Part shown: one piece after another, positions 1 through 64,000 of the stretch
How the letters are laid out: every line of letters begins with the position of its first letter
Numbering within the stretch: the stretch's first letter is position 1
Source: Flavobacterium inviolabile
GTDB lineage: Bacteria > Bacteroidota > Bacteroidia > Flavobacteriales > Flavobacteriaceae
DNA length: 64,000 nucleotides
NCBI RefSeq assembly: GCF_013389455.1
Contig: NZ_CP058278.1
Span: 2,542,001-2,606,000, forward strand
Reading direction: 5' to 3'
Program-made: the position numbers and the translations under genes
The notes under the pieces: generated by a model
Seen by the model: the letters and a program-made list of their open reading frames with translations, nothing else
Databases searched by the model: none
Told to the model about the DNA's origin: nothing

Positions 1-944
1 GCTCTTTTTTCCAGTAAATCATATTCGATTTTATCCGGTGTATCGCCCGGCTGGTGGTAATCTTCATGCACTCCGTTAAAGAAGAAAATCGCCGGAATTC
101 CGTGTTTTGCAAAGTTATAGTGATCGGAACGATAGTAGATTTTCTCCGGATCGTTGCGGTCGTTGTATTTATAGTCTAATAAAAGGTTGACATATTTTTT
201 ATTGGCTTCTTCGTTGATATTGTGCAAATCGGTACTCAAACGATCCGATCCGATAACGTACACATAATTACCATTGTCTTTATGTGCCGGATCACGTCGG
301 CCGATCATGTCGATATTGATATCGGCAATAGTATTTTTTAAAGGGAACAAAGGATGTTCGGAATAATATCTTGAACCGTGTAAACCGTGTTCTTCACCGG
401 TTACGTGTAAAAACAGTATCGAACGTTTTGGTCCGTGTCCGGCTTTTTTAGCATCCATAAACGCCTGAGCGATTTCTAACAGCGCAACAGTTCCGGAACC
501 GTCATCGTCTGCACCGTTATAGATCTCACCGTTTTTCATGCCCACATGGTCATAATGTGCCGAAATGACCAATACCTCATCCGGTTTTTCCGAACCTTCA
601 ATGTACGCCCAGATGTTTTCGGAATCGTTCAGCTTCGGACTGAAAGCACGAACCATAAATTCTGAGGGTACTTTCTGGTAAAAACTATCGGCTCCTTTGG
701 GATAGGAGATTCCCATTTTTTTATATTCCGAAATAATATATTCTCCGGCTTTCTTCTGTCCCGGTTCTCCCGTATTTCTTCCTTCCATTTCATCGGAAGC
801 AACGATATACAGGTGCTTTTTTAATTCTTCTTTATTGATTGTGCCAATGTATTTGGAAACATAATCTTTAGAAGATCCTTTTTGGGAAGAACAACTTCCC
901 ATAAATAAGGACAGTGCCAAACTGCAAAGAATTATTTTTTTCAT
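1..944 (-). CDS. M28-family zinc aminopeptidase lipoprotein, 3' end outside window
   Basis: The reading frame is open from the ATG at 944 to the left edge, so the C-terminus is missing (314 codons visible). The N-terminus is a lipoprotein signal with a Cys near residue 18, so the enzyme is expected to be membrane anchored outside the cytoplasm. Around residue 130 is an HYDHVG motif (zinc-binding His and Asp), followed by NGADDDGSG near 143-151 (bridging Asp) and TGEEHG near 182-187 (catalytic and ligand Glu). These are the ordered metal and catalytic motifs of M28 peptidases, which remove N-terminal residues from peptides. I infer a peptide-scavenging role; the exact substrate cannot be read from sequence. 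Confidence 0.9.
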   Translation of the reverse strand, partial: MKKIILCSLALSLFMGSCSSQKGSSKDYVSKYIGTINKEELKKHLYIVASDEMEGRNTGEPGQKKAGEYIISEYKKMGISYPKGADSFYQKVPSEFMVRAFSPKLNDSENIWAYIEGSEKPDEVLVISAHYDHVGMKNGEIYNGADDDGSGTVALLEIAQAFMDAKKAGHGPKRSILFLHVTGEEHGLHGSRYYSEHPLFPLKNTIADINIDMIGRRDPAHKDNGNYVYVIGSDRLSTDLHNINEEANKKYVNLLLDYKYNDRNDPEKIYYRSDHYNFAKHGIPAIFFFNGVHEDYHQPGDTPDKIEYDLLEKR

Positions 945-1065
945 GCTGTTATGATTGTGGTTTTAAATATGAGTAGTCTAAAATAACTTTTTGTTTCATT
1001 ATTTTCCGCGTTTTTTTCTACTTTTTTAAAAAGGATGTTAAAAAACGGTATTTTCGAAAAACAAT

Positions 1066-1728
1066 TTAGTCAAAACATTCCATTAGCAGCAGGTCACCTT
1101 CCTGATGCTCAATCGTTACGATGCCGTCCAGCACCACATGATTGCTGCTTCCGGTGCGGTAACCAATGGTCAGGCTATCGCCCTGCAATGGATAAAAAAG
1201 GTTTTTGGAATGGATACCGTTTACATTGCCGATAGGAATAAGGGAAATAATCGTATCGGCCGGGTACCATTTTTCAAATTTATTAGGTAACAGGAATATC
1301 TTTGAATGGTCATCGAGGATTACAATTTTTAACCGATTGCGGTACTGAACGATATTGGTAATATTCGTAATCGTGTGATCGGCTCTTTTGCCGGTTGCCC
1401 AAACGACGTTTACGGCAGGAATTTTTCGTTCGATAAGGTAATCGAAAGCCTTTTCCAGATCGGTTTTTTCCTGATCCGGCGTGTGGACAATCTCGATGGG
1501 ATATTGGGTCTGCTTATAGTATTCGGTATCAAAATCACGGTCAAAATCTCCCAGCAATACATCCACCTTAATACCCAGCTTTGCCACGCGCTCCATAGCC
1601 GAATCCAGAACAATTACCAAAGGCGACCATTCTAATAGCTGTCCCAGTAATTCTGCATCACAGGGTGCTCCGTTGGCAATTATTAAAGCGGGTTCCTGAT
1701 CATCGCGGACAATATGGTGTGAAGACAT
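1066..1728 (-). CDS. Thiamine pyrophosphokinase
   Basis: Predicted to transfer pyrophosphate from ATP to thiamine, giving thiamine diphosphate in the cytoplasm. The protein (220 residues from this start) has LLGDFD near residues 58-63, a TDLEKA motif in the middle and GKRADHTITNI in the C-terminal half, which match the GDxD, TDxxKA and GxRxDHxxxN elements of the family. The usual ADGGA segment is LDSA here, a divergence. An upstream in-frame ATG at 1752 would lengthen the protein by eight residues (Lys/Arg rich). I prefer 1728 because a TAnnTTTG promoter element lies at 1750-1757, placing transcription start downstream of that ATG. Confidence 0.88.
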   Translation of the reverse strand: MSSHHIVRDDQEPALIIANGAPCDAELLGQLLEWSPLVIVLDSAMERVAKLGIKVDVLLGDFDRDFDTEYYKQTQYPIEIVHTPDQEKTDLEKAFDYLIERKIPAVNVVWATGKRADHTITNITNIVQYRNRLKIVILDDHSKIFLLPNKFEKWYPADTIISLIPIGNVNGIHSKNLFYPLQGDSLTIGYRTGSSNHVVLDGIVTIEHQEGDLLLMECFD

Positions 1729-1749
1729 TTTCTTTCTTTTGGATTCGTT

Positions 1750-1776
1750 CAAAAGTAAGGAATGATTTTAAAACAA
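1750..1776 (-). promoter_or_regulatory. Promoter for thiamine pyrophosphokinase gene
   Basis: On the minus strand, TTG (1774-1776) and TACTTTTG (1750-1757) are separated by 16 bases, close to the Bacteroidota TTG/TAnnTTTG arrangement. It overlaps the flank of the preceding terminator and decides the start codon at 1728. Confidence 0.55.
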
Positions 1777-1804
1777 AAAAGACAACTTTTAAAAGTTGTC
1801 TTTT
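1777..1804 (-). terminator. Terminator after the DUF4249 gene
   Basis: AAAGACAACTTTT (about 1778-1790) is directly followed by its reverse complement AAAAGTTGTCTTT (1791-1803). Read on the minus strand, the stem is followed by a T-rich run. It lies directly after the DUF4249 stop codon. Confidence 0.75.
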
Positions 1805-1809
1805 CAGGT

Positions 1810-2634
1810 TTATTCTACCGTATAATCCAGTTCGGATACTTCCGAGAGGCTGAAATAGCCTAGCGGATAATTAGTCAGGTTGTTCTGGTTGATCACGTTT
1901 CCGCGAACGGTTGCCGGTGGTGTCTGAAACGGACCGCCGCCACCGCCGTTGGCAACACTGATTAAAATGCTCATATAGTTGAAATACTGTTTTGAAATAC
2001 CCATCAGGCGGATATTAACATTGTCATTCGCTACCATATCTTCATGTATGTACAGGTCGAAAGTTCTGTTTCCCTGAACGAAACGGTCGTCGGAAACATC
2101 AAATTTTGCCAAAGTGCTGTTGCGTATATAACGGAATAAATAATAGTTGTCTTCATTTGCCGGATCATCGTAAAATGTTTTCAGCTCGATATCTTTCCCG
2201 GTAAAACCGCCATTGTTATTCTGTTCCACATATAAAATGTCGGATACGCCTTTTAGCTTTTCGGTGGCTTTATAGGTCACGCCCTGTGAAACAATGGTCA
2301 GCGTATAGGTTTCGTTAATAACCGGCTGGAAGTTGTTACAGATGTATTCCCCGGTACCGCTCACGGTTTCGATAAAATCAAAAACGGTATTGGCACTGTT
2401 GGTAATATAAACCGTAGCCCCGGATACTTTCGGGATGGTATTGCTGTAATAATCGGTAGTAGTGGTCAGCGTGATTTTCTGAACGTCACCCGGAGTACCT
2501 TTAATCCAGTTAATGGCTGCATCTACCACCAGGCGCGGCGGTGCCGTATCCAGTTTTACATCCACGACATCTTCACAGCTGCTGCTCAGTGCGCAGATAA
2601 AAAGTACCGATAAATATTTGAATATTGTTTTCAT
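1810..2634 (-). CDS. DUF4249 family lipoprotein
   Basis: A 274-residue protein with a lipoprotein signal ending in SSSC (Cys about residue 20), so it is expected at the outer membrane. The remainder looks like a beta-rich secreted protein with an early Ig-like/Fn3-like section and no catalytic motif. The DUF4249 assignment rests on its overall pattern, including the VVDVKLDTAPPRLVVDA start, and on its position 34 bases downstream of a TonB receptor, which is the usual arrangement. By analogy with SusD-like partners it may cap or assist the receptor, but that role is inference. Its substrate is unknown. Confidence 0.8.
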   Translation of the reverse strand: MKTIFKYLSVLFICALSSSCEDVVDVKLDTAPPRLVVDAAINWIKGTPGDVQKITLTTTTDYYSNTIPKVSGATVYITNSANTVFDFIETVSGTGEYICNNFQPVINETYTLTIVSQGVTYKATEKLKGVSDILYVEQNNNGGFTGKDIELKTFYDDPANEDNYYLFRYIRNSTLAKFDVSDDRFVQGNRTFDLYIHEDMVANDNVNIRLMGISKQYFNYMSILISVANGGGGGPFQTPPATVRGNVINQNNLTNYPLGYFSLSEVSELDYTVE

Positions 2635-2668
2635 GATCTGATTCTTTTATAATGTCTTAATAATCAAT

Positions 2669-5038
2669 TTAGAATTTAAAGTTGTACGTTACGGATGGCA
2701 CCATTCCAAAAATGGATAGTCGTAAGGCTTCATTTCGTCCGGTATCTTCATTTTGACGGAAGGAAATGGAAGCGGCATTTTTACGGCTGTAAAGGTTGTA
2801 AATACTGAAAACCCATTCTCCCTGCCAGCCTTTTTTCTTATCCGGTTTTGGTACATAGGTAGCCGAAACATCCAGGTGGTGATACAACGGCAGACTGTTG
2901 TCGTTTCTTCCGCCATAGCTTGGCACGGAAATTCCCTGATATTGGTACTGACCGTTCGGGTAGGTTACCGGCTGTCCGGATTGTAACGCAAAGATTCCTC
3001 CAAAAGTCCATTTTTCATTATAGGCATAACTTCCCGTTACCGATAAATTATGGGTTTTGTCATAACCGGTACGGTACCAGTCACTGTTGTTGATCCCCAA
3101 TTCGTCCGGTGTTCTTCCCGGTGTCTGCTGTTCCGATCGGGATAGGGTATAGGAAACCCATCCGGTTAATTTTCCGGTATTTTTGCGAAGCAGAACTTCT
3201 AAACCGTAAGCACGGGCACGTCCGGGTAAGATAACCTGCTCAATGGCATTATTCGCAATTAAGTCGGCACCGTCAATGTAGTCCACACGGTTTTTGATTT
3301 TCTTATAGAACGTTTCTAATTCCAGGGAATATTTGTCGTCACTGAAATTTTTAAAGTACCCCACAGCAAACTGATCCAGAATTTGCGGTTTCAGGAAATT
3401 ATCACTTGGTGCCCAGACATCCAGTGGTGTTGGCGAAGCCGTATTGGAAATCAGGTGCAGGTACTGGCTCATACGGTTGTAACTCGCTTTTACCGACTGA
3501 TCGTCGTTTAAAGCATAGGCAACCGATAAACGCGGTTCAAGATTGTTAAAGCTGGCAATGGTTTTATTGCTTCCGTAATATTCTGTTCCGATAGGCGTAG
3601 CTTTTTCATAGATTTTAATATCGTTGTTAAAAACTACAGCCTGGTCGTTTTGATATTTGTTAATGGTCTGTGCTCCCAATCTGTAAAACATGGAGTAACG
3701 CAAACCATAATTAATGGAAAGGTTTTCGGTTACTTTTTGTTCGGCATCGATATATAAGGAAGGCTCAAAAGCATATTTTTTATCCAATTGATCCGCATTG
3801 ATACCGGAATTCGGTTTATTCGGTTTAATGGTTCCCGGATTAAAGTCATAATAAATGGTATTCAATCCGTAGCTTAACTGCATTTTATCGGAAACGTAGT
3901 GTTTCAGATCATATTTGAAATTGTAGTTCTTAATACCGGAATCCCAGTTAAAGCCTGCAAAATCAAGTGTTAAACCATAATAATAGTCACTGTAAATCAG
4001 GGACATATTGGAGAATAACTTGTTTGAAAACAGGTGGTTCCATCTTAAGTTCACAACGGTATTACCGTAGGTGTTTTCAAAGCTGTCGTTCAGGCTGAAC
4101 ACATCACGGCCAAAATAGCCGGACAGGTAAAGGTTGTTGTTGTCGTTTAATTTGTAGCTCAGTTTGGTATTCAGATCATAAAAGTAAGCCGAGTTTTTGT
4201 TGTCGGTTAATTTCAGGAACAAATGCGCATACGAGCTTCTTCCGGCAACAAGAAAAGAACCTTTGTCTTTAGAAATAGGGCCTTCGGCAAGTAAACGGCT
4301 CGAAATCAGACCGATTCCGCCATTCATGTGAAACTCCTTACTGTTTCCTTCTTTCTGGTAAATGTCCAGTACGGAAGACAAGCGGCCTCCGAAACGCGCC
4401 GGAATACCGCCTTTATACAGCTTTAAATCCTTTATCGCATCGGAGTTAAAAACGGAAAAGAATCCGAAAAGGTGGGAAGAATTGTAAATGGTAGCTTCAT
4501 CCAGTAAAATCAGGTTCTGATCGGCAGCACCGCCACGAACGTTAAATCCGGACGCCCCTTCACCGGCATTGGTTACACCGGGCAGGGTTAGTATGGACTT
4601 CAATACGTCTGTTTCCCCTAAAACAACCGGCATTTTTTTGATCTCCTTGATCGTGAGTTTGTTCACACTCATTTCCGGACGCCGGATATCGACTTTCTTC
4701 TTGTTTTCGGTAATCACGACTTCCTGCAGATCCTGTGAATTTTCGCCCAGTGAAAAGTTTTTCCGGGTGTTCTGATTCAGATCTATTGTCTGTTCGATAC
4801 TCTGGTAGCCGATGTAATTAATCTGAACGTTGTAGGTTCCTTTGGGAACGGTAATGGAATAAAATCCATATTCGTTTGTAGTTGTACCGGTTTGCAGGCT
4901 TTTGATGTAGATAGTAACACCAATAAGTGTTTCGTTGTTCCTGGTATCCGAAATGGTACCGCTTAAGGTCACTTTCTCCTGAGAAAACAGATAACTCGTG
5001 GAGAGTAGCAGTAGGCTGATAATAATTTTAATGTTCAT
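2669..5038 (-). CDS. TonB-dependent outer-membrane receptor with carboxypeptidase-like regulatory N-terminus
   Basis: A 789-residue outer-membrane protein. After a signal peptide cleaved near residue 19 comes a carboxypeptidase-regulatory-like beta domain (about 20-110), then a plug domain (about 120-230, with NVRGGAADQNLILLDEA) and a long beta-barrel ending in Phe (VTYNFKF), as expected for BAM-dependent insertion. It forms an operon with the downstream DUF4249 lipoprotein, a common flavobacterial pair. A divergent LytS/LytTR sensor pair lies just upstream and may control it, although nothing in the sequence proves this. The family imports large or scarce nutrients; the ligand cannot be predicted. 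Confidence 0.92.
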   Translation of the reverse strand: MNIKIIISLLLLSTSYLFSQEKVTLSGTISDTRNNETLIGVTIYIKSLQTGTTTNEYGFYSITVPKGTYNVQINYIGYQSIEQTIDLNQNTRKNFSLGENSQDLQEVVITENKKKVDIRRPEMSVNKLTIKEIKKMPVVLGETDVLKSILTLPGVTNAGEGASGFNVRGGAADQNLILLDEATIYNSSHLFGFFSVFNSDAIKDLKLYKGGIPARFGGRLSSVLDIYQKEGNSKEFHMNGGIGLISSRLLAEGPISKDKGSFLVAGRSSYAHLFLKLTDNKNSAYFYDLNTKLSYKLNDNNNLYLSGYFGRDVFSLNDSFENTYGNTVVNLRWNHLFSNKLFSNMSLIYSDYYYGLTLDFAGFNWDSGIKNYNFKYDLKHYVSDKMQLSYGLNTIYYDFNPGTIKPNKPNSGINADQLDKKYAFEPSLYIDAEQKVTENLSINYGLRYSMFYRLGAQTINKYQNDQAVVFNNDIKIYEKATPIGTEYYGSNKTIASFNNLEPRLSVAYALNDDQSVKASYNRMSQYLHLISNTASPTPLDVWAPSDNFLKPQILDQFAVGYFKNFSDDKYSLELETFYKKIKNRVDYIDGADLIANNAIEQVILPGRARAYGLEVLLRKNTGKLTGWVSYTLSRSEQQTPGRTPDELGINNSDWYRTGYDKTHNLSVTGSYAYNEKWTFGGIFALQSGQPVTYPNGQYQYQGISVPSYGGRNDNSLPLYHHLDVSATYVPKPDKKKGWQGEWVFSIYNLYSRKNAASISFRQNEDTGRNEALRLSIFGMVPSVTYNFKF

Positions 5039-5085
5039 TTTTTGTAACTTTCGTTTTTTGATAGTGTTGATGATTAAAACTTTTG

Positions 5086-5093
5086 CAAAGATA
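5086..5093 (-). promoter_or_regulatory. -7 element for the TonB receptor operon
   Basis: TATCTTTG on the minus strand matches TAnnTTTG exactly, about 48 bases before the receptor ATG. No clear TTG was seen at the matching -33 distance. Confidence 0.5.
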
Positions 5094-5179
5094 TTCTGTG
5101 AAGGAAAAATTAAGTTAAAATTTATTTAAAATATTGATTTATTATACAAATGGCGTTGGTATAAAAAACAACCTCTAAT

Positions 5180-5211
5180 TTGCTGAAAGCATTTTGATTA
5201 CTTTAAATTTG
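5180..5211 (+). promoter_or_regulatory. Promoter of the LytS-type kinase gene, apparently leaderless
   Basis: TTG (5180-5182), 21 bases, then TAAATTTG (5204-5211) matches the Bacteroidota promoter form. The ATG follows only five bases after the -7 element, so transcription would begin at or very near the start codon. Confidence 0.65.
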
Positions 5212-5216
5212 CCCCC

Positions 5217-6221
5217 ATGAGACCACGCCTTACTTATGAGAACTTCTGGGTTCGAAATACCACTTTTTACCTACTGCTTTTTTTCCTTTTTTTCTTTAAC
5301 GAATACGTCGAAAAGAAACCGGAAAAGACTTCAGAAAGAATTCTGGTCGAACTAATCGTAATATTATCAGCCATTTATTCGGCTGTGCTCTTTAGTAACG
5401 TAATTCTTGTAAGAAAATTTCTTTTGGAGAAGAAATATTTTACTTTTTTTAGGTTTTTCCTTGCTTTCTGGTGCTTTTACATTATTGTTCAGGTAACTTT
5501 TATGCGGTATATGGGGGAGTTTACCTCTCTTTTTAATGAGATATTGGGAACACTTTTTATGGTTTTTATCGGTTCCGGTATTTATTTTATCCATTTATGG
5601 GTCATACAAAATGTTTTCAGGACACAGAAAAAGCTTTTAAACTCACAGGCAGAGCTCACTTTTTTAAAGCAGCAGCTCAACCCGCACTTTTTACTCAATG
5701 CAATGAACAACCTGTATGGCGACGCACTGGCCGAACCGGAAACGGTTGCCGATAAGATATTAAAGCTTTCCGGCTTGCTGCGCTACCAGATTGAAGCTAC
5801 CAAAAAAGAATATGTTTCCCTGACGGAAGAAATTGATTTTGTAAACAAATACATTGGTTATCACCAGTATAAAAGCCACAATTTAAAAGTAACACAGGAG
5901 TGGCAAGGAAGCTATGAGGATTTTTATATCCTGCCGCTGGTTTTCATGACGCTGATTGAAAATGCGGTTAAGTTTTCACTGGAATGCGAAAGCCCTTATG
6001 TGGACATAAACTGGAGCTTTAAGGACGACCACCTTATTTTTACCATTGAGAACAATTGTTTGAAAGAAGGTTCGTTTTTAGAGAGTACCGGCCTCGGACT
6101 GGAAAACCTGAGAAGGAGGCTGATCGTATCGTTCGTGAAGCATAAAATTACTATTGATAAGGATATTAGCGGAATTTTTAAATTAGAATTACAATTATGG
6201 AAGTTAAATATAAATGCTTAG
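5217..6221 (+). CDS. LytS/YehU-type sensor histidine kinase
   Basis: A 334-residue membrane kinase. Residues 1-130 hold about four hydrophobic membrane segments. Next comes the His_kinase box QQLNPHFLLNAMNNLY, with the phosphorylated His near residue 157, and then a GHKL ATPase domain with LIENAVKFS and a GLGLENL G-box. It overlaps the following response-regulator gene by 25 bases, so the two are translated together and form a two-component pair. There is no recognised extracellular ligand domain, so the signal is unknown. The start lies directly after the -7 promoter element; no alternative in-frame Met exists before the second half of the membrane region. Confidence 0.92.
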   Translation: MRPRLTYENFWVRNTTFYLLLFFLFFFNEYVEKKPEKTSERILVELIVILSAIYSAVLFSNVILVRKFLLEKKYFTFFRFFLAFWCFYIIVQVTFMRYMGEFTSLFNEILGTLFMVFIGSGIYFIHLWVIQNVFRTQKKLLNSQAELTFLKQQLNPHFLLNAMNNLYGDALAEPETVADKILKLSGLLRYQIEATKKEYVSLTEEIDFVNKYIGYHQYKSHNLKVTQEWQGSYEDFYILPLVFMTLIENAVKFSLECESPYVDINWSFKDDHLIFTIENNCLKEGSFLESTGLGLENLRRRLIVSFVKHKITIDKDISGIFKLELQLWKLNINA

Positions 6222-6889
6222 TTGTTGATGACGAAAAGCCAGCTCACAAGGTCATCAGGTCGCATATTTCGCATTGTAAGGAACTGGAATATTGTGATAG
6301 TGCCTATAATGGGAATGAGGCAATGAATTTCATCAGGAAGCAGGAGTACGATATCATCTTTTTGGATATCAACATGCCTTTGGTGAGTGGTATCGAGCTG
6401 ATGGAAACAATGCCGCAGCGGCCGGTTACGATTGTTACCACTGCCTATTCCGATTTTGCCCTGAAATCGTACCAGCATGATGCTGTGGATTATCTGCTAA
6501 AACCGATTTCGCTGTCGCTTTTTATGAAAGCAGTAGCAAAAGCCAAATTGTTTTGTGAAGCCCGGAACAGTAAAAACACCATTAAAAGCAACATACAGCT
6601 AAAGGTAAACGGAGAAATGATGGACGTGCTTTTAGACGATATTGTCTGTATTGAAAGTGTGGGCAATTACCTCAAAATATACCTTCAGTCCGGTGTGATT
6701 CCGGTGGTGGTTTACGGTAGTCTGATCGAAATCAAAGAAAATCTGGATGAGAATTTTATCCAGGTACACCGTTCACACATTGTAAACAGAAGCCACATGC
6801 ACGGCAATACCAAACACAACCTGACCTTAACCGATGACAGAATAGTACCCATAGGGAGAAAATACCAGATTTTGATTGACAATGCTTAG
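6197..6889 (+). CDS. LytTR-family response regulator
   Basis: A 230-residue regulator. The receiver domain (about 5-120) has the acidic pair DDE near residues 11-13, the phospho-acceptor Asp near 57 (IIFLDINMP) and the conserved Lys in YLLKPIS. The LytTR DNA-binding domain spans about 132-228 (DIVCIESVGNYLKIYL; VHRSHIVNRSH). LytTR proteins bind short direct repeats upstream of their targets. It overlaps the kinase gene in a different frame, which implies translational coupling. Its targets may include the divergent TonB receptor operon or the downstream TPR genes; this is inferred from position only. Confidence 0.93.
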   Translation: MEVKYKCLVVDDEKPAHKVIRSHISHCKELEYCDSAYNGNEAMNFIRKQEYDIIFLDINMPLVSGIELMETMPQRPVTIVTTAYSDFALKSYQHDAVDYLLKPISLSLFMKAVAKAKLFCEARNSKNTIKSNIQLKVNGEMMDVLLDDIVCIESVGNYLKIYLQSGVIPVVVYGSLIEIKENLDENFIQVHRSHIVNRSHMHGNTKHNLTLTDDRIVPIGRKYQILIDNA

Positions 6890-6917
6890 TACATTGTTGT
6901 CCGGTTTCCTTTCAGCA

Positions 6918-6941
6918 AACAGCCGTATGGCTGTTTTTTTT
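6918..6941 (+). terminator. Intrinsic terminator after the LytTR gene
   Basis: AACAGCC-GTAT-GGCTGTT hairpin followed by a run of eight T residues, 29 bases after the response-regulator stop codon. Confidence 0.85.
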
Positions 6942-7073
6942 ATTAAGAATAGGTTTACACTGCTTAAAAACATCCTTTTCTGCCTGTTTTTTGTGTTACA
7001 TTTTTGTGATATTTTACCATTAAGTTTTAAAAAAACAATATCTGCGTTATATTGTTTTAACCGTCAAAGCCTA

Positions 7074-7103
7074 TTGCCATTGTTCACATAATCGGTACAT
7101 TTG
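7074..7103 (+). promoter_or_regulatory. Promoter of the TPR/AraC regulator gene
   Basis: TTG (7074-7076), 19 bases, TACATTTG (7096-7103): an exact match to the Bacteroidota promoter form. The predicted transcript start (about 7107-7110) favours the ATG at 7134 over that at 7110. Confidence 0.75.
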
Positions 7104-7133
7104 TAACTCATGTATAATAAGGGAAAAGAGCAA

Positions 7134-8723
7134 ATGAAGTATAGCAATGTTCAATTTTATTATGTAATGCTACTCATTTTTACATTAGGATTACCATACC
7201 ATTCTATTGTAGCACAAACTATGTCTAAACAGGAACTTTTGTTTAGAGAATCGGAAGAGTTGATCTATTCAAAACCCAACGAGGCTTTGAAAGTGGGACT
7301 GCACCTGCTCAAGCGTGTAACGTCCAGTAAAGAAAAGGCTAAAGTCAACTTCTTACTGGCAAGGATTTATGAGGTGAAAGGTGACTATAACAATGCGCTG
7401 ACCTATTTGTTTGAAGCAGACAGGAATCCTTTTGACCTGGATAACAGGGATATGATTGAGGTTCCGGTAACCAAATCGATAATTTTAAGAGCGTTATATT
7501 TTGACGACCAATCCAAAAAATATTTTGATGTAGCCGAAAAACAGGCTTTAAAGATCAGTGACCGGAACGATAAAGCCTATGCAAAATCCTTACTGACGCT
7601 GGATAAATCCCTGATGTACCTGGATCGGGAAAAATATGAAGAAGCAGCACAGTTTATTGAAAAGCAGGGCGTTTCTTTTGAAAATACCATACGGGAATTT
7701 CCAACGATGTACCTGTGGTTTATGATCACCAAAGGAAGAGCATACTGCGGCTTAAATGATTACGAAAAAGGCCGTTTTTACTTTGAGAAGGTACTGGATT
7801 TATTAAAGAAGACAAGCATCAAAAACGATTATGCCGAAGTATACGCTTTAAGCGGAATTGCCTCTGTTTATTTTCATCAGAAAGACCACCAGAAAGCCCT
7901 TAAAGCCCTTTTGAGTGCCGGGCAGAAAGCCCAGCCGTTTGAAAATGTATACTTAACGGAAAGCATCAACAAACAGATAGCGATTAATTACCTGGCGCTG
8001 AATGATAAAACGAATTATAAGTTTTACAATACCAATTTTCTGAAAGCCAATGCCGAAGTGGAAACGATAGAACAGGAATCGGTAAATACGGCTTATAACC
8101 TGATCACACAGGATTATGAAAACATTTATAAGGTTAAAAAACAATGGTATAGCACGGTATTCTATATTGCGTTAGGACTGACATTTGTGGTCATACTCGT
8201 TTGCGGTTTGTTCTGGTTTAAATTTCAGTGGAAAAAGAAAAGACTGAAAGAGATTATCAACTACCTGGAAATTACCCGTAATAACCTGATTATCCGCTTT
8301 ACCGAAAAGAAAGAGGTTAAAGAAGTCAGTAAAAAGAGCAATATTCCGCTGGAAACGGAACAGGCTTTGCTAAACAAGCTAAAGCGCTTTGAAAGTTCAA
8401 CGAAGTTTACCAATAACGATATGTCGCTGGCCGTACTGGCAGGACAGTTTGAAACCAATACAAAATACCTATCGGAAATAATCAACAAGCACTATGATGT
8501 AAATTTCAATACGTATATCAACAAACTGCGGATCAACTATATCGTGGAAAAACTAAAATCCGACCCCAATTTCAGAAACTATAAGATCAGTTACCTGGCC
8601 GAAAACAGTGGCTTTTCGTCCCATAGCAGCTTTGCTACCGTATTTAAATCGATAACCGGAATTGCACCGATAACGTTTATTGAGCTTTTAAAAAGCGAAA
8701 TGGAAGTTAGTAATTCACAATAG
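7134..8723 (+). CDS. TPR transmembrane regulator with C-terminal AraC-type HTH
   Basis: A 529-residue protein from this start. It begins with a signal peptide (MKYSNVQF...VAQ), followed by an all-helical periplasmic TPR array (about 30-330), one transmembrane segment (about 342-365, near TVFYIALGLTFVVILVCGLF) and a cytoplasmic AraC-type helix-turn-helix (about 430-525, with LSEIINKHYDVNFNTYINKLRI and GFSSHSSFATVFKSITG). This layout is common in flavobacteria and resembles a one-component membrane sensor: the outside TPR part senses and the inside part binds DNA. An ATG at 7110 would add eight residues but falls on the predicted transcript start. A shorter paralogue follows after seven bases. 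Confidence 0.88.
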   Translation: MKYSNVQFYYVMLLIFTLGLPYHSIVAQTMSKQELLFRESEELIYSKPNEALKVGLHLLKRVTSSKEKAKVNFLLARIYEVKGDYNNALTYLFEADRNPFDLDNRDMIEVPVTKSIILRALYFDDQSKKYFDVAEKQALKISDRNDKAYAKSLLTLDKSLMYLDREKYEEAAQFIEKQGVSFENTIREFPTMYLWFMITKGRAYCGLNDYEKGRFYFEKVLDLLKKTSIKNDYAEVYALSGIASVYFHQKDHQKALKALLSAGQKAQPFENVYLTESINKQIAINYLALNDKTNYKFYNTNFLKANAEVETIEQESVNTAYNLITQDYENIYKVKKQWYSTVFYIALGLTFVVILVCGLFWFKFQWKKKRLKEIINYLEITRNNLIIRFTEKKEVKEVSKKSNIPLETEQALLNKLKRFESSTKFTNNDMSLAVLAGQFETNTKYLSEIINKHYDVNFNTYINKLRINYIVEKLKSDPNFRNYKISYLAENSGFSSHSSFATVFKSITGIAPITFIELLKSEMEVSNSQ

Positions 8724-8730
8724 TACCGCT

Positions 8731-9876
8731 ATGAAACGAAACAGTACTTTACTCGCCGTATTCTTTCTTTTGATTGGTGTAGGTTTATCTGCCCAGTCGG
8801 GTAAAAACTTTGACAGCCTGATCCGGGCAAGCAGCCTGGAAATATACGGCAATCCGGATAAGGCAATCGCAGCCGGAAAAGAGGTTGTGAGCAAAGCCGG
8901 GAATGATATCAATACCAAAATACGCGGTTATAAGCTCATTTCCGATGCTTATTCCTCCAAGCGGGATTATGAAAAGTCTTTGGAATATGTAATCAAAGCG
9001 AACCAGCTGTTGCCGCAATCCAGCGACAAGCTGCTTAAGATTCTGATTATCAACAAAGCCGGAATCCAGTACCACCAGCTAAAAATTTACGATAAAGCCA
9101 TCCAGTATCTGGATCAGGCAGAACAGTTAAGCTTCGAATATCCGGTGCGCGATTCGGTCAGGATCAATCTCGGGATCAATTATATCGTGAGAGGGTTTAT
9201 CTATAAAGAAAAACTAAACTGTGATATCGCGATAACCTTTTTTGACAAAGGTATTCACGAGATCCTGCAAGGCACTGACCAGATGGGCGGTGCCAGTAAA
9301 ATCAGTATTGCCAAATACAACAAAGGCAATTGCTATATACTCATGTCCGATAACGAAGCAGCAATAAAGAGCTTTGAAGAATCGAGTGCTTTGGCAAAAC
9401 AGGTAGATGCCTACAGCCTTCAGGGATTTGCTTTAAAAGGACTGGCACAGGTGTATACACTGGAAGGCAAATATCAGGAAGCGATTGCAACACTGGAACA
9501 GGCACTCAAAATTTCGGGCAATGTGGAAGACCTGGTGCTGAATCAGGAAATATACAAAGGTTTGTCTGAAAACTATCTCGCCGTTAACGAATGGAGTACC
9601 TATAAAAACTACCGCTCAAAATATCTGCAGGTGCAAACCAAGGTCAAAGAAAGAGAAAGAAAGTCTATAAGCGATTCGTTAAATGAGATTGAGAAAGAGG
9701 AAAAAATTAAGCTTAAAAATGCTATTCCCAAATTTATCTACGGTTTTATTTGCCTTTTTGTTATTGCAGTTCTGGCTGTAATTGGCTTCATTATTGCTGC
9801 GAAAAAATCCAAAACAAGTATCGATAGACTTAATAATGTAATCAAAAGCTTACAAAATGAAAAACCTTTAAGCTAA
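8731..9876 (+). CDS. TPR transmembrane protein, paralogue of the preceding regulator lacking the HTH
   Basis: A 381-residue protein that follows the TPR/AraC regulator by seven bases, so it is almost certainly cotranscribed. It has a signal peptide (to about residue 21), a TPR array (about 25-300) and a membrane segment near 330-350 (FIYGFICLFVIAVLAVIGFII). It then ends after a short basic helix (SIDRLNNVIKSLQNEKP). The upstream relative continues at this point into an AraC DNA-binding domain; here there is none, and the bases after the stop do not encode one. It may tune its neighbour by pairing with it, or be a truncated duplicate. Confidence 0.8.
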   Translation: MKRNSTLLAVFFLLIGVGLSAQSGKNFDSLIRASSLEIYGNPDKAIAAGKEVVSKAGNDINTKIRGYKLISDAYSSKRDYEKSLEYVIKANQLLPQSSDKLLKILIINKAGIQYHQLKIYDKAIQYLDQAEQLSFEYPVRDSVRINLGINYIVRGFIYKEKLNCDIAITFFDKGIHEILQGTDQMGGASKISIAKYNKGNCYILMSDNEAAIKSFEESSALAKQVDAYSLQGFALKGLAQVYTLEGKYQEAIATLEQALKISGNVEDLVLNQEIYKGLSENYLAVNEWSTYKNYRSKYLQVQTKVKERERKSISDSLNEIEKEEKIKLKNAIPKFIYGFICLFVIAVLAVIGFIIAAKKSKTSIDRLNNVIKSLQNEKPLS

Positions 9877-10031
9877 TGTAAATAAAAAGTTAATTTTTTA
9901 TTTAAGTAATTGTTTTTTAGGGATTTAAAGTTGTTTTTCAGCTTTAAAAATTCAGTAAACCACAAAGCCTTATCCTATTATAGTAGCATTAGTGTAATTA
10001 TTTTTATTGCAAAACTATTAACTAACAAGTA

Positions 10032-13000
10032 ATGAAAATGCAAAAAAAATTACAATTAACTACTTTAGGTTTTTTGTGGATTGGCTTTCTTGATTTCTTA
10101 TCAGGATTTCATGAATGCTTATTGCACAAAAAAATAAAAGGGAAGATTTTGACTTTTCTTCTTTTTTTATTTTCTGTTTCAGGTTACAGTCAGCTGAGCA
10201 CTGAAAATTTTGAAGGAGGAATTCCGGCTACCTGGAAAAAATTCCAAACGCCGGGCCCGACACTTCTTTGGGACATTTCTAATGATGGTTACCTGGGAGG
10301 TAATGCTGCTTATATTAATCCGGCTTCCGTGAACATCGGAGCGGGTAATACAGCAGAATACTTTTTAGTTACGCCATCGGTAACGCCCATACCAAACGGA
10401 GAAATCCGGTTTTTTACCAAACAGGGGAGTGCCACTAACAACGGTACGATTTACCAGCTAAGGCTTTCTACTGCCACACAGCCGGATATCAACGGATTTA
10501 CCGTGGTATTAAAATCCTGGACGGAAGCCGAACTGAATTCGGGTTCACCAACTGCTTATGAGGAAAAGGTGGTTCCGATTCCGGCCGATCTGCCGTCGAA
10601 TCTTAATTTTTATGTTGCATTTGTTGCCGTTAATACCCAAACAGGCGCTGCTCCTTCGGGCGATTCCTGGTTTGTAGACAATGTTAGGGTTGTGGAATCT
10701 TGTTTAAAAGTAACACAGCCTAATTTTACCGTTAGCAACATTACGGCTAACAGTGCGAATTTATCATGGACACATCCGTCGGCTACTTCTTTTGAAGTTC
10801 AGGTAGTACCGCAGGGAACTGCTCCGGCAGCAAACGGAACGGTTGTTGCCAATTCCTATCCGGCCGGTTCACTGGCTGCCAATACGTTTTATGATGTATA
10901 TATCAAAACTCTATGCGGTGGTTCCGTCCCTACGAGTGAATGGGCAGGACCATTTCCTTTTAAAACATCGATTTTAGGATTATCCTGTTCAACGCCAATC
11001 GTTATTCCGGATGTGACAACACAGCCGTTTACGCTATCGACCAATCTGAACTTGTATGAAAACGCGGCAGTAACCTATCCGAACCAGGGAACAGGATGTT
11101 TATCCCCGGCAGTAACCGGGAATTACCTGGCAGGTGCCAAAGCGTTCTTAACCTATACACCCACAGCAAACGGGCTGATCACGATAACACAGACCACGCT
11201 GGGTGGAACAGGATGTTACAATAACTCAACAGGAGTTTTTGTTTACGACAGCTGTGCCAATGTTGGTGTTTCCTGTATTGCCGGTGTTAGCACCTCAGCG
11301 GCAAACGTTCCAAAGCGAATCCAGAACTTATTTGTACAGGCAGGCCACACGTATGTGATTGTGGTATCGTCTAATTTACTGGCTACGGCAAGTATCTGTT
11401 TTACACTAAAAGTGGAAGGTGGTAATTGTGCGCCGCCGGCAAACTATACCTACAAGGATTTGCTACAAAACAGTGTATCGTTTTCCTGGGATAACGTTGG
11501 TGGTTTTGCCACTGCCTGGGAATACAAAGCAGTACCAACCGGATCGGGCGCTCCTGCAGGAGCCGGTACGCTAACAACGACAAATCTTAACAATGTGATC
11601 AATACCGGATTGGCTCCGGGTACTTCGTATGATTTATATGTAAGATCGGTTTGTAATAATATTCCGGGAAGCTGGGGATTGCCTTATAAATTTACAACCC
11701 AGTGTCCGGTATTTTCAACACCATATTCCACGCAGTTCACAGGAGCATCGGCTACCGTGCCTACACCTTGCTGGACGGCAGTTGACGTTAACGGCGACGG
11801 ACAGACATGGTCTTATCTGGGCGGTTATGCCACGATGCAGACCAGTACATACCAGAACTATAACAACGATATGTTTGCATCGCCTCAGGTAAATCTGAGC
11901 GGAGTGCCAAAAAGACTGCGTTACAAACATCAGGTTGTTGGCGGGGTATCCAGTTATGCTATTCGTATTTCCACAACGGGAATAGGGGCACAGAACTTTA
12001 CGATTGAACTGGCACCGGATACGCAGATTACCAATACAACCTGGCAGGAAAAGATCATCAATATTCCGACTTCGATTACAGGACCGGTCAATATTGCTTT
12101 TGTTGTTAGCCCGGCAACCGGCCATACGGCAACAAGAATTTCTATTGATGATGTTTTTATTGAAGACAAACCGGCATGTCCGGATCCGTTGAGCCCTACC
12201 GCTCAGAATATCACGGAAAACCAGGCGTTATTGTCCTGGACAAACGGAGATACCGAAACACAGTGGCAGGTATCGGTTCAGCCATACGGAGCGGGAGTTC
12301 CTACAGGTTCAGGAGTGCTTGTAAACTCCAATCCTTATCTGGCAACCTTGTTAAATCCGGCTACGCATTATGAATATTATGTGAGAGCCTACTGTTCGGC
12401 TACACAAACCAGTAACTGGATCGGGCCGTTCGATTTTACAACAGCCTGTATCACTTTCCCGACACCGTTCTCGGAAAGTTTTAACGATACGGATCCTACC
12501 ACTAAAAAATTCTGCTGGTCTACCAATAATGCCAACAATGATGGCGCGCAATGGACTATAGGCACAACAGAAGCAAGAATACAAAGAGGTTTTATGGGAC
12601 CAAGCTCTTTTAATGACTGGTTGATTACTCCGGCAATTAATGTGTCCGGAAACAAAAAACTTTCGTTTAAATACAGAGCTTTGGCTACGCCATTCACGAT
12701 AAATCCAAGACACGGTATCGAAGTATTGATTTCTACTACCGATACGAACCCGTCAAGCTTTACCGTTATCTCGCCTTTAATGGAATTTACCAATACGGTA
12801 TATCAGGAAAAATCCCTGTATTTCACGGCTAACGGACCGGTATATATCGCTTTCCGCGTACCGCCGGAATTAAGTTCACCGGCTACAGCTTCTACATTAA
12901 ATCTTGATGATGTAGTAATTGAAGATGCTCCGGCATGTCCGAATCCGTCTAACTTAACAGCGGCTGATATTACAGAGGATTCTGCTGCCTTATCATGGGT

Positions 13001-16000
13001 TCCGGGTTATGCCGAATCTGCCTGGGAAGTGAAAATCCAGATCGCCGGTACAACCAATGCGACCGTTACACCGGTGAGCAGCAGTACGTATACACCAAAT
13101 ACCCTATTGCCGAATACGATCTATGAATATTACGTGAGAGCTTCCTGCGGAAGCGGTGTTTACAGTGACTGGATAGGGCCATTTACTTTCAGAACTTTAT
13201 GTAACCCTATTAATGCGCCATTTACAGAAACGTTCAACAGTAATTCTCAAACAGAAGATTGCTGGAGAATCGTGAACAACAACAACGATTCTAACAAATG
13301 GAACATGAATGTAACGGTTAATCCGTATGAAGGAGACCAGATGGCCGGTATGTTTACCGGAAGCAACGGTCAGAATGAAGACTGGCTGATCTCGCCAACG
13401 ATTAACGTGGCAGCCAATCAAAGATTACGTTATTACTACCGTGTAAACGACAGCTTCTTTACCGAAGATTTAAAAGTACATTTATCGACTAACGGTATCG
13501 CACTGGATCAGTTTACGACTATTTTATACGATTCTGCTACAGATCCTGTATTGATCAACAATGTGGAATACAAGGAAAAAATAATTAACCTTCCGGCAGG
13601 AATTACCGGGAATATTAATATTGCGTTCCATGTACCGTTTTATCAAAGTACCGGTCCTTACAGAGGGCAGTTATTGTTTATCGACAATGTGGTAATTGAA
13701 GATATTCCGGCTTGTCCGCAGCCATCCAATTTAGTGGCGCAAAACGTAACCGATACGGAAGCGCAAATTTCATGGGATGCAAACGGAACTACAGCTCCGT
13801 GGGAAATATCGGTACAGCCTTATGGCACTCCGGCTCCGGTGGGGAACACTTTACCGCAATACCTGCATACGGCAGGAACAAACCCGTATACAATTACCAA
13901 TTTAACACCGGCATTAAAATACCAGTACTATGTGAGAGCACTTTGTAGTGGTTCACAGCAAAGCGAATGGGTTGGACCGTTTGAGTTCACGACCAAATGT
14001 AGTTTCGAAAACCTGTGTGAATATACTATTGTTTTATCCAGTGGTAATTCCTTTGGAGTGGGTGGTGGAATCAATGTAATGCAAAACGGAATGTTGGTGC
14101 AAACGCTGGAATTCCCTACAGGACCTTTTAATACGGTGCCACCACCGGCAGAATATACGCTGCTGTTGTGTAGCGGAGTGGAATACTCTTTATTCTGGGA
14201 CTCTATCGGAACCGCACCGGGACAATATCCTAATGCACAGGTTCAGGTTAAAGATGCTTCCGGAACGGTGGTTTGGGCAAGCCCGATGGGACTTGGAACA
14301 CCAAGAACAACCTTATACACCGGACTTTCCATTTGCGGACCTGTTACCTGTCCGCAGCCGACAAACTTACAGGTAAATGCGCAATCAGAGTTTTCCTGGA
14401 CAGCAGGCGGAACAGAAACACAATGGGAAGTATTTATACAACCGGTTGGTAACGGAACGTTGCCGCAATCGGGAACTATTGTTAACACGACTTCTTATGT
14501 ACCGCAACCGGCAGATTTCAACTCGCAGACCGCAACAACATTCGAATATTTTGTGCGTGCTATCTGTAGTGCAACGAACAAAAGCTACTGGTCCGGACCA
14601 AAAGTATTCATCAGAAATGATGAACCGTCAACGGCAATCAGAATCCCGGTTAACCCGAATGAAGAATGTAATACCTCAACCAGTGATGTAACCTTTAACG
14701 GGGCTACGGCATCGGCAACGCCAATGAGCTGTGGCGGTATCAATGGTGGTGATATCTGGTTTGAATTTGATGCCACATCAAAAGTTCATATTATCGAAGC
14801 AAACGGATTTACCGGTAACTTCTACCAGTCATCCGGAGATGAGCCGTATCCGAACATGACGATGACGCTTTATAAAGTAGGCACAAACGGTGTACTGGAA
14901 GAAAAAGCGTGCAGCAATAACAACGTAATTGTGGCGATGTACATGTCCGAATTAGTTGTTGGAGAAACCTATAAAGTACGCCTTACCCTGAACAGTACCG
15001 TTCCAAGTACCCGAAAATTCAATGTGTGTGTTAAAACACCGGTGGATTTATGTGATATAAATGCGGTGAACCATGGTTTTGAATTCCCGCCTATGCAAAC
15101 GGTTACCGGAGTTACGACCATCGGTACGCAATATGTTGTACCGGGATGGAGGGTTAATTTAGATACCTGGAGTGCTATTTTCTTTACAGAAGCATTAAAT
15201 GCGATTAATTTAGGACCTTATTCCGGAGGACAGTGTATCCAGATATTGAGTGATCCTATAGAAGACTGGAATCCTAACGACCCGAACATCAAAGGAATAT
15301 ATAAAGAATTTGATACATCCGAAATTACCCAGATGGATTATAGTTTTGCACATGCAGCCAGATCCAGCAACGGTAGTTCACTACAATTATTTGCAGGACC
15401 GCCGGCAGGACCATTCACGTTAGTGCTGGAATCGGCTTCACCGGGGCCAATCTGGCACCTGAATACCGGATCATACACAGTTCCGGCAGGTCAGAACGTT
15501 ACCCGTTTTATTTTCAGATCCAAAGAAAATATAATCGGAAACCTTTTAGATGAGGCTAATTTTAAAGCGAATGTGGCTATTAAAACAGCGGCTCACACTT
15601 TAAACTGTAGTCAGAATACCACTACTGTTGAAGCAGAAGGAGTAGGGCAATGGATAGCCGCTGCGAATAATCCGGCTACTACGGTTATTGCCACACCAAA
15701 TAACAAAACAACAGTGATTTCCGGATTTACAACACCGGGTGTTTATACATTCTATTGGAAAACGCGTTATTGTGAAAAATCGATCGCGATTACCTATGAA
15801 GGAATCAGCGATGCACCGGTAGTAACCACTCCGGTTGTTTATTGCCAGAATGCGACGGCAACAGCTTTAACCGCTACACCACCGGCAAACCATACGTTAT
15901 TATGGTATACGGATGCTGTGGGCGGAACAGGAAACCCGGTTGCTCCGGTACCGGTTACAACAGCTGTAGGAAATACTTCTTACTATGTGAGCCTTACCGA

Positions 16001-17900
16001 TACTAACGGATGTGTAGGACCAAGAACAGAAATTGTTGTTCAGGTAAATGCTTTACCTGTTACCACAATAACTGCTCCGGCTCCGGTTTGTTCCGGAACG
16101 ACGGCTACCGTTACTTTTAACGGTACACCAAATGCGGTTATTACATATGCTGTGGACGATGGTGCGAACCAAACGGTAACGTTAGATACCAATGGTATTG
16201 CTACCGTTACAACTCCTGCCTTAACGGTGAACAGTGTGTACACTTTGGTAAGTGTTACCGAAACCGGTACCAATGCCTGTATGCAAAACCTGACCGCTTC
16301 GGCAACAGTGAACGTATTGGCATTGCCAACCGCAACAATATCGGGCAGTACAACGATCTGCTCCGGTGATACGGCTGCAATCACGATTACCGGTACGCCA
16401 AATGCCACAGTAACCTATACGATAAATGGCGGTGCACAGCAAACAGTTGTTTTAGATGCAACCGGAACGGCTGTATTGAACACGGCTGCGATTACGGCAA
16501 CCACTACTTTTGAATTGGTAGGGGCTACTTCTGCGGCTTCGTCCTGTACAGCAGCGGTAACCGGTTCGGCTGTGATTACAGTAGCTGCATTACCAACCGC
16601 TACGATTTCCGGAACGGCTACCATTTGCTCCGGAAACACAACAACGATCATGTTTACCGGTACACCAAATGCTGTAGTAACCTACAACGTAAATGGTGGT
16701 GCGAACCAAACGATTGTATTGGATGCTGCCGGAAACGCGACTATTGTAACCGGAAATGCAGGTACCTATACTATTGTAAATGTAACGGCTTCCGGAGCAT
16801 TAACGTGCAGCCAGGCGGTATCAGATTCGGTTGTGATCACCGTGACACCGTTAACAGCACCAAATGTAACGTTCAGTTATGCAACAACCTGTGTAAATGC
16901 AACGGTAAATCCTTTACCGGTATTACCGGCAGGCTTTACAACCGGCGGAGTATTCAGCTCGGCGACGGTAACGGTTAATGCAGCTACAGGAGCTATTGAT
17001 TTAGCAACGGCTACTGCCGGAACACACCAGGTGCAATATGTTGTAACTGCTGATCAGACAAACTGTATTGGCGGCGACAGCTATACGGCAACGATAGTGT
17101 TAACCACAGGAGTAAACCCGGTAACGGCCTTTACGTATGACAATACTTATTGTGCCGGCAGTCCGAATGCTTTCCCTGTGACAGCATCAGGATTTACACA
17201 GGGAGGTACTTTCAGTGCCGGAACAGGTTTGACGATCAATGGTACTACAGGAGAAATCAATATTGCAGGAAGCACACCGGGAACCTATACCATTACCTAT
17301 TTGGTACAGCAGGATGCGGCAACGTGTAATACGGGTGGATCGGATATTTTCACGATCACTATTTCCCAGTCTGTTGCAGTAGCAGTTGAAAGTGCCTGCG
17401 AATCGGAAACGTTAGTATTGAAAGCAGTTCCGGTAAACGGTTCTTACAACCCTGATACGGTGAGTTATATCTGGAAAGATCAGAATAACATTACGGTAGG
17501 TACCAATGCCGAAACATTTAATGTGGATCAGTATCTGGCACAAAACCCGACAGCTGGTTTACCATTGAACTTTAGTGTTACGGTACTTTCCGGAAACTGT
17601 AGCGGTTCGGCACCATTTACGGTAACCAATAATCCTTGTAAAATGATCCCTAAAGGTATTTCTCCAAACAATGACGGAGCGAACGATGCCTTTGATCTGA
17701 CAGGATTAGGAGTGAGAGAACTTTCCATTTTCAACCGTTATGGTACAGAAGTGTATTCTTTCAAAGGAAACTATACCAACCAATGGAATGGTGTGTCCGG
17801 CAATGGAAACGAGTTACCTGACGGAACGTATTTCTATGCGATTCATAAAGAAAACGGAACAACTGTAACCGGTTGGGTATATATAAACAGAGAACACTAA
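10032..17900 (+). CDS. Giant T9SS type-B surface protein with Fn3, choice-of-anchor-J and Ig-like modules
   Basis: A 2,622-residue secreted protein with no frame break. After the export signal it carries four choice-of-anchor-J-like modules (openings such as FEGGIPATW and FSESFNDTD), interleaved with six fibronectin-III-like modules that begin CPxPxNL and contain LSW. Three Ig-like repeats of about 85 residues with ATISG..TICSG follow near 2000-2280. The last 85 residues (PKGISPNNDGANDAFD onward) form the gliding-motility-associated C-terminal domain, which directs type IX secretion and surface attachment (type B). The first Met gives an unusually long N-terminus with two hydrophobic stretches; an in-frame TTG about 90 bases later would give a conventional signal peptide. 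Probable adhesin, partnered with the PorP/SprF gene next door. Confidence 0.9.
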   Translation: MKMQKKLQLTTLGFLWIGFLDFLSGFHECLLHKKIKGKILTFLLFLFSVSGYSQLSTENFEGGIPATWKKFQTPGPTLLWDISNDGYLGGNAAYINPASVNIGAGNTAEYFLVTPSVTPIPNGEIRFFTKQGSATNNGTIYQLRLSTATQPDINGFTVVLKSWTEAELNSGSPTAYEEKVVPIPADLPSNLNFYVAFVAVNTQTGAAPSGDSWFVDNVRVVESCLKVTQPNFTVSNITANSANLSWTHPSATSFEVQVVPQGTAPAANGTVVANSYPAGSLAANTFYDVYIKTLCGGSVPTSEWAGPFPFKTSILGLSCSTPIVIPDVTTQPFTLSTNLNLYENAAVTYPNQGTGCLSPAVTGNYLAGAKAFLTYTPTANGLITITQTTLGGTGCYNNSTGVFVYDSCANVGVSCIAGVSTSAANVPKRIQNLFVQAGHTYVIVVSSNLLATASICFTLKVEGGNCAPPANYTYKDLLQNSVSFSWDNVGGFATAWEYKAVPTGSGAPAGAGTLTTTNLNNVINTGLAPGTSYDLYVRSVCNNIPGSWGLPYKFTTQCPVFSTPYSTQFTGASATVPTPCWTAVDVNGDGQTWSYLGGYATMQTSTYQNYNNDMFASPQVNLSGVPKRLRYKHQVVGGVSSYAIRISTTGIGAQNFTIELAPDTQITNTTWQEKIINIPTSITGPVNIAFVVSPATGHTATRISIDDVFIEDKPACPDPLSPTAQNITENQALLSWTNGDTETQWQVSVQPYGAGVPTGSGVLVNSNPYLATLLNPATHYEYYVRAYCSATQTSNWIGPFDFTTACITFPTPFSESFNDTDPTTKKFCWSTNNANNDGAQWTIGTTEARIQRGFMGPSSFNDWLITPAINVSGNKKLSFKYRALATPFTINPRHGIEVLISTTDTNPSSFTVISPLMEFTNTVYQEKSLYFTANGPVYIAFRVPPELSSPATASTLNLDDVVIEDAPACPNPSNLTAADITEDSAALSWVPGYAESAWEVKIQIAGTTNATVTPVSSSTYTPNTLLPNTIYEYYVRASCGSGVYSDWIGPFTFRTLCNPINAPFTETFNSNSQTEDCWRIVNNNNDSNKWNMNVTVNPYEGDQMAGMFTGSNGQNEDWLISPTINVAANQRLRYYYRVNDSFFTEDLKVHLSTNGIALDQFTTILYDSATDPVLINNVEYKEKIINLPAGITGNINIAFHVPFYQSTGPYRGQLLFIDNVVIEDIPACPQPSNLVAQNVTDTEAQISWDANGTTAPWEISVQPYGTPAPVGNTLPQYLHTAGTNPYTITNLTPALKYQYYVRALCSGSQQSEWVGPFEFTTKCSFENLCEYTIVLSSGNSFGVGGGINVMQNGMLVQTLEFPTGPFNTVPPPAEYTLLLCSGVEYSLFWDSIGTAPGQYPNAQVQVKDASGTVVWASPMGLGTPRTTLYTGLSICGPVTCPQPTNLQVNAQSEFSWTAGGTETQWEVFIQPVGNGTLPQSGTIVNTTSYVPQPADFNSQTATTFEYFVRAICSATNKSYWSGPKVFIRNDEPSTAIRIPVNPNEECNTSTSDVTFNGATASATPMSCGGINGGDIWFEFDATSKVHIIEANGFTGNFYQSSGDEPYPNMTMTLYKVGTNGVLEEKACSNNNVIVAMYMSELVVGETYKVRLTLNSTVPSTRKFNVCVKTPVDLCDINAVNHGFEFPPMQTVTGVTTIGTQYVVPGWRVNLDTWSAIFFTEALNAINLGPYSGGQCIQILSDPIEDWNPNDPNIKGIYKEFDTSEITQMDYSFAHAARSSNGSSLQLFAGPPAGPFTLVLESASPGPIWHLNTGSYTVPAGQNVTRFIFRSKENIIGNLLDEANFKANVAIKTAAHTLNCSQNTTTVEAEGVGQWIAAANNPATTVIATPNNKTTVISGFTTPGVYTFYWKTRYCEKSIAITYEGISDAPVVTTPVVYCQNATATALTATPPANHTLLWYTDAVGGTGNPVAPVPVTTAVGNTSYYVSLTDTNGCVGPRTEIVVQVNALPVTTITAPAPVCSGTTATVTFNGTPNAVITYAVDDGANQTVTLDTNGIATVTTPALTVNSVYTLVSVTETGTNACMQNLTASATVNVLALPTATISGSTTICSGDTAAITITGTPNATVTYTINGGAQQTVVLDATGTAVLNTAAITATTTFELVGATSAASSCTAAVTGSAVITVAALPTATISGTATICSGNTTTIMFTGTPNAVVTYNVNGGANQTIVLDAAGNATIVTGNAGTYTIVNVTASGALTCSQAVSDSVVITVTPLTAPNVTFSYATTCVNATVNPLPVLPAGFTTGGVFSSATVTVNAATGAIDLATATAGTHQVQYVVTADQTNCIGGDSYTATIVLTTGVNPVTAFTYDNTYCAGSPNAFPVTASGFTQGGTFSAGTGLTINGTTGEINIAGSTPGTYTITYLVQQDAATCNTGGSDIFTITISQSVAVAVESACESETLVLKAVPVNGSYNPDTVSYIWKDQNNITVGTNAETFNVDQYLAQNPTAGLPLNFSVTVLSGNCSGSAPFTVTNNPCKMIPKGISPNNDGANDAFDLTGLGVRELSIFNRYGTEVYSFKGNYTNQWNGVSGNGNELPDGTYFYAIHKENGTTVTGWVYINREH

Positions 17901-17913
17901 TCAATAAATTAAA

Positions 17914-17950
17914 ATGCAGTCTGTTTGTTTTCAGGCAGACTGTATTTTTA
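17914..17950 (+). terminator. Weak hairpin between giant adhesin and porP-like gene
   Basis: CAGTCTG (17917-17923) pairs with CAGACTG (17936-17942), followed by a short T-rich stretch. With only a seven-base core stem it may attenuate rather than stop transcription into the next gene. Confidence 0.45.
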
Positions 17951-17970
17951 AAAGTAATAAATAGCCGAAT

Positions 17971-18906
17971 ATGAAAAAACTATATTTTGCAGCTTTGCTA
18001 ATAGTTATGGTTGCTTTAGAGGTCAAAGCACAGCAAGATCCGCATTATACACAATATATGTATAATATGAATGTCATGAATCCGGCTTATGCAGGATCCA
18101 AAGAGAGTTTATCCGGAGGATTATTATACAGACAGCAGTGGGTTGACATACAGGGAGCTCCTAAAACAGCGACCTTATCCCTGCACAGTCCGGTTGGAAA
18201 AAATGTTGGATTAGGGTTATCTGCCGTTTCCGATAAAATTGGTCCGGTGGAAGAAAATAATGTCTATGCCGATTTCTCCTATACGTTAAATTTAGGTGGC
18301 GAACACCGTTTGGCACTTGGACTTAAAGCCGGGGCGACATTCCAGAAAATCGGATTGTTCTCGGAAATCGGTAACGGATTTGTACCGCAGCCGGGTGATG
18401 TTGCCTTCCGGGAAGATACCAGCAATACCTATTTTAATGTGGGTACCGGGGTCTTTTACTATACGCAGCACTATTACCTGGCCTTTTCGGTACCCAGCAT
18501 GTTGAAAAAAACACATCTGGATGTTACCCAAAACGGACAGGAATACAATTTCGGAAGCGAAACACAACACTATTTCTTAACAGGGGGATATGTGTTTAAC
18601 CTGACCGATAATATGAAATTTAAGCCCTCTTTTATGGTAAAGTCGGCATTTCAGGCACCAACCTCATTAGATTTGTCAGCAAATGTTTTATTTTTTGATA
18701 AGTTCGAACTGGGAGCAACGTACCGACTGGATGATTCCTTTGGCGGAATGGTGAATTATGCCATTACACCCAACATCAAAATCGGATACGCTTATGACCA
18801 TATTGTTTCAGACTTAAAGGTAACAACGCCGGCTTCACATGAATTTATGTTGTTATTTGATTTGAACTTCCCGAAAAAAGTATCACTTTCACCAAGATAT
18901 TTCTAA
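17971..18906 (+). CDS. PorP/SprF-family type IX secretion outer-membrane protein
   Basis: A 311-residue protein with a signal peptide ending VKAQ and the family opening QQDPHYTQYMYNMNVMNPAYAG, followed by a predicted outer-membrane beta-barrel ending in PRYF. In the T9SS, proteins of this family assist secretion or surface anchoring of large substrates with a type-B C-terminal domain; SprF serves the adhesin SprB in Flavobacterium johnsoniae. Its position between two giant type-B substrates fits that role. It lies 70 bases after the first adhesin gene and 15 bases before the OmpA-family gene, so the latter two form one transcriptional unit. Confidence 0.93.
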   Translation: MKKLYFAALLIVMVALEVKAQQDPHYTQYMYNMNVMNPAYAGSKESLSGGLLYRQQWVDIQGAPKTATLSLHSPVGKNVGLGLSAVSDKIGPVEENNVYADFSYTLNLGGEHRLALGLKAGATFQKIGLFSEIGNGFVPQPGDVAFREDTSNTYFNVGTGVFYYTQHYYLAFSVPSMLKKTHLDVTQNGQEYNFGSETQHYFLTGGYVFNLTDNMKFKPSFMVKSAFQAPTSLDLSANVLFFDKFELGATYRLDDSFGGMVNYAITPNIKIGYAYDHIVSDLKVTTPASHEFMLLFDLNFPKKVSLSPRYF

Positions 18907-18921
18907 ACCAAAGGATATAAA

Positions 18922-20790
18922 ATGAAAAAACAGTATATAACATTAGGCTTAATGCTACTGCTAACAGCAGGTTACGGACAAAACAAAGCGACAGAAAAGG
19001 CAGACCAGCTTTTTGAAAGCTACCAGTATGTGGGGGCTATTGAGGAATATTTGAAATTAGCGGAAAGTAAAAATGCTAATGAATATGTCTATACTCAGCT
19101 GGCAGACAGTTACTACAATGTATTCAACATGAGCGAAGCGGCCAAATGGTATGCCAAAGCAACGGAAGGCAAAGCTGCGGCAGAAACCTATTACCGTTAT
19201 GCGCAAACGCTGAAAGCATTGGGGAAATACCAGGATGCCAATAAGCAAATGGATGCTTTTGCCCGTTTGATGCCAAATGATGTCAGAGCAAAAGAACACA
19301 AAGCAAATCCCAATTATATTCCCAGCCTGACCAACCGTACAAAAATGTTTGATGTGGCGGCTACGAACATAAACAGTAAAGGACAAAGCGATTTTGGAGC
19401 GGTACTCACCAATGACAAAACACTTTATTTTACCAGTACCCGAAATACCGCTAAGAAAACGGATAAATGGGCGAATCAGCCGTACCTGGATATTTTTCAG
19501 GCAACCCGAAATGAAGACGGAACGTTTACAGAACCCAAACCGGTTGATGAGCTGAATACTCCTTTCCACGATGGTCCGGTTACCATTAGCAATGATGGCA
19601 AAACCATGTTTTTTGCCCGCGACGGTCATAGTGCCGGACAATATGAAAGAAGTAAGAACAGCAATACCAAAGTAGGGCAGCAGGGTTTGTATAAAGCCAC
19701 AAAAACAGATGGAAAATGGGGACAGATTGAAGCCCTTCCGATAAACAGTACGGCCTATTCGATAACCAATCCGAGTTTGAGCAAAGACGGTAAGACCTTG
19801 TATTTTGCTTCCAATATGCCGGGTGGTTTAGGAGAATCGGATATCTGGAAAGTAGCGGTAGAACCAACAGGATATGGCAAGCCGCAAAACCTGGGCGCTG
19901 CGGTAAATACACCCGGAAAAGAGAACTTTCCGTTTATCACGGACGATAATATCTTATATTTTGCTTCTTCCGGAAAACAGGGATTTGGCGGATTGGATGT
20001 CTTTAAAATTGATTTAGGAACTTCCGAAACAGCCCAAAATGTTGGAAAACCGGTAAACAGTGAAAAAGATGATTTCTCTTTTAGCTTTAACAAAACCCTG
20101 AACATCGGTTACTTTTCTTCTAACCGCGACGGTTCGGATGCTATTTATATGGCTACACCGGTTTGTTCGGCAGAAGCGATTGCTTTGGTGACCAATAAAA
20201 AAACAGGAGCACTGTTAACCAATGCTTCGGTGGCTATACTGGATGCTAAAGGAAATATCATAGCAACCAAACAAACCAATGCCGAAGGAAAAGTAAGTTA
20301 TAATGTGGACTGTGAAACGGCTTATGTGTTCCAGGCAACAGCTCCTAATTTTGAAGCCGGAACCTTCCCGGTTCAGAAAATAAAATCGGGTGAAATGATG
20401 GTCGAAACACCATTAGTACCGGTAGAAGTGATCATTACCGATAAGGAAGTATTGCTGAATCCGGTATATTTCGATTTCAACAAAAGCAATATTACAGAGC
20501 AGGGGGCGAATGAGCTGAACAAACTGGTTAAGGTGATGAAAGATCATCCGGCAATGGTAATCATGGTAAAATCACATACCGATTCCAAAGGTAGTGCCGC
20601 TTACAACCTGAAATTGTCCGAACAAAGAGCACAGGCAACCGTACAATACCTGATCTCAAAAGGCATTGAAAAAGACCGTATTTCCGGAAAAGGATATGGA
20701 AGTTCGGAGCTTAAAATCAATTGTACGAACTGTACAGAAGAAGAACACTCTCAAAACAGACGTTCTGAATTTGTAATCATTAAAAAATAG
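18922..20790 (+). CDS. OmpA-family cell-envelope protein with TPR and PD40 repeats
   Basis: A 622-residue protein. A signal peptide (to about 19) is followed by a TPR-like region (20-125) and WD40-like PD40 beta-propeller repeats (about 150-400, recurring TLYFAS/LYFTST motifs). A carboxypeptidase-regulatory-like beta domain (about 410-490) precedes an OmpA C-terminal domain (about 510-620, with VYFDFNKSNIT and SHTDSKGSAAYNLKLSEQRA), which binds peptidoglycan. This architecture resembles PorE and related proteins that fix the T9SS or its cargo to the cell wall. Its tight spacing to the PorP/SprF gene supports a shared function in surface display of the neighbouring adhesins. Confidence 0.92.
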   Translation: MKKQYITLGLMLLLTAGYGQNKATEKADQLFESYQYVGAIEEYLKLAESKNANEYVYTQLADSYYNVFNMSEAAKWYAKATEGKAAAETYYRYAQTLKALGKYQDANKQMDAFARLMPNDVRAKEHKANPNYIPSLTNRTKMFDVAATNINSKGQSDFGAVLTNDKTLYFTSTRNTAKKTDKWANQPYLDIFQATRNEDGTFTEPKPVDELNTPFHDGPVTISNDGKTMFFARDGHSAGQYERSKNSNTKVGQQGLYKATKTDGKWGQIEALPINSTAYSITNPSLSKDGKTLYFASNMPGGLGESDIWKVAVEPTGYGKPQNLGAAVNTPGKENFPFITDDNILYFASSGKQGFGGLDVFKIDLGTSETAQNVGKPVNSEKDDFSFSFNKTLNIGYFSSNRDGSDAIYMATPVCSAEAIALVTNKKTGALLTNASVAILDAKGNIIATKQTNAEGKVSYNVDCETAYVFQATAPNFEAGTFPVQKIKSGEMMVETPLVPVEVIITDKEVLLNPVYFDFNKSNITEQGANELNKLVKVMKDHPAMVIMVKSHTDSKGSAAYNLKLSEQRAQATVQYLISKGIEKDRISGKGYGSSELKINCTNCTEEEHSQNRRSEFVIIKK

Positions 20791-20800
20791 ATCTGAATCA

Positions 20801-20952
20801 TCTCTTATTGAAAGTTGGGAATACAAAACAGTCTCATGGTTTTTTGGAAGTTAACAACAGATAGTTCGCGATTTTCATAAGAGATATTAGATCGGTTTCA
20901 ATAAAAAAACAATAGCTAACCTTGATGCATACAGTCGGGGTTGGCTATTGTT
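20801..20952 (+). other. Structured intergenic region before the second adhesin
   Basis: The 182-base gap between the OmpA gene and the second adhesin gene contains CAATAGCTAACC (about 20910-20921) pairing with GGTTGGCTATTG near 20939-20950, and TCTCTTAT (20801-20808) pairing with ATAAGAGA (20877-20884). The first hairpin is not followed by T residues on the plus strand, but is preceded by an A-run, so it would work as a terminator only for minus-strand transcription. A role in the leader of the adhesin mRNA is possible. Confidence 0.4.
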
Positions 20953-20972
20953 CATCAATAAAAAACTGATAA

Positions 20973-23900
20973 ATGAAGAAATTTCTATTAGCATTGTTAG
21001 CCGTAATTTTCTCAAATGTGGCGATTGCTCAAAACCAGCCTAACGATTGCGTCAATGCCATTACGGTTTGCGGTAATGGTACTTTTAGTTCCAATGCCAG
21101 CGGTATTGGAGCGGTTCAGGAAGTTTCCGGTTGTGGGGGAGCGGAACACAATTCGATTTGGTTAAAAATCAATGTGGTTCAGGCGGGAACATTGGGTTTT
21201 AACATTATCCCCAATGATACCAATATTGTTGTGGATTACGATTTCTGGGTTTACGGACCAAACAGAACCTGTTCGAGTCTGGGTAGCCCGATACGCTGTG
21301 CAACCACCAATCCGCAACTGGCAGGAATGACCAATAATCATACGGGAATGAACGGGGCAACAACCCTAACGCAAACAGGCCCGGGTGCTAATGGTAACGG
21401 TTATGTCCGCTGGTTAAATGTAACGCCGGGACAATCCTATTATATTGCAATTGACCGGCCGGAAGGCGATGGCGGATTTGATCTGGAATGGACCGGAACG
21501 GCAACTCTGAACGGAGGCGCTTTTGCACCGCCGCCGGTTGCCAATACTATTGCCGATTTAAAAGTGTGCAGTGCAACCCCGAATATCGGTCTTTTTGACC
21601 TGAATAGTGTAAGAAGCCAGATCAATCCGGATCTTGCCAATAACACAATAACTTTTCATACAACGCTTGCCAACGCAAACGATGGTATTGCACCATTGCC
21701 TAATATTATAGCCAATACGGTTAATCCCCAGACAATTTATGCGAGAGTAACGAATACTACTTCCGGATGCTACAGTATCACGGATTTTAAACTGATTGTT
21801 TATCCGGTTCCTACGGCTAATTTAAGTGTTGCGCCAACGGCTATATGTGCCGGTGAAAATGCAACGGTTACTTTTACCGGAACTCCGGATGGAACTATTG
21901 AATATACGATTAACGGCGGTGCAGTTCAGACAGCAGTTTTAAATGCTGCCGGAACATTTACCTTGACACAGACACTAACAGCCGACACAACTTATACCTT
22001 AAGTTATGTTAAGATCATCGATAATAACGGAACGATGCTCTGCTCGCAGGCATTGAACGCTTCTGTAACCGTAACCGTTAGTCCGCTGCCGGTAGCAACG
22101 ATATCCGGAACAGCCACTATATGTTCGGGCGACGCTGCAACAATTACCTTTAACGGAACACCTAACGCTACGGTTACTTATACTTTTAACGGAGGGGCAA
22201 ACCAGCAAATTGTACTGGATGCTGCGGGAACCGCCACGCTTACCGGCGGAACGGCAGGAACCTACAACCTGGTTAGTGCTGCGACAACCGGAACACCGGC
22301 TTGCAGCCAGCCTCAAACGGGATCTGTGACCATTACAACCACGTCGCTGCCTACAGCTGCAATAACAGGAACAGCTTCGGTTTGTTCCGGTACCACGGCA
22401 ACGATTACTTTTAGCGGAACGCCAGGCGCAACCGTTACCTATACTGTTGATGCTAACCCAAATGAGTTTATAACGTTAAACGGAACGGGAACAGCTACAG
22501 TAACAACACCAGTCTTAACGAATTCAAGTACATACACTCTGGTTGCGGTTGCTTCTGCCGGTACACCGTCCTGTAGTCAGCCGTTAACAGCTGCCCATAC
22601 GGTAAACGTTATTCAGGCACCGGTTATCAATACGCCGGCAGCTTTTGAAGTGTGCAGCAACAACAGTACTAATGCGTTTGCAGTTTTTGACCTGACAACC
22701 AGGATCAATGAAATTACCGGCGGCAATCCGGCCTATACGGTAACTTTTCATGAAACGCAGGCCGATGCCAATGCAGGAACCAACCCAAAAGGACCTTTAT
22801 ATACCAACATTAACCCGGTGACTCAAACCTTGTATATCAGGGTGGTTAGCGGCGGAGCCAATCAGTGTGCTTCCTTTACAACCTTATTGTTAAAGGTAAT
22901 CGCACGTCCGGCACTCAATCCGGATGTGACAAACTATGAAGTATGCGAAACAAGTGTACCGGGCGATGGTTTTGAAATATTTGATCTGACGGTTAAAAAC
23001 ACCCAGTTAATCAACGGCCAGACCGGCGTTTCGGTGTCGTATTATATCAGCCAGGCAGATGCCCAGTCCGGAACGGCTCCGATTGTTCCGGCAACAGCGT
23101 TTCCCAATACGGGGAACCCGCAGACCATCTGGTATCAGTTGAGAAATACAACCGGATGTATAAGCGTGGGCTCTTTCCAGTTAATTGTAAATCCGTCACC
23201 GGTCATTACGCCATTAAATCCAATGAATGCCTGTAGTAACGGAACAACTACTACGGCCGCATTTGACCTGGCGTTAAACAATCCGCTTGTAACGGGTGGT
23301 GTTGCCGGTTTGCAGGTGAGTTATCATTTAACCCAGGGAGATGCTAATACCGGACTGAATCCGTTACCGATACCGTATACCAGCGGACCGGTGACCATAT
23401 TTGTTCGTGTTAAAAATCCGGTAACCGGATGTTTTGCAACCACCTCTTTGGAACTGAATATCACTCAGGGACTGCTTGCAGTAACCCCGCAGCCTCTGGA
23501 ATATTGCGATCCCAATAATGACGGATTCGGTCCGTTCGATTTAAACGGTGTTGCAGCAGTAATAGCCGGAGGAACTATTCCGCCCGGCGTTTCGGTGACC
23601 TTCCACGAAACACCGGAAGATGCGCAATTGGGACTGAATGCTCTTCCAAGCCCTTATACCAATATCAATCCGTGGACACAAACGCTTTATGTAAACGTTA
23701 GTTATACCTTAACCAGCTGTACTAATACAGTACAACTACAGTTGATCGTACATGAAACACCGGAAGCCGTGACACCAACACCGTTAGTGATTTGTGATGA
23801 CAATACAGCCGATGGTTTTGCGGCTTTTGACCTTACCGTTAAGGCATCCGAAATTTTAGGAACATTAAATCCGGCCAACCATACGCTTAGCTATCATGTG

Positions 23901-26900
23901 AACCTGAATGATGCACAGGCAGGAATCAATATAATCAACAACATATTCAGCTATACCAACATTACGAATCCACAGGTTATTTATGTTCGTGTCACGCATA
24001 ACACAACCGGCTGTTTTGATGTTGTTGCATTCAAACTAATGGTTAACCCATTACCGGTTGTGCCAATGCCAGTACCGGCTTACTCCTTATGTGACTATAC
24101 CGGACTGCCGTTATATGAAGAATTCGATTTATCGACTAAGATTCCGGAAATCATCGGAACCACAACAGGATTAAATGTAACGTTCTATTTCAGCCAGGCA
24201 GATGCTCAGGCAGGAGTAGCCGGTACCGAATTGCCATTGTTGTATACCAATCAGGTACCTACAGTACAAACCATTTTTGTACGTGTAGAAAACACCACCA
24301 CGCATTGCTTTAGCGTAACAGCTATGGACCTTAGAGTAGAACCGCTTCCGGTTTTAGTCATGCCAACAGCAGCCGTGATGGTATGTGATACCAACAGCAA
24401 CGGCTTTAGCAGCTTTGACCTGACGGCTTTAATTCCGAACATGTTAAACGGAGAGCCAAACGTAGCGGTAAGCTTCTACGAAACCCAGACCAATGCAGAA
24501 AACGGCTTAGACCCTATTACAACGAACCCTTACGACAACATTAACCCGTTCACCCAAACCCTATGGGTATTGGCCACCAACACGGTTACCGGTTGTAAGA
24601 GCGTTTACTCGTTCAACCTTCAGGTAAACTCCGCACCGGAGATCCCAACGTTGATTGACTTAACCAAATGTGATGAAGACAATAACCCTCATGACAACCA
24701 GACCTATTTTGACCTGACGGTACAAACCCCGATCCTGTTAACGGCACAAACCGGTCCTGCAACAGACTACGAAGTACGTTACTTTGTATCTCAGGCATTT
24801 GCCGAGGCAGGAACACCGTTTATCGTTAGTGATGCTAACTTTATGGGAACAGACGGTCAGGACATCTGGGTACGTATCAACAACCTGGTAACAGGCTGTC
24901 ATAACATTACCCGTTTCAAATTACATGTGAACAGTCCGTTACTGTTAACCCAGCCGGATCAGATCACCAAATGTGATGAAGCCTTACCAAATGACCAACG
25001 TACAGAATTTGACTTAACCATCAGAGAAAACCAGATCACAGGCGGAGCAACAGGTTATACCTTTGCTTACTATGCCAGTACGGTTATTCCACCAGCTGCG
25101 GGTACTTTAATTACCACTCCTACAGCTTATACGAACACTGCTACAGCCCAATCGATCGTGATTGGCGTGACCAGCAACGAAGGCTGTACGAGCTATATTC
25201 GTATGACGATCCGTGTAACTCCGTTACCGGAACCGAAATTCGATCCGCAGCCAATAGTAACCTGTGATGATGCTTATCCAAACGATGGTATCACCACTGT
25301 AGATGTGACAGTTAATGCAACCTATATCCAAAACGGAGACCCTACTTATGTATTGACCTACCATGCGAGTCAGGCCGATGCAGAAGCAGGAGTAAACCCA
25401 ATTGCTACACCAACCAACTGGTCTAACCAGGATGCTAACGGAAACGCGCTTCAAAGCGTATGGATCCGCGTAACTACGGCTCCGGCAAGTGCGGCAGACA
25501 GATGCTCTTTAGTAGTAGAACAACCAATCGTGGTAAACCCATTACCGGCAGTTGGTCCGATGACTACGTATTACCTGTGTCAGCCAGGTACCAGCGGCAG
25601 TGGCATCTTTGATCTAACCACCAAAGACCCGCAAGCCTTGGCAGGTCAGAACCCGGCCGACTTTACGGTAACTTACCATGAAAGCCATGCCGATGCCCAG
25701 AACAATACCGCTATTATCACTACGCCATCGAATTACCCGTATACGAATGTAATTCCGGCGAAAGTTATCGGTGTTCGTATTGTGAACAATGCAACAGGAT
25801 GTGTGAACACAGCCTTCTTTGAACTGTTAGTAGAAGAGGAAGCGACCGCCACGGCTCCGGATCCTGCAGATACAACAGTTTGTGATGAAGACGGCACGAA
25901 CGATGGCTTCCATACCTTTGACCTTACAGACTTATTGGATGCTCAGATCATGAACGGTCAGACCAATCCGGATTATGTGATTCATTATTATGCCAATGCC
26001 CAGGATCTGATCAATAACAACCCGATTCCAGCCAGTACAAACCCGGCGGATAACGGACATGTTATTTTCACCAATACGATTGCTTACCAGCAAACGATAA
26101 TCGCTCAGGTTACCCATACGACAACCGTTTCCGGCTGTCCTGCAAATGTAGATGTGATCCTGGTTGTTAACCCGCTACCGGAACCAACACCAAACGGCGG
26201 ATTTGTATGTATTGACCAGGAAACCGGAACAGTACTAAGCACCCATATCATCAACAGTGGCCTGGATGCAGCGACTTACAGTTTTGAATGGTTTGATGGC
26301 ACAACGCTAATTGCAGGAGAAACCGGACCGACATTAGAAGTGAACCACCCGGCGACTTACTCAGTGGTAGCTACAAACATTGCTACAGGATGTCAGAACC
26401 TACCGGTATCGGTAACGGTAACCCAATCGGAACCGGCAGCAGTTACAGCTTATGTATCGAATGCGTTTACCGATAACCAGACCATTACGGTTGAAGCGAT
26501 CGGAATCGGAGAATATGTTTACCAATTGGATGAAGGCGATATTCAAACGAGCCCTGTATTTGAGAACGTAACCCATGGTTCCCATACGGTAACGGTATAT
26601 GACAATAAAGGTTGTGCGAGTGTAACGATCCCTGTAACGGCGATCAACTATCCGCATTACTTTACTCCAAATGGTGATAATTACCATGACACTTGGAATA
26701 TTGGCGATTTAGAGAATGATGCAAGCGCAAAAATTTATATATTTGACCGATACGGAAAATTATTAAAACAGATCAAACCATCAAAAGTTACGGGTTGGGA
26801 TGGAACGTTAAACGGTCAGCCGTTACCATCTACGGATTACTGGTTTACAGTGACCTATACCGAACAAGGACAATTAAAAGAATTTAAGGCGCACTTCTCG

Positions 26901-26912
26901 TTAAAACGATAA
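20973..26912 (+). CDS. Giant T9SS type-B surface protein with 13 tandem FDLT-type repeats
   Basis: A 1,979-residue secreted protein with a clean signal peptide (MKKFLLALLAVIFSNVAIAQ). An N-terminal domain (about 20-185) is followed by one FDL repeat, then three Ig-like ICSG modules related to those in the adhesin at 10032-17900, and then twelve further repeats of about 90-100 residues. Each of these opens with a Cys (often CD or CDD), has a DGFxxFDLT core, a middle (T/S)Y(H/Y)xSQADA segment and a TGC near the end. The C-terminal about 85 residues (YFTPNGDNYHDTW onward) are the type-B T9SS signal. Acidic loops next to each FDLT suggest metal binding, an inference. Probable adhesin or filamentous surface layer component; no frame breaks. 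Confidence 0.92.
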   Translation: MKKFLLALLAVIFSNVAIAQNQPNDCVNAITVCGNGTFSSNASGIGAVQEVSGCGGAEHNSIWLKINVVQAGTLGFNIIPNDTNIVVDYDFWVYGPNRTCSSLGSPIRCATTNPQLAGMTNNHTGMNGATTLTQTGPGANGNGYVRWLNVTPGQSYYIAIDRPEGDGGFDLEWTGTATLNGGAFAPPPVANTIADLKVCSATPNIGLFDLNSVRSQINPDLANNTITFHTTLANANDGIAPLPNIIANTVNPQTIYARVTNTTSGCYSITDFKLIVYPVPTANLSVAPTAICAGENATVTFTGTPDGTIEYTINGGAVQTAVLNAAGTFTLTQTLTADTTYTLSYVKIIDNNGTMLCSQALNASVTVTVSPLPVATISGTATICSGDAATITFNGTPNATVTYTFNGGANQQIVLDAAGTATLTGGTAGTYNLVSAATTGTPACSQPQTGSVTITTTSLPTAAITGTASVCSGTTATITFSGTPGATVTYTVDANPNEFITLNGTGTATVTTPVLTNSSTYTLVAVASAGTPSCSQPLTAAHTVNVIQAPVINTPAAFEVCSNNSTNAFAVFDLTTRINEITGGNPAYTVTFHETQADANAGTNPKGPLYTNINPVTQTLYIRVVSGGANQCASFTTLLLKVIARPALNPDVTNYEVCETSVPGDGFEIFDLTVKNTQLINGQTGVSVSYYISQADAQSGTAPIVPATAFPNTGNPQTIWYQLRNTTGCISVGSFQLIVNPSPVITPLNPMNACSNGTTTTAAFDLALNNPLVTGGVAGLQVSYHLTQGDANTGLNPLPIPYTSGPVTIFVRVKNPVTGCFATTSLELNITQGLLAVTPQPLEYCDPNNDGFGPFDLNGVAAVIAGGTIPPGVSVTFHETPEDAQLGLNALPSPYTNINPWTQTLYVNVSYTLTSCTNTVQLQLIVHETPEAVTPTPLVICDDNTADGFAAFDLTVKASEILGTLNPANHTLSYHVNLNDAQAGINIINNIFSYTNITNPQVIYVRVTHNTTGCFDVVAFKLMVNPLPVVPMPVPAYSLCDYTGLPLYEEFDLSTKIPEIIGTTTGLNVTFYFSQADAQAGVAGTELPLLYTNQVPTVQTIFVRVENTTTHCFSVTAMDLRVEPLPVLVMPTAAVMVCDTNSNGFSSFDLTALIPNMLNGEPNVAVSFYETQTNAENGLDPITTNPYDNINPFTQTLWVLATNTVTGCKSVYSFNLQVNSAPEIPTLIDLTKCDEDNNPHDNQTYFDLTVQTPILLTAQTGPATDYEVRYFVSQAFAEAGTPFIVSDANFMGTDGQDIWVRINNLVTGCHNITRFKLHVNSPLLLTQPDQITKCDEALPNDQRTEFDLTIRENQITGGATGYTFAYYASTVIPPAAGTLITTPTAYTNTATAQSIVIGVTSNEGCTSYIRMTIRVTPLPEPKFDPQPIVTCDDAYPNDGITTVDVTVNATYIQNGDPTYVLTYHASQADAEAGVNPIATPTNWSNQDANGNALQSVWIRVTTAPASAADRCSLVVEQPIVVNPLPAVGPMTTYYLCQPGTSGSGIFDLTTKDPQALAGQNPADFTVTYHESHADAQNNTAIITTPSNYPYTNVIPAKVIGVRIVNNATGCVNTAFFELLVEEEATATAPDPADTTVCDEDGTNDGFHTFDLTDLLDAQIMNGQTNPDYVIHYYANAQDLINNNPIPASTNPADNGHVIFTNTIAYQQTIIAQVTHTTTVSGCPANVDVILVVNPLPEPTPNGGFVCIDQETGTVLSTHIINSGLDAATYSFEWFDGTTLIAGETGPTLEVNHPATYSVVATNIATGCQNLPVSVTVTQSEPAAVTAYVSNAFTDNQTITVEAIGIGEYVYQLDEGDIQTSPVFENVTHGSHTVTVYDNKGCASVTIPVTAINYPHYFTPNGDNYHDTWNIGDLENDASAKIYIFDRYGKLLKQIKPSKVTGWDGTLNGQPLPSTDYWFTVTYTEQGQLKEFKAHFSLKR

Positions 26913-26939
26913 TTAGCTTTAGATTGTGATAAATAATGT

Positions 26940-26970
26940 AAAAAACCCGCTCTTTTGAGCGGGTTTTTTA
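26940..26970 (+). terminator. Terminator after the second adhesin gene
   Basis: AAAACCCGCTC-TTTT-GAGCGGGTTTTTT: a long GC-rich stem with A and T flanks, so it can work on both strands. It ends the T9SS locus. Confidence 0.9.
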
Positions 26971-26997
26971 TGTTTGTAAGCAAAAGGTATCATCATA

Positions 26998-27028
26998 AAA
27001 AAAGGCAACCATACGGTTGCCTTTTTGT
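26998..27028 (-). terminator. Terminator after isocitrate dehydrogenase gene
   Basis: AAAGGCAACC-ATAC-GGTTGCCTTT hairpin. Read on the minus strand it ends in a run of T residues, 20-odd bases after the icd stop codon. Confidence 0.88.
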
Positions 27029-27048
27029 TTTTATAATGACGAAACTAA

Positions 27049-29391
<2,343 letters not shown>

Positions 29392-29469
29392 TTAACGCTC
29401 GAATTAGTATTTTATTAATTTGGCGTTTGAAAAATGCTAAAATGATAATTTAAAAGGTAAGATTTTATC

Positions 29470-29499
29470 AAAAAAAAAGTCCCGAATATATCGGGACTT
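29470..29499 (-). terminator. Terminator after rplS
   Basis: AAGTCCCGA (29477-29485) pairs with TCGGGACTT (29491-29499). On the minus strand the stem runs into nine or more T residues. Confidence 0.9.
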
Positions 29500-29523
29500 G
29501 TTCTATGAAAATCGGAAAGCAGA

Positions 29524-29874
29524 TTATCTTCTTCTTTCTTTGATTTTTGCTTTTTTACCAGTAAGTTCTCTGAAGTAGAAGATACGAGCTCTACGAACTT
29601 TACCTCTTTGGTTCAATTCAATTTTTTGTAAAGCAGGCATGTTTAAAGGGAAGATACGCTCAACACCTACAGCACCTGACATTTTACGGATTGTGAAAGT
29701 TTCCGTTACACCAGCACCTCTTTTTTGGATAACAACTCCTTTGAAGAACTGAGTTCTGGTTTTTTCACCCTCTTTAATTTCGTAATAAACAGTGATAGTA
29801 TCACCTGCGTTGAATTCAGGGAAATCTTTTTTCGCTACGAATTCGTCTTGAACAAATTTTAATAAATTTGACAT
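29524..29874 (-). CDS. rplS: 50S ribosomal protein L19
   Basis: A 116-residue protein with the L19 pattern: FNAGDTITVYYEIKEGEKTR, FKGVVIQKRGAG, ETFTIRKMSGAVGVERIFPL and the basic RRARIFYFRELTGKKAKIKE tail. L19 sits at the interface of the 30S and 50S subunits. In many bacteria rplS is in an operon with trmD; here trmD lies upstream on the same strand, 169 bases away, and rplS has its own strong promoter. Confidence 0.98.
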   Translation of the reverse strand: MSNLLKFVQDEFVAKKDFPEFNAGDTITVYYEIKEGEKTRTQFFKGVVIQKRGAGVTETFTIRKMSGAVGVERIFPLNMPALQKIELNQRGKVRRARIFYFRELTGKKAKIKERRR

Positions 29875-29948
29875 GATAGATAATGTTAATTGTTTTGAAT
29901 CAGAGCAACATTCACGGTTATCGTCAGAGGTTAGTCCAAATATGGGCG

Positions 29949-29978
29949 CAAAGATAATGATTTTAACGAAACAGACAA
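29949..29978 (-). promoter_or_regulatory. Promoter of rplS
   Basis: On the minus strand TTG (29976-29978), 19 bases, TATCTTTG (29949-29956): an exact match to the Bacteroidota form. It leaves a 5' leader of about 70 bases before the rplS ATG, long enough for an autoregulatory RNA element, although none was recognised. Confidence 0.75.
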
Positions 29979-30043
29979 GTCTTTTATAGCTAAAAAACTT
30001 ACTTTTCTTGAAATATTTCTAAGAGTGCCTATTTTGTTGATTA

Positions 30044-30721
30044 TTAGTCGTTAAGTAAATCGGGACGTCTTGTTTTGGTATGTTCGTAAGCCTGGTTTTC
30101 CCGCCATTTTTCAATTTCCGGAAAATTACCGCTCAATAAAATATCCGGCACCTTCCATCCTTTGTATTCCGCCGGACGTGTATAGATAGGAGGAGAGAGC
30201 AGGTTATCCTGAAAACTGTCGGTTAAAGCCGATGTTTCATTGCTCAGTACTCCCGGAATCAAACGGATGATACTGTCGGCCAGAACGGCGGCTCCTAATT
30301 CGCCTCCGGAAAGGACATAATCGCCAATGGAGATCTCTTTGGTAATAAAATGATCTCTTACGCGCTGGTCCACTCCTTTATAATGGCCGCATAAAATGAT
30401 GATGTTTTTTAACAGGGACATGGAATTGGCCATCTTTTGATTTAAGGTTTCGCCATCCGGAGTCATATAAACCACTTCGTCATATTCGCGCTCGCTTTTT
30501 AGCTTACTGATACAGGCATCGATCGGCTCAATACTCATAACCATTCCTGCACCGCCGCCAAACTGATAATCGTCCACATTTTTGTGTTTGTTGGTACTGT
30601 AATCGCGAAGGTTGTGAAAATGAACTTCTACAAGGCCTTTATCGACAGCTCTTTTTAAAATAGAAGCTTCAAACGGACTTCGGATCAGTTCGGGTAACAG
30701 GGTAATGATATCAATGCGCAT
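30044..30721 (-). CDS. trmD: tRNA (guanine-N1-)-methyltransferase TrmD
   Basis: Methylates G37 of tRNAs reading CNN codons using S-adenosylmethionine, which prevents +1 frameshifting. The 225-residue protein shows the SPOUT knot sequences [25 protein letters not shown] and [16 protein letters not shown], and the C-terminal [19 protein letters not shown] region. The length is typical. It lies upstream of rplS on the same strand, a conserved neighbourhood in bacteria. Confidence 0.97.
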
Positions 30722-30766
30722 AGAGTGAAAATTTTGGCAAAAATAGCTTAAAAAATAGAAATCAAT

Positions 30767-31501
30767 TTATTTCTGCACTTTTTTAAGCAGATAAGCCCGG
30801 GTTGTAACCTTCTGATCGCCCTTTATATCCGGAACGGGAGCGGTCACATTATACAGTTCGATAGTATTGTCCGGTCCGTATTTCCAGCCAAACAGGGTTG
30901 TTGTATTGGCATCGGAAAGGTAAATTGCATTGATCTTATCGGTAATCATTTGCATACAGTCACCGGAATAACACAATTCATAGCGGCTGTAACCGGGAAA
31001 GCCGGTAATTTCCTTATCGGTGAAATGTACCTTTTTTGTTTTTAAGGTTTCCGGAAAGATAAATTCATACGTTCCGGCAATCATGGTTTGGGCTAACCGG
31101 CTTTCAAATGAAGCGGCCGATTTTGAGAAAACAGTATTCCCTTTGGTATTTGTATAGGTACTGTCTTTTACAATAAAAGTACTGTCGGAAGTAGCTTCGA
31201 GCTGCATGTCCTGTAAAGTGCCGTCATGCTGATAGGCATTGTGAAGCGTGTACAGACTGCCTTTTTTATGAAACGCTATTTTTCCGGTTTCGAAACCATT
31301 GGAAAATAAAACGCTGTCTTTTAAAAAGGTCATTTCAACCGCATAAAACGGAATATCGGTAAGGAGTGTCTGGTTTGATTTCTCTAAATAAGAAACATTA
31401 ACAAAGGTACCGGACAACGCAATGTCCTGCTTTTTTGTTTCGCAGGATAAAAAGAGCAATCCGGTTACGAGTAATCCTATTTTATTTAGAGAAATCATCA
31501 T
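30767..31501 (-). CDS. Uncharacterised lipoprotein
   Basis: Predicted 244-residue lipoprotein. From the start at 31501 the N-terminus is MMISLNKIGLLVTGLLFLSC, an ideal lipobox with Cys at 20. An ATG at 31519 would add six residues but overlaps the upstream gene. I recognise no family. The mature part is beta-rich with repeated short statements of the kind seen in META or lipocalin-like stress lipoproteins, but this resemblance is weak. It lies downstream of a DUF1569-type gene and a methyltransferase in the same direction with minimal gaps, so all three are probably cotranscribed. Confidence 0.75.
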   Translation of the reverse strand: MMISLNKIGLLVTGLLFLSCETKKQDIALSGTFVNVSYLEKSNQTLLTDIPFYAVEMTFLKDSVLFSNGFETGKIAFHKKGSLYTLHNAYQHDGTLQDMQLEATSDSTFIVKDSTYTNTKGNTVFSKSAASFESRLAQTMIAGTYEFIFPETLKTKKVHFTDKEITGFPGYSRYELCYSGDCMQMITDKINAIYLSDANTTTLFGWKYGPDNTIELYNVTAPVPDIKGDQKVTTRAYLLKKVQK

Positions 31502-31508
31502 TTTTGGA

Positions 31509-31955
31509 TTAAACGCCAAATTGTCTTAAATGGTGATCCAGGTGCTTCCATTGGGAAATATCCCATTCTTCCGGTGTCATCGGGCCAAAAAACGGGTGTT
31601 TCAGGTTTTTGATAACGCTGGGTCCCTGCTGGAAACGGCTAACCCGGTCTATTAATGCTGTTTTTGCTGCATCGAAATCCGGTTCGTGAGTGATAATAAA
31701 TTCTTTGGCTGTCGGGATATTGGGATCAAACGGTTTGTCTTCTACCAATTTCTTTTTGGCTATTCTTCCGAACAACAGCCCGATCAGGTTCTGCTTAAGC
31801 GTTAGTTCTCCAAAAGCCACTTTTATGGGCGCCTGGCAATGTTCCATCATTTGACTTACGGTCATTTTTCCCCAATGAGAAAGAGAATGTGGTGACAATT
31901 GATTGATGCGGTCGATGATGTCCTGATTGGAAGCAGGATTATAAAGGCTCTTCAT
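31509..31955 (-). CDS. DUF1569 (DinB-like) domain protein
   Basis: A 148-residue cytoplasmic protein with no signal peptide. The pattern SHWGKMTVSQMMEHCQAPI near residues 27-45 and WKHLDHHLRQFG at the C-terminus supply His residues spaced as in the DinB/YfiT-like four-helix metalloprotein fold to which DUF1569 belongs. The family is often linked to thiol or stress chemistry but its reaction is not established. It starts four bases after the methyltransferase stop and is followed at once by a lipoprotein gene. Confidence 0.75.
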   Translation of the reverse strand: MKSLYNPASNQDIIDRINQLSPHSLSHWGKMTVSQMMEHCQAPIKVAFGELTLKQNLIGLLFGRIAKKKLVEDKPFDPNIPTAKEFIITHEPDFDAAKTALIDRVSRFQQGPSVIKNLKHPFFGPMTPEEWDISQWKHLDHHLRQFGV

Positions 31956-31959
31956 AGGT

Positions 31960-32760
31960 TTATTTTTTTGTCGCTACTATTGAATATGTCATGGGTAATT
32001 TATTGCCTAAATGTTTGATGCGGAATTTATTCGGGGCAAATGCTTCCACTTCGTTAAAACACGGATAAGGCGAATAATTATACTCTTCAAAGATATTAAT
32101 TTCCAGATTATGTTGTATTAAAGCACTCATAACCTCTGTTAACGGGTGATTCCAGCTCACGGATTCATTTTTAATCGGAGCCTTTTTATCGGCATAGGTA
32201 CCGGTGGCCGATTCGATAATGGTTTCGGTATTGAAATAATCATATTGTATTTCTGTGAAATTGCTGTCAAACATCCATACCACAGGGTGGAACTCCACAA
32301 ATACAAACTTCCCGCCCGGTTTTAGAAAATGGTTGACAACCTTTGCCCATTTGTTCAGGTCCGGTAACCAGCCAATAGTGCCGTAGCTGGTAAAAACAAT
32401 GTCAAACTGCCCGTCCAGATGATTCGGTAAATCATAAACGTCACTACAGATAAAGGTCGCATCGATATTCATTTGCTGTGCATATTCCGTTGCTTTTGCA
32501 ATTGCTTTATCGGATAGGTCAATTCCGGTAACCTTTGCGCCCATGCGGGCTAAAGAAATGGTATCCTGCCCGAAATGACATTGCAGATGCAGGATCTTTT
32601 TGCCGGAAACCGGTCCCAATAACGCCAGTTCGATATCGTTTAACGTGGATTCACCGTTTAAAAAAGCATCCATTTGATAAAAATCGGAAGCGATATGATA
32701 ATCCACTTTATCATTCCAGGTCGCTTTATTAGTTTCAAGGTAATCTTCAGGAATATCCAT
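31960..32760 (-). CDS. Class I SAM-dependent methyltransferase
   Basis: A 266-residue enzyme with a Rossmann methyltransferase core. Motif I is ILHLQCHFGQDTISLARMG (about 55-73), the acidic ribose-binding loop is VTGIDLSDKAI (about 77-87), and motif IV-like FDIVFTSYGTIGWL lies near 128-141. The Cys/His/Phe in motif I in place of the usual DxGxGxG is found in one subgroup of small-molecule methyltransferases. The substrate is unknown. First gene of a probable three-gene operon. Confidence 0.85.
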   Translation of the reverse strand: MDIPEDYLETNKATWNDKVDYHIASDFYQMDAFLNGESTLNDIELALLGPVSGKKILHLQCHFGQDTISLARMGAKVTGIDLSDKAIAKATEYAQQMNIDATFICSDVYDLPNHLDGQFDIVFTSYGTIGWLPDLNKWAKVVNHFLKPGGKFVFVEFHPVVWMFDSNFTEIQYDYFNTETIIESATGTYADKKAPIKNESVSWNHPLTEVMSALIQHNLEINIFEEYNYSPYPCFNEVEAFAPNKFRIKHLGNKLPMTYSIVATKK

Positions 32761-32931
32761 GATTCGGTTTTTAATAGTTGTTTTTTGATTGCTTAAAATT
32801 ACAAATCCGTTTGAATATAGTTGGTTTCATGCTAAAAAACGGTTTTCACAAAGATACAGTTTGTATTAAAATCCGGTGATGCCGGAAGAAATTTTTCCGG
32901 TAATTTAAGATTTAATTAAGAGATATAGAAT

Positions 32932-32939
32932 TAATTTTG
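32932..32939 (+). promoter_or_regulatory. -7 element at the MFS transporter start
   Basis: TAATTTTG matches TAnnTTTG and ends four bases before the ATG at 32944, so the message would be leaderless or nearly so. No clear -33 TTG. Confidence 0.5.
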
Positions 32940-32943
32940 CGGC

Positions 32944-34101
32944 ATGAATTTATCCCGAACAGATGTTGGCTTTATGGCCATCTGTACAGGTTTGATTGTT
33001 GCCAATCTGTACTACTGCCAGCCCCTGATAATTCTTATTGCTAAAGAATTTTCTATACCCGAAGACCAGGCTGGAACCATTACATATCTAACACAGGCCG
33101 GTTATGCAATCGGTATGTTTTTTATGGTTCCGCTGGGCGATAAGCTGGAACGTAAAAAACAAATACAAATCACAACGCTTGCTGCAGTGGCAGCTTTGAT
33201 CATTGCGGCTACCGCCACAAACTTTAAGATGCTTCAGATCGCCAGTTTTTTAATCGGAGCCTCGTCCATCGTACCCCAGTTGATTTTACCGTTATCGGCA
33301 AGCCTGGCTTCGCCGGAACAAAGAGGTAAGGTGATCGGTACGGTCATGAGCGGTTTGTTGGTCGGCATTTTAATTTCACGAACGGTCAGCGGCTTTATCG
33401 GTGCCTGGCTCGGCTGGAGAGGAATGTTCTGGATTGCTGCCGTTTTATGTTTGCTAATCGTGATTGTGATACAAAAGAAATTCCCGGTAAACAGACCGAA
33501 TTTTAAAGGAACTTACGGAGAACTTTTAGGATCTTTATTTTCGCTGATCAAGGAACAGCCTTTATTGCGGGAAGCAACCCTGATCAATGCGTTAAGCTTT
33601 GCCCAGTTTGGCGCTTTCTGGACCACTATGGTTTTGTTGTTATCCGGGGAACCGTTTCATTATAACAGTGCGACGATAGGCCTTTTCGGAATTGTGGGGG
33701 CTTCCGGAGCTTTGGCGGCACCGCTTGTCGGGAAATTAGGCGATAAGGGTAATCCGCGGGTCGTGATTGGTTATGGCTGTTTGCTGCTGCTGATCAGTTT
33801 TATCATATTCTATTTTTCTTCCGGGAGTTTAATCGGGATATTAATCGGAATTGTTTTTATTGATGTAGGTCTGCAATCGGTACATATCTCGAACCAGACC
33901 AGGGTTTATTCGTTGCTTCCGGAAGCCCGGAACAGGATGAATACGGTTTATATGTCGTTCAGTTTCTTAGGAACAGCTTTAGGATCGGCATTTGGTTTGT
34001 GGCTGTGGAATTACGGCAAATGGCATGCTTTCTCAATTGGAGGTGCGATGCTGTCTGTGGCAGCCATCATAATTTATGCACTGACTTACAAACGCAAATA
34101 A
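32944..34101 (+). CDS. MFS transporter
   Basis: A 385-residue polytopic membrane protein with about twelve hydrophobic helices in two halves separated near residues 180-200. The loop 2-3 motif GDKLERKKQ (about 64-72) matches the MFS signature GxLaDrxGrk, and a second copy (GKLGDKGNPRVV) begins the C-terminal half. It opens with MAICTGLIVANLYYCQPLI, which resembles the inner-membrane sugar or drug efflux-like MFS subgroup (YgaY/YnfM-like). The substrate is not readable; efflux is an inference. Divergent from the methyltransferase operon. Confidence 0.88.
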   Translation: MNLSRTDVGFMAICTGLIVANLYYCQPLIILIAKEFSIPEDQAGTITYLTQAGYAIGMFFMVPLGDKLERKKQIQITTLAAVAALIIAATATNFKMLQIASFLIGASSIVPQLILPLSASLASPEQRGKVIGTVMSGLLVGILISRTVSGFIGAWLGWRGMFWIAAVLCLLIVIVIQKKFPVNRPNFKGTYGELLGSLFSLIKEQPLLREATLINALSFAQFGAFWTTMVLLLSGEPFHYNSATIGLFGIVGASGALAAPLVGKLGDKGNPRVVIGYGCLLLLISFIIFYFSSGSLIGILIGIVFIDVGLQSVHISNQTRVYSLLPEARNRMNTVYMSFSFLGTALGSAFGLWLWNYGKWHAFSIGGAMLSVAAIIIYALTYKRK

Positions 34102-34140
34102 AAGCGGGAAGCCTTAAATTATAAATTTATAAAATAACAT

Positions 34141-34148
34141 TATATTTG
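34141..34148 (+). promoter_or_regulatory. -7 element of the peptidyl-prolyl isomerase gene
   Basis: TATATTTG matches TAnnTTTG, about 28 bases before the ATG at 34177. Confidence 0.5.
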
Positions 34149-34176
34149 TTGCTCATTATTTAAAAAAGTATAAAAA

Positions 34177-35109
34177 ATGCAAGACGGAATTTACGCAAAA
34201 TTTAATACTACCAAAGGAGCTATTTTGGTAAAGTTAACGCATGATAAAACCCCTGGAACTGTTGGGAACTTTGTTGGTTTAGCGGAAGGGAATTTAGAAA
34301 ATGATGTAAAACCACAGGGAAAACCATACTATGACGGTTTAAAATTCCATAGAGTTATTGCCGACTTTATGATTCAGGGAGGTTGTCCTCTTGGAAGCGG
34401 TGTTGGCGGACCGGGATACCAGTTTGATGATGAATTTCATCCGGAATTGAAACACGATGTACCGGGAGTTTTATCGATGGCAAATGCAGGACCCGGAACA
34501 AACGGTTCTCAGTTTTTTATCACACACGTTGAAACACCTTGGCTGGATAATAAACACACCGTTTTCGGTCACGTAATCGAAGGACAGGATATTGTTGATG
34601 CTGTTGCTCAGGGTGATCTTATCGATAGCCTGGAAATCATCAGAGTAGGGGAAGAAGCTCAGAAATGGAATGCCATTGAAGCGTTCCGTACTTTTGAAGG
34701 TTCAAGAGAAAAACGTTTAGCAGAGCAAAAACGTCAGGCTGAAGAGGCTTTGGAAAAATTAGCAGCCGGTTTTGAAAAAACAGAAAGCGGACTGCGTTAT
34801 AAAATGATTCAGAAAGGAAGCGGGAAAAAAGCAGAAAAAGGTAAAATCGTTTCTGTACACTATTCCGGTTCATTAGAGAACGGAGCGATCTTCGACAGTT
34901 CATACAAAAGAAAACAGCCTATTGAGTTTCCATTAGGAAGAGGACAGGTTATTGAAGGATGGGATGAAGGTATTGCTTTATTACAGGTAGGCGATAAAGC
35001 CCGTTTTGTAATTCCGTCCTATTTAGGATACGGTTCCCGTGGTGCAGGTGGTGTTATTCCGCCGGATGCTACGTTGATTTTTGATGTAGAATTAATGGAT
35101 GTAAAATAG
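34177..35109 (+). CDS. Cyclophilin-FKBP fusion peptidyl-prolyl isomerase
   Basis: A 310-residue protein that joins two unrelated prolyl isomerase folds. Residues 1-165 are a cyclophilin domain ([32 protein letters not shown]). A charged helical linker follows (about 170-205), then an FKBP domain (about 215-310, [40 protein letters not shown]). No signal peptide, so probably a cytoplasmic folding catalyst. This fusion is known in Bacteroidota and some spirochaetes. Single-gene unit ending in a strong terminator. Confidence 0.95.
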
Positions 35110-35130
35110 TCCTTATTACATTTATAGTAA

Positions 35131-35158
35131 AAACTGCCTTATATGGCAGTTTTTTTTA
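35131..35158 (+). terminator. Terminator after the isomerase gene
   Basis: AAACTGCC-TTATAT-GGCAGTTT followed by T residues. It insulates the downstream peptide cluster from read-through. Confidence 0.88.
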
Positions 35159-35448
35159 TGCCGTTTTTATACATTTTGTGTGTTTTTTAATGCCTGTATT
35201 TTTCATTTTATACTTATTTAACATTTTTTTGCTGTGTATGCATAGTAAAAAAGTGTTAAATTTAACATTTATTTATTAAATTAAAACTTTTGTTAAGAGT
35301 TGTAAAATTCTTTAAACCAGTAACTTGATTTTATTTTTCATATAAAATTATTTTTTTTGCTGAAAAGCGTAAAAAAATAGTATTTTGGAATGTCAATTAT
35401 TTGCAAATAAGATCAGACAATTCAATTAACTTTAAAAATTTAATAATT
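35159..35448 (+). promoter_or_regulatory. AT-rich upstream region of the graspetide cluster with a 14-bp palindrome
   Basis: This 290-base AT-rich gap contains a perfect palindrome TGTTAAATTTAACA at 35254-35267, a candidate operator. A weak promoter match, TTG (35357-35359) and TATTTTG (35381-35387) spaced by 21 bases, would give a leader of about 55-60 bases before the precursor ATG. No gene is seen here. Confidence 0.45.
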
Positions 35449-35727
35449 ATGAAAAACAATAAAGACCTTAAAAAGCCTTTCTTTGCTAATTTCTTAGAGA
35501 ACCAATTGACAAACGAAGAGAAGAATTCTGTTCAAGGTGGAGATATCATAACTTTAAAAGCTACTGATACTTTACAAACATTAAAATACCCATCTGACAA
35601 CGAAGACGGACCTGGACCGGTAACTGTACCAAGATACGATTTATTACAAACTATGAAATATCCATCTGATAACGATGAAACCGGAGGGCCAATCCTTGAG
35701 CCTGGAGGACCGTTTACAGAGTTGTAA
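35449..35727 (+). CDS. Microviridin-type graspetide precursor with two cores
   Basis: A 92-residue ribosomal peptide precursor. The leader contains KKPFFANFLENQ (residues 8-19), matching the PFFARFLE helix that ATP-grasp ligases recognise, and a GG pair at 30-31. Core 1 is T44-L-K-Y-P-S-D50-N-E-D53; core 2 is T68-M-K-Y-P-S-D74-N-D-E77. By analogy with microviridin, ester links would join Thr44-Asp50 and Ser49-Glu52, and an amide Lys46-Asp53 (core 2: Thr68-Asp74, Ser73-Asp76, Lys70-Glu77). The Trp that follows TxKYPSD in classical microviridins is Asn in both. The ATG at 35449 is chosen over an upstream in-frame TTG because it gives the family leader length. Expected product: tricyclic serine-protease inhibitors. 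Confidence 0.93.
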   Translation: MKNNKDLKKPFFANFLENQLTNEEKNSVQGGDIITLKATDTLQTLKYPSDNEDGPGPVTVPRYDLLQTMKYPSDNDETGGPILEPGGPFTEL

Positions 35728-35740
35728 TTATAAGTTTAAT

Positions 35741-35781
35741 AGCAATGGCTTGTTTGACAAGTCATTGCTTTTTCTGTTTTT
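35741..35781 (+). terminator. Hairpin and T-run between precursor and ligase genes
   Basis: AGCAATGGCTTG-TTTGA-CAAGTCATTGCT (one mismatch) followed by a T-rich tract, ending just before the ATG of the first ligase. It would partly terminate transcription, giving more precursor than enzyme message. Confidence 0.75.
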
Positions 35782-35783
35782 AG

Positions 35784-36755
35784 ATGATATTATGTATAAG
35801 CCACAGTAATGATTTTTATACTATTGACATAGTAATTAAGCGATTAAAAGAATTAGGTAAAGAAGTTTTCAGGTTAAATTCTGATGAATTTTCCCATCAG
35901 CTGCAATTTGATTATTCCTGTGATTCACAGGAAGTTTCAGTGAGCATACAGCAGGGAGACCATTCTTTTACAGTAAAAGATATTGAAGCGGTTTATTACA
36001 GGAAGTTATGGAGGATTGCACTTCCCGATGATCTGGATGATTCGTTTAAAAATATTTATTTTCAGGAATATACCACAATGCGTAACCTGTTCTTTGCATC
36101 ACTCAAAGATGTTCCCTGGATGAACCCGATGGAACTCGATCACAGAATAGGAGAGAACAAACTGGAACAATTATCCTTTGCCCGTGAGGCAGGATTAATC
36201 ATTCCGGAAAGTCTTTTTACCAATGACCCGGATAAAGTAAAAGATTTCTTTTATTCGGTTTGTCAGGGGAATATGATAGCCAAATTACATGGCTCGTTAT
36301 CGCGCAGTATGAAAGGAAACACTCCTTTTTTTCCAACAACGCTCATTCAGGAATCCGATCTGGAACGATTAGACACTTTGCCCTATTGTCCGATGATTTT
36401 TCAGCGCAATATTGCGAAGCTGTATGAATTGCGGGTCATTTATATTGACGGTACTTTTTATACCGGAAAAATTAATGCTGAAGCATCGGAAGCCGGTAAA
36501 ACCGATTGGCGCGCGGCCAATGATATCAAGCCGTCCTGGGAGCCTTATGTGCTGCCGGATACCGTTTGTACCGCTCTGGATACGATGATGAAAAACATCG
36601 GTCTGTATTTTGGAGCAATCGATATAATCCGCCGGAAAGATGGCGATTATGTTTTTTTAGAAGTTAACCCACAAGGAGAATGGGGGATGATTCAGCGTGA
36701 TCTGGGATATCCGATCGGAGAAACCATCGCTGAAAAACTCATAGCAAGAATATAG
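35784..36755 (+). CDS. ATP-grasp peptide ligase, MdnB/MvdC (lactam-forming) type
   Basis: A 323-residue ATP-grasp ligase. It opens with ILCISHSNDFYTIDIVIKRL, as the MdnB/MvdC group does, and shares YYRKLWR, MVxKL-like MIAKLHGSLSRSM, YCPMIFQRNIAKLYELRVIY and the C-terminal EVNPQGEWGMIQRDLGYPI (about 298-316), where Glu/Asn bind Mg-ATP. In microviridin systems this enzyme forms the Lys-to-acid omega-amide after the esters are made. The gene follows the precursor after 56 bases, which contain the hairpin. The functional call is by remembered family resemblance, so the division of labour between the two ligases should be treated as likely, not proven. Confidence 0.9.
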   Translation: MILCISHSNDFYTIDIVIKRLKELGKEVFRLNSDEFSHQLQFDYSCDSQEVSVSIQQGDHSFTVKDIEAVYYRKLWRIALPDDLDDSFKNIYFQEYTTMRNLFFASLKDVPWMNPMELDHRIGENKLEQLSFAREAGLIIPESLFTNDPDKVKDFFYSVCQGNMIAKLHGSLSRSMKGNTPFFPTTLIQESDLERLDTLPYCPMIFQRNIAKLYELRVIYIDGTFYTGKINAEASEAGKTDWRAANDIKPSWEPYVLPDTVCTALDTMMKNIGLYFGAIDIIRRKDGDYVFLEVNPQGEWGMIQRDLGYPIGETIAEKLIARI

Positions 36756-36848
36756 TTTATAGAATTGCTTTTTTAAATCAGGAAATTATTAATAACTGTT
36801 ATATAGTGAACCTTATTGGCAAACGAGGCATAACATAAAAAAATATTT

Positions 36849-37868
36849 ATGGAAAAAGTATTGATTATTACGCATACTCTGGATAATGAATGTATTGATA
36901 TTGTTTCAAGAAAAATTAGAGAACACGGCGGTGAGCCGATTCGTTTTAATGTAGACGAATATCCTCTGAAATACGGTTTGAGCACCTGCTATGAAAACGG
37001 CGAGTGGAAAACATATCTTGATTATGAAGGAGAACGGGTATCCATTCATGATATTGCATCGTTATGGTACCGACGCAGCCATAATTTGGGTGGCCGTTTG
37101 GATACTGTTCTGGAAAGAGAATATCTGGGCAGTGTTTATGGCGAAATCCGCGCTACTTTTTTCGGAATGCTGGAAAGCATGAACTGTTTCCAGTTAGGGA
37201 AATACAGCAAATACAGACGTCTGGACAGTAAGGAAGAGCAAATGAAAATCGCAGCCTATCTGGGGATGAAAGTTCCGGAAAGCTGTATTACCAATAGCCC
37301 GGAAGAAGCAAAACGTTTTGTAAAAGACCATCCGGGAGGCGTTATCACAAAAATGCAGAGTTCTTTTGCCATTGAAAGAAACGGTGTTGAAAATGTTGTT
37401 TTTACCAACTTAATAAAAGAAGAAGACCTGGATAATATCGAGACGCTGCAATATTGCCCGATGCAGTTTCAGGAAAAATTAGATAAGAAAGTAGAATTGC
37501 GTATCACGATAGTTGGTGAGGAAATTTATGCTTTTGAAATCGATTCTCAAAAAATGGATAATGCCAAACTGGACTGGAGAAGGGAAGGTATTGAATTGCT
37601 GGAAGACTGGAAACCGTATGAATTACCGGCCGATCTGAGAGTGAAATTATTACAGATGATGGACATGTATGATGTGAATTATGGCGCCATTGATATTATT
37701 GTAACTCCGGATGATGAATATTATTTCCTGGAAATAAACTCGGCAGGAGAATTTTTCTGGTTAGACCGATTGTTGCCGGACAACCAGATTTCAGACCAGA
37801 TCGCGAAAGTGCTTTTAGGCAAAGCCAAACGCAGATACACACCGGTTTTTGAAGAAAGTTTAGCTTAA
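36849..37868 (+). CDS. ATP-grasp peptide ligase, MdnC/MvdD (lactone-forming) type
   Basis: A 339-residue ATP-grasp ligase similar to its neighbour. It resembles the MdnC/MvdD group more closely: VLIITHTLDNECIDIVSRKI at the start, SLWYRRSHNLGG (about 75-86), VITKMQSSFAIERNG (about 165-179), YCPMQFQEKLDKKVELRITI (about 205-224) and EINSAGEFFWLDRLLP (about 300-315). In microviridin pathways this enzyme reads the PFFxxFLE leader helix and makes the two omega-ester rings first. The 93-base gap after the first ligase holds no clear promoter, so I infer a single operon. The unit ends with a strong terminator. Confidence 0.9.
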   Translation: MEKVLIITHTLDNECIDIVSRKIREHGGEPIRFNVDEYPLKYGLSTCYENGEWKTYLDYEGERVSIHDIASLWYRRSHNLGGRLDTVLEREYLGSVYGEIRATFFGMLESMNCFQLGKYSKYRRLDSKEEQMKIAAYLGMKVPESCITNSPEEAKRFVKDHPGGVITKMQSSFAIERNGVENVVFTNLIKEEDLDNIETLQYCPMQFQEKLDKKVELRITIVGEEIYAFEIDSQKMDNAKLDWRREGIELLEDWKPYELPADLRVKLLQMMDMYDVNYGAIDIIVTPDDEYYFLEINSAGEFFWLDRLLPDNQISDQIAKVLLGKAKRRYTPVFEESLA

Positions 37869-37895
37869 TTACAGCTCTCATACAGATAAAAAGAA

Positions 37896-37921
37896 AAGCC
37901 CTCAAAATGAGGGCTTTTTTT
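37896..37921 (+). terminator. Terminator of the graspetide cluster
   Basis: AAGCCCTCA-AAA-TGAGGGCTT hairpin followed by T residues, 28 bases after the second ligase stop. Confidence 0.9.
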
Positions 37922-37922
37922 A

Positions 37923-37951
37923 TTGAATTATCATTTGCTTTCGTATTTTTA
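37923..37951 (+). promoter_or_regulatory. Promoter of the secreted protein gene at 37964
   Basis: TTG (37923-37925), 18 bases, TATTTTTA (37944-37951), one mismatch to TAnnTTTG, 12 bases before the ATG. Confidence 0.5.
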
Positions 37952-37963
37952 CGCCCATAATTT

Positions 37964-38518
37964 ATGAACATGCGTTATTTAAGTTTTCTTCTTCTGTTTA
38001 CCTTTTTTACGGCGAAAGCCCAATTGCCTGCCCAGCATTGCGGATATGATTTTACGTCTTACCTGGTGCTGAATGTGCATGAAAACGGGAAAAAAGAAAA
38101 CATTAAAAATTTAAAGATCACTATTGCTGACGAATCCGGAAAGGAAATCATCAATGTCAACAATATCTATAGCTGGACAAACAGCAACAAGCCATTGGTT
38201 TTTTCATCCAACTATAAAATTGACGAAAACGGCAACCGGGTAACCGAAGAAGTAAAGGATCAGAAAACAAGATGGTTTTTTCCCTTTGCAAAAGACAATT
38301 ACCTGTTGTCTGTAGCGAACACGTTTCCGGCGGATAATTTTTTTATTAAAGTAGAGGATACAGACGGGGAAGCTAACGGCGGACGTTTTAAAACACAGTC
38401 TTTGCAGCTAAACAGCTTCAATATGTATGTTTTATGTTCGGCACAAAACGAACGTCAGGCGCAGCAATTCGGACCCAGAACGAACCGGCCGGTGGAAATT
38501 ATTTTAGAACGGGAGTAG
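37964..38518 (+). CDS. Uncharacterised secreted protein
   Basis: A 184-residue protein with a classical signal peptide (cleavage near TAKA-QLP, residue 19). The mature part is probably beta-sandwich, with a single early Cys (QHCGYDF) and one near LCSAQNE. I do not recognise the family. It has its own promoter and lies after the terminator of the graspetide unit, so although it is adjacent it is probably not part of that cluster. A protease or target of the peptide was considered, but no catalytic motif is visible. Confidence 0.75.
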   Translation: MNMRYLSFLLLFTFFTAKAQLPAQHCGYDFTSYLVLNVHENGKKENIKNLKITIADESGKEIINVNNIYSWTNSNKPLVFSSNYKIDENGNRVTEEVKDQKTRWFFPFAKDNYLLSVANTFPADNFFIKVEDTDGEANGGRFKTQSLQLNSFNMYVLCSAQNERQAQQFGPRTNRPVEIILERE

Positions 38519-38525
38519 CATAAAA

Positions 38526-38554
38526 AAAACACCGTTCCCAAAAGAAGGTGTTTT
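38526..38554 (-). terminator. Bidirectional terminator between convergent genes
   Basis: AAAACACC (38526-38533) pairs with GGTGTTTT (38547-38554); the minus strand continues into a T-run. It serves the Gre-like gene and probably also the secreted protein gene. Confidence 0.8.
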
Positions 38555-38565
38555 GTAAAGAAGCA

Positions 38566-38952
38566 TTAAACGACAGGATTGGTTACCGATATGATGCGCA
38601 GTGATTTTATTCCGGCAGGCATTTCCCAATCTACTTCGTCATTCTCTTTAAATCCTATCAGTGCGATACTTAACGGAGCGATTACAGAAACTTTCCCTTC
38701 CTTAATGTTTGATAATTGCGGCAGTACAATCTGAATTTTCATGCGTTGTTTTGCCTTAGTGTCTTCAATTTCTACAAAAGAGTTGATTCTGACAATATTA
38801 TCGGCTACAATATCATCTTTGTTCACGATAGCACGATCCAATTCATTTGACAGCTGCATGATTTCTTTTGCACTTTTATTGTCGCCGCTATTTTTTGTCA
38901 ACTCACGAAGTAGTTGATAGTCGGTCAATGATAAAACGGGTATTGGTTTCAT
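38566..38952 (-). CDS. GreA/GreB C-terminal domain protein (Rnk-like)
   Basis: A 128-residue cytoplasmic protein. The N-terminal helical part (LTDYQLLRELTK...LSNELDRA) is short, and the C-terminal half matches the GreA/GreB C-terminal FKBP-like fold: IVRINSFVEIED, VSVIAPLSIALIGFKENDEVDWEMPAG. This is the length and layout of Rnk-type regulators that bind RNA polymerase, in contrast to GreA with its long coiled-coil. It starts 12 bases after the glutamate-synthase-like gene and is cotranscribed with it. The role in transcription is inferred from fold. Confidence 0.85.
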   Translation of the reverse strand: MKPIPVLSLTDYQLLRELTKNSGDNKSAKEIMQLSNELDRAIVNKDDIVADNIVRINSFVEIEDTKAKQRMKIQIVLPQLSNIKEGKVSVIAPLSIALIGFKENDEVDWEMPAGIKSLRIISVTNPVV

Positions 38953-38964
38953 AACTTTTATCTT

Positions 38965-40533
38965 TTAAAAATTTGACATTTCTTTTTTGCTGTTGTGATC
39001 CTGCAGCTTTCCTTTAAAATAAAGGTCTGCAAAACTGCGGTTGGCACTGCCTTCCGTTCTTCTGAAAAATACGGCTGGCGTAATCTCTTTCGGTTTTTCA
39101 AATCCGCAGGCACCGATAAATTCACTCAGGGCTTTCATGGTATTTTTATGGAAATTGGCAACACGTACGCTCTTGTCGGTAATATCAATTCCCTTGTATA
39201 ACGCTTTATCCTGCGTGGCAATCCCTACCGGACATTTACCGCTGTCGCATTGCAATGCCTGAATACAGCCTAATGAGAACATCATTCCGCGGGCGCTATA
39301 ACAGGCATCGGCACCCAAAGCAAACGCTTTTGCAAGGTCGAATGCCGAAATGATTTTCCCGGCTGCCAGAATTTTAACCTGTTCGCGAATACCGTAGGTT
39401 TTTAGAGTGGAACTCACAAACACCAAAGCATCAGAAAGGGCCATACCCATATAATCGATAAACTCCAAAGGTGCTGCCCCGGTTCCGCCTTCTGCTCCGT
39501 CAACGGTAATAAAGTCAGGGAAAATGCGGGTTTCCATCATGGCTTCCACGATATTGATAAACTCATCCTGACGTCCGATACAGATCTTGAATCCTACCGG
39601 TTTCCCATTGGAAAGCTGACGCAGCTGGTTTATAAAATACATCAGTTCAATAGCATTGCTAAAAGCGGTATGTGCCGATGGCGAGTGTACCGTAGTGTAC
39701 GGTTCGATACTTCTGATCTTTGCAATTTCTGGAGTGTTTTTCTCAGCCGGCAGTAAACCGCCATGTCCCGGTTTTGCCCCTTGTGACAGTTTTAATTCCA
39801 CCATTTTAACTTCCGGATAGGTAGCTCTTTCGGCAAACAATTCATTTGAAAAACTGCCATCCAGATTACGGCAGCCGAAATATCCGGTTCCGATCTGCCA
39901 GATCAGATCACCACCCTGTAAATGGTAATCACTGATACCACCTTCGCCGGTATTATGGGCAAAATTCCCCATTTTGGCTCCTTTGTTCAACGAGGTAACG
40001 GCAGTTTTGCTCAATGCCCCGTAACTCATGGCGCTGATGTTTAAAATGCTGGCACTATACGGTTGCAGGCACTGGGTATTACCAATGGTAACCCTGAAAT
40101 CTTTTTCGTTTGCTTTTTTGGGATATATCGAATGGGCTGCCCACTCATAGCCAATGCGGTTCGGATCATCCTGCATTCCAAAAGAAATGGTTTGCTTTTC
40201 GTTTTTAGCACGCTGGTACACAATGGAACGCTGCCTGCGGTTAAATGGTTTTCCGTCCAGTTCTCCTTCAAAGAAATACTGTCTGAATTCCGGGCGAACG
40301 GATTCAAAAAGATAACGCATCCGTCCTACCAGCGGGTAGTTACGGCGAATAGAATGCTTGGACTGAAAGGTATCAACTGCAATAACCGCAAGAATAGCAA
40401 TAGGAATTAAAAGGACTTCCCAGGCGATATTGTGGAATTGAACAAGATACAATCCTGTTAAAAGTAACAAAATAGTGACGAACCAGATAATTTGGCGTGC
40501 AACCAACGTTGCAAAAAACTTTTTAGATGTCAT
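38965..40533 (-). CDS. FMN-binding glutamate synthase family protein
   Basis: A 522-residue protein. The N-terminus has two hydrophobic membrane segments (about 10-48). The rest is the glutamate synthase FMN/FeS barrel, with LNISAMSYGALSKTAV, GGISDYHLQGGDLIWQIGTGYFGCR, the FMN-site region TVDGAEGGTGAAPLEF and the Cys cluster CDSGKCPVGIATQ near 430. It lacks the glutamine amidotransferase and central domains of true GltB, so it cannot by itself use glutamine. Members are common and membrane-linked, but their reaction is uncertain. Confidence 0.9.
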   Translation of the reverse strand: MTSKKFFATLVARQIIWFVTILLLLTGLYLVQFHNIAWEVLLIPIAILAVIAVDTFQSKHSIRRNYPLVGRMRYLFESVRPEFRQYFFEGELDGKPFNRRQRSIVYQRAKNEKQTISFGMQDDPNRIGYEWAAHSIYPKKANEKDFRVTIGNTQCLQPYSASILNISAMSYGALSKTAVTSLNKGAKMGNFAHNTGEGGISDYHLQGGDLIWQIGTGYFGCRNLDGSFSNELFAERATYPEVKMVELKLSQGAKPGHGGLLPAEKNTPEIAKIRSIEPYTTVHSPSAHTAFSNAIELMYFINQLRQLSNGKPVGFKICIGRQDEFINIVEAMMETRIFPDFITVDGAEGGTGAAPLEFIDYMGMALSDALVFVSSTLKTYGIREQVKILAAGKIISAFDLAKAFALGADACYSARGMMFSLGCIQALQCDSGKCPVGIATQDKALYKGIDITDKSVRVANFHKNTMKALSEFIGACGFEKPKEITPAVFFRRTEGSANRSFADLYFKGKLQDHNSKKEMSNF

Positions 40534-40611
40534 GATAAATAAGCAAAAGCGTCCGACAGATCTTTCTATCGAATTAAATTAATTTACTGTATAAAGTTTG
40601 AAAGGAATGTA

Positions 40612-40651
40612 CCCGCGTATATATAAAAAAGAAAAAACTGTTATATACGGG
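40612..40651 (-). other. Long hairpin in the 5' region of the glutamate synthase-like gene
   Basis: CCCGCGTATATA (40612-40623) pairs with TATATACGGG (40642-40651) with a two-base bulge, around an A/G-rich loop. It lies about 80-120 bases before the ATG on the minus strand and may be part of the mRNA leader. Confidence 0.35.
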
Positions 40652-40653
40652 GT

Positions 40654-40755
40654 CTAATTAATGAAGGCTTTGTTGTGTGAAAATAGGACAGCCACACTGC
40701 GTTTCCTTGCAGAAAACAGTGGCCTGATTACCGTTAAAGTCTGATTGCTCAACAT
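40654..40755 (-). CDS. Possible 33-residue leader ORF
   Basis: Beginning with the first ATG downstream of a clear -7 element (40777-40784), this short frame (MLSNQTLTVIRPLF at its start) ends about 120 bases before the glutamate synthase-like gene. No family is recognised. A stretch within it can form GC-rich nested hairpins (GCCAC/GTGGC, CTGC/GCAG), so the transcript may act as RNA and not code for protein. Confidence 0.25.
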   Translation of the reverse strand: MLSNQTLTVIRPLFSARKRSVAVLFSHNKAFIN

Positions 40756-40776
40756 AGCTGGTATATTTACACAGCG

Positions 40777-40784
40777 CAAAGGTA
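40777..40784 (-). promoter_or_regulatory. -7 element of a transcript leading toward the glutamate synthase-like gene
   Basis: TACCTTTG on the minus strand, exact TAnnTTTG. The predicted transcript would have a leader of about 235 bases before the ATG at 40533. Confidence 0.55.
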
Positions 40785-40805
40785 GCTAATTTTTTTAGAT
40801 AAGCA

Positions 40806-41363
40806 TCATTTCCATTTAATATTGCAGCCCAAACTGGGTTTTTGTTCCGGATTGATAACCCGGTTGTAAATAACACCGTCTATTGCGCCTCTTAAATCGC
40901 TGCCACTTAGCGGAATTCCGTTGGCCGGTCTGCTGTCGTCCAGCTGTCCGCGGTACACCAATCTGTCCAGGTTGTCAAATAGATAAAAATCCGGCGTACA
41001 GGCAGCATCATAATTTCTGGCAGCAAGCTGGTTCTCATCATACAGGTATGGAAACTCAAACTTATTCTCAAAAGCAAATTCCGTCATCAGCTCCGGAGCA
41101 TCCTGCGGATAATTCACCACATCATTACTGGATATGGCAATAAAACCGATACCCTGAACGCGATAGTCATTAGCAATGCGGACAACTTCGTCGATAACAT
41201 GATGTACAAAAGGGCAGTGGTTACAGATAAACATGACTACGGTGCCCTTTTCTCCTTTTAAATCGGAGAAGGAATAATAAGCCGCTGCCGAATTGGTATC
41301 TTTTAAATAAAATTCAGGTGCTATGGTTCCAAGCGGTAACATGTTTGACGGAGTACGTGCCAT
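40806..41363 (-). CDS. Thioredoxin-like (AhpC/TSA) family protein
   Basis: A 185-residue protein without a signal peptide. It has the thioredoxin fold with the active-site motif MFICNHCPFVHHVIDE (CxxC at about 47-50), followed by IGFIAISSNDV and CTPDFYLFDN with the conserved cis-Pro. CNHCPF is typical of a peroxiredoxin-like thioredoxin subfamily of unknown partner. Predicted thiol-disulfide or peroxide reductase in the cytoplasm. The gene faces away from the tRNA-binding protein gene, and its own stop lies just inside the region carrying the next -7 element. Confidence 0.87.
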   Translation of the reverse strand: MARTPSNMLPLGTIAPEFYLKDTNSAAAYYSFSDLKGEKGTVVMFICNHCPFVHHVIDEVVRIANDYRVQGIGFIAISSNDVVNYPQDAPELMTEFAFENKFEFPYLYDENQLAARNYDAACTPDFYLFDNLDRLVYRGQLDDSRPANGIPLSGSDLRGAIDGVIYNRVINPEQKPSLGCNIKWK

Positions 41364-41423
41364 TTGTAAAATGTAGTATAATTATTAAAAGAGTTAAAGA
41401 TAAATAAATGTAAAATGATTTGC

Positions 41424-41431
41424 TAATTTTG
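41424..41431 (+). promoter_or_regulatory. -7 element of the tRNA-binding protein gene
   Basis: TAATTTTG, exact TAnnTTTG, 25 bases before the ATG at 41457. No clear -33 TTG. Confidence 0.45.
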
Positions 41432-41456
41432 GAAAACGAATAGTTTAAAATTAATT

Positions 41457-41801
41457 ATGGAACAAGAAACAATAAGCTGGGGTGATTTTGAAAAAGTAGA
41501 AATGAGAGTGGGTACCATACTGGAAGTCAATGATTTTCCGGAAGCCCGAAAACCGGCCTTTCAGTTAACGATCGATTTCGGAGCAGTAATAGGTATCCGC
41601 AAATCGTCTGCACAAATTACCAAACGATATACAAAAGACGTTTTAATAGGAAGACAAATTGTAGCTGTGGTTAATTTCCCTAAAAAACAAATTGGAAAAT
41701 TCATGAGCGAGTGCCTCGTTTTAGGCGCGGTTCCCGAAGAGGGAGATGTTATTTTACTGGCTCCGGATTTTAAAGTTGAAAACGGTTCCAGAATAGCGTA
41801 A
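41457..41801 (+). CDS. CsaA-like tRNA-binding domain protein
   Basis: A 114-residue single-domain OB-fold protein. EKVEMRVGTILEV, KPAFQLTIDFG, SSAQITKRYT and VLGAVPEEGDVILLAPD are the tRNA-binding domain signature shared with the C-terminus of MetG, with the length of CsaA. CsaA has been reported as an export-related chaperone that also binds tRNA. The cytoplasmic role here is inferred. Single-gene unit with its own -7 element and a bidirectional terminator. Confidence 0.9.
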   Translation: MEQETISWGDFEKVEMRVGTILEVNDFPEARKPAFQLTIDFGAVIGIRKSSAQITKRYTKDVLIGRQIVAVVNFPKKQIGKFMSECLVLGAVPEEGDVILLAPDFKVENGSRIA

Positions 41802-41805
41802 TATA

Positions 41806-41839
41806 AAAGGGAGTAGTTTAGGCTCCCTTTAATTTTTTA
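41806..41839 (+). terminator. Terminator between convergent csaA-like and YeiH-like genes
   Basis: AAAGGGAG (41806-41813) pairs with CTCCCTTT (41823-41830), followed by AATTTTTT. A-rich bases before the stem may allow function in both directions. Confidence 0.8.
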
Positions 41840-41848
41840 TAGTCTTCA

Positions 41849-42793
41849 CTAAGCAATGGTATTCACAATAACCACAAGCGATACTACGGATATAAAAAGC
41901 CATAACAGGACACCCTGAGCCAAAGGTTTTATACCGGCTTTTTTCAGTGATTCTTTTGTTAATCCGGCTCCGATCAGGAACAGGGTTATTGTCAGTCCTT
42001 TTTTTGCCAGCATGACAATGACTTCGTTTATTGGCTGGAAAGCGGGAAAATAGCTGTTGAAAAGCATGGCCGCAATAAACAGGAAGATAAAATACGGAAC
42101 GGCTACCTTACTTTCCTTATTTTTAAAAACCAGTGCTGTTACAACCGAAACCGGTATGATCCATAAGGCACGTTGCAGTTTTACAGTAGTGGCTATCTGT
42201 AAGGCTTCGTCGCCAAACCGCTGGGCGGCTCCAACCACAGAACTGGTATCGTGAATGGCAATGGCACACCACATCCCAAATTGCGGCTGACTTAAATGAA
42301 AGACATGTCCCAACAGCGGAAAGACGAATAATGCTATTGAATTAAGGATAAAGATCGTTGCCAGAGAAACGGATATTTCTTCTTCTCCGGCTTTAACAAC
42401 CGGACTCAGGGCAGCAATGGCGCTTCCGCCGCAAATAGCGGTTCCGGAGGAAATTAAAAAACTGGTTTTCCGGTTAATCGCAAACAGCTTCCCGACAAGC
42501 AATCCGACGATCAATGTTGTAGTGATGGATACTATGGTGAAGAGAAAACCTTCCTTTCCGGTTTTGACCGCTTCGGTAATGTTCATTCCGAAACCCAGAC
42601 CCACCACCGAAAACTGCAATAATATCCTGGTGGCACTGTGGCTGAATTTCTGAAAAGGATTGCCCAGGAACAAAGTGAGCAGGAAACCCGACAATAAAGC
42701 TATTGGCGGTGAAAAGAAAGGGAAAAGACATAAAATGATAAAAATGCTGAAAAACAGTATTTTGATTTTGTTTTCTGGGCTGGTTGATTCCAT
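41849..42793 (-). CDS. YeiH-family (UPF0324) putative sulfate exporter
   Basis: A 314-residue inner-membrane protein with about ten hydrophobic segments and the family motifs GLGFGMNI (about 77-84), GTAICGGSAIAALSPVV (near the centre) and AIHDTSSVVGAAQRFGDEAL. The start at 42793 (MESTSPENK) is preferred over an upstream ATG at 42841, which would add a 16-residue tail not typical of the family. A LysR regulator gene lies directly upstream in the same direction; this pairing with YeiH is also found in other bacteria. Transport of sulfate or a related anion is the family proposal and is not shown here. Confidence 0.88.
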   Translation of the reverse strand: MESTSPENKIKILFFSIFIILCLFPFFSPPIALLSGFLLTLFLGNPFQKFSHSATRILLQFSVVGLGFGMNITEAVKTGKEGFLFTIVSITTTLIVGLLVGKLFAINRKTSFLISSGTAICGGSAIAALSPVVKAGEEEISVSLATIFILNSIALFVFPLLGHVFHLSQPQFGMWCAIAIHDTSSVVGAAQRFGDEALQIATTVKLQRALWIIPVSVVTALVFKNKESKVAVPYFIFLFIAAMLFNSYFPAFQPINEVIVMLAKKGLTITLFLIGAGLTKESLKKAGIKPLAQGVLLWLFISVVSLVVIVNTIA

Positions 42794-42859
42794 GATTTGT
42801 TTTGTTGTTTGTAAGCACAAAATTCGGAATATATACAGCACCAGACCAATGATAAATAG

Positions 42860-43765
42860 TTATAAGCTATAACTTCCGGTTATACTGTTTTGGGTAAACC
42901 GCATAAAGATTTCCGGGATGCGCTCCGTTTTTCCTTGTAAATGAGCGAAATAAAAAATGCGCTTGATGTCGAGGTCTTCAATGTCAATAACTTTAAATTC
43001 GCCGTTGACAATTTCTTTGCTAACGGCCGTAATGGACACAAAGGCAATACAATTGGAATTTGCCAGAAAGGATTTTATACTTTCGGTACTGCCCAAATGC
43101 ATAATAACATTCAGGTCTTTCAGGTGAACGGAATGCTTGCCCAGTTCGTGTAAAATAATATCAAGACTGCCGGAACCGGCTTCTCTTAATACCAGCGGTG
43201 TTTTTAAAAATTCCGCCATGCTGAGGTTGTCTTTGTCAGCCAGTTTTTGAGAAGTGTGCACAACGGCTACAATTTCATCCTTTAAAAAAGGCGTGTATTT
43301 TAAGGCTACATTTTTTGATTTTCCTTCCACAATTCCCAAAGCTACTTTTTTCTGGATAACGGCTTTTTCAATTTTTTCGGTATTGGCATTGATAAGCGAA
43401 ATCCGGATATCCGGAAAATGTCTGTAAAAATTAGCCAGAACGGGAGGAAGGATATACTGGCTTAGCGTGGTACTGGCGCCCAGCTGCAGTTCACCGGAAT
43501 GGCGTTCTTTTAAAAGACTTAAATCGAAATGGATCCTTTTGTAAATTTCAAAAATATCTTCCGAGTGATTGAAAAGCAGCTGCCCGGCTTCGGTTAATTC
43601 GATCTTATTGCCTTTTCTTTCAAACAAACGGATGTCAAATTCAGATTCCAGCTCTTTGATGTTTTTGGTAACGGCAGGCTGGGTAATGCATAACTCTTCG
43701 GAAGCTTTTGTAAAGCTCAGATGCCTGGCGACTGTATGAAAGATTTTTAAGCGGGTATCCGACAT
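42860..43765 (-). CDS. LysR-family transcriptional regulator
   Basis: A 301-residue regulator. The N-terminal winged helix-turn-helix is RLKIFHTVARHLSFTKASEELCITQPAVTKNIKELE (described by its parts: KASEEL, TQPAVTK; residues 4-40). An effector-binding periplasmic-like fold (about 90-295) follows. It is cotranscribed with, or followed by, the YeiH-like exporter 66 bases later and probably regulates it. The ligand is unknown. Confidence 0.92.
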   Translation of the reverse strand: MSDTRLKIFHTVARHLSFTKASEELCITQPAVTKNIKELESEFDIRLFERKGNKIELTEAGQLLFNHSEDIFEIYKRIHFDLSLLKERHSGELQLGASTTLSQYILPPVLANFYRHFPDIRISLINANTEKIEKAVIQKKVALGIVEGKSKNVALKYTPFLKDEIVAVVHTSQKLADKDNLSMAEFLKTPLVLREAGSGSLDIILHELGKHSVHLKDLNVIMHLGSTESIKSFLANSNCIAFVSITAVSKEIVNGEFKVIDIEDLDIKRIFYFAHLQGKTERIPEIFMRFTQNSITGSYSL

Positions 43766-43788
43766 GACTTCAATTTGGAGTAACTATT

Positions 43789-43796
43789 CAAAGATA
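43789..43796 (-). promoter_or_regulatory. -7 element of the LysR gene
   Basis: TATCTTTG on the minus strand, exact TAnnTTTG, 23 bases before the LysR ATG, in the gap after the DNA alkylation repair gene. Confidence 0.55.
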
Positions 43797-43810
43797 CGAC
43801 TTATAGTTTT

Positions 43811-44605
43811 TTATTTCAGAATACTTCGCCTTGCTTTTTTCAGGATATAGGCTGTTTCTTTAGAATTGTTTTCCTTTTCCCATTTTTTACAGAGGCTGAC
43901 CACAAATTCCGGTCTTGTTTTGGAAGCATCGTTAAGCCAGTTACCAACACTGTCGCGCACATATTTGGAAGTATCGGCTTTTAAAGGTTCCAATATGGGT
44001 AAGGCTAATTCCGGAGTTTCCTTTAACGCTTCGATATGTTTGCACCACACGCCTCTCGGCCTGATGGACTCACTGGCAAAACGCCGGATATATTCGTTTT
44101 CAGACCGGGTCCAGGGCGTTAGCAGTGTGATGGTTGTTTCCAGATTGTCAGTAATGTCCGGACGTATCGCCAGCCAGCTGAGTTCCCGTACCCCAAAATG
44201 ACGGTCGGAGGCAAAGACTTTCATCCGTTCCAGTTTTTCCGCTACTGTAGCCTCGTCTTTACCGACAAAGAATACTGCCCAGCAGCGCACAGTGTCCGAC
44301 GGATGTTGCGACAGCAGATCAAAAAGTGCCGTATCATTATGGATATAGCTTTGCGTTAACAGCCCTACACCAATAGCCTCATTGATGGTTGTGACCGTTT
44401 GCTTTTTTAAATTTGAAATGTCCGTCAGGATATCCTGTAAATAGGTCTTCCGGTTGTACTGTGTTAAAACGGTTTCCAACAGCTGCTTCTGGTTGATGGC
44501 CAGCCATTCGTTAAGGTTGGCCGATTCAATTTCGCCCTTGTTGAGCTGGTCTAAAATTGATGGCGGTATTGCGGCAATGGTCCGGGCTCCTTTTCTTGTT
44601 GTCAT
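43811..44605 (-). CDS. AlkD-like DNA alkylation repair protein
   Basis: A 264-residue all-helical protein with HEAT-like repeats. FGVRELSWLAIRPDI, TRSENEYIRRFASESIRPRG and YVRDSVGNWLNDASKTRPE carry the conserved Trp/Arg/Asp pattern of the AlkD DNA glycosylase superfamily that removes bulky alkylated bases without flipping. The gene overlaps the stop of the upstream peroxiredoxin gene by four bases (ATGA), so the two are translationally coupled and probably respond to the same stress. Whether the enzyme is catalytically active is not evident. Confidence 0.87.
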   Translation of the reverse strand: MTTRKGARTIAAIPPSILDQLNKGEIESANLNEWLAINQKQLLETVLTQYNRKTYLQDILTDISNLKKQTVTTINEAIGVGLLTQSYIHNDTALFDLLSQHPSDTVRCWAVFFVGKDEATVAEKLERMKVFASDRHFGVRELSWLAIRPDITDNLETTITLLTPWTRSENEYIRRFASESIRPRGVWCKHIEALKETPELALPILEPLKADTSKYVRDSVGNWLNDASKTRPEFVVSLCKKWEKENNSKETAYILKKARRSILK

Positions 44606-45240
44606 AACGCGGCTATTAGTTCTGAAATAACGATACGGTTCCGATAATCAGCATCGATAAAACGGTAGGCAATGCTGTTATCTTCGTTTATCACAAATAT
44701 AGCAGGAATAGGCAAAACAGCAGCAGCGGTATTGTTGAAATCCTGCAATTTAATTCCGAGGCTTTCATAATACGGAATAACAAAATCGGGTAGTGTAAAG
44801 GCAATGCCGGATTGTTTGGCAAGGTCGTTGTCTTTATCGGTAAAAATCTTAAAACCGAATGGATGCTCTTCCAGCAGTGCCGCATTATAAACAGGCATTT
44901 GGGGTGAAACGGCAATCAGTTCGGCTTCTTTTTCCAGTATAAGCGGATAGGCGTCCTGTAATGCTTTTAATTCCAGGTTGCAGTAAGGACACCAGGAACC
45001 TCTGAAAAAGGCAATAATCAGTTTTTTGCGTTGCTGCAGCCCGCTTAGCCAAACAGTTTCTCCTTTATAATCGAGCAGGGCTCCATCGGGAAAAGACGCT
45101 CCGGTTTTAAGAGCATTTTGGGTAATATTCCGGGATTTTAAACCGGCAATGGCTTCATTAAATGCGGCGATTACTTCCGGCGGCAGCTGAATGGCCAATT
45201 GCTTGTTGAGGGCTTCGATTTGCTCCTGTAAATGTTCCAT
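44602..45240 (-). CDS. Peroxiredoxin-like (AhpC/TSA) protein
   Basis: A 212-residue protein with an N-terminal helical segment (about 1-45) and then a thioredoxin fold. The active-site motif is FFRGSWCPYCNLELKAL (CPYC near 98-101), followed by VSPQMPVYNAALLE. Predicted to reduce peroxides or disulfides in the cytoplasm. It is first in a two-gene unit with an AlkD-like repair gene, and lies divergently next to an HxlR-type regulator that often responds to redox or electrophile stress; regulation by it is plausible but not shown. Confidence 0.87.
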   Translation of the reverse strand: MEHLQEQIEALNKQLAIQLPPEVIAAFNEAIAGLKSRNITQNALKTGASFPDGALLDYKGETVWLSGLQQRKKLIIAFFRGSWCPYCNLELKALQDAYPLILEKEAELIAVSPQMPVYNAALLEEHPFGFKIFTDKDNDLAKQSGIAFTLPDFVIPYYESLGIKLQDFNNTAAAVLPIPAIFVINEDNSIAYRFIDADYRNRIVISELIAAL

Positions 45241-45398
45241 AAGATTTGTTTTTTGTGTAAAAATCAGCTGTTTCAGTGAAACTCACAATACCGCACTTTT
45301 TTACCCCATAGGGTGGAAAAAGTCAACTTTTAAGAGTATCAGCGTAGTAGCTGTAAAAAAATAACGGCATATTTTTCACGGGATGTTTCCGCTACATT

Positions 45399-45428
45399 TT
45401 GTTTCGGTAATTCCTGTTTGTATTTTTG
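45399..45428 (+). promoter_or_regulatory. Promoter of the HxlR-type gene
   Basis: TTG (45399-45401), 19 bases, TATTTTTG (45421-45428): an exact match. It sets the start at the ATG at 45451. About 100 bases upstream is an imperfect palindrome ACCC-CATA-GGGT (45303-45314), which may be an operator serving the divergent genes. Confidence 0.75.
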
Positions 45429-45450
45429 TGATTCTCCGATACCGATTGTT

Positions 45451-45792
45451 ATGAAAACAAAAATCCGCATTACCGAAAATAAAATATGCCCGTTGGAAGA
45501 AGCTGTCAATACCATTAGCGGCAAATGGAAAATCCCGATTTTATGGCAAATGAATGAAGGAATGAAACGTCCCAGTGAATTTCTGAGGGGTATTGCCGTT
45601 GTGGACCGAAGGGTTTTAAACCAGCAGCTGAAGGAAATGGAAGAATGCGGGTTGATCCGGAAGGAATCATTTAACGAATTGCCGCCAAGGGTTGAATATA
45701 CTTTAACGGCTTTGGGCGACGAATTGGTAAAAGTACTGTGGAGCCTGAACGATTGGGGGAAAACACTGGTGGCAAACCGGGAGAAAATATAA
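45451..45792 (+). CDS. HxlR-family transcriptional regulator
   Basis: A 113-residue winged helix-turn-helix protein. CPLEEAVNTISGKWKIPILW near the N-terminus holds the conserved sensing Cys, then RPSEFLRGI, VVDRRVLNQQLKEMEECGLI and PPRVEYTLTALG follow the HxlR/DUF24 pattern. An earlier in-frame start at 45418 falls inside the promoter and is not used. It sits opposite the peroxiredoxin/AlkD-like unit and is the most likely regulator of it, acting through a redox-sensitive cysteine as in relatives (inference). Confidence 0.92.
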   Translation: MKTKIRITENKICPLEEAVNTISGKWKIPILWQMNEGMKRPSEFLRGIAVVDRRVLNQQLKEMEECGLIRKESFNELPPRVEYTLTALGDELVKVLWSLNDWGKTLVANREKI

Positions 45793-45845
45793 TATAAAAG
45801 CATATTCCCCGTTACTTTCAGTATATTTTAATCCAGGCCCTACAG

Positions 45846-46778
45846 ATGTCGCCAAACAGACGATTACACATACTCTTTTTTTTAATTTTATTGGCGTTTG
45901 AGCAAAATGCCATTGCCCAGACCGATAGTACCTATATCGGTACGTTCAGCCAGGAATATTCCGGAAGGGTTTTTATTGCCAGAAAATACACTTCGCTGTC
46001 CCATGAAACAGGTAACGATAAAACGGATGAATACATGCCTAATAATCCTTTTGATATTGGTGCAGGCTTTAGCTGGGGCGGTTCGTCATTCAGTTTTAGC
46101 CACGGCTTTAATTTCCTGGCCGATCCGGAAAAGGGAAAAACCCGTTCGCTGGATTTACAATATCATTATTACGGGAAGAAAATAGTACTGGATTTCTTCG
46201 GACAGGATTATAAAGGGTTCTATCTGGAAGATACGAATAAGGAAAACATCATCGGGATGTATCCCGACATGCAGTTAACCAAAGTAGGGCTGTTCGGACA
46301 ATATGTTTTCAATGGTAATAAGTTTTCCTATCGATCGGCATTTGACCAGACGGAACGGCAGTTAAAGTCGGCAGGAAGTTTGTTACTGGGCGGTGGTATT
46401 TATTATACACGGGTTCGCGCCGAAACCTCTTTAGCATTCTATAAAGACCTTTACCAGGTTGGACCCAGTATCGGCTATGCCTATACATGGGTTATTAACC
46501 GTCATTTTTTTCTGACGGGCTCTGTAACTCCCGGTTTGACGGTAGGGTTTAAAAATATAAACGATACGTTAATCTGGAATCCGAGTGTCTTTTTCAGATC
46601 CGCATTCGGTTATAATGCCGACAGCTGGTCGCTTAACGCATCCTTTTTGCTTAACAAGCTTTATGTGAGTTATAAGGATGATAACCACATCAGCCTTAAT
46701 TCCGGAAATTTCCAGTTTACTTTTATCAAACGTTTTGACAGTAATTCGCGGATACTTAAAAAAATACCAAGATTTTAA
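45846..46778 (+). CDS. DUF4421 family outer-membrane beta-barrel protein
   Basis: A 310-residue protein with a signal peptide (cleavage near NAIA-QTD, residue 25). Its mature part alternates hydrophobic and polar residues as beta-barrel strands do, with FDIGAGFSWGGSSFSFS near 75-91 and LLLGGGIYYTR in the centre. This matches DUF4421, a Bacteroidota family without a known function. It starts 53 bases after the HxlR stop. The long C-terminal end (KRFDSNSRILKKIPRF) ends in Phe. Confidence 0.8.
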   Translation: MSPNRRLHILFFLILLAFEQNAIAQTDSTYIGTFSQEYSGRVFIARKYTSLSHETGNDKTDEYMPNNPFDIGAGFSWGGSSFSFSHGFNFLADPEKGKTRSLDLQYHYYGKKIVLDFFGQDYKGFYLEDTNKENIIGMYPDMQLTKVGLFGQYVFNGNKFSYRSAFDQTERQLKSAGSLLLGGGIYYTRVRAETSLAFYKDLYQVGPSIGYAYTWVINRHFFLTGSVTPGLTVGFKNINDTLIWNPSVFFRSAFGYNADSWSLNASFLLNKLYVSYKDDNHISLNSGNFQFTFIKRFDSNSRILKKIPRF

Positions 46779-46821
46779 ATGTTTCAAAAGCCGGATGTAT
46801 AGGATCGGTTAAACAGAACGA

Positions 46822-46870
46822 ATCTGCCGGTATTATTTTGGGCAATGAAACCAAAATAATACCGGCAGAT
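46822..46870. repeat. Perfect 20-bp inverted repeat between convergent genes
   Basis: Arm 46822-46841 is the exact reverse complement of arm 46851-46870, with a nine-base loop. Neither side has a T-run of the normal terminator type. It lies between the DUF4421 gene and mgtA and may be a factor-independent stop in both directions or a nuclease barrier. Confidence 0.8.
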
Positions 46871-46879
46871 TACAGTATC

Positions 46880-49567
46880 CTACAACCATTGTCCGAACTT
46901 TTTGAGAAACTGTGTCTTTACCAATTGGGTCAGCAGGCAATAGCCGGTTAGTATGCCTATCAGCCATGGAAAATAAGCAAGTGGTAAAGCCTGCAGGTTT
47001 ACCGTTTTGGCAAAAGGAGTAAACGGTATTGCCAGACCGACCAGCATTACGAAAGAAGTTAGGGCGACAACCGGAGCCGTTGCCCAGCTTTGTACAAACG
47101 GTATTTTTCGCGTGCGGATCATGTGTACGATTAATGTTTGCGATAACAATCCTTCTACAAACCAGCCGGTCTGGAACAGGCTCTGATGTTCGGGAGCATT
47201 CGCTTTGAATACAAAAAACAGTACGGCAAATGTGGCATAATCAAAGATGGAACTTATCGGACCGATACACAGCATAAAACGACTGATTCCGGCAGCATCC
47301 CATTTTTGCGGTTTTTCCAGGAAATCTTCGTCCATTCTGTCCCAGGGAATGGATATTTGTGAAATATCGTATAACAGGTTCTGGATCAGTAAATGGATGG
47401 GCAGCATGGGCAAAAACGGCAGCAGGATACTCGCACCGAGCATGCTGAACATGTTTCCGAAGTTACTGCTGGCAGTCATCTTGATGTATTTGATAATGTT
47501 CCCGAATGTCCGGCGGCCGTAAATAACCCCTTTTCGCAATACCATCAGGTCTTTTTCCAAAAGGATAATATCGGCACTTTCTTTAGCAATATCCACAGCG
47601 GTATCCACCGAAATCCCTACGTCGGCATTTCGCAGTGCCGGAGCATCGTTGATACCGTCGCCCATAAAGCCAACCGTATGCTGCTGTGCCTGGAACAGTT
47701 GCACGATACGGGATTTCTGAACCGGATTCAGCTTTGCAAAAACACTGGTTTCTTCCAGTTTTGAAGAAAGTTCATCATCGGTCATTTTCTCAATTTCATT
47801 TCCCAATAGAACGTGATGGAACGGAATGCCTACATCGCGGCAGATTTTCCGGGTCACGATATCGTTGTCACCGGTTAGTACTTTTACCTGTACGCCCAGT
47901 TTCTGTAAACTTTCAATGGCCGGTTTGGCAGAAGGTTTTGCCGGATCCAAAAAGCCTATAAAACCGGTTAAGACCATTTTGCTTTCATCGGCTACGCTGT
48001 AGTTAGCCGAACGGTTATCGTATTCTTTTATCGCCACCAGCAATACCCGTAAACCATCTTCGTTCAGCTTTCTTGAGGTATTTAAGACCGTTTCGCGCAT
48101 GCCGGCATCAATCGGAACAATGGCATCTTTTTCGATGTGTATGCGGGCATTTTCACCGGGATAAAAAGAATGGGAACACAAATCGAGCATTTCCTCAACG
48201 GCACCTTTACAGATCAGCAGGTGTTTGCCGTTTTTCTGTTCCAGGATAACACTCATGCGGCGGCGCTGAAAGTCAAAAGGAATTTCATCTACTTTTTTGT
48301 AATCTTCTTCCACTTTCAGGTAATCGTGCAGTTCCACATGTTCTAAAACGGCTACATCCAAAAGGTTTTTCAAGCCGGTCTGGTGGAAGCTGTTAAAGTA
48401 TGCCCATTTGAGGACCTCATCATCTTCATTGCCCAAAACGTTCAGATGCCGTTCTAAAATGATCTTATCCATAGTGAGCGTACCTGTTTTATCGGTACAC
48501 AGTATGTCCATTGCGCCAATGTTCTGTATGGCATTCAGGCGTTTTACGATTACTTTCCGCTTACTCATGTTTTTTGCCCCTTTGGCCAGGTTGGCGGTAA
48601 CGATCATTGGCAGCATTTCCGGGGTTAATCCCACTGCGATGGCAATAGCAAACAGCAGGGCATCAAACCAGTCGCCTTTGGTCAGTCCGTTAACGATAAA
48701 AACCAGAGGTACCATAACCAGCATATAGCGAATTAGCAGCCAGCTGACTTTATTGACGCCTTTATCAAAACTGGTTTCCGAACGTTTGCCGCTAATGGCT
48801 TTGCCAATTGCCCCCAGATAGGTCAGGTTTCCCGTGGCAACCACAATAGCCGTTGCGGTTCCGCTTACCACATTGGTTCCCATAAAGCAGATGTTTTCCA
48901 GTTCCAAAGGTGGTTTTGCCGTTGGATTCGTTACCGGAGCTTCTCTTTTTTCCAAAGGCAGGGATTCTCCGGTGAGTATTGCCTGGCTCACAAACAAATC
49001 TTTGGATTGTATTATCCGGATATCGGCAGGGATCATGTCGCCGGCACTCAAATAGAGAATATCACCCGGTACCAGATCTTTAAACGAAATTTCCTGTTTG
49101 CCGATGGTTTTACGCAATACGGTTGCTGTTGTGGTGACCATGTTTTTTAAGGCTTCGGCAGCCTGGTTGCTGCTGTATTCCTGCCAGAACCGCAGCAGGG
49201 AACTGAGAATGATCATTACACTCACAACGATTACCGTTTTATAGTCCTGTTCGCCCGGTGCGGCTAAAATAATATCCATTACGGCAGAGATAACCACCAG
49301 AGCGATTAATACGGCTATAAACGGGTTTACAAAAGCCATGAACAGCTGTTTGTACCAGGAAGGCGCTTTTTCGTGCTGGATTTCGTTAGGACCGAATTTT
49401 TTTAATTTTTCTTCCGCCGTTTGCTGGCTCAATCCGGCTTCGTTGGTTTCCAGTAAGGCATATATAAGATTACCGTCGGCTTTTGCAATAGCATTAAGCC
49501 GGGTAGCGGCACTTTCTTCAAAGTTTGAAAAAGCTTTGTTCCCGTTTTTTATTTTTGTTGTCAACAT
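46880..49567 (-). CDS. mgtA: Magnesium-translocating P-type ATPase
   Basis: An 895-residue inner-membrane pump of the P3B class, driving Mg2+ uptake with ATP. It has the cation ATPase N-terminal domain (about 30-110), the actuator domain with LTGESLPLEK (about 195-205), the phosphorylation site ILCTDKTGTLT (Asp near 355), the nucleotide domain and the hinge MGDGINDAPALRNADVGISVD (near 635-655; given as MGDGINDAPAL). The C-terminal membrane part includes NLLYDISQISIPWDRMDEDF, typical of MgtA/MgtB. It follows the mgtC-type gene by 19 bases in the same direction, so the two form a Mg2+ homeostasis operon. Confidence 0.95.
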   Translation of the reverse strand: MLTTKIKNGNKAFSNFEESAATRLNAIAKADGNLIYALLETNEAGLSQQTAEEKLKKFGPNEIQHEKAPSWYKQLFMAFVNPFIAVLIALVVISAVMDIILAAPGEQDYKTVIVVSVMIILSSLLRFWQEYSSNQAAEALKNMVTTTATVLRKTIGKQEISFKDLVPGDILYLSAGDMIPADIRIIQSKDLFVSQAILTGESLPLEKREAPVTNPTAKPPLELENICFMGTNVVSGTATAIVVATGNLTYLGAIGKAISGKRSETSFDKGVNKVSWLLIRYMLVMVPLVFIVNGLTKGDWFDALLFAIAIAVGLTPEMLPMIVTANLAKGAKNMSKRKVIVKRLNAIQNIGAMDILCTDKTGTLTMDKIILERHLNVLGNEDDEVLKWAYFNSFHQTGLKNLLDVAVLEHVELHDYLKVEEDYKKVDEIPFDFQRRRMSVILEQKNGKHLLICKGAVEEMLDLCSHSFYPGENARIHIEKDAIVPIDAGMRETVLNTSRKLNEDGLRVLLVAIKEYDNRSANYSVADESKMVLTGFIGFLDPAKPSAKPAIESLQKLGVQVKVLTGDNDIVTRKICRDVGIPFHHVLLGNEIEKMTDDELSSKLEETSVFAKLNPVQKSRIVQLFQAQQHTVGFMGDGINDAPALRNADVGISVDTAVDIAKESADIILLEKDLMVLRKGVIYGRRTFGNIIKYIKMTASSNFGNMFSMLGASILLPFLPMLPIHLLIQNLLYDISQISIPWDRMDEDFLEKPQKWDAAGISRFMLCIGPISSIFDYATFAVLFFVFKANAPEHQSLFQTGWFVEGLLSQTLIVHMIRTRKIPFVQSWATAPVVALTSFVMLVGLAIPFTPFAKTVNLQALPLAYFPWLIGILTGYCLLTQLVKTQFLKKFGQWL

Positions 49568-49586
49568 TTTGATAAGGTTTTGCTTT

Positions 49587-50303
49587 TTATATTTCAGCTT
49601 GTTGTCCTGTAAATTCCCAGCTCACTTTGGTTACTTCCTGTTCAATGGTGAGCCGACTTACTATCTGTTCCATGATATAATCCTGTATGCCGGCTGCCGT
49701 GATTTCTGCAACGATTAAAGTTGAGGTCTGATTTTCATTATCGCTGCTGGCAAGGGAGCGGAGCACTATTTTTTCATTGTTCCCCAATTGCTGTATTAAC
49801 AATACCCGGATGTGGTTTTCCACATTGTTTTTACAGTTAATGATAATTTTATAGTCGGCAGGCAGGGAGGTATTTTTAGGAATAAATGTCAATACACTAA
49901 GCTTTGTGCCTACAGTACGCAATAACAAATGGGTAATGATTACGGTAACTGTGGTGAGTATTGCCTGGGGGAATAACCCTATTCCGACCAAAGCGCCTAC
50001 AGCAGCAGCACACCACAAAGTAGCGGCTGTATTTAAACCCTGTACGTTCAAGCCGTCCTTCATGATCACGCCGGCACCCAGAAAACCGATTCCGGATACG
50101 ATCTGTGCGGCTACTCTGCTGGGATCGCCGGAATGGCCGGTAATCGAAACCGACAGCAGTATAAAGGCGGCTGCTCCAATGGATACGAGGGTATTGGTGC
50201 GCAATCCGGCACTTTTTTGCCGCCATTGCCGCTCAATGCCTATAGCGGCTCCTAAAACGAAGGCGAGTGTTAACCGCACTGCAAATTCAGTTACCGAAAG
50301 CAT
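49587..50303 (-). CDS. MgtC/SapB family membrane protein
   Basis: A 238-residue protein. Residues 1-135 hold four or five hydrophobic helices with LGAAIGIERQWRQKSAGLRTN and GIGFLGAGVIMKDGLNVQGL, the signature of MgtC. A cytoplasmic ACT-like C-terminal domain (about 145-238) follows. In pathogens MgtC inhibits the F-ATPase and supports growth at low Mg2+. Located before mgtA in one operon, as in Salmonella (mgtCB). Its start codon overlaps the end of a small upstream ORF. Confidence 0.93.
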   Translation of the reverse strand: MLSVTEFAVRLTLAFVLGAAIGIERQWRQKSAGLRTNTLVSIGAAAFILLSVSITGHSGDPSRVAAQIVSGIGFLGAGVIMKDGLNVQGLNTAATLWCAAAVGALVGIGLFPQAILTTVTVIITHLLLRTVGTKLSVLTFIPKNTSLPADYKIIINCKNNVENHIRVLLIQQLGNNEKIVLRSLASSDNENQTSTLIVAEITAAGIQDYIMEQIVSRLTIEQEVTKVSWEFTGQQAEI

Positions 50304-50508
50304 AGGCAGCAGGATTAGACGGTTGATACTGTTGCGGTTTCGGAATCGTACCGGACTTTATGGTCTGTTCTTCGGAACCAATAGCGATAAAGGGCATAGT
50401 CCCGATACCGAGGTGAATATCGTAATATTCGGATGTGACAGGAGTTTTCTTGTTGTTGTAAAACGTCTTGTTTTTTATACGCTTTACGAATAAAAATATA
50501 AATTTCAT
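50287..50508 (-). CDS. Small proline-containing ORF in the mgtC leader
   Basis: A 73-residue frame from the ATG at 50508 ends at 50287 and overlaps the mgtC start (50303) by 17 bases in another frame. It begins with a short hydrophobic stretch (MKFIFLFVKRIKNKTFY) and ends Pro-rich (TIPKPQQYQPSNPAAYAFGN). No family is recognised. In Salmonella, mgtC and mgtA leaders hold small Pro-rich ORFs (MgtP, MgtL) that sense Mg2+ and Pro-charged tRNA through ribosome stalling. This could be an analogous leader peptide, or a real small protein. Confidence 0.45.
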   Translation of the reverse strand: MKFIFLFVKRIKNKTFYNNKKTPVTSEYYDIHLGIGTMPFIAIGSEEQTIKSGTIPKPQQYQPSNPAAYAFGN

Positions 50509-50617
50509 GACTGATAAAGATTTTGTTCCCTGAAGAACAATACCGGTCATGTTCTTTACAGCGAAACGTTAGTACTTAAATTGGGATAATCGTCCATAAT
50601 TTGTTTTATTAACTATG

Positions 50618-50650
50618 CAAAAGTAAAACAGCCCATTGGATTGGGCTGTT
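50618..50650 (-). terminator. Terminator after the beta-barrel receptor gene, overlapping the mgtC promoter element
   Basis: AACAGCCCA (50627-50635) pairs with TGGGCTGTT (50642-50650); on the minus strand it runs into TTTTACTTTTG. The last eight bases are also an exact -7 element (TACTTTTG, 50618-50625) for the leader of the mgtC operon, giving a leader of about 310 bases. Confidence 0.7.
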
Positions 50651-50699
50651 AGAGATGTTTTAGAAAAATATTAGAAAATCATTAGAGCGGGGAGAAGGT

Positions 50700-53084
50700 T
50701 TAGTTTTCGGTTCTTTTTTTCTCTTCTTCGTTCCCGAAATTTCGCTGGTCTACTTTCACTTTATTGTTTCCGAAGTTATACGTCAGTGATACTCTTACAA
50801 ACCGGCTGCTGTTGTTTTCGTTATAAACTTGTTTGATGCCATTTACAACTGAAGTATAATCTTTTAAATAGGTTGTATTAAAGATATCATTGAAGAGTAC
50901 GGCAACCTGCATATTATCGTTTAGGAAGCTTCTTTTTACCGCCAGGTTTAACCCGGAAACGGTTCCGTATTCATACAATCCTCTTTTGTAAGGAGAGCAA
51001 TACAGATAGTCCAGCTGTAATTTGGTTTGCTTGTTCAGGGAGAAAGTATTGTTTGTGGCCAGATACACCTGCATTTTATTCATAGGAACCGCCTGGATGT
51101 TTGTTGCAAATACTGTTTTGGAACCCAATAGATAGATTAAGTTCTGACTTTGCCACCACGGTGCGATCGTTGCCGTGTAGTTTTCCCCGATACCGTAATA
51201 GTATTCTTTAAAGTAGTTTTCCCGACTGATGATCTGAGTGTTTGTTGCTGCATTGGAACTGAACACCACGCCATAACCATTGGTAATCACATTAAAGAAG
51301 GCATTGGTACGCAATTTTCCTTTGTAGGTATAGGTAAGATCGAAGTTATCATTGTAGGAAGGCTGTAAAAAAGGATTTCCTTCGGAATAGCTGTTGCTGT
51401 TCAGGTAAGCACGGAACGGGTTCAAATCGCGGAAACCAGGTCTGTTAATACGTTTTCCGTAGTTAAAAAGAAAACTATGATTGTCATTTTCGGTATAAGA
51501 AAGATAAACGGTCGGGAACAATTTGAAATAGTTGTTGGTATTGTTTTGGTTTAACGTTTGGGAATATCCTTCCGTTTGGGTGTTTTCAAGACGTAATCCT
51601 AATTGTACATTGAATTTGTCGTTTATTTTTTTAGTTCCGTTAATATAAACGGCCTGATTGCGTTCGCGGTATTCAAAGGTATTCGAACGGTTCGGATCCA
51701 GTTCCGGGCTACCGCTGATAGTGTTATAGTATTGAATAGCACCTTTACTGTTGCTGAAACTTACCTTGGCACCATAAGAAAGGCTGGCAAAAGCCAAAGG
51801 ATGTTCCATATCGGCTTTTATAGTAAAGTTATTGATGTTCTGGCTGGAAATATTCCTGGCGGCCTGGTTAACGTTCAGGAAGGCGGCATCCGGTGAAAAG
51901 GTTTCGGCAGTAAAACGGTTGTCAATTTTAGCATCAAAAGTGAAATAATCCACATCTACGGCAATGTTTCTACCCAGCGTATCCAATTTTGAGATGATGT
52001 GGGCATTGTATGTCTGGCTGTTTGAATGCTGGTTGTTGCGGCCGTTATTGATTAATAAAGAATCCAGTGTTTTTCCGGTATTAAAGATATTGATCACAGC
52101 TTTATCCTTGCTGTCCGGGCTATTGAAATTCCCCAGGTACTGAGCGCCTATGCTGGTACGGTCGGATAGAGCATAATCGGCAGTGATGCGTCCGGAAGCA
52201 TGATCCGTTTTTTGTTTGCCTTTGTATTTTAATTCCCATAATCCACCGGGATAGTAAGTGTCCAAATCCTGTCTGGACTGGGTATTTCCTGATTTTCCGG
52301 TACCGCTTACAGTGAATTTTAATTTGTCTTTGTTGTACAGGAAATTATTGCGCAGCGTAGTGGAGCCGTAAGTATTCTGGTCATAGGTAAGCGTAGTGCT
52401 GTTTTTCCAGGAATCTGAGGCACCTTTTTTAAGGATGATGTTAATCAGGCCGCCATCGCCTGCAGCTTCATATTTAGCCGGCGGATTGGTAATGATTTCG
52501 ATATTCTTAATGTCGCTGGCCGATATTGATTTCAGGAAGCTGATTAGCTCCTCTCCGGACAGAGCTACAATTCTTCCGTCGATCATCACACGGGAAGCAC
52601 CTTTGCCCAGCATACTGATGGCATTGTTTTGCACCACAAGACCCGGAGCGGTACTCATGGCATTAATGGCATCACCACCAGCGGCGGCGGCATTGTTATC
52701 TACAGTATATACCAGGCGGTCAATTTTTTGTTCCACCATTTTCTTGTTGGTTTTAATCACGACCTGTTGCAGGGTATTGGCACTTTCGCTAACAACGATA
52801 GTACCCAAATCGACAGGGGTATCCATCGTGATCTCTTTCTGCCAGTCGTTATAGCCTAAAAAGCTAATTTTAAGGTTGTAGGTGCCTTTATTCAGTTCCA
52901 TTTCAAACGAGCCGTCTTCCAGGGTGGTCATACCGGTAATTATTTTTCCTTCGGGACTGGTGATAACAACATTTGCCCATGCTAACGGTGCTGCGGCATC
53001 GGTTACTTTTCCTTTTAACTGTAATGATTGTGCCATACAACATAATGGAAATAGTAATAACAGAAACAGGTTTACTTTTTTCAT
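50700..53084 (-). CDS. TonB-dependent receptor, outer-membrane beta-barrel family
   Basis: A 794-residue outer-membrane protein from the ATG at 53084 (MKKVNLFLLLLFPLCCMAQ signal). A carboxypeptidase-regulatory-like domain (about 20-105) comes first, then a plug-like part with AINAMSTAPGLVVQNNAISM and RVMIDGRIVALSGEELISFL (about 150-195), and a barrel of the OMP_b-brl_3 type ending with a charged tail, KKRTEN, not the usual aromatic residue. An upstream in-frame ATG at 53123 adds only 13 residues and is less likely. It follows an AraC-type regulator gene after 150 bases containing repeated operator-like/hairpin elements. Ligand unknown. Confidence 0.9.
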   Translation of the reverse strand: MKKVNLFLLLLFPLCCMAQSLQLKGKVTDAAAPLAWANVVITSPEGKIITGMTTLEDGSFEMELNKGTYNLKISFLGYNDWQKEITMDTPVDLGTIVVSESANTLQQVVIKTNKKMVEQKIDRLVYTVDNNAAAAGGDAINAMSTAPGLVVQNNAISMLGKGASRVMIDGRIVALSGEELISFLKSISASDIKNIEIITNPPAKYEAAGDGGLINIILKKGASDSWKNSTTLTYDQNTYGSTTLRNNFLYNKDKLKFTVSGTGKSGNTQSRQDLDTYYPGGLWELKYKGKQKTDHASGRITADYALSDRTSIGAQYLGNFNSPDSKDKAVINIFNTGKTLDSLLINNGRNNQHSNSQTYNAHIISKLDTLGRNIAVDVDYFTFDAKIDNRFTAETFSPDAAFLNVNQAARNISSQNINNFTIKADMEHPLAFASLSYGAKVSFSNSKGAIQYYNTISGSPELDPNRSNTFEYRERNQAVYINGTKKINDKFNVQLGLRLENTQTEGYSQTLNQNNTNNYFKLFPTVYLSYTENDNHSFLFNYGKRINRPGFRDLNPFRAYLNSNSYSEGNPFLQPSYNDNFDLTYTYKGKLRTNAFFNVITNGYGVVFSSNAATNTQIISRENYFKEYYYGIGENYTATIAPWWQSQNLIYLLGSKTVFATNIQAVPMNKMQVYLATNNTFSLNKQTKLQLDYLYCSPYKRGLYEYGTVSGLNLAVKRSFLNDNMQVAVLFNDIFNTTYLKDYTSVVNGIKQVYNENNSSRFVRVSLTYNFGNNKVKVDQRNFGNEEEKKRTEN

Positions 53085-53153
53085 GATCTCAATTTTTGCG
53101 TTGGTTTTAATTATTTGAAGCAAAATTGCGGTAGCGAAAGTTCCTGTGCGACC

Positions 53154-53201
53154 GATAAAAAAAGTCGAACCATTTTTTGAAGATAAAATTGGTTCGACTT
53201 T
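53154..53201 (-). terminator. Terminator after the AraC-type regulator gene
   Basis: On the minus strand AAAGTCGAACCA (53190-53201) and its complement TGGTTCGACTTT (53161-53172) form a 12-bp stem, followed by seven T residues. Confidence 0.8.
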
Positions 53202-53212
53202 CTTAAATGAGG

Positions 53213-53226
53213 CGTTCGACTTTTTT
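53213..53226 (-). repeat. Extra copy of the AAAGTCGAAC arm
   Basis: A third copy (AAAAAAAGTCGAACG on the minus strand) lies 22 bases upstream of the terminator arm and could pair with the same 3' arm, giving an alternative hairpin, or serve as a direct-repeat protein binding site. Confidence 0.5.
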
Positions 53227-53234
53227 TAAAGCCT

Positions 53235-54386
53235 TTAAGATGAGGTGTTTCGGTATTGTGTAGGCGTTAGATTTGTATATTTTTTAAAAGAGGTATTAAA
53301 AGAAGATTTGGAGTTAAAACCCACTTCATATAAAATTTCCAGTACCGTTACATCGCTTTTTTCGGGATTTCTTAAAAGGTGCATAGCTTTCTGAATGCGG
53401 TATTCGTTTACAAAATCAAAGAAATGCTGATCCATGTGGTGGTTGATCAAAACGGATAGCTCTTTTACCGGCAGCTCAATCTGATCGGCCAGTTGCTGTA
53501 TTGTCAGCGACGGATCCAGATAAGGCTCCTGAGCGATCATATAGCTTTTAAGCTGATTAATTTTTGCCGTGATGGGAGTGTCCTGTTCCGCTACGGTTTC
53601 CGGATGCGGATTGGCCTCTTCCGTATGAACGATGTCTTTTACCAGTTGTAATTTTGAATCAACGCTTCTGAATAGTTCCGGATAGTATAGGGCTTTGAGA
53701 ACAAACCAGCATAATACAGATAAGGCAATCAGGCCGACAATTATGTTCAGCCAGATAAAAATACCGTCATGATCGGTATAAATAACGGTGTTCTTTACAA
53801 GTACGATAGTATGTGCAACGGTAGAGATAACGGTAATCTGGAACAGCCATTTGTATGTGGCACTCGTTGGATCGGTATAGTTTTCCCGGTAAATTTCCCT
53901 GAATTTTTTCAGAAGCAGGAAAACGGCAATAATATAAAAGGCAAATTGCAGCTCTGTAACCACGCGGATAAAGATCATTTCGGGAGATTTGGTCAGGTGG
54001 CTGAACAGTTGTTCTTTACCGGCAGTATCGGCAAAATACAGGCGTGGTGCCATAACGATATTCCCGATGAGGTAAGGAACGGCATGCAGCAAATGCTTGG
54101 GCTGTATGCGAAAATCGGAATAACAGACCGATAGCATGTACAGGTAAAAAAACGGCATGATTAACAGCGACATCAGGATCCGGAACATTTCCAGATTGAG
54201 AAGACTGCCGGTATAGCTGAACATAAAAAAACCGCTGATATCAACAGCACTCAGAATAATAAAGCAGGCAAACAGCCGGTTGCTCAATTTGTTCCGGGTT
54301 TGTACCGTTATCAGGAAGAGCGCTAAAAGAAAGGAAACAAAAACGGTGATTTTTGCAATCTGCGTAATTAAACTGATTTTATCCAT
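53235..54386 (-). CDS. Membrane AraC-family transcriptional regulator
   Basis: A 383-residue protein with about seven N-terminal membrane helices (residues 8-230) and a C-terminal AraC-type double helix-turn-helix (about 275-380; LTIQQLADQIELPVKELSVL and GFNSKSSFNTSFKKYTNLTP). Such proteins are one-component membrane sensors frequent in Bacteroidota. The start codon directly abuts the stop of the DUF4919 gene, and a TonB receptor lies downstream after a terminator. It may respond to an envelope signal and act on that receptor (inference). Confidence 0.9.
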   Translation of the reverse strand: MDKISLITQIAKITVFVSFLLALFLITVQTRNKLSNRLFACFIILSAVDISGFFMFSYTGSLLNLEMFRILMSLLIMPFFYLYMLSVCYSDFRIQPKHLLHAVPYLIGNIVMAPRLYFADTAGKEQLFSHLTKSPEMIFIRVVTELQFAFYIIAVFLLLKKFREIYRENYTDPTSATYKWLFQITVISTVAHTIVLVKNTVIYTDHDGIFIWLNIIVGLIALSVLCWFVLKALYYPELFRSVDSKLQLVKDIVHTEEANPHPETVAEQDTPITAKINQLKSYMIAQEPYLDPSLTIQQLADQIELPVKELSVLINHHMDQHFFDFVNEYRIQKAMHLLRNPEKSDVTVLEILYEVGFNSKSSFNTSFKKYTNLTPTQYRNTSS

Positions 54387-55091
54387 CTAACGATCTTTAT
54401 TGTTTTTAGAAGTCAGTATCCCAAGGTTTTTCTCCTGCATTTTTTCAATATTAAAATACAGACCTTTTATTTTAAATGTTTCGGTAGCGGCAATTTTAAT
54501 AAAGTCACAATTGCCAACAAGTGATTGTCCGGTGTTGTTTAATTCCAGCATGTTGAGCAATACATATTCATGTCCCACAACAATAACGTGGAAACCGGTT
54601 TCACAGGTTACCCCGTCACCGGAATGCATGATCGTATTTAAAATACCATGGAAAATAGCGGATACTTTTTTGGATTGTTCTTCATCGCCTTTTAAATGAT
54701 AGAGGTAAGCCAGGATGTTCATCATTCTGATATCGAACGGGAATTCCTGAATAGCGCTTTTGGTCAGTTCGATAATTTTGTCGTAGTCTTTCGGATCGAG
54801 TACCTCGCGGTTTAAATAAAGGGCTAGATCGTCTTCTTTAGAAAAGTTCCTGTAAGGGTCATAGTCTTTATCAAAAATATAACCATAGTACAGGTATTGG
54901 AAATCTGCTGCTGTCAGCGATGCATCATAACGGCTTAACCGTTCCTTTAATAACGGATAATAATAAACCGATTTTTTATTTTGTACTTCTTTCTGTATCT
55001 GTTTATAGTCCGGAACTTTAAACTCAAAATCCTGAGCAAAAGCAGCGGTTACGAACAATACGAACAGCGTGACTAAAAGGCCTCTTTTCAT
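54387..55091 (-). CDS. DUF4919 family secreted protein
   Basis: A 234-residue protein with a signal peptide (cleavage near AAFA-QDF, residue 20). The mature part is largely helical, with NILAYLYHLKGDEEQSKKV typical of a TPR-like hairpin, then a GDGVTCETGFHVIVVGHEYVLL segment. The pattern resembles DUF4919, whose function is unknown. First gene of the unit with the AraC-type regulator. Just upstream of its ATG, AATAGTAT (55114-55121) and ATACTATT (55131-55138) form an inverted repeat. Confidence 0.75.
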   Translation of the reverse strand: MKRGLLVTLFVLFVTAAFAQDFEFKVPDYKQIQKEVQNKKSVYYYPLLKERLSRYDASLTAADFQYLYYGYIFDKDYDPYRNFSKEDDLALYLNREVLDPKDYDKIIELTKSAIQEFPFDIRMMNILAYLYHLKGDEEQSKKVSAIFHGILNTIMHSGDGVTCETGFHVIVVGHEYVLLNMLELNNTGQSLVGNCDFIKIAATETFKIKGLYFNIEKMQEKNLGILTSKNNKDR

Positions 55092-55563
55092 TAGAAATTA
55101 ATTAAGGACTAAAAATAGTATTATGTTTTTATACTATTCAGGAATCATTGCAAATATTTTTGAAATTTCCCGGATTGCAATACTGCGATAGCCGGAGTAC
55201 CCGGATTGCCGGGGTTTGCTATAGTTCCGGAAGATATTGTTATTTTTTAAGTGCTGAATAAAAAGTTCAGCTACTAAAAATAACTGATTTTAAGGGTGTT
55301 GTTATCATGTTGTTAATTTAATTTTTAATTTTCTGAGTAAAAATTAAATTATTGTGTAAAAATATATAAAATACACGCTTTTTTAGTAACTTGTGAAAGC
55401 GATCCCAAATCTAAATTACCTATGACTACAGTTGCTTTTTTCAGGTTATACAAAAATGTAACATTTTCATATTCAATAGTGAAAAGTTTAAAGAGACTAC
55501 CGTTTCAGCGATATTTAGATTGCTTTAGTAGTATTATTTATCCACCGGTTTTACTAGAAAAAT
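55092..55563 (+). promoter_or_regulatory. Regulatory gap upstream of the FIST-kinase operon
   Basis: This 472-base AT-rich gap holds no convincing gene. It contains an inverted repeat at 55114-55138, two copies of CCCGGATTGC about 31 bases apart near 55169 and 55200, and a 14-bp AT-only inverted repeat (arms 55314-55327 and 55338-55351). A 55-residue frame at 55422-55589 overlaps the FIST start and is considered spurious. No exact promoter match was found. Confidence 0.4.
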
Positions 55564-56706
55564 ATGAAAACAGCTTTACTCCTGTATAAAGAGGCGTCAT
55601 TTTTAAAAGAAAAGAATGACGACGGTTTGAATTATGAAGCCGCACAATTGCTTATTGGCTTCGGTGCACCCGGATTAATTTCAGATCCCGATACGTATGC
55701 TTTTCTCAGAAAGCGGTTTCCGCTGGCCGATATTGCGCTCTGCTCTTCTGCCGGAGAGATTTATCAGAAAGAAGTGGTAGACGATACGATCACGTTAACG
55801 GCACATGAATTTTCGGCTACAGCGATCAAAACATCACAAATTGATATTGCGGATTACGATTCCGGTTTTACCGCCGGGAAAGCACTGGTGGAAAACCTTC
55901 CCGATGAAGGACTGCGGTTAATATTTGTACTGTCTGATGGCGGAAAAGTAAACGGGAGTGAATTGGTTAAAGGGATGAATGCGGCCAAATCGAAACAGGT
56001 ATTAATTACCGGCGGACTGGCCGGTGATGCCGACCGGTTTGAAAAAACCTATGTGGGTTTAAACAGTGTTCCGCAAACCGGTAAGATAATTGCCATTGGT
56101 TTTTATGGCGATAAACTCTTGCTTTCACACGGTTCCTTGGGCGGATGGGAGACTTTCGGATTGAAAAAAACAGTAACAAAATCGAGTGAAAATATATTAT
56201 ATGAAATAGACAACAAGAACGCCCTGGACCTGTATAAAAACTACCTGGGGATATATGCTTCCGAACTGCCCGGATCGGCATTATTATTCCCTTTGGCACT
56301 AACTTTAAAAGACAGTGGGGAAACGATAGTAAGAACCATATTGTCCATTGACAACAACAATAAAAGCATGACTTTTGCCGGTGATTTGCCTGTGGGAAGT
56401 GAAGTACAATTTATGAAGGCAAATTTTGATAAACTGGTCGATGCGGCAAGTGATGCCGCCAATACGTGTTTAGCCATACAGCATGCCGCTCCCAAGCTCG
56501 CTATACTGATTAGCTGCGTGGGAAGAAAACTGATATTGGGAAACAGGATAGAGGAAGAGGTGGAAGCGGTTTCCGATATTTTCGGTGCCGCAACACTACT
56601 GACCGGGTTTTACTCTTATGGCGAAATTTCCCCGATGCGGCCTTTCTCTAATTGTGAACTTCATAACCAAACGATGACAATTACCGGACTTAATGAAATT
56701 GAGTGA
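55564..56706 (+). CDS. FIST domain signal-sensing protein
   Basis: A 380-residue cytoplasmic protein. The FIST N domain spans about 25-215 (LLIGFGAPGLI, ALCSSAGEIY, VLITGGLAGDADRFEKTYVG) and the FIST C domain about 220-365 (YKNYLG, ILISCVGRKLILGNRIEEEV, GFYSYGEISP). FIST domains are thought to bind small ligands such as amino acids and occur with signalling proteins. The following hybrid kinase gene starts two bases after the stop, so the two are surely cotranscribed and probably act as sensor and transducer. It has no signal peptide. Confidence 0.93.
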   Translation: MKTALLLYKEASFLKEKNDDGLNYEAAQLLIGFGAPGLISDPDTYAFLRKRFPLADIALCSSAGEIYQKEVVDDTITLTAHEFSATAIKTSQIDIADYDSGFTAGKALVENLPDEGLRLIFVLSDGGKVNGSELVKGMNAAKSKQVLITGGLAGDADRFEKTYVGLNSVPQTGKIIAIGFYGDKLLLSHGSLGGWETFGLKKTVTKSSENILYEIDNKNALDLYKNYLGIYASELPGSALLFPLALTLKDSGETIVRTILSIDNNNKSMTFAGDLPVGSEVQFMKANFDKLVDAASDAANTCLAIQHAAPKLAILISCVGRKLILGNRIEEEVEAVSDIFGAATLLTGFYSYGEISPMRPFSNCELHNQTMTITGLNEIE

Positions 56707-56708
56707 TC

Positions 56709-59700
56709 ATGACGTATCATAAGTTATTACAAAAACAGATTAATAAATACCTGCCGAAAGATTTCAGGCAGCATAATGATTTCAGGGCTTTTCTGGAGTC
56801 TGTTAATACTTCTTACAACTCGTATGAGAAAGATAAAGGGATTATGAACCAGGCATTCCAGGAAAGTGAAAAAGAATACAATGAAGTACATGAAAATTTA
56901 AAAAGAGAAAATGACCTTAAAGAAAGGTCTATTGAAAACCTGTATGAAAGTCTGAAAGGAATTGACGATACGTATCAGGATATTAAAGATGAAGATAAAA
57001 ACGATCTGCTGTTTATCTCCGGATATTTAAGTGAGCAAATCGAAAAAAGAAGAAAATCCGAAAAGAGCCTGAACCACACGGTTGAACTTTTTAAAATGCT
57101 GCTGGCAAATATTCAGTCCGGTGTTATGGTAGAAGACGAAAACCGGAAAATCTTATTTATCAACCAGCTGTTTTGCAATTTTTTCGGGATAAAAGAGCGT
57201 CCGGAAACGATGGTTGGAATGGATTGTGCTGTTACGGCCGAGCGTTCCAGGCATATCTTTAGAAAACCGGACGATTTTGTAAACCGCCTGGAAACGATTT
57301 TTGAAGAAGGCAAAATTGTGACGAATGAATTGATCGAGACAACAGACAACCGCTTTTTTGAAAGGGATTATATCCCGATTGTTATCAATGGAGAACTACA
57401 GGGGAATTTCTGGAAATATACGGATGTTACCGAGAAAAAGCAGACGTTAACGCTGATTGAGCAAAATGAAGAGCGAAACCGCCTGATCATGAATGCGGCG
57501 CTGAATGCAATTATTAATATTGACAGTGCCGGGAAAATCACTTTTTGGAACCGCCAGGCCGAGAAAATATTCGGCTGGAACCAGGATGAGGTTTTAGGAC
57601 AAAACCTGACCGATACGATCATTCCGGAAAAGTATGCAAGCGGACATATTAACGGGATGAACCATTACCTGGAAACCGGCGAAGGGCCGGTGTTGAACCG
57701 TCAGCTGGAACTGAGCGGACTGAACAGGGACGGACAGGAGTTTCCTATTGAAATTTCGATACTGCCGATTAATCACAATGAAGAAAAATTCTTTTGTTCT
57801 TTTATTCAGGACATATCCGAAAGAAAAAAGGCGGAAACCAGCCTTAAAGCACAGGAAGAAAAATACCGCAACATTATTGCCAATATGAATATGGGACTGA
57901 TAGAAGTGGACCGGAACGATATCATCTTGTATGCAAACCAGGGCTTTCTTTCGATTTCCGGATACGAACTGGATGAAATTATCGGTAAGAGCGCCCCGGA
58001 GATTTTTATGTATAATGAAGATCTGAAGCTGGTGAAAAGCAAACAGGAACTGAGAAGAAAAGGTATTTCGAATTTGTACCAGCTGCCGATTAAAAATAAA
58101 AAAGGAGAACTGCGATGGTGGGCCATCAGCGGCGGACCGAATTATGACGACAATGGCGAATGGATCGGGTCCATAGGGATCCATCTGGATATTACCGAAC
58201 AAAAGCGGATGGAAATTGAGTTGAAGAATGAAAAAATCAAGGCACAGCAGGCTTCGAAATCGAAAGAAGCTTTTCTGGCCCACATGAGCCATGAGATCCG
58301 GACACCTTTGAATGCGATAGTCGGCTTTTTAAGAGAATTATCGAAACAGGATCTGACCGCAGCACAAAAAGAATATGTAAACAACAGTAATATTGCTTCC
58401 AAACATTTGCTGGCGATCATTAACAACGTGCTGGATATCTCCAAAATTGAAGCCCGGGAAATGTCCCTTGAAAAAGAAGACTTTATTTTTGAGAATACCA
58501 TCAATAACGTGGTAACGGTGATGAAGCCACGGGCTGAAGCCAAAGAGCTATACCTTAGCAAATCGGTTTCGGAGCATATTCCGAAGGTTTTAAAAGGGGA
58601 TGTTTTGCGATTGGAGCAGATTTTATTCAACCTTATCGGCAATGCGGTTAAGTTTACGACACAGGGCGGCGTTGCGGTTGATTGCAGTCTTGTAGAAAGT
58701 TCGGATGCCCGGCAAAAAATAAAGATCTCGATTTCCGACACCGGAATTGGTATTGATGCTGATTTCCAGAAAGATATTTTCCGAAAGTTCACACAGGAGG
58801 ACAAAGCGCTCACAACAAAACGCTATGGCGGAACAGGATTGGGTTTGTTCATTACCCGGGAACTGGTAGAGCTGATGGGCGGTACCATTGAAATTGAAAG
58901 CGAAAAAGGCAAAGGAACGGTATTTCATGTGTATCTGGAGCTGGAAAAAGGAGATGAGGAAAAGATCCAGAAGGCGAACCAGCAGGAAGAATGGATGAAT
59001 CTCGAAAATGTTACGATCCTTCTTGTAGAGGACAATATTCTGAACAGGATGGTGGCACAAAATTCCCTGAAACATTATAAATGCAATGTTATTGAAGCGG
59101 AAAACGGATTAAAAGCGATTGAAATTCTAAAAACAGGCGCGAATATTGATTTGATACTGATGGATATCCAGATGCCGGAAATGGACGGTATTGAAGCAAC
59201 AACGCTTATAAGAGAAGAGCTGAAACTGGATATACCGATTATCGCCTTAACGGCAAACGCGTTTAAGACCGAGGTAGAACGCTGCCAGAAAGTAGGCATG
59301 AATGATTATGTTACCAAACCGTTTGACGAAGACGTGCTGATTAACATGATTGCAAAATATACGAATAACGGTAAAATTGAAAAGATAGGCACTTTAACGA
59401 AGCTCTATGATTTGCGTTTAATCCAGGGATTAAGCAGTGAAAACGATAAGTTTATGAATGAGCTGCTGGTGGTTTTTATTGAGCAGGTTAACGAGACCAT
59501 CCAAAAGACGGAAATTGCCCTTTCGGAAAATAATTTTACAGAGGTGGGCCGTATTATGCACAAAATAAGGCCGAGTGTGGAAAGCTTACGGATTCATTCC
59601 ATTAGTAACGAACTGAAACAACTGGAAGAGTTGGCTAAAAATGCAGAGAATGTTACGGCCATTAAAATACTGTTTGGCTTTATCAGGGCGAAACTGGAAG

Positions 59701-59744
59701 AAGTGATTTTGCAGTTAAAAGAAAACGAACGGGATTTTCTGTAA
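56709..59744 (+). CDS. Hybrid histidine kinase with three PAS domains, receiver and Hpt
   Basis: A 1,011-residue cytoplasmic kinase. Its parts are an N-terminal coiled coil (about 20-120), three PAS domains (about 125-240, 250-375, 380-495), HisKA with AHMSHEIRTPLNAIVGF (His near 525), HATPase with LIGNAVKFT, DTGIGI and GGTGLGLFI (about 610-740), a receiver domain with LILMDIQMPEMDG (Asp near 818) and a terminal Hpt domain with IMHKIRPSVESL (His near 955). This is a full phosphorelay in one chain with no output domain, so a partner regulator must lie elsewhere. The ATG at 56709 is chosen; a GTG at 56703 overlaps the preceding stop. Coupled to the FIST protein. Confidence 0.94.
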   Translation: MTYHKLLQKQINKYLPKDFRQHNDFRAFLESVNTSYNSYEKDKGIMNQAFQESEKEYNEVHENLKRENDLKERSIENLYESLKGIDDTYQDIKDEDKNDLLFISGYLSEQIEKRRKSEKSLNHTVELFKMLLANIQSGVMVEDENRKILFINQLFCNFFGIKERPETMVGMDCAVTAERSRHIFRKPDDFVNRLETIFEEGKIVTNELIETTDNRFFERDYIPIVINGELQGNFWKYTDVTEKKQTLTLIEQNEERNRLIMNAALNAIINIDSAGKITFWNRQAEKIFGWNQDEVLGQNLTDTIIPEKYASGHINGMNHYLETGEGPVLNRQLELSGLNRDGQEFPIEISILPINHNEEKFFCSFIQDISERKKAETSLKAQEEKYRNIIANMNMGLIEVDRNDIILYANQGFLSISGYELDEIIGKSAPEIFMYNEDLKLVKSKQELRRKGISNLYQLPIKNKKGELRWWAISGGPNYDDNGEWIGSIGIHLDITEQKRMEIELKNEKIKAQQASKSKEAFLAHMSHEIRTPLNAIVGFLRELSKQDLTAAQKEYVNNSNIASKHLLAIINNVLDISKIEAREMSLEKEDFIFENTINNVVTVMKPRAEAKELYLSKSVSEHIPKVLKGDVLRLEQILFNLIGNAVKFTTQGGVAVDCSLVESSDARQKIKISISDTGIGIDADFQKDIFRKFTQEDKALTTKRYGGTGLGLFITRELVELMGGTIEIESEKGKGTVFHVYLELEKGDEEKIQKANQQEEWMNLENVTILLVEDNILNRMVAQNSLKHYKCNVIEAENGLKAIEILKTGANIDLILMDIQMPEMDGIEATTLIREELKLDIPIIALTANAFKTEVERCQKVGMNDYVTKPFDEDVLINMIAKYTNNGKIEKIGTLTKLYDLRLIQGLSSENDKFMNELLVVFIEQVNETIQKTEIALSENNFTEVGRIMHKIRPSVESLRIHSISNELKQLEELAKNAENVTAIKILFGFIRAKLEEVILQLKENERDFL

Positions 59745-59754
59745 TCCGGAGCTA

Positions 59755-59793
59755 CTATAAAAATATAAACCTGGCGTTAGTGGTAACGCCAGG
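59755..59793 (-). terminator. Terminator after the ABC ATPase-like gene
   Basis: CCTGGCGTTA-GTGG-TAACGCCAGG: a perfect 10-bp stem followed on the minus strand by TTTATATTTTTAT. It sits between two convergent genes. Confidence 0.75.
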
Positions 59794-59872
59794 CTTAACG
59801 AAAAAGTCAGTACATACTTAACTTTGCGTAAACAAAAAAAATTAAATTAAAATTAAAGTACTTTACAGGATG

Positions 59873-60652
59873 TTATCGTTTTTGCTGCAACGAGTATAAT
59901 CCGTTGGAAGTAAACAATTCATCCGGTTTTTCTACTGTTTCTGCCGGGACTACGATCTGATCGGCATTTTTTATGGTTTCCAGCCTGTCGGTAATGATAA
60001 GCAGGGTTTTGTTTTTTACCAGTTCCTGAATGGTTTTCTGGATACCGTTGTTCTGGTCTGCATCCAGGGAAAAAGCAGCTTCGTCTAAAAGCAGTATCGG
60101 TGCGTTTTTTAGTATTGCCCGGGCAATATTGAGGCGCAGTTTTTCATTAACAGACAGTTGGTACCCGTATTTTCCTATCCGGGTGTGCAATCCTTCCGGC
60201 AGTTCCCAGGCAAAATCAATGACCTGAGCTTTTTCGGTAGCATCAAATATGGCATCGTCCGTGGCTTCCGGATTTTCCGATTTAAGGTTGTTGTAAATAC
60301 TGTCGTTCAATACTTCACTATCCTGGAAAATTTCGCTAACAAATGCTGAAAGTTGCTGCTGCGGGATATTTTTGATGGGAATGCCGCCAATTTTAATGGT
60401 TCCTTTTTTAATATCCCAAAAGTGGGAAAGGAGTGTGGTTAACGTTATTTTATCGGTTGCAGATAATCCCACTAATGCCGTGACGCTTTTTTCTTCAGCA
60501 TGAAAGGAAATTCTCCGGACGGCTTTTTCACCATCGGCATTAAAAGCGACATTGTCAAACTGTATGTCGAAGGTGGCCGGGCTTTCTTCCTGATTCACTT
60601 CCAGCAATGGCCGGTTTAAGAATTGTATGATTCTGTTTATATTAAAGTTCAT
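59873..60652 (-). CDS. ABC ATPase-like protein with degraded catalytic motifs
   Basis: A 259-residue protein with the layout of an ABC exporter nucleotide-binding domain but no membrane domain. Walker A is GLSATDKIT where GxxGxGK(S/T) is expected; the signature is LSVNEK instead of LSGGQ; and the switch His is replaced in IITDRLETI (normally AHRL). The Q-loop (IFQD) and Walker B (ILLLDEAAFSLD) are intact. ATP hydrolysis is therefore doubtful. It follows the siderophore-interacting reductase by 47 bases in the same operon. In mycobacterial IrtAB a SIP domain is fused to an ABC exporter half, so a relic or regulatory role in siderophore transport is plausible. Confidence 0.8.
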   Translation of the reverse strand: MNFNINRIIQFLNRPLLEVNQEESPATFDIQFDNVAFNADGEKAVRRISFHAEEKSVTALVGLSATDKITLTTLLSHFWDIKKGTIKIGGIPIKNIPQQQLSAFVSEIFQDSEVLNDSIYNNLKSENPEATDDAIFDATEKAQVIDFAWELPEGLHTRIGKYGYQLSVNEKLRLNIARAILKNAPILLLDEAAFSLDADQNNGIQKTIQELVKNKTLLIITDRLETIKNADQIVVPAETVEKPDELFTSNGLYSLQQKR

Positions 60653-60699
60653 CTTGTATCCTGTTTGGAAGCTGTTACCGGTATTCCGGACCGCTTCGT

Positions 60700-61530
60700 T
60701 TATTTTAGCTGGAACTCCTCACGTCGTTCCATTTCCGATTGTTCTTCACTATTGCCTGCCTTCCAGTAAGAGTAGGCATAAAGTTCGCTGCGTTCCCATT
60801 TTTGCTCTTTTCGCATATAGTTCCGGATCGTTTTTACAGTAGCAAATTCGGCTGCTACATAGGCAAAACGGCTGATACCCGAGTCCGGTAACGGATGGTT
60901 TTTAATGGCATCTGCCAGTGCAGTAGTCAAAATATTGTCGTTATATAACAACCACTTGACCGTTACCTGCGATCGCGTTGAAATGGTTTGTATTTCCTGT
61001 TCGTTTTCAACAAGTATATAGGCAACACCGGTTGCCGTTTCGGGCAAGGTTTCCAGTATAACACTGATAACGGGAATAGCCGTAGCATCGCCGGCAAGCA
61101 AATACCAGTCGGCTTTCGGGTAAAGTTCCGTTTTTAAGCCGTACATCGCCACACCTAAAGGATCGCCAACATTGGCATGGATTGCCCAGGAAGAAGCCGG
61201 ACCGGAATCGCCATGAGCAACAAAGTCAATATACATTTCTTCTTTTTCAAGATCAATCCCCCTGTGGGTATAGGTACGGATGGACGGGCAGACCTCTTGT
61301 GGCGGAAGTGCCCATTTTCCGTTATCAAAATGCGGAAAATGAATCTCGCGAACACCTGCCGGCGGAATAAAAATTTTATTGTTTTCCCCTACGGTTGCTG
61401 CTGCATATTGGTTTACAGATGCCCCTGTTAGTGTAATCCGTAAATAATTAGGCGTTATATACTTTTTAGCTTTTACCTGAAGTGTTGCATTAATGATGTG
61501 CAATAATTTGTTTTCTTTAGTATTTGCCAT
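60700..61530 (-). CDS. Siderophore-interacting protein (NAD(P)H ferric-siderophore reductase)
   Basis: A 276-residue FAD-dependent reductase of the SIP family. The flavin motif RTYTHRG (near residue 86) sits in the N-terminal FAD domain, and the C-terminal SIP domain shows DWYLLAGDATAIPVISVILE, RFAYVAAEFATVK and the terminal AYSYWKAGNSEEQ that matches the YWRxGxxxE end of the family. It should release iron from ferric siderophores in the cytoplasm. Divergent from an AraC regulator gene and upstream of a degenerate ABC ATPase gene. Confidence 0.93.
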   Translation of the reverse strand: MANTKENKLLHIINATLQVKAKKYITPNYLRITLTGASVNQYAAATVGENNKIFIPPAGVREIHFPHFDNGKWALPPQEVCPSIRTYTHRGIDLEKEEMYIDFVAHGDSGPASSWAIHANVGDPLGVAMYGLKTELYPKADWYLLAGDATAIPVISVILETLPETATGVAYILVENEQEIQTISTRSQVTVKWLLYNDNILTTALADAIKNHPLPDSGISRFAYVAAEFATVKTIRNYMRKEQKWERSELYAYSYWKAGNSEEQSEMERREEFQLK

Positions 61531-61591
61531 TGTGTGATTGATGATTTTGATAAAAATAAATTAATAGTTTAGATTGTTTCTAAATAATATT

Positions 61592-61599
61592 TATCTTTG
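61592..61599 (+). promoter_or_regulatory. -7 element of the AraC regulator gene
   Basis: TATCTTTG, exact TAnnTTTG, with TTG at 61574-61576 (15-base spacer, slightly short). The predicted leader is about 75 bases. It lies in the divergent gap between the reductase and regulator genes. Confidence 0.45.
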
Positions 61600-61672
61600 A
61601 ACAAAGGTCAGCTTTATCCCTTTTAAGGTTGTACTCAAAACGGATTATTGATAACGCTAAAAGGATTTTTAA

Positions 61673-62662
61673 ATGAAAATGGTTATTACGAATACAGATC
61701 TCAATGATATTTTGTTTGAGCGGGATTTGCCACAGAATTTTAAAAGCGATAAAGCCTATACCGAAAGTAACACTGCTATATTTCATCCGAAATTCGGTTC
61801 GTCGGATATCGAAGATTTATGGTTTGAGGGAATCCACATTACGAAAGGGCAAACCCGGATCAAAGAAGATATTTCCTTAAAAATAGAGAGTAATTATTCC
61901 GTATTTGAAATGCATTTTACGCTTTCCGGATCCAGCCAGGCCACTACTTTAGGCTCCAAAGAGATCTTTCGTTTTGAACCACAGCAGCATAATCTTATTT
62001 ATACCAAAGATTTTGAGGGGTATTTTAATTTTTCGAAACAGGAAGATCTGAATAACTTTTTTGAAGTGCATTTTACCGAAGATTATTTTCAGCGTTTTAT
62101 GAATGTTGAAAATACCGTACTGGATAAGTTTCTTAACGGTATTGAAAAAAGGAGTATGTCGGCAATGAAAGAGAAAAATATGGCGATTACGCCACAGATG
62201 AATCTTATCATTTCGGAAATCATGCAGTGCAAACGTTCCGGTTTGCTGAAACGTCTTTTTATCGAGTCGAAGGTTATTGAGCTGTTTATGTTACAGCTTG
62301 CCCAGTTTGAAACGACCTTAAAGGAGAAAAAAGAGGTGATGAATTTCCAGGATATCGAAAAAATCCATCATGCAAAATATTTACTGGAGCAGAACATCAG
62401 CAATCCTTACACGCTAATAGCGCTGGCGCATGAAGTAGGACTAAACGATTTTAAATTAAAAAAAGGCTTTAAAGCAATCTTTAACACTACTGTTTTTGGC
62501 TATCTGCACGACTTACGAATGGAAAAAGCGAAACATTTGCTGCTGGAACAGGAAAGGACTATTAAGGAAGTAGCTGATTATTGCGGCTATGAATATGTGC
62601 AGCATTTTATCACGGCTTTCCGTAAAAAATATGGTATTACACCGGGAAAACTACAAGCCTAA
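61673..62662 (+). CDS. AraC-family transcriptional regulator (PchR-like)
   Basis: A 329-residue cytoplasmic regulator. The N-terminal part (about 1-210) is a ligand-binding domain and the C-terminal part (about 232-329) an AraC double helix-turn-helix, with LIALAHEVGLNDFKLKKGFK and EVADYCGYEYVQHFITAFRK. PchR-like proteins sense ferric siderophores; divergence from the siderophore-interacting reductase supports that role. The second ATG, two codons downstream, is also possible. Confidence 0.9.
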   Translation: MKMVITNTDLNDILFERDLPQNFKSDKAYTESNTAIFHPKFGSSDIEDLWFEGIHITKGQTRIKEDISLKIESNYSVFEMHFTLSGSSQATTLGSKEIFRFEPQQHNLIYTKDFEGYFNFSKQEDLNNFFEVHFTEDYFQRFMNVENTVLDKFLNGIEKRSMSAMKEKNMAITPQMNLIISEIMQCKRSGLLKRLFIESKVIELFMLQLAQFETTLKEKKEVMNFQDIEKIHHAKYLLEQNISNPYTLIALAHEVGLNDFKLKKGFKAIFNTTVFGYLHDLRMEKAKHLLLEQERTIKEVADYCGYEYVQHFITAFRKKYGITPGKLQA

Positions 62663-62679
62663 ACAAAGGCGATGGCTTA

Positions 62680-62772
62680 TCAGGGCTGTTTTTTAAATAA
62701 AGATTTAAAACGGGTCCATAAATTCCTTTTTTCAATAACAATCTCACCTGTAAAAGCTTTGCTTTCTTTCAT
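62680..62772 (-). other. Short 30-residue frame after the sensor kinase
   Basis: MKESKAFTGEIVIEKRN at its start, ending FKSLFKKQP. The frame is open for eleven more codons upstream without a start. No family recognised. It may be a small protein, a remnant of a longer gene's C-terminus, or chance. Confidence 0.25.
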
Positions 62773-62825
62773 TTCGATCGTGTACTTTGCGGAAGGGTTG
62801 GTTTTGTTTTACTGTATAGAATTGC

Positions 62826-64000
62826 TTAAATATGGGGTAATTCGATTGTAAAGGTGGTTCCCTGGCCGGGTTCGGACACTACGGAAATACTACCGTTATG
62901 CAAGGCAATTATCTTTTGGGTCAGGGACAGGCCGATCCCGTTTCCTCCGGCAAAATTCTTGTTATCACCTCTGAAAAAAGGAGTGAAGATATTCGGCAGA
63001 TCTTCGTTATTGATCCCGATACCGTTGTCCTGAAAACGGATTATCGTTTTTGTTTTAAAATAGGTTATCGCTACAGTGCTTTCCTTTTCTTCCGAAAATT
63101 TACAGCCGTTTTCAATCAGATTCATAAAGGCAACTTTCAGCAGGTATTCATTGCCTTTTACGGATATAAAATCGTCGTCTTCAATTTCCTTTTCAAAAAT
63201 AAGGTTTACTTTAAATTCCGGCTGGTTGTGCATCACATCGTTCCGCGCATCCAGTAAGACTTCATCGAGGCGAATTTCTTTCAGTCCGATTTCTGCCTGG
63301 TCATAATTGGCTTTGGCAAGATCCAGCAGACTGTTGGATAACCGGACCAGTTTTTGCGCATCATTTATCGCGTTTGTAATGGATTTTTGATATTCTTCGT
63401 TGGTGCGCATATTGCTCACTGATAGTTGCAGTTCGGTTAGCATGGCTGTTAATGGCGTGCGCAGTTCGTGTGAAATATTGGAAACAAAATCTTTTTGTGC
63501 TTCAAATGATTTTTCCAGGCGGTTCAGCATTTCGTTAAAAGTGGTTGCTAGCTCAGCAATTTCGTCTTTGCTATTGGGTATTTGTACTCTTAAATCCAGA
63601 TTGGTTGCCGAGATCACCTTTACGTTGGCTACAATATTGCTCACCGGCGATAAGGCTTTTTTGGAAAAGATGCGCCCCATGATGTAGATAAACAGGATGG
63701 AGGAGAAGAATAAAATAAGGATGGTGCGTTTAATGGAATCGGAACTGTGGTAACCGTTCTGGTCATAGGCCGCCGCCATGATAATATAGTTCTTGTTTTG
63801 ATATTCGTATTTTAAACCGATAGCCTGCCATTTGTCGAGATAGAAACGGATTTCCTTTTTTTTCAAAACGGAATGCAGCATTTTTTTATTTTCTTTTACG
63901 ATATCAATATCCACATCATCATGGTATAATAAGTTAAAGGAATCGTCATAAATGGCAACTTCAACTTCGTTGATTATCGAACGGTTATTGGTGTAAATCG
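62826..64000 (-). CDS. HAMP sensor histidine kinase, N-terminus outside window
   Basis: The frame is open to the right edge, so the N-terminus is missing. The visible part begins in a periplasmic sensor region, then a membrane helix (ILILFFSSILFIYIMGRIF), HAMP domain, HisKA with FVSNISHELRTPLTAML (His in NISHELRTP), and HATPase with LIENGCKFS, DNGIGI, GNGIGLSLTQKI and GQGTTFTIELP. This layout is that of CusS-like two-component kinases; the response regulator is expected outside the window. It is transcribed toward the AraC regulator gene. Confidence 0.92.
   Translation of the reverse strand, partial: IYTNNRSIINEVEVAIYDDSFNLLYHDDVDIDIVKENKKMLHSVLKKKEIRFYLDKWQAIGLKYEYQNKNYIIMAAAYDQNGYHSSDSIKRTILILFFSSILFIYIMGRIFSKKALSPVSNIVANVKVISATNLDLRVQIPNSKDEIAELATTFNEMLNRLEKSFEAQKDFVSNISHELRTPLTAMLTELQLSVSNMRTNEEYQKSITNAINDAQKLVRLSNSLLDLAKANYDQAEIGLKEIRLDEVLLDARNDVMHNQPEFKVNLIFEKEIEDDDFISVKGNEYLLKVAFMNLIENGCKFSEEKESTVAITYFKTKTIIRFQDNGIGINNEDLPNIFTPFFRGDNKNFAGGNGIGLSLTQKIIALHNGSISVVSEPGQGTTFTIELPHI

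Follow-up and report, generated by a model that had tools for sequence, protein, structure and literature searches.

Described systems and comparison with the locus

The cyanobacterial microviridins (MdnA/B/C, MvdE/C/D) combine a TxKYPSD core with a pair of ligases, one amide-type and one ester-type. Their published group motif, TX1KYPSDX2D/EE/D, leaves the position after PSD free (PMC5934393), as does the chryseoviridin motif, TxxxxDxxxTxKxPSDxD[DE], to which three linkages are assigned in the same source that attributes ligase recognition to a PFFARFL leader helix (excerpts of PMC8939145). A double glycine has a role in leader cleavage (PMC8939145, PMC13039773), and a C39 transporter beside class II/III microviridin precursors is described in excerpts of the latter source as frequent, not obligatory.

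Within a window of 64,000 nucleotides of the Flavobacterium inviolabile genome (NZ_CP058278.1, positions 2,542,001 to 2,606,000), a three-gene cassette (35449-37868, + strand; Table 1) encodes a precursor of 92 residues that combines a PFFANFL leader with two TxKYPSD cores, followed by two ATP-grasp ligases, all at the places given by a first-pass annotation of this DNA. Judged by its sequence, the cluster is a group-1 graspetide (microviridin/chryseoviridin) cluster. With chryseoviridin (CdnA/CdnB/CdnC, Chryseobacterium gregarium) it shares the TxxxxDxxxTxKxPSD motif without Trp, the GG leader, the PFFxxFL helix and a ligase whose best PDB relative is CdnC, but, compared by the published motif, its one precursor gene encodes two complete TxKYPSD cores, the first of which ends in ED. 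The flanking alpha/beta hydrolase, epimerase and several precursor genes of chryseoviridin loci are Chryseobacterium traits that do not recur here; the immediate neighbours scanned encode a cyclophilin-FKBP fusion, an MFS transporter and one protein without a Pfam match. In contrast to the microviridins, with which it has the TxKYPSD core and the ligase pair in common, the cluster lacks Trp and possesses two cores, a GG leader and TxxxxD modules. Marinostatin, a bicyclic natural member, has the near-identical TMRYPSDSDE, with Ser esterified to Asp as predicted for core 2 and with Arg where the cluster has Lys, hence no lactam. The class II multi-core precursor AMdnA (Anabaena PCC 7120) likewise carries several cores per leader, but it has three cores, another spacing and a cyanobacterial origin, and it also has a quasi-core, TGKLRDE, for which dehydration counts and the GluC digestion of a mutant substrate pointed to a single macrolactone (excerpts of PMC5934393). 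Class III microviridins/chitinoviridins (Chitinophaga) are also from Bacteroidota and share the GG leader and a microviridin-like end of a longer peptide; compared by description only, they differ from the present precursor in its second, internal core (excerpts of PMC13039773). By titles and abstract starts, no published description of the cluster was found among the matches listed.

Table 1. Features of the graspetide cassette (positions in the window)
Feature	Position	Strand	Basis
Graspetide precursor, 92 aa, two-core, microviridin/chryseoviridin group	35449..35727	+	NF033738, PF12559
Leader helix motif PFFANFL, residues 10-16; role in ligase recognition	35476..35496	+	homologues; PMC8939145 (excerpts)
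Leader-terminal double glycine, residues 30-31, where a C39 peptidase probably cuts	35536..35541	+	sequence; cleavage inferred
T-x4-D module TLKATD (T35, D40) ahead of core 1, predicted to add a single omega-ester ring	35551..35568	+	homologue counts, published motif
Core 1 TLKYPSDNED, residues 44-53; predicted T44-D50 and S49-E52 esters, K46-D53 amide; P1 Leu	35578..35607	+	sequence; connectivity by homology to microviridin
T-x4-D module TVPRYD (T59, D64) ahead of core 2, predicted to add a single omega-ester ring	35623..35640	+	homologue counts, published motif
Core 2 TMKYPSDNDE, residues 68-77; predicted T68-D74 and S73-D76 esters, K70-E77 amide; P1 Met	35650..35679	+	sequence; published chryseoviridin motif
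Intrinsic-terminator-like hairpin between precursor and ligases	35741..35769	+	13-pair stem and T-run
MvdC/MdnB-type ATP-grasp ligase (ligase 1), 323 aa; predicted amide (lactam) former	35784..36755	+	TIGR04185
MvdD/MdnC/CdnC-type ATP-grasp ligase (ligase 2), 339 aa; predicted ester (lactone) former	36849..37868	+	TIGR04184

Precursor and ligases

The precursor matches NCBIfam NF033738 (microvirid_RiPP) in two stretches (E 2.9e-21, 76 bits, cut-off 26) and Pfam PF12559 (Inhibitor_I10; E 3.6e-15, 56.4 bits, cut-off 21); ten PDB sequences were listed for it, none related by name (best E 0.11). A protein search returned 68 homologues at E<=1e-3 among 78 candidates, its own precursor counted, and fetched loci brought the set to 103 distinct precursors, all of them relatives and neither random nor independent; Fisher P values from such a set exaggerate significance. 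PFFANFL, which corresponds to the PFFARFL-like helix of group-1 graspetides, recurs as the same 7-mer in 51 of these 103, and GG within the leader region in 95, here as VQGG at residues 28-31, a double-glycine leader like that of class II/III microviridin precursors. The GG leader end, the TxxxxD modules and the terminator-like hairpin 3' of the precursor were absent from the first-pass annotation.

The hairpin (-18.3 kcal/mol, z -4.47, with none of 200 shuffles as good) may keep the precursor above the enzyme level. Stem and T-run sites number 6 in the region, versus 2.0 +/- 1.4 in shuffles. A Bacteroidota-type promoter pattern occurs five times in the window, at no site close to the cluster and no more often than by chance (mean 5.86); sigma-70-type matches (17 vs 10.4 +/- 3.6) are uninformative for this phylum.

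Ligase 1 scores 379.7 bits against TIGR04185 (MvdC) versus 231.4 against TIGR04184, and ligase 2 scores 427 bits against TIGR04184 (MvdD) versus 254.4 against TIGR04185; the pair is of the MvdC and MvdD types that mark group-1 graspetides, though each is under its equivalog cut-off (425 and 475, respectively), which counts against the explanation preferred below. The MvdD pre-ATP-grasp domain (PF21068) is above cut-off in both. The best PDB relatives of ligase 1 are AMdnB (7m4s, 250.1 bits) and 5ig8, which we take to be MdnB (239.3 bits); ligase 2 is closest to CdnC (7mgv, 420.9 bits), followed by 5ig9, presumably MdnC (259 bits). These families bear out the proposal of a two-core microviridin-group cluster in which one ligase is of the amide type and the other of the ester type, and the nearest relatives are AMdnB, MdnB-type, MdnC-type and CdnC proteins. 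RimK-type enzymes were rejected as an identity for the ligases: the RimK family reaches only 26.8 and 17 bits, Pfam RimK is below cut-off, and MvdC and MvdD are best.

Against the nearest cluster (L006), dN is 0.10-0.15 and dS 2.3-2.5 (near saturation) for the ligases, and 0.22 vs 1.0 for the precursor; for L012 and L020, dS could be computed in only one of the four ligase comparisons. With dN far below dS, all three genes look functional and under purifying selection, neither chance nor decayed. A decayed or unused remnant is rejected on the same ground and is scarcely credible: its rarity in the genus (a precursor in 9 of 299 genomes by NF033738 matches, the basis of both genus and phylum frequencies, by which divergent precursors may be missed), the lack of a local exporter and a relative (G111) with a stop inside both ligase matches speak for it, against which stand three open frames, the selection just described and local synteny preserved at 6 of 10 Flavobacterium loci. 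Both ligases and a precursor occur at all 18 loci L006-L023, the L023 precursor having been missed by tblastn and recovered by a pattern search. The cassette is an accessory insert: six of seven relatives examined lack it at this place, and there the genes that border it here are separated by 0.1-1.2 kb.

Tryptophan is rare among the relatives

The two copies of TxKYPSDx(D/E)(E/D) place the precursor among the group-1 graspetides, and Asn follows PSD in both. The first-pass annotation had singled out this Asn as replacing a conserved Trp. That contrast dissolves among the relatives, and the exchange was discarded as a novelty: Trp occurs in 0 of 149 cores of the 68 homologues and in 2 of 207 cores of the 103 precursors, where Asn is commonest (73), under a core pattern, [TSE]x[KRE][YFHAQ]PSD, that leaves more divergent cores uncounted. 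Trp is a trait of cyanobacterial microviridin sequences, present in those quoted in a review, and does not define the family; exchanges at positions 7, 9 and 11, the last of which would be the Trp by that numbering, did not abolish inhibition (excerpts of PMC7823629). The assignment of acid acceptors in the same annotation (ester Glu and amide Asp in core 1, ester Asp and amide Glu in core 2) follows the microviridin connectivity of that review and is retained as a prediction.

T-x4-D modules predict an additional ring per core

Each core is preceded, at a distance of three residues, by a T-x4-D module. The core 2 unit, TVPRYDLLQTMKYPSDNDE, fits TxxxxDxxxTxKxPSDxD[DE] in full; the core 1 unit, TLKATDTLQTLKYPSDNED, fits except for its acid pair, ED for D[DE], a point against the explanation preferred below. 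Among the relatives, 122 of 207 cores have T at -9 with D at -4, compared with a mean of 2.5 +/- 1.6 over 500 shuffles of the full 207-core set (maximum 8); kinship is addressed by the sets thinned by identity, in which the pair is kept at 52 of 95 (70%), 20 of 42 (60%) and 10 of 23 (55%) cores. Lys is present in all 122 cores preceded by TxxxxD. In 19 of 103 precursors a single core is accompanied by between two and four TxxxxD matches elsewhere in the peptide. The Chryseobacterium MAG (L022) has precursors of this kind, with a lone core and several modules, as do six genomes from another family of the order. The expectation of tricyclic products and three water losses per core was therefore incomplete in overlooking the module ahead of each core, and up to eight water losses are predicted instead of six.

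The older expectation amounts to a classical two-core microviridin, with a tricycle per core, six bonds in total and TxxxxD as unmodified spacers, conserved on other grounds such as ligase docking or turn formation. We consider it unlikely, even though the tricycle has structural precedent in cyanobacteria (excerpts of PMC7823629) and the pair is absent at 85 of 207 cores, among them the first core in 39 of 83 multi-core precursors, and is therefore not obligatory. The T and D of the module are fixed and the intervening residues vary, save a frequent Lys-Pro at -8/-7, which is the pattern expected of cross-linked side chains; furthermore, TxxxxD has assigned linkages in chryseoviridin (PMC8939145), and one macrolactone has been deduced for the AMdnA quasi-core (PMC5934393).

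Proposed product, export and targets

We favour, with a probability of roughly 70%, the reading that the cassette makes one exported, ribosomally made, two-headed, multi-ring serine-protease inhibitor of the chryseoviridin branch, with up to eight bonds. The PFFANFL helix would activate both ligases; in each unit, TxxxxD - xxx - TxKYPSDN(E/D)(D/E), the CdnC-like ligase would close a single T-to-D omega-ester ring as well as both esters of the interlocked microviridin pair, in which T is joined to the Asp of PSD and S to the first acid, and the MvdC-like ligase would close the Lys lactam onto the second acid; each unit would then hold at most four bonds and the peptide eight. The lactam as fourth linkage of a chryseoviridin-type unit is our own proposal. 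The eight-bond, GG-cleaved peptide of 61 residues has a predicted monoisotopic mass of 6488.184 Da, 144 Da under the unmodified 6632.268.

A C39 peptidase-exporter encoded elsewhere would cut after GG and export the product: a scan of the cluster for C39 matches found no adjoining exporter or C39 peptidase of the kind that often accompanies class II/III microviridin precursors, a point against the proposal, and three C39 peptidase matches lie elsewhere in the genome, which has a single precursor gene by NF033738. With Leu at P1 in core 1 and Met at P1 in core 2, the two heads would block two kinds of serine protease. Of the elastase- or chymotrypsin-like targets first suggested for Leu and Met, elastase suits Leu, but Met is documented for subtilisin, at the variable position of microviridin L (F5M; excerpts of PMC7823629) and at P1 of marinostatin, which core 2 shares (excerpts of PMC9623506).

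Acid order and core position

Acid order follows core position. ED is common, occurring in 61 of 207 cores; cores followed by [GN]P have ED in 36 cases and DE in none, versus 25 ED and 107 DE among the remaining cores. A marinostatin-like partial product, in which the esters form but one or both cores lack the lactam or complete it only in part (e.g. Lys-Asp in core 1), to leave bicycles and single rings, would draw on the requirement of core 1 for Asp as amide-ligase acceptor and on the existence of bicyclic members such as marinostatin. It would also draw on microviridin K, in which altering the ring size by even one residue gave no cyclic product (excerpts of PMC12291112), so that tolerance of both acid orders by one ligase pair is not guaranteed. 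A full-length MvdC-type ligase under purifying selection, the invariant Lys of cores preceded by TxxxxD and the frequency of ED order make this outcome quite improbable.

For the eight-bond inhibitor, we put forward tentatively, as a possibility we do not expect to be the case, a position code in which internal cores (P1 rich in Leu, order mostly E-D and in no case D-E when Gly/Asn-Pro follows) and terminal cores (P1 rich in Met, order mostly D-E) are two inhibitor heads, with one ligase pair swapping the Ser-ester and Lys-amide acids and with an extra TxxxxD ring for each.

Absence of Trp is normal for the relatives, and the cluster appears to add a two-core example of the chryseoviridin kind with an overlooked extra ring per head. 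As that absence is the rule, attention shifts to the added ring module, the acid order and the P1 residue. If the position code is true, the product would be an inhibitor that is bispecific by design and holds at most eight cross-links; an acid order and a P1 residue that change with core position would make a small testable system for the choice between Asp and Glu acceptors by ATP-grasp ligases, and the cluster would also serve as one for natural two-headed protease inhibitors.

Identity and gene content of the cluster

The first-pass annotation had placed a precursor and two ATP-grasp ligases at positions that agree exactly with the open reading frames of the sequence (see table). The precursor, MKNNKDLKKPFFANFLENQLTNEEKNSVQGG / DIITLKATDTLQTLKYPSDNEDGPGPVTVPRYDLLQTMKYPSDNDETGGPILEPGGPFTEL (the break marks the double-glycine leader end, a putative cleavage site for C39 peptidases), matches NF033738 with 76 bits (curated cut-off 26) and PF12559 with 56.4 bits (curated cut-off 21) in profile searches. 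By best family, the first downstream protein is an MvdC/MdnB-type and the second an MvdD/MdnC-type ATP-grasp ligase; both contain PF21068, of which they are the only matches in the genome (3,913,347 bases, a single contig), and neither reaches the NCBI equivalog cut-offs. The nearest PDB sequences are AMdnB (7m4s) and 5ig8 for the first ligase and CdnC for the second (7mgv, 420.9 bits; runner-up 5ig9, 259). Among named relatives, the closest belong to Flavobacterium species, which points to that genus; relative to the nearest cluster (L006), dN/dS is approximately 0.04 to 0.06 for the ligases, with dS near saturation, and 0.23 for the precursor. The cluster is a genuine, intact one of the group-1 graspetide type, in the chryseoviridin branch.

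Features of the cluster and its flanks (window coordinates)
Feature	Position	Remarks
Cyclophilin-FKBP double prolyl isomerase fusion	34177-35109	Directly upstream of the cluster
Precursor	35449-35727	92 aa
Terminator-like hairpin	35741-35769	Between precursor and ligases; 13 pairs and a T-run; -18.3 kcal/mol, z -4.47
MvdC/MdnB-type ligase	35784-36755	
MvdD/MdnC-type ligase	36849-37868	
Small downstream protein	37964-38518	No Pfam match; TIGR04134 (radical SAM-associated lipoprotein) matched weakly, at 20.6 bits against a cut-off of 39.8

The stability of the hairpin was equalled by none of 200 shuffles, and such a structure may hold the level of the precursor above that of the enzymes. The cyclophilin-FKBP fusion, beyond which lies the gene of an MFS transporter, is probably a mere neighbour, because a homologue (E<=1e-80) is kept in 37 of 40 relatives whether the cluster is present or not.

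Distribution and insertion site

The precursor is rare, occurring in 9 of 299 genomes of the genus (this one included) and in 8 of 395 genomes of the phylum. Strong matches to the MvdD-type ligase (>530 bits) fall in the same nine genomes, six additional genomes of the genus have weak ligase matches alone (109 to 134 bits), and each of the 18 loci L006-L023 contains both ligases and a precursor. In six of ten Flavobacterium loci (L006, L008, L009, L010, L012 and L020) the precursor follows the cyclophilin-FKBP gene on its downstream side at a distance of at most 0.9 kb. None of the three cassette genes was found in the examined stretches of seven genomes of the same genus; in six of these the cyclophilin-FKBP gene and the homologue of the downstream gene are 0.1 to 1.2 kb apart, and in the seventh stretch that homologue was not found. 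The cassette is therefore an accessory insertion, which some members of the genus carry at a single site. In one of the nine precursor genomes (G111, contig C39 of that assembly, loci L066 and L082), each ligase match contains one TAA; this copy may be damaged, or the matches may overrun the gene end.

C39 exporters and other RiPP-type loci

The genome has three C39 matches; none of them is at the cluster, and all stand next to other RiPP-like genes. The first locus (L121, about 162200-170900 of the genome) is a second graspetide-type system, with a grasp-with-spasm ATP-grasp protein (TIGR04192, 241.4 bits, cut-off 230), a SPASM maturase (TIGR04193, 322.8 bits, cut-off 175), a C39 exporter, a 67-aa GG-containing peptide and, ahead of these, a further ATP-grasp protein (178.7 bits, below the cut-off). 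Its exporter is a candidate for serving the peptide of the window in trans. The second (L122:13297-14000, about 685 kb) encodes at least four tandem peptides of 48-52 aa, one pair identical, with LVELND.QL..VNGG-like leaders, up to the end of the fetched stretch, and a C39 exporter gene about 4.6 kb away. In the third (L123:4694-8598, about 2.02 Mb), possibly another RiPP locus, an 84-aa GG-containing peptide is encoded beside a C39 exporter and a radical SAM/SPASM maturase-like protein, whose best match, TIGR04463 at 140.6 bits, falls short of the cut-off.

Core residues and the preceding TxxxxD module

Replacement of Trp by Asn after PSD, initially put forward as the chief novelty, is ordinary among relatives: in 149 cores from 68 homologous precursors, the window's own among them, Asn accounts for 67 of the residues at this position, Ser for 31, Gly for 20 and Gln for 11, and Trp does not occur. 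With precursors at fetched loci added (103 distinct precursors, 207 cores, all relatives of the window's and not independent), the counts are Asn 73, Ser 46, Gly 39, Gln 22 and Trp 2, both Trp cores belonging to Taibaiella loci (L015, L016). Consistent with this, the position is unconstrained in published motifs (PMC8939145; PMC5934393), and a review reports that microviridin inhibition survives exchanges at positions 7, 9 and 11 (PMC7823629).

The first-pass annotation overlooked a Thr at -9 and an Asp at -4 relative to each TxKYPSD, giving the repeat units TLKATD-TLQ-TLKYPSD and TVPRYD-LLQ-TMKYPSD. The pair occurs in 122 of the 207 cores, versus 2.5 +/- 1.6 (maximum 8) in 500 shuffles of non-core residues; the second most frequent T/D spacing among those tested occurs 23 times. 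Thinning at 70% identity leaves it in 52 of 95 cores, the shuffle figure referring to the full set. The interior is variable, often with Lys-Pro right after Thr. Module and core together have the arrangement of the chryseoviridin motif TxxxxDxxxTxKxPSDxD[DE], which is reported to include residues of three lactone or lactam linkages (PMC8939145). Several modules in tandem lead up to a single TxKYPSD core in one Chryseobacterium MAG (L022), and likewise in six genomes that belong to a different family of the order. From this pattern we infer that each unit would gain one additional single ester ring, the Lys lactam being the fourth bond, with at most eight bonds overall; the GG-cleaved peptide would then have a computed mass of 6488.184 Da (unmodified, 6632.268). 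Against an extra ring count the absence of the pair from 85 of 207 cores and, in multi-core precursors, its greater frequency at last (64/83) than at first cores (44/83).

Acid order and predicted targets

The acid pair after PSDx varies with core position: internal cores (n=104) have ED in 56 and DE in 29, and last or only cores (n=103) have ED in 5 and DE in 78. Cores followed by Gly-Pro or Asn-Pro (n=43) comprise 36 ED, 6 EE, 1 DD and no DE, versus 25 ED and 107 DE in those without (n=164). Tailed cores remain exclusively ED over DE after thinning at 70% (13 to 0; others 13 ED, 51 DE), 60% (5 to 0; others 5 and 24) and 55% (3 to 0; others 3 and 13). Because acid order is mixed in untailed internal cores, the tail predicts it better than position does. 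The residue between T and K (P1), compared with core position by a Fisher test on cores from related precursors, is Leu in 49 and Met in 25 internal cores (n=104), and Leu in 12 and Met in 67 last or only cores (n=103). The window agrees with both trends, core 1 having Leu and ED followed by GPGP, and core 2 Met and DE. Given microviridin connectivity, a Ser-Glu ester and a Lys-Asp amide are therefore predicted for core 1, and a Ser-Asp ester and a Lys-Glu amide for core 2.

The Leu head suggests an elastase-like target and the Met head a subtilisin-like one, by analogy with microviridin L, of which F5L is reported to improve elastase inhibition and F5M to have an IC50 of 0.09 umol/L against subtilisin (PMC7823629), and with marinostatin, which has Met at P1 and acts on subtilisin (PMC9623506). 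No account of position-dependent acid order was found in the open-access part of the graspetide literature sampled. The extra ring modules and this position-dependent acid order are the parts of the system that deserve tests.
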